The notes beneath the pieces are model-generated. The model did not search any database. It was not told the DNA's origin and was given only the letters and a program-made list of their open reading frames with translations. Below are positions 1 to 6,089 of a stretch of DNA of 6,089 nt, piece by piece (the first letter of the stretch is position 1; every line of letters begins with the position of its first letter). Source of the stretch: an uncultured Lachnospiraceae bacterium (GTDB lineage Bacteria > Bacillota_A > Clostridia > Lachnospirales > Lachnospiraceae). The stretch is from the NCBI GenBank assembly GCA_947175285.1, contig CAMWMM010000325.1, forward strand, positions 1 to 6,089, in the 5' to 3' direction. The translations under genes and the position numbers were made by a program.

Positions 1-2
1 GT

Positions 3-2063
3 GTTTATACGGTTATGGATTTTATCAGCGGGGAAAGTCTGGATGCCGCGGTAGAAAAGAATGGGAAATTTCCGCAGAAGAAAGTCAGAAAGTGGGCGGA
101 ACAGTTAGGGGAAGCATTAGATTATCTGCATAGCCAGAATCCGCCGATTATTCATAGTGATATCAAACCTGCAAATGTTATGTTAACTAACGAGGGGGAT
201 ATTTGTCTGATTGACTTTAATATCTCATTGGCAATGGGGGGAGAGATGGCTTCCGCTGTCGGCATCAGCGCGGGATTTTCACCCCCGGAACAGTATAGAG
301 ACCCTGCATTATATGCAAGAATTACGCACAATTATACTATACAGAAATCCATTCGCCCGACAACAAAGGAAGAAACAGATGACAAGACACAGCTTTTGGC
401 GGAAGATACACAAACGGAAGTATTAGACGCGGAAGACGATAAAACACAGCTTTTGACGGAAGATACACAAACGGAAGTATTAGATACAGCGGACGACAGG
501 ACGCAGCTTTTGACAGAAAGTACGCAGGATAATGCGCCTCGCGCTGCGGTGCATGAGAAAACAAAAGAGTTTTCTTCCGGGAATCTTCCTAAATATACAC
601 AGTTTATCGGAAAAGGTGTTGATGCAAGGTCTGATATCTACAGTCTGGGGATTACGCTATATTACATGCTGACAGGCATAGAGCCTCCGGCAGATTTTGA
701 AAAGAGGATTCCGTTGGCGCAGACGAATACCTTTATCAGCGAGGGATTTGCCGCTATTGTGGAAAAAATGATGGAATTATCCCCCGCAGAGCGTTATCAG
801 AATGGAAAAGAATTTTTATATGCAGTAAAAAACTGCCATAAACTGGACAGCCGCTATAAGGCTATGCATCGGAAAGAAAGTATGATGCAGGCAGCAGCGC
901 TTGCAGCTCTTGCGTTAGGAATTGTAACTGTTTTTACGGGATTTTATAAATTGCGGGTTGATAAGGATAACGGTTATTATATGTTGGTTCAACAGGCACA
1001 GGAAGTAATGAATCTATATGATTTTGAGGAAGCAAACCGTTTATTGGGTGAAGCAAAAGAAATTTCCCAGACGCGGGTAGAGGCTTATAAAGAAGAGGTT
1101 TATATCCTGTATTTGGACGAACGATACGAAGAATGTATTTCACTCGGAGAGACTTACATTAATACAATGCCGTTTGAAGTGGGCTCCTCGGAAGATAAGG
1201 AACTATTTGGCGACATTTATTATATAGTAGGAAATGCTTATTTTGAGATGGAGGATTATCAGAATGCGAAGATATTCTTCACTCATGCTTTTGAGTGGAA
1301 CTCGCGCAACGGTCTGTATTACAGGGACTATGCGATTACATTGGCAAAACTTGGGCAGATTGAGGAAGCCGAAAAACAGTTGGAGAAAGGAATTGAACTA
1401 GGAATCGCACAGGATTCCATCTATATGGCGCAGGGAGAAATCGCGCATGTAAAAGGAGAGTATGATACGGCGGCAGAATACCTAAATCAGACAATCAATA
1501 CGACAGCGGATATGCAGATGTTAAAAAGAGCGGTAATGTTGTGTGCCGATGTCTACAAAACAATGGGAGGAGATGCAGTCAATCAGGAAATAGAGTTATT
1601 TGAACAGTATAGAACCCGTTTTGAGGGAAACGGTTATCTTGTTATGACAGAGTATCTCGCGGAGGCATATACGCGCAAAGCCAAAAATGACGAACAGGAA
1701 GCGGACAACTGCTATCAAAAAGCACTGGTTCTTTTCCAAAGTATATATGACAGCGGTTATATTACTTATCAGTTACAACAGAATATGGCAATTCTATATG
1801 AAGACATGGACCGCTTTGACGAGGCGGAAGAACTTCTGCTGCAAATGGCACAGGATTATCCGAAGCGATATGAAGTGTATAAAAGGCTTGCTTTTCTGGA
1901 AGCGGACAGACAGCAGATGAAAGAAAACATAGACAGGGATTATACGCAGATGAAGGAATACTATGAAAAGGCAAAAGAAAAGTATTCCGATAAGGAACAG
2001 GATATGGAGATGTCTATGTTAGAGAACATGATACGGGAACTGGAAGAGGGCGGTTGGTTTTAG
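3..2063 (+). CDS. Ser/Thr protein kinase with TM helix and C-terminal TPR tail (5' partial)
   Basis: Transmembrane Hanks-type Ser/Thr kinase. The frame is open through the left edge (codons VYTV precede the Met at 15), so that Met is internal, in the hinge (VMDFISGESL), and the N-lobe with the ATP-binding lysine lies outside the window. Numbering from the Met at 15: catalytic loop HSDIKPAN 47-54 (HRD has become HSD), metal-binding DFN 67-69 instead of DFG, APE-like SPPEQ 89-93, subdomain IX DARSDIYSLG 203-212. Between the last two lies an insertion of about 100 residues with TQLL/TEVL repeats, where ordinary kinases have only a few residues. One hydrophobic helix at about 290-311 follows the kinase domain, then several TPR-like helical pairs at about 325-670 (for example 397-430, 431-464, 466-499 and 585-620). 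The predicted topology is kinase inside and TPRs outside. Catalysis is likely, because D49, K51, N54 and D67 are kept, but it is not proven. The substrate is unknown. The 44-aa gene starts 68 nt after the stop, and I see no terminator between them. Confidence 0.93.
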   Translation, partial: VYTVMDFISGESLDAAVEKNGKFPQKKVRKWAEQLGEALDYLHSQNPPIIHSDIKPANVMLTNEGDICLIDFNISLAMGGEMASAVGISAGFSPPEQYRDPALYARITHNYTIQKSIRPTTKEETDDKTQLLAEDTQTEVLDAEDDKTQLLTEDTQTEVLDTADDRTQLLTESTQDNAPRAAVHEKTKEFSSGNLPKYTQFIGKGVDARSDIYSLGITLYYMLTGIEPPADFEKRIPLAQTNTFISEGFAAIVEKMMELSPAERYQNGKEFLYAVKNCHKLDSRYKAMHRKESMMQAAALAALALGIVTVFTGFYKLRVDKDNGYYMLVQQAQEVMNLYDFEEANRLLGEAKEISQTRVEAYKEEVYILYLDERYEECISLGETYINTMPFEVGSSEDKELFGDIYYIVGNAYFEMEDYQNAKIFFTHAFEWNSRNGLYYRDYAITLAKLGQIEEAEKQLEKGIELGIAQDSIYMAQGEIAHVKGEYDTAAEYLNQTINTTADMQMLKRAVMLCADVYKTMGGDAVNQEIELFEQYRTRFEGNGYLVMTEYLAEAYTRKAKNDEQEADNCYQKALVLFQSIYDSGYITYQLQQNMAILYEDMDRFDEAEELLLQMAQDYPKRYEVYKRLAFLEADRQQMKENIDRDYTQMKEYYEKAKEKYSDKEQDMEMSMLENMIRELEEGGWF
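378..530 (+). repeat. 57-bp in-frame tandem repeat encoding TQLL/TEVL motifs
   Basis: Two full 57-bp units (378-434 and 435-491) and a partial third (492 to about 530) lie inside the kinase gene. Each unit encodes 19 residues of the pattern DDKTQLLxEDTQTEVLDxx. The first two units are nearly identical at DNA level over their central part, which suggests recent duplication. Threonines 125, 144 and 163 (TQLL) and 134 and 153 (TEVL) each have Leu at +3, the pTxxL/I pattern known to be read by some FHA domains. The repeat length of 19 codons preserves the frame, so copy number can change without breaking the kinase. Confidence 0.9.
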
Positions 2064-2088
2064 GAAAATAAGATTTCTAATCAGACTA

Positions 2089-2114
2089 TAGTATTGTGCA
2101 ACTTTTATCATAGT
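2089..2114 (+). repeat. Leader element, left copy (before the 44-aa gene)
   Basis: TAGTATTGTGCA (2089-2100) is identical to 3339-3350, and the next bases (ACTTTTATCATAGT) remain similar to 3351-3365. It lies just upstream of the 44-aa gene's ribosome binding site. It marks the left boundary of the duplicated unit. Confidence 0.6.
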
Positions 2115-2131
2115 GAAAGGAGGAGGCACAC

Positions 2132-2266
2132 ATGAATGGAACAATGATTATAGGAATTGGTATTGGAATGCTTGTACTTGCCGTAATCTTATTGATAGTA
2201 TCAGTCGTATACCGGAAAACAACAGGAAAGAAGATTCGGGAAGAACTGAGAAATGAGTATGAATAA
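2132..2266 (+). CDS. 44-residue single-pass membrane protein
   Basis: A short gene with a near-ideal ribosome binding site (AAAGGAGGAGG at 2116-2126) just before ATG 2132 and a TAA stop at 2264-2266. The product has a glycine-rich hydrophobic helix at residues 5-27 (GIGIGM then leucine, isoleucine and valine-rich) followed by a basic-then-acidic tail from YRKTTGKKIREELRNEYE. The positive-inside rule puts the tail in the cytoplasm. I do not recognise a family. It lies between the kinase and the TPR fossil on the same strand, so it probably shares the kinase transcript and may be a small partner of the membrane kinase or TPR protein; that role is a guess. The GxGxG pattern could support helix packing. 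Its last codons, TAT GAA TAA, are also found just upstream of the intact TPR gene (3368-3376), which suggests that the right-hand copy of this gene was lost. Confidence 0.75.
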   Translation: MNGTMIIGIGIGMLVLAVILLIVSVVYRKTTGKKIREELRNEYE

Positions 2267-2353
2267 AATGCAAAAAAGAAGAAAAAGCTGCTGCCTTTTA
2301 TTATTGCGGCAGCAGTGGCGCTTATTATCCGCATAGTGGATATCGCTATCTAT
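2258..2353 (+). pseudogene. Truncated remnant of a second TPR-protein gene (leader and TM segment)
   Basis: The 19-base string starting at 2258 matches 3368-3386 with one difference. From 2279 to 2353 one frame encodes 25 residues that align without gaps to the membrane anchor of the TPR protein (its codons at 3450-3524): KKKLLPFI.., AAVAL.., then IV.I.IY, with 17 of 25 identical by my count. About 50 bp that would hold the ribosome binding site, start codon and cytoplasmic tail are missing between the two matching blocks. Similarity stops abruptly after TAT 2351-2353, and the downstream frame soon becomes unrelated. The remnant therefore lacks a start and all TPRs and cannot make the protein. 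It overlaps the end of the minus-strand gene and contains that gene's stop codon and terminator. Confidence 0.8.
2272..2315 (-). terminator. Rho-independent terminator of the Rpn-like gene
   Basis: Read on the minus strand: CTGCTGCC (2315-2308), a 12-nt loop, GGCAGCAG (2295-2288), giving a perfect 8-bp GC-rich stem. It is followed by CTTTTTCTTCTTTTTT (2287-2272). The stem begins about 30 nt after the stop codon of the 2346-3086 gene. On the plus strand the same bases are the fossil Lys-rich and Ala-rich membrane-anchor codons, so the T-tract is the antisense of a run of lysine codons. Confidence 0.8.
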
Positions 2354-2528
2354 CCAAGCGGGTGTTGGCAGGCTCGGATTTTAAATCGAATGGAATGCCA
2401 TTTTCTGTCAACAGAGATTTCAGGTAATCAATCTGCGGCAAATAATATTCAGCATCCTCCTTTTTGGTGCGTTCAATGATTTCAGCGGAGCTTGTACCAC
2501 ATAAATTTAAAAGTCCTTCACAAACCAT
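2346..2528 (-). CDS. Internal in-frame small protein: C-terminal 60 residues of the Rpn-like gene
   Basis: Within the Rpn-like gene, Met187 (ATG at 2528-2526) is preceded on the minus strand by a textbook AAAGGAG (2543-2537) with an 8-nt spacer, better than the site of the full-length start. Translation from it gives a separate 60-residue protein, MVCEGLLNLCGTSS... to ...TRLDR, that equals the C-terminal helical domain. E. coli rpn genes are known to make such C-terminal small proteins from internal starts, and these inhibit the full-length nuclease toxin. The same arrangement is inferred here by analogy. Expression is not shown by the sequence alone, but a Shine-Dalgarno this good at this spacing inside a gene is unlikely to be incidental. 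Confidence 0.6.
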   Translation of the reverse strand: MVCEGLLNLCGTSSAEIIERTKKEDAEYYLPQIDYLKSLLTENGIPFDLKSEPANTRLDR

Positions 2529-3086
2529 AGTCTTGTCTCCTTTCGTTTTTTTGAAGTTGGCAGTAGATACTTGATGCAGGTATTTGATGTAAATTTCCTG
2601 TTCCTGATGTAATTTATAGTCATTGGTAAGACGGTTGACAAGAGCAGTATCCTGCAGATTGTCAGTCAGACAGTGCAGATATAAATTATCTTCTGGAGAA
2701 AGTTCTTTTGTAACGATAATTTGTATATGAAAAGTCTCTTTATTGATATAATACACGCCATCGGAGATTTTTGCAACAGGTATTTTTCGGTCCTGTTTGA
2801 GATGCTTCATCAGTTTACGCGGATAGTGACAGCTTAAAAGCGTCAGGCTGACATCGAGACTGGAGTATTGATACCTGTGAGAAAGGTGCTCTGATTTACC
2901 CATCTGCGCAATCAGAAGCCCTGCATATCCGATGGTCTTATAATACGAGTCAATCCGATAGCTGTTTTTACCGAGCGGATATTCGGATATGTATTCGAGA
3001 ATATGAGAATAGTCTATCAGTTCAATTTGAAAAGCGCAGGAAGCGGCTTCATGCCAGTTGACGCGGCGTTTAGATGTAAGAGACAT
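2346..3086 (-). CDS. Rpn-like (PD-(D/E)XK family) protein, probably with deleted nuclease core
   Basis: A 246-residue protein starting at ATG 3086-3084 behind GAAAGG with an 8-nt spacer. From memory of the family, it belongs to the Rpn-like / PD-(D/E)XK group common in Lachnospiraceae: N-terminal RRVNWHEAASCAFQIEL (residues 7-23), GKNSYRID (39-46), SYYKTIGYAGLLI (47-59), ELSPEDNLYLHCL, then a C-terminal MVCEGLLNL.GTSSAEIIERT segment (from 187). In full-length relatives as I recall them, about 30 residues carrying the ExK half of the active site (a FEIK-like motif) separate the RID aspartate from SYYKT. Here RID46 joins S47 directly, and no ExK is visible there. The gene is therefore probably catalytically dead, although the frame is intact. 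It opposes its neighbours, has its own promoter and terminator, and sits between the two halves of a duplicated unit, as expected of an acquired cassette. The last residues (PANTRLDR) may be altered by the junction with the fossil. Confidence 0.8.
   Translation of the reverse strand: MSLTSKRRVNWHEAASCAFQIELIDYSHILEYISEYPLGKNSYRIDSYYKTIGYAGLLIAQMGKSEHLSHRYQYSSLDVSLTLLSCHYPRKLMKHLKQDRKIPVAKISDGVYYINKETFHIQIIVTKELSPEDNLYLHCLTDNLQDTALVNRLTNDYKLHQEQEIYIKYLHQVSTANFKKTKGDKTMVCEGLLNLCGTSSAEIIERTKKEDAEYYLPQIDYLKSLLTENGIPFDLKSEPANTRLDR
2537..2543 (-). promoter_or_regulatory. Internal Shine-Dalgarno of the Rpn C-terminal protein
   Basis: AAAGGAG read on the minus strand, 8 nt before the in-frame ATG at 2528-2526. 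It encodes part of the KKTKGDKT stretch of the long protein. This site decides the internal start. Confidence 0.65.
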
Positions 3087-3195
3087 ACAATATACCTTTC
3101 GTAGTAGAAAGCCTTATGCTGACGGCTTATATAGATTGTAGAATTGATAATAAGATATTAGAACCTAAGTTGCTATATAAATATCAGATAAAGAA

Positions 3196-3224
3196 TTTAT
3201 ATCATAAACGTAGAGCGGTTACAA
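3196..3224 (-). promoter_or_regulatory. Putative sigma-A promoter of the Rpn-like gene
   Basis: On the minus strand, TTGTAA (3224-3219), a 17-bp spacer, then TATAAA (3201-3196). The -35 matches 4 of 6 and the -10 matches 5 of 6 consensus positions at ideal spacing. It would start transcription near 3189, leaving a leader of about 100 nt before ATG 3086. The leader can form a weak 5-bp AAGCC/GGCTT hairpin at 3109-3128. Confidence 0.5.
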
Positions 3225-3282
3225 ATGTTTTTTGAATGCGATATGTAGAAAAAAATTAAACGAAACATTGGAATATATTTTC

Positions 3283-3305
3283 TTGACTTCAACATATAGT
3301 ATAAT
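3283..3305 (+). promoter_or_regulatory. Putative promoter of the TPR gene (unusual spacing)
   Basis: TTGACT at 3283-3288 and a perfect TATAAT at 3300-3305 are separated by only 11 bp, too short for a standard pair. Either the TATAAT works with a poor -35 (and perhaps an activator), or the TTGACT pairs with the weaker TCAAAT at 3307-3312 (18-bp spacer). Transcription would start around 3312-3320, with a leader of about 90-95 nt. Confidence 0.4.
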
Positions 3306-3338
3306 TTCAAATCTATTTTACAGCACAGATACAAAATG

Positions 3339-3365
3339 TAGTATTGTGCATCTTTTTATTACAGT
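3339..3365 (+). repeat. Leader element, right copy (before the TPR gene)
   Basis: The second copy of the element at 2089-2114: 12 identical bases followed by a T-rich stretch that aligns with a one-base gap and a few changes. It is followed directly by the remains of the 3' end of the 44-aa gene, so the small gene's body seems to have been deleted between 3365 and 3368. Confidence 0.6.
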
Positions 3366-3407
3366 AATATGAATAAAATACAAAAAGGCAAAGGAGAAAA
3401 CGAACTA

Positions 3408-4964
3408 ATGAACGAAGAAACGACAGACATAACAAAGCTGGAAACTAAAAAGAAAAAAACACTACCCTTTATCGTTGTAGCAGCAGTAGCGCTCACTGCT
3501 CTCATAGTGGGTATCAGCATCTACAACACCCCAGCGAACCGTGTGCAGAGACAGTTGGATTTAGGTAATAAATATCTGGAAGAAGAGAATTATGAGCAGG
3601 CAGCGCTTGCCTTTGAAGAAGTCATTGCGATTGATGAGCGCTGTATGGAAGCTTACGTGGGCGGTTTGGAAGCGTATCTCGGAGCAGGAGATATGGACGG
3701 CGCGCAGGATTTCTATGACAGAACGCTTGCGATGCTTTCCGGCTTGAATGAGGATTTCCTTGCTGAAAACATGGACTATGCGGTGGAATTGTACTTAGCA
3801 GCAGAGAAAGTCTATGGTGAAGACCGGGATAAGGCAGCGCAGGTACTGGAAGATGCATACACAGTAACAGGCGAGGATGCCCGGATAAAGGACAAGCTTG
3901 TTGAGAATTATATTGAAATTGGGAAAAAAGAAACACAGGATGGTTCCTATGAGGATGCGCTTGCTGTCTATGACAGACTCTTAGAACTGGATAATACGAA
4001 TCCGGACACCATAAGCGGTTTATGCGAATGCCTGAACAAATACATAGATATCCTGATGGAAGCAGGACGGTATGATGAAATCCGTGCCCTTGCAGACAAA
4101 TATAAAGATGTAGCAGTAAATGTGGACTTTGATGGTATTCTTGCGCAGATAGAGAAGCGGAAGACATGGGTCGATATTTCACCGGAACTTTTTACGTTTC
4201 AGATTGCAGGATATGATCTGTGGGAAAATCATACGGAGGAGGTGATGGACGCGCTGCGCTCGCTTGCGGTCAATGAAGAGATTGAGCGTAGAAGTGGGTG
4301 GACTATTGAGAACTTATTCACAGAAGAGGGTGATAAGATTACGCATACGTATAGCGATAGTTTAATTAATAATGATATTGGCATACGCCAACCGGTTGAC
4401 TGGGATACCGCGGGAAAGGATGGATACATAAGCTATCAGGGAGAGCGGAAAACAAATGAAAAAACGTATAGAAATTTGATTATCGGTCAATGGAGTGCGG
4501 GCGCAAAATGGGCCGGTGGCGAAAGAGAGGAGACGATAGATTTTGATAAATACATACATTGCCCTGTGGGAAAAACAGCGGAGGAATGGTATTCCCTGAT
4601 CGGGAGAGAGCAGATTGTGAGCAGGGGGCAGGAAGCGGATGCAATGTTTGCCGATAGCCAGGCATGGCGGTTTCAGACAGAGTGGGGAGAAGGCTATTAT
4701 GAGGAGATGACATTACACGGTCAAAATGTGAGCCTTCTTGCAATTGACTGCTCCGCGGAGAAAGGAGAAAAGCAGATCTTTTCATTATGCGTAGAGATGG
4801 ACGAAAATGGACAGGTAGATGCGCTCTTTGTCTACACAGGAAATTGTTATGCGTGGGATGAGAGTGGTGTCACATCTAGTAAAATCACTCAAACCCTTGT
4901 TGAAACCTCAGTGCGGATTGATGTTGATACCGATGTTTTTCACATCTTTGAAAATGACAGATGA
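3408..4964 (+). CDS. Membrane-anchored TPR protein with unrecognised C-terminal domain
   Basis: A 518-residue protein if started at ATG 3408, which has AAAGGAG at 3390-3396. The earlier in-frame ATG at 3369 would add 13 residues but has no ribosome binding site and overlaps the relic of the 44-aa gene's end. A short acidic cytoplasmic tail (MNEETTDITKLE), a Lys4 stretch and one hydrophobic helix (about residues 19-39) form a signal anchor; there is no lipobox cysteine. The bulk is then outside the membrane. TPR-like pairs follow: about 43-112 (LDLGNKYLEEENYEQAALAFEEVIAID, then EAYLGAGDMDGAQDFYDRTL) and about 163-232 (IEIGKKETQDGSYEDALAVYDRLLELD, then ILMEAGRYDEIRALADKYK). The remaining roughly 265 residues are Trp/Tyr-rich and look like a globular beta-containing domain that I cannot assign. 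Function is unknown; protein-protein scaffolding at the cell surface is likely. It ends 119 bp before the TadZ-like gene, which has its own promoter. Confidence 0.88.
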   Translation: MNEETTDITKLETKKKKTLPFIVVAAVALTALIVGISIYNTPANRVQRQLDLGNKYLEEENYEQAALAFEEVIAIDERCMEAYVGGLEAYLGAGDMDGAQDFYDRTLAMLSGLNEDFLAENMDYAVELYLAAEKVYGEDRDKAAQVLEDAYTVTGEDARIKDKLVENYIEIGKKETQDGSYEDALAVYDRLLELDNTNPDTISGLCECLNKYIDILMEAGRYDEIRALADKYKDVAVNVDFDGILAQIEKRKTWVDISPELFTFQIAGYDLWENHTEEVMDALRSLAVNEEIERRSGWTIENLFTEEGDKITHTYSDSLINNDIGIRQPVDWDTAGKDGYISYQGERKTNEKTYRNLIIGQWSAGAKWAGGEREETIDFDKYIHCPVGKTAEEWYSLIGREQIVSRGQEADAMFADSQAWRFQTEWGEGYYEEMTLHGQNVSLLAIDCSAEKGEKQIFSLCVEMDENGQVDALFVYTGNCYAWDESGVTSSKITQTLVETSVRIDVDTDVFHIFENDR

Positions 4965-4984
4965 CGCAGGGAAATCTTGAAACA

Positions 4985-5019
4985 TACTCTATAGAATATA
5001 TGAATGTACTCTATAGAAT
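4985..5019 (+). repeat. Two direct TACTCTATAGAAT repeats, 22 bp apart
   Basis: TACTCTATAGAAT occurs at 4985-4997 and 5007-5019. Each contains the perfect palindrome TCTATAGA (4988-4995 and 5010-5017). A 22-bp period is about two helical turns, so a protein bound at both would sit on one DNA face. The second copy touches the first base of the -35 of the promoter at 5019. This is a likely operator or activator site. Confidence 0.7.
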
Positions 5020-5047
5020 TGACAAACTGTCATTCCATCATTATAAT
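5019..5047 (+). promoter_or_regulatory. Consensus sigma-A promoter of the TadZ-like operon
   Basis: TTGACA (5019-5024), a 17-bp spacer and TATAAT (5042-5047): perfect consensus hexamers at ideal spacing. The start point is expected near 5054, giving a 30-nt leader with AGAGG 7 nt before ATG 5084. A promoter this strong beside several possible operators suggests that it is normally repressed. Confidence 0.88.
5020..5032 (+). promoter_or_regulatory. Inverted repeat over the -35 (possible operator)
   Basis: TGACA-AAC-TGTCA, a 13-bp inverted repeat, overlaps the -35 hexamer. A dimeric repressor bound here would block RNA polymerase. The arms are only 5 bp and one is constrained by the -35 sequence, so chance is possible. 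Confidence 0.4.
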
Positions 5048-5083
5048 GTTTTTTAGAGTTTTAAAACGAGTAGAGGAAAAACT

Positions 5084-6089
5084 ATGTGGATTAAAGCAGT
5101 TTATTGTACAAAAGATGTAATTTATGCAGAACGCCTTATCGCATTTTTTGATAAAGAATATGGCAATAAAATAGAATTAAACACCTGTGATTCTATAGAG
5201 TCACTTTTTGATTTTTTTAAAAATTATCAGACGGATATGGTGCTCTTTGGAGAAGAATTTGAAAAAGAAGCAATGAGCAGAAGCAGAGATATTCCCTGTA
5301 CCTGTGCGTTTATGACAGAACAGTTTTATGAATCGCAAAGTAAAGAACTGCCCCGGATAGATAAATACCAAAGAGGGGACAGTATCTATAAAGATATTTT
5401 GGACGCCTATGCGGCGGGGGGAAAAGTAAAACACATTCGGACGACAGGTGCGGAAAGCGGCGGACAGAAAGTATACGTCTTTACTTCTGCGTGCGGCGGC
5501 AGCGGAACGACAACGACTGCCAGAGCATACGCTAGAAAATGTGCAGCTTATGAAAAAGTACTTTATCTGGATTTTGGCTTGTTTAGCGATATTAAAGTGA
5601 CAGAGGGCAATGAGCATGGAATGGACGAAATTATCCTTGCACTCAAAAGCCGGAGAAATATTCTGCCGCTTAAACTGATGAGTGCCGTTGCAAGTATGGC
5701 GGACCGTGTTTATACATATGCGCCATGCAGTGATATGGTGAGTATGCTTGAGCTAAATGCGCAGGATGCCCATAATCTGGTAAACGGTATTACGGCGCTT
5801 TCCGAATATCAGAAAATCATCATTGATATAGGAAGTTCTGTTTCTGATAAAGAGATAGCGTTTATGAAATGTGCGGATTTTATCATATGTGTTGTTGATG
5901 AAAGTGAAATCGGGGCAAGAAAATATGAAAAGTTCTGTGAATTTTTAGAAAATGCAGGGAAAAAAGAGCAAATGCGGATTCTGCGGAAGATGCTCGTATT
6001 TAGAAATAAAGTAAAGCAGGACTATAATAACGACTCGTGGCAGTTTAAAAATGAAGTGACAGGCTGGGCGCCTTACGTTTCCGTAGACT
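5084..6089 (+). CDS. TadZ/CpaE-like MinD/ParA-family protein (3' partial)
   Basis: The frame is open from ATG 5084 through the right edge (335 complete codons). Residues 1 to about 110 resemble a degenerate response-regulator-like domain ending in a KYQRGDSIYKDIL stretch that I associate with clostridial TadZ proteins. From about 128 a MinD/ParA-type fold follows: YVFTSACGGSGTTTTARAYA (131-150) replaces the deviant Walker A, YLDFG (D163) matches the switch region, and KIIIDIGSS (D248) matches Walker B. The signature lysine is Cys137 and the P-loop lysine is Thr142, so ATP hydrolysis is doubtful. TadZ/CpaE proteins place Tad (Flp) pilus or secretion machinery at a site in the cell and act with the TadA ATPase. 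Such genes normally precede tadA, tadB and tadC, which may lie beyond the window. It is the first gene of a transcript from its own promoter. An alternative is another MinD-like positioning protein; the N-terminal domain favours TadZ. Confidence 0.78.
   Translation, partial: MWIKAVYCTKDVIYAERLIAFFDKEYGNKIELNTCDSIESLFDFFKNYQTDMVLFGEEFEKEAMSRSRDIPCTCAFMTEQFYESQSKELPRIDKYQRGDSIYKDILDAYAAGGKVKHIRTTGAESGGQKVYVFTSACGGSGTTTTARAYARKCAAYEKVLYLDFGLFSDIKVTEGNEHGMDEIILALKSRRNILPLKLMSAVASMADRVYTYAPCSDMVSMLELNAQDAHNLVNGITALSEYQKIIIDIGSSVSDKEIAFMKCADFIICVVDESEIGARKYEKFCEFLENAGKKEQMRILRKMLVFRNKVKQDYNNDSWQFKNEVTGWAPYVSVD
5187..5204 (+). promoter_or_regulatory. Third TCTATAGA box, within an 18-bp near-palindrome in the coding region
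   Basis: GTGAT-TCTATAGA-GTCAC: TCTATAGA (5192-5199) flanked by GTGA and TCAC arms, with one mismatched pair. It lies about 140 bp downstream of the expected start point, inside codons for residues 35-41 of the TadZ-like protein (CDSIESL). It shares its core with the two boxes upstream of the promoter, so it could be an auxiliary operator. Confidence 0.45.

Follow-up and report, generated by a model that had tools for sequence, protein, structure and literature searches.

The locus and its features

The window (the whole 6,089-nucleotide stretch of DNA analysed here) contains a Ser/Thr kinase-TPR gene at 15-2063, a TPR gene at 3369-4964 and a TadZ-like ATPase gene at 5084-6088. Between the first two, on the minus strand, lies a nuclease-family gene with a putative second gene inside it. 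'Hypothetical protein' accounts for the few source names that we saw for proteins of this family. Below, L denotes the long product of the family, L' its version in the window and S the short C-terminal product. The features of the gene are as follows.

3095..3099, minus strand: AAAGG, moderate Shine-Dalgarno (SD) site for the long product, with anti-SD pairing computed at -7.6 kcal/mol
2346..3086, minus strand: long reading frame L', 246 residues, a family nuclease gene missing about 38 residues in frame, among them the E-x-K of the active site
2946..2954, minus strand: deletion junction ATTGACTCG, from comparison with the DNA of L004 and L005
2748..2776, minus strand: putative internal sigma-A-like promoter TTGCAA-N17-TATTAT within the coding region, from position and family conservation
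2713..2720, minus strand: ATTATCGT, conserved element 3' of the -10 box, possible operator, from conservation
2537..2543, minus strand: AAAGGAG, internal SD site, -12.9 kcal/mol, 8 nt to the ATG
2346..2528, minus strand: predicted short product S from translation, 60 residues (MVCEGLLNLCGTSS...YLKSLLTENGIPFDL...), without extra heptads
2272..2315, minus strand: possible but weak terminator for S, an 8-bp CUGCUGCC/GGCAGCAG hairpin with a 12-nt loop and a U-rich tail

The candidate terminator has a z value of -1.55, and the terminator scan did not report this hairpin. A 44-residue hydrophobic peptide, membrane-like by eye, is encoded at 2132-2266 with AAAGGAGGAGG upstream; it gave no family match over cut-off.

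Diverged direct repeats flank the nuclease gene (2276-2352 with 3447-3523, 2082-2106 with 3332-3356, and 2258-2276 with 3368-3386), and the 3' end of the nuclease gene repeats the beginning of the TPR gene at 3369 with 71% identity over 77 nt, as if the nuclease gene lay inside a truncated tandem TPR paralogue. Several relatives (G015:C7, G010:C6, G013:C10 and G031:C26) carry arrays of TPR paralogues interleaved with nuclease gene copies in the opposite orientation. No fixed neighbourhood emerged among the 68 loci surveyed, a TPR neighbour being common to nine of them. Phage, plasmid and viral-contig searches for relatives returned none, and hence no phage-borne S was found.

A conserved internal start and a probable promoter within the nuclease gene

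A sequence-only reading of this DNA had proposed that AAAGGAG, 8 nt before an in-frame ATG at residue 187, directs synthesis of a 60-residue product. This arrangement is confirmed, with the SD site at 2543-2537 and the Met187 codon at 2528-2526 of the minus strand. Computed anti-SD pairing is -12.9 kcal/mol at the internal start, compared with -7.6 at the annotated start and -3.1 and +0.6 kcal/mol at the other two in-frame ATGs of the window gene. Conservation was assessed in an alignment of 55 homologous reading frames with both domains in one frame, which includes the window, L054 and the contig-edge copy L001, and from which L053 was excluded because it holds a stretch of Ns. All 55 frames encode Met at the internal start, and the anti-SD energy ahead of it is -9 kcal/mol or lower in every one, versus 2/144 other in-frame ATGs. 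The SD core occurs in 51 of the 55 frames against 12.7 expected under synonymous recoding, a count that treats the genes as independent and ignores kinship; the other four carry AAGGGAG-type variants. A chance SD site was rejected on these figures.

Codon-level conservation, which the sequence-only reading had put forward as a check, also holds, as the SD is kept at synonymous positions. The glycine codon at -5 within it is GGA in 52 of 54 cases and GGG in two, while other conserved glycine columns have GGA in 100 of 311 (Fisher 2.5e-20, treating the genes as unrelated). After clustering at 75% amino acid identity, 23 of the 25 genes left have this GGA and 23 of 25 have the promoter described below. 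The residues that encode the SD are mostly K-G-(D/E), sometimes E-G-E or K-G-R, or K-E-G in a shifted register (L021). The SD persists where these encoded residues are altered ('AKEGVH' in L021 and four cases of 'TEGESP') and where the residues after the Met are replaced (MFEEMM and MESPLAYEW types). Taken together, these data make it very probable that S is produced internally.

One S variant starts with M(L)FEEMM and not MVCEGLLNL behind the same SD region (L040, L044-L048, L051, L056, L116, L120, L121 and L170). In this variant the start of S is swapped and the coil retained.

Upstream of the SD, the family shares a promoter motif, TTGNAA-N17-TATNAT, whose spacer varies freely. Its third bases are fixed even where the encoded residue is H, Y, D or N. 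Of the 55 genes, 51 have the exact motif here, where synonymous recoding would predict 3.65 (again with the genes taken as independent), and the remaining four differ at a single position; the 46,965 bases of coding strand contain no further match. Synonymous rates were scanned over 186 columns (mean observed/expected 1.0, sd 0.34). The lowest values for three-column windows fell at codons -90 to -75, counted from the Met, followed in rank by the SD window at -9 to -5, with isolated low columns elsewhere too, at -100 and -232. A plain promoter scan of the region showed no excess over shuffles, and the promoter claim therefore rests on conservation. Judged in this way, S appears to have its own promoter, inside the nuclease coding region.

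We considered whether this constraint could be an artefact of the DNA patterns used to fetch 77 loci, and rejected the idea, as the pattern for KE[TI]Fx[TIA]QII spans codons -76 to -68 and the promoter boxes lie outside it. Among five full copies found solely by the protein-profile genome search, the promoter is exact in two, has one mismatch in two and has no match in one (L168).

The element ATTATCGT (2720-2713, minus strand) is nearly fixed at silent positions at the same site in the 55 aligned genes, and is approximately the last piece retained before the gap in the trimmed stand-alone copies L075 and L119. It is a possible operator.

Might the conservation reflect the protein alone? The motifs K-G-(D/E)-x-x-M and V-E-K...G-V-Y-H-I would then be kept for the fold of the long protein, with SD and promoter as by-products, and the residues concerned are indeed well conserved. 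However, it is the silent positions that are constrained, as the excess of promoters and SD cores over recoding expectation indicates, and the SD is kept despite changed residues and the promoter is kept in a broken frame (L119). We regard this explanation as very improbable.

The probable nuclease domain, loss of its active site in the window and the retention of S

The predicted fold of the family aligns best with PD-(D/E)XK nucleases. The structure model used was built from 127 sequences (pLDDT 85, pTM 0.74) and replaced a poor first model from 41 close homologues (pLDDT 55). Foldseek against pdb gave no match at E<=0.001, the best being MspJI at 0.033; a PDB sequence search and PADLOC gave no match, and the best PHROGs matches had E values of only 0.097 and 0.8. 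The D/E/K residues are present in 55 of 56 unbroken copies away from contig edges. From the model and this conservation, the family looks like a PD-(D/E)XK nuclease with D/E/K as its catalytic residues.

The C-terminal part has the character of a coiled coil. Between the YYxPKI motif and YLKSLL, segment length changes solely in steps of seven, being 1 mod 7 in 67/67 matched S copies (of 77, with ten outside the search pattern) and in 116/116 matched proteins (of 120), and the model predicts one long helix here. Seven-residue spacing is expected of any coiled coil. We found no support for the proposal that copies in the same genome stay orthogonal by differing in heptad number: with the genome of each locus assigned by hand, equal lengths were not avoided.

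Alignment with the homologues shows an in-frame gap of about 38 residues in the window protein, E71 and K73 being among those missing. In the DNA of L004 and L005, ATTGA[C/T] stands at both edges of the stretch absent from the window copy, which suggests that the deletion arose between short direct repeats. P0017 and L054 have other in-frame deletions across the same E-x-K motif. The loss of these residues predicts that the long form L' of the window is nuclease-dead.

To compare the fates of the two parts, sequence duplicates were removed, which reduced 209 copies to 117, and 20 loci that were doubtful or belonged to the sister family, together with weak matches below 25 bits, were set aside. 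This left 96 rows: six at contig edges, 55 with a full nuclease region bearing D/E/K, and 35 with the nuclease broken or absent. The script found S in 54 of the 55 full copies, the other (L002) being masked by Ns with ATG and SD present. Inspection by hand showed L018_7516 to be intact (its heptads had split the match), bringing the full set to 56, and showed that L014 and L121 keep an open S with SD variants missed by the script; L053 (Ns) and L061 and L118 (G017, near contig ends) were dropped from the tally. With script and hand correction combined, the S start is present in 56/56 copies with a full nuclease region. Where the nuclease is broken or absent (n=31), 22 keep an open S and nine do not (the L008 fragment, L072, L076, L108, L122, L178, L180, L184 and L189). 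The greater retention of S than of the nuclease among broken copies is only suggestive, given the small size of S and the recovery of some fragments through a C-terminal search.

The end of L061 and the start of L118 look like parts of a family gene with a break that falls after the nuclease part and before the internal SD; the two are possibly halves of one interrupted gene.

Stand-alone units of promoter, SD and intact S occur at five sites. Upstream of the -35 box, they stay homologous to the nearest full gene for 14 nt in L059, 35 in L060, 27 in L075, 13 in L119 and 20 in L170. L178 (40 nt) and L180 (13 nt) have upstream sequence in common with L075 and L119 and have lost S, which is likewise absent from the remnants L183 (32 nt) and L184 (4 nt). 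In L108, a piece of the N-terminus is followed by a jump to the promoter, and its S contains a stop. In L075 and L119, little is left of the sequence that normally separates ATTATCGTCA from the SD. The nuclease frame of L119 no longer runs in phase into S, yet promoter, SD and S are intact. Additional S copies lie behind full genes in L018 and L022. When S from broken, partial or stand-alone copies was compared with the nearest full copy, dN/dS was 0.04-0.35 in 21 of 23 comparisons, a set that takes in L018_8167 (actually intact) and the edge copy L001; the other two values, 0.66 and 0.41, come from L056 and L120, which have few changes.

These observations bear on what remains in the window. 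One explanation is that it holds a decaying nuclease pseudogene whose S now serves no function in this genome, the SD and promoter being inherited from functional ancestors. The active-site deletion would fit this, as would the existence of other copies that are remnants without an intact S (e.g., L072, L076, L122, L178, L180 and L184). However, the frame beyond the deletion stays open to its normal end, promoter, SD and S match the family pattern, and S in the window has a dN/dS of 0.21 against its nearest full relative, a pair that includes the relative's own branch. We consider simple decay unlikely.

Another explanation makes S a structural partner that joins L via the coiled coil and is needed for L activity, as Cas11d is in Cas10d. 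An internal start and a matching coil would suit any partner, the S start is found in all full L copies, and there is a precedent in Cas11d, named in PMC10327210. Against this, stand-alone S units with their own promoter and without an attached nuclease mostly look constrained, and copies in which L is inactivated, the window among them, still keep S; a subunit whose enzyme is gone would be expected to decay as well. A structural role is quite unlikely.

We favour instead a two-product toxin-antitoxin gene-within-a-gene, with the window copy comprising a dead L' and an intact S unit and probably acting as a solitary antitoxin locus, and place the probability of this reading at about 0.7. The locus would specify L, a PD-(D/E)XK-type nuclease with a C-terminal coiled coil, and S, the C-terminal part alone. 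S would be made in the cell from a separate transcript that starts at the promoter inside the nuclease coding region and carries the strong internal SD and ATG. We infer that L is toxic and that, most likely, S pairs with L through their matching coils and keeps the nuclease inactive, as RpnS does RpnL; any role in phage defence is conjectural. By this analogy, S is likely to be the antitoxin of L. In the window, in-frame deletion of the active site of L would have left the dead L' beside its intact S unit.

Relation to Rpn and wider meaning

The closest known arrangement is the E. coli rpn gene, which comprises a nuclease, an internal promoter, an internal start and an inhibitory RpnS, has four-residue repeats and is accompanied by separate downstream RpnS genes (Zhong et al. 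2023, preprint; PMC10327210). The present family resembles Rpn in its PD-(D/E)XK core, internal promoter, internal start with SD and short C-terminal product, in the variable number of its C-terminal helix repeats and in having further short-gene copies that lie apart from the long gene. It differs in that its motif is D..ExK, compared with D..ExQ in nine Rpn proteins of the same genus, that its repeats are of seven residues rather than four, and that the model gives its C-terminal part two helices, one short and one long, in contrast to the three-helix bundle of RpnA-S. The stand-alone S units of the present family carry the internal promoter, a feature examined in this family only.

The sequence-only reading had called the protein Rpn-like. 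The internally started C-terminal protein, with a layout as in E. coli rpn, stands; membership in Rpn is unsupported, as the scans showed no Rpn model. The window protein matched none at E<=1 (TIGR01784, PF04754 and PF12784 were sought, the last of which we take to be an Rpn-type model). For the 41 homologues of alignment A2, no Rpn model was found in NCBIfam at E<=1 or in Pfam at E<=0.03, nor at E<=1 among the 25 of 38 families listed. Comparison of alignments A5 and A2 with the nine same-genus Rpn-model proteins by hhalign, a small set, detected no similarity, with probabilities of 0.4 and 0.1 and E values of 0.15 and 0.45. Rpn genes over the TIGR01784 cut-off are present in 39 of 41 genomes of the genus, and among those read, L198, L199 and L201 have an SD before an internal Met as well. 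The family thus appears, from its sequence features, to work like Rpn, with membership in Rpn not established by profile matches.

A sister family in Lachnospiraceae (L065-L071, L073, L074, L077 and L190-L194) has the N-terminal domain and the D..ExK motif in common with the present one, four members of which are 25-29% identical to L068. At the matching place, a Met with an SD of -9 kcal/mol or lower is seen in 13 of 14 distinct copies read, nine of them from a Met-selected set and four from five others, the exception (L194) having Val. Several sister members have four-residue C-terminal repeats (EGRE, EKGM), and no such promoter was found at the site in nine ORFs read. One member scores 35.2 bits to TIGR01784, below the 52.1 cut-off; given this sub-threshold match and the Met with its SD, remote kinship of the family with Rpn is possible. 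The sister family is itself a candidate for a further two-product family.

Cas11d within Cas10d (type I-D CRISPR), which PMC10327210 cites, is likewise a small C-terminal subunit from an internal start; it is a complementary subunit, unlike S as proposed here. Among the papers listed by our searches of the PMC literature, PMC10327210 alone describes an intragenic antitoxin of such kind. In that work, a Clostridioides difficile rpn gene gave rise to RpnS in E. coli, and the suggestion of the sequence-only reading that the present locus would extend intragenic antitoxins to Firmicutes is therefore not new. The active-site loss in the window, the internal promoter and the stand-alone S units go beyond what that reading contained.

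Tentatively, the family may be a second lineage of gene-within-gene toxin-antitoxin nucleases, with sequence kinship to Rpn undetected, whose inner antitoxin unit has repeatedly been copied out and kept as stand-alone immunity genes; the window would then be a case of the toxin deleted in place and the antitoxin kept. The stand-alone units lead to a testable prediction, namely immunity to a relative's toxin. A coding-embedded promoter, and orphan units that start at that promoter, provide nucleotide-level clues for spotting two-product genes. If our reading is true, intragenic antitoxins would be a recurrent design for PD-(D/E)XK nucleases and not a peculiarity of Rpn.
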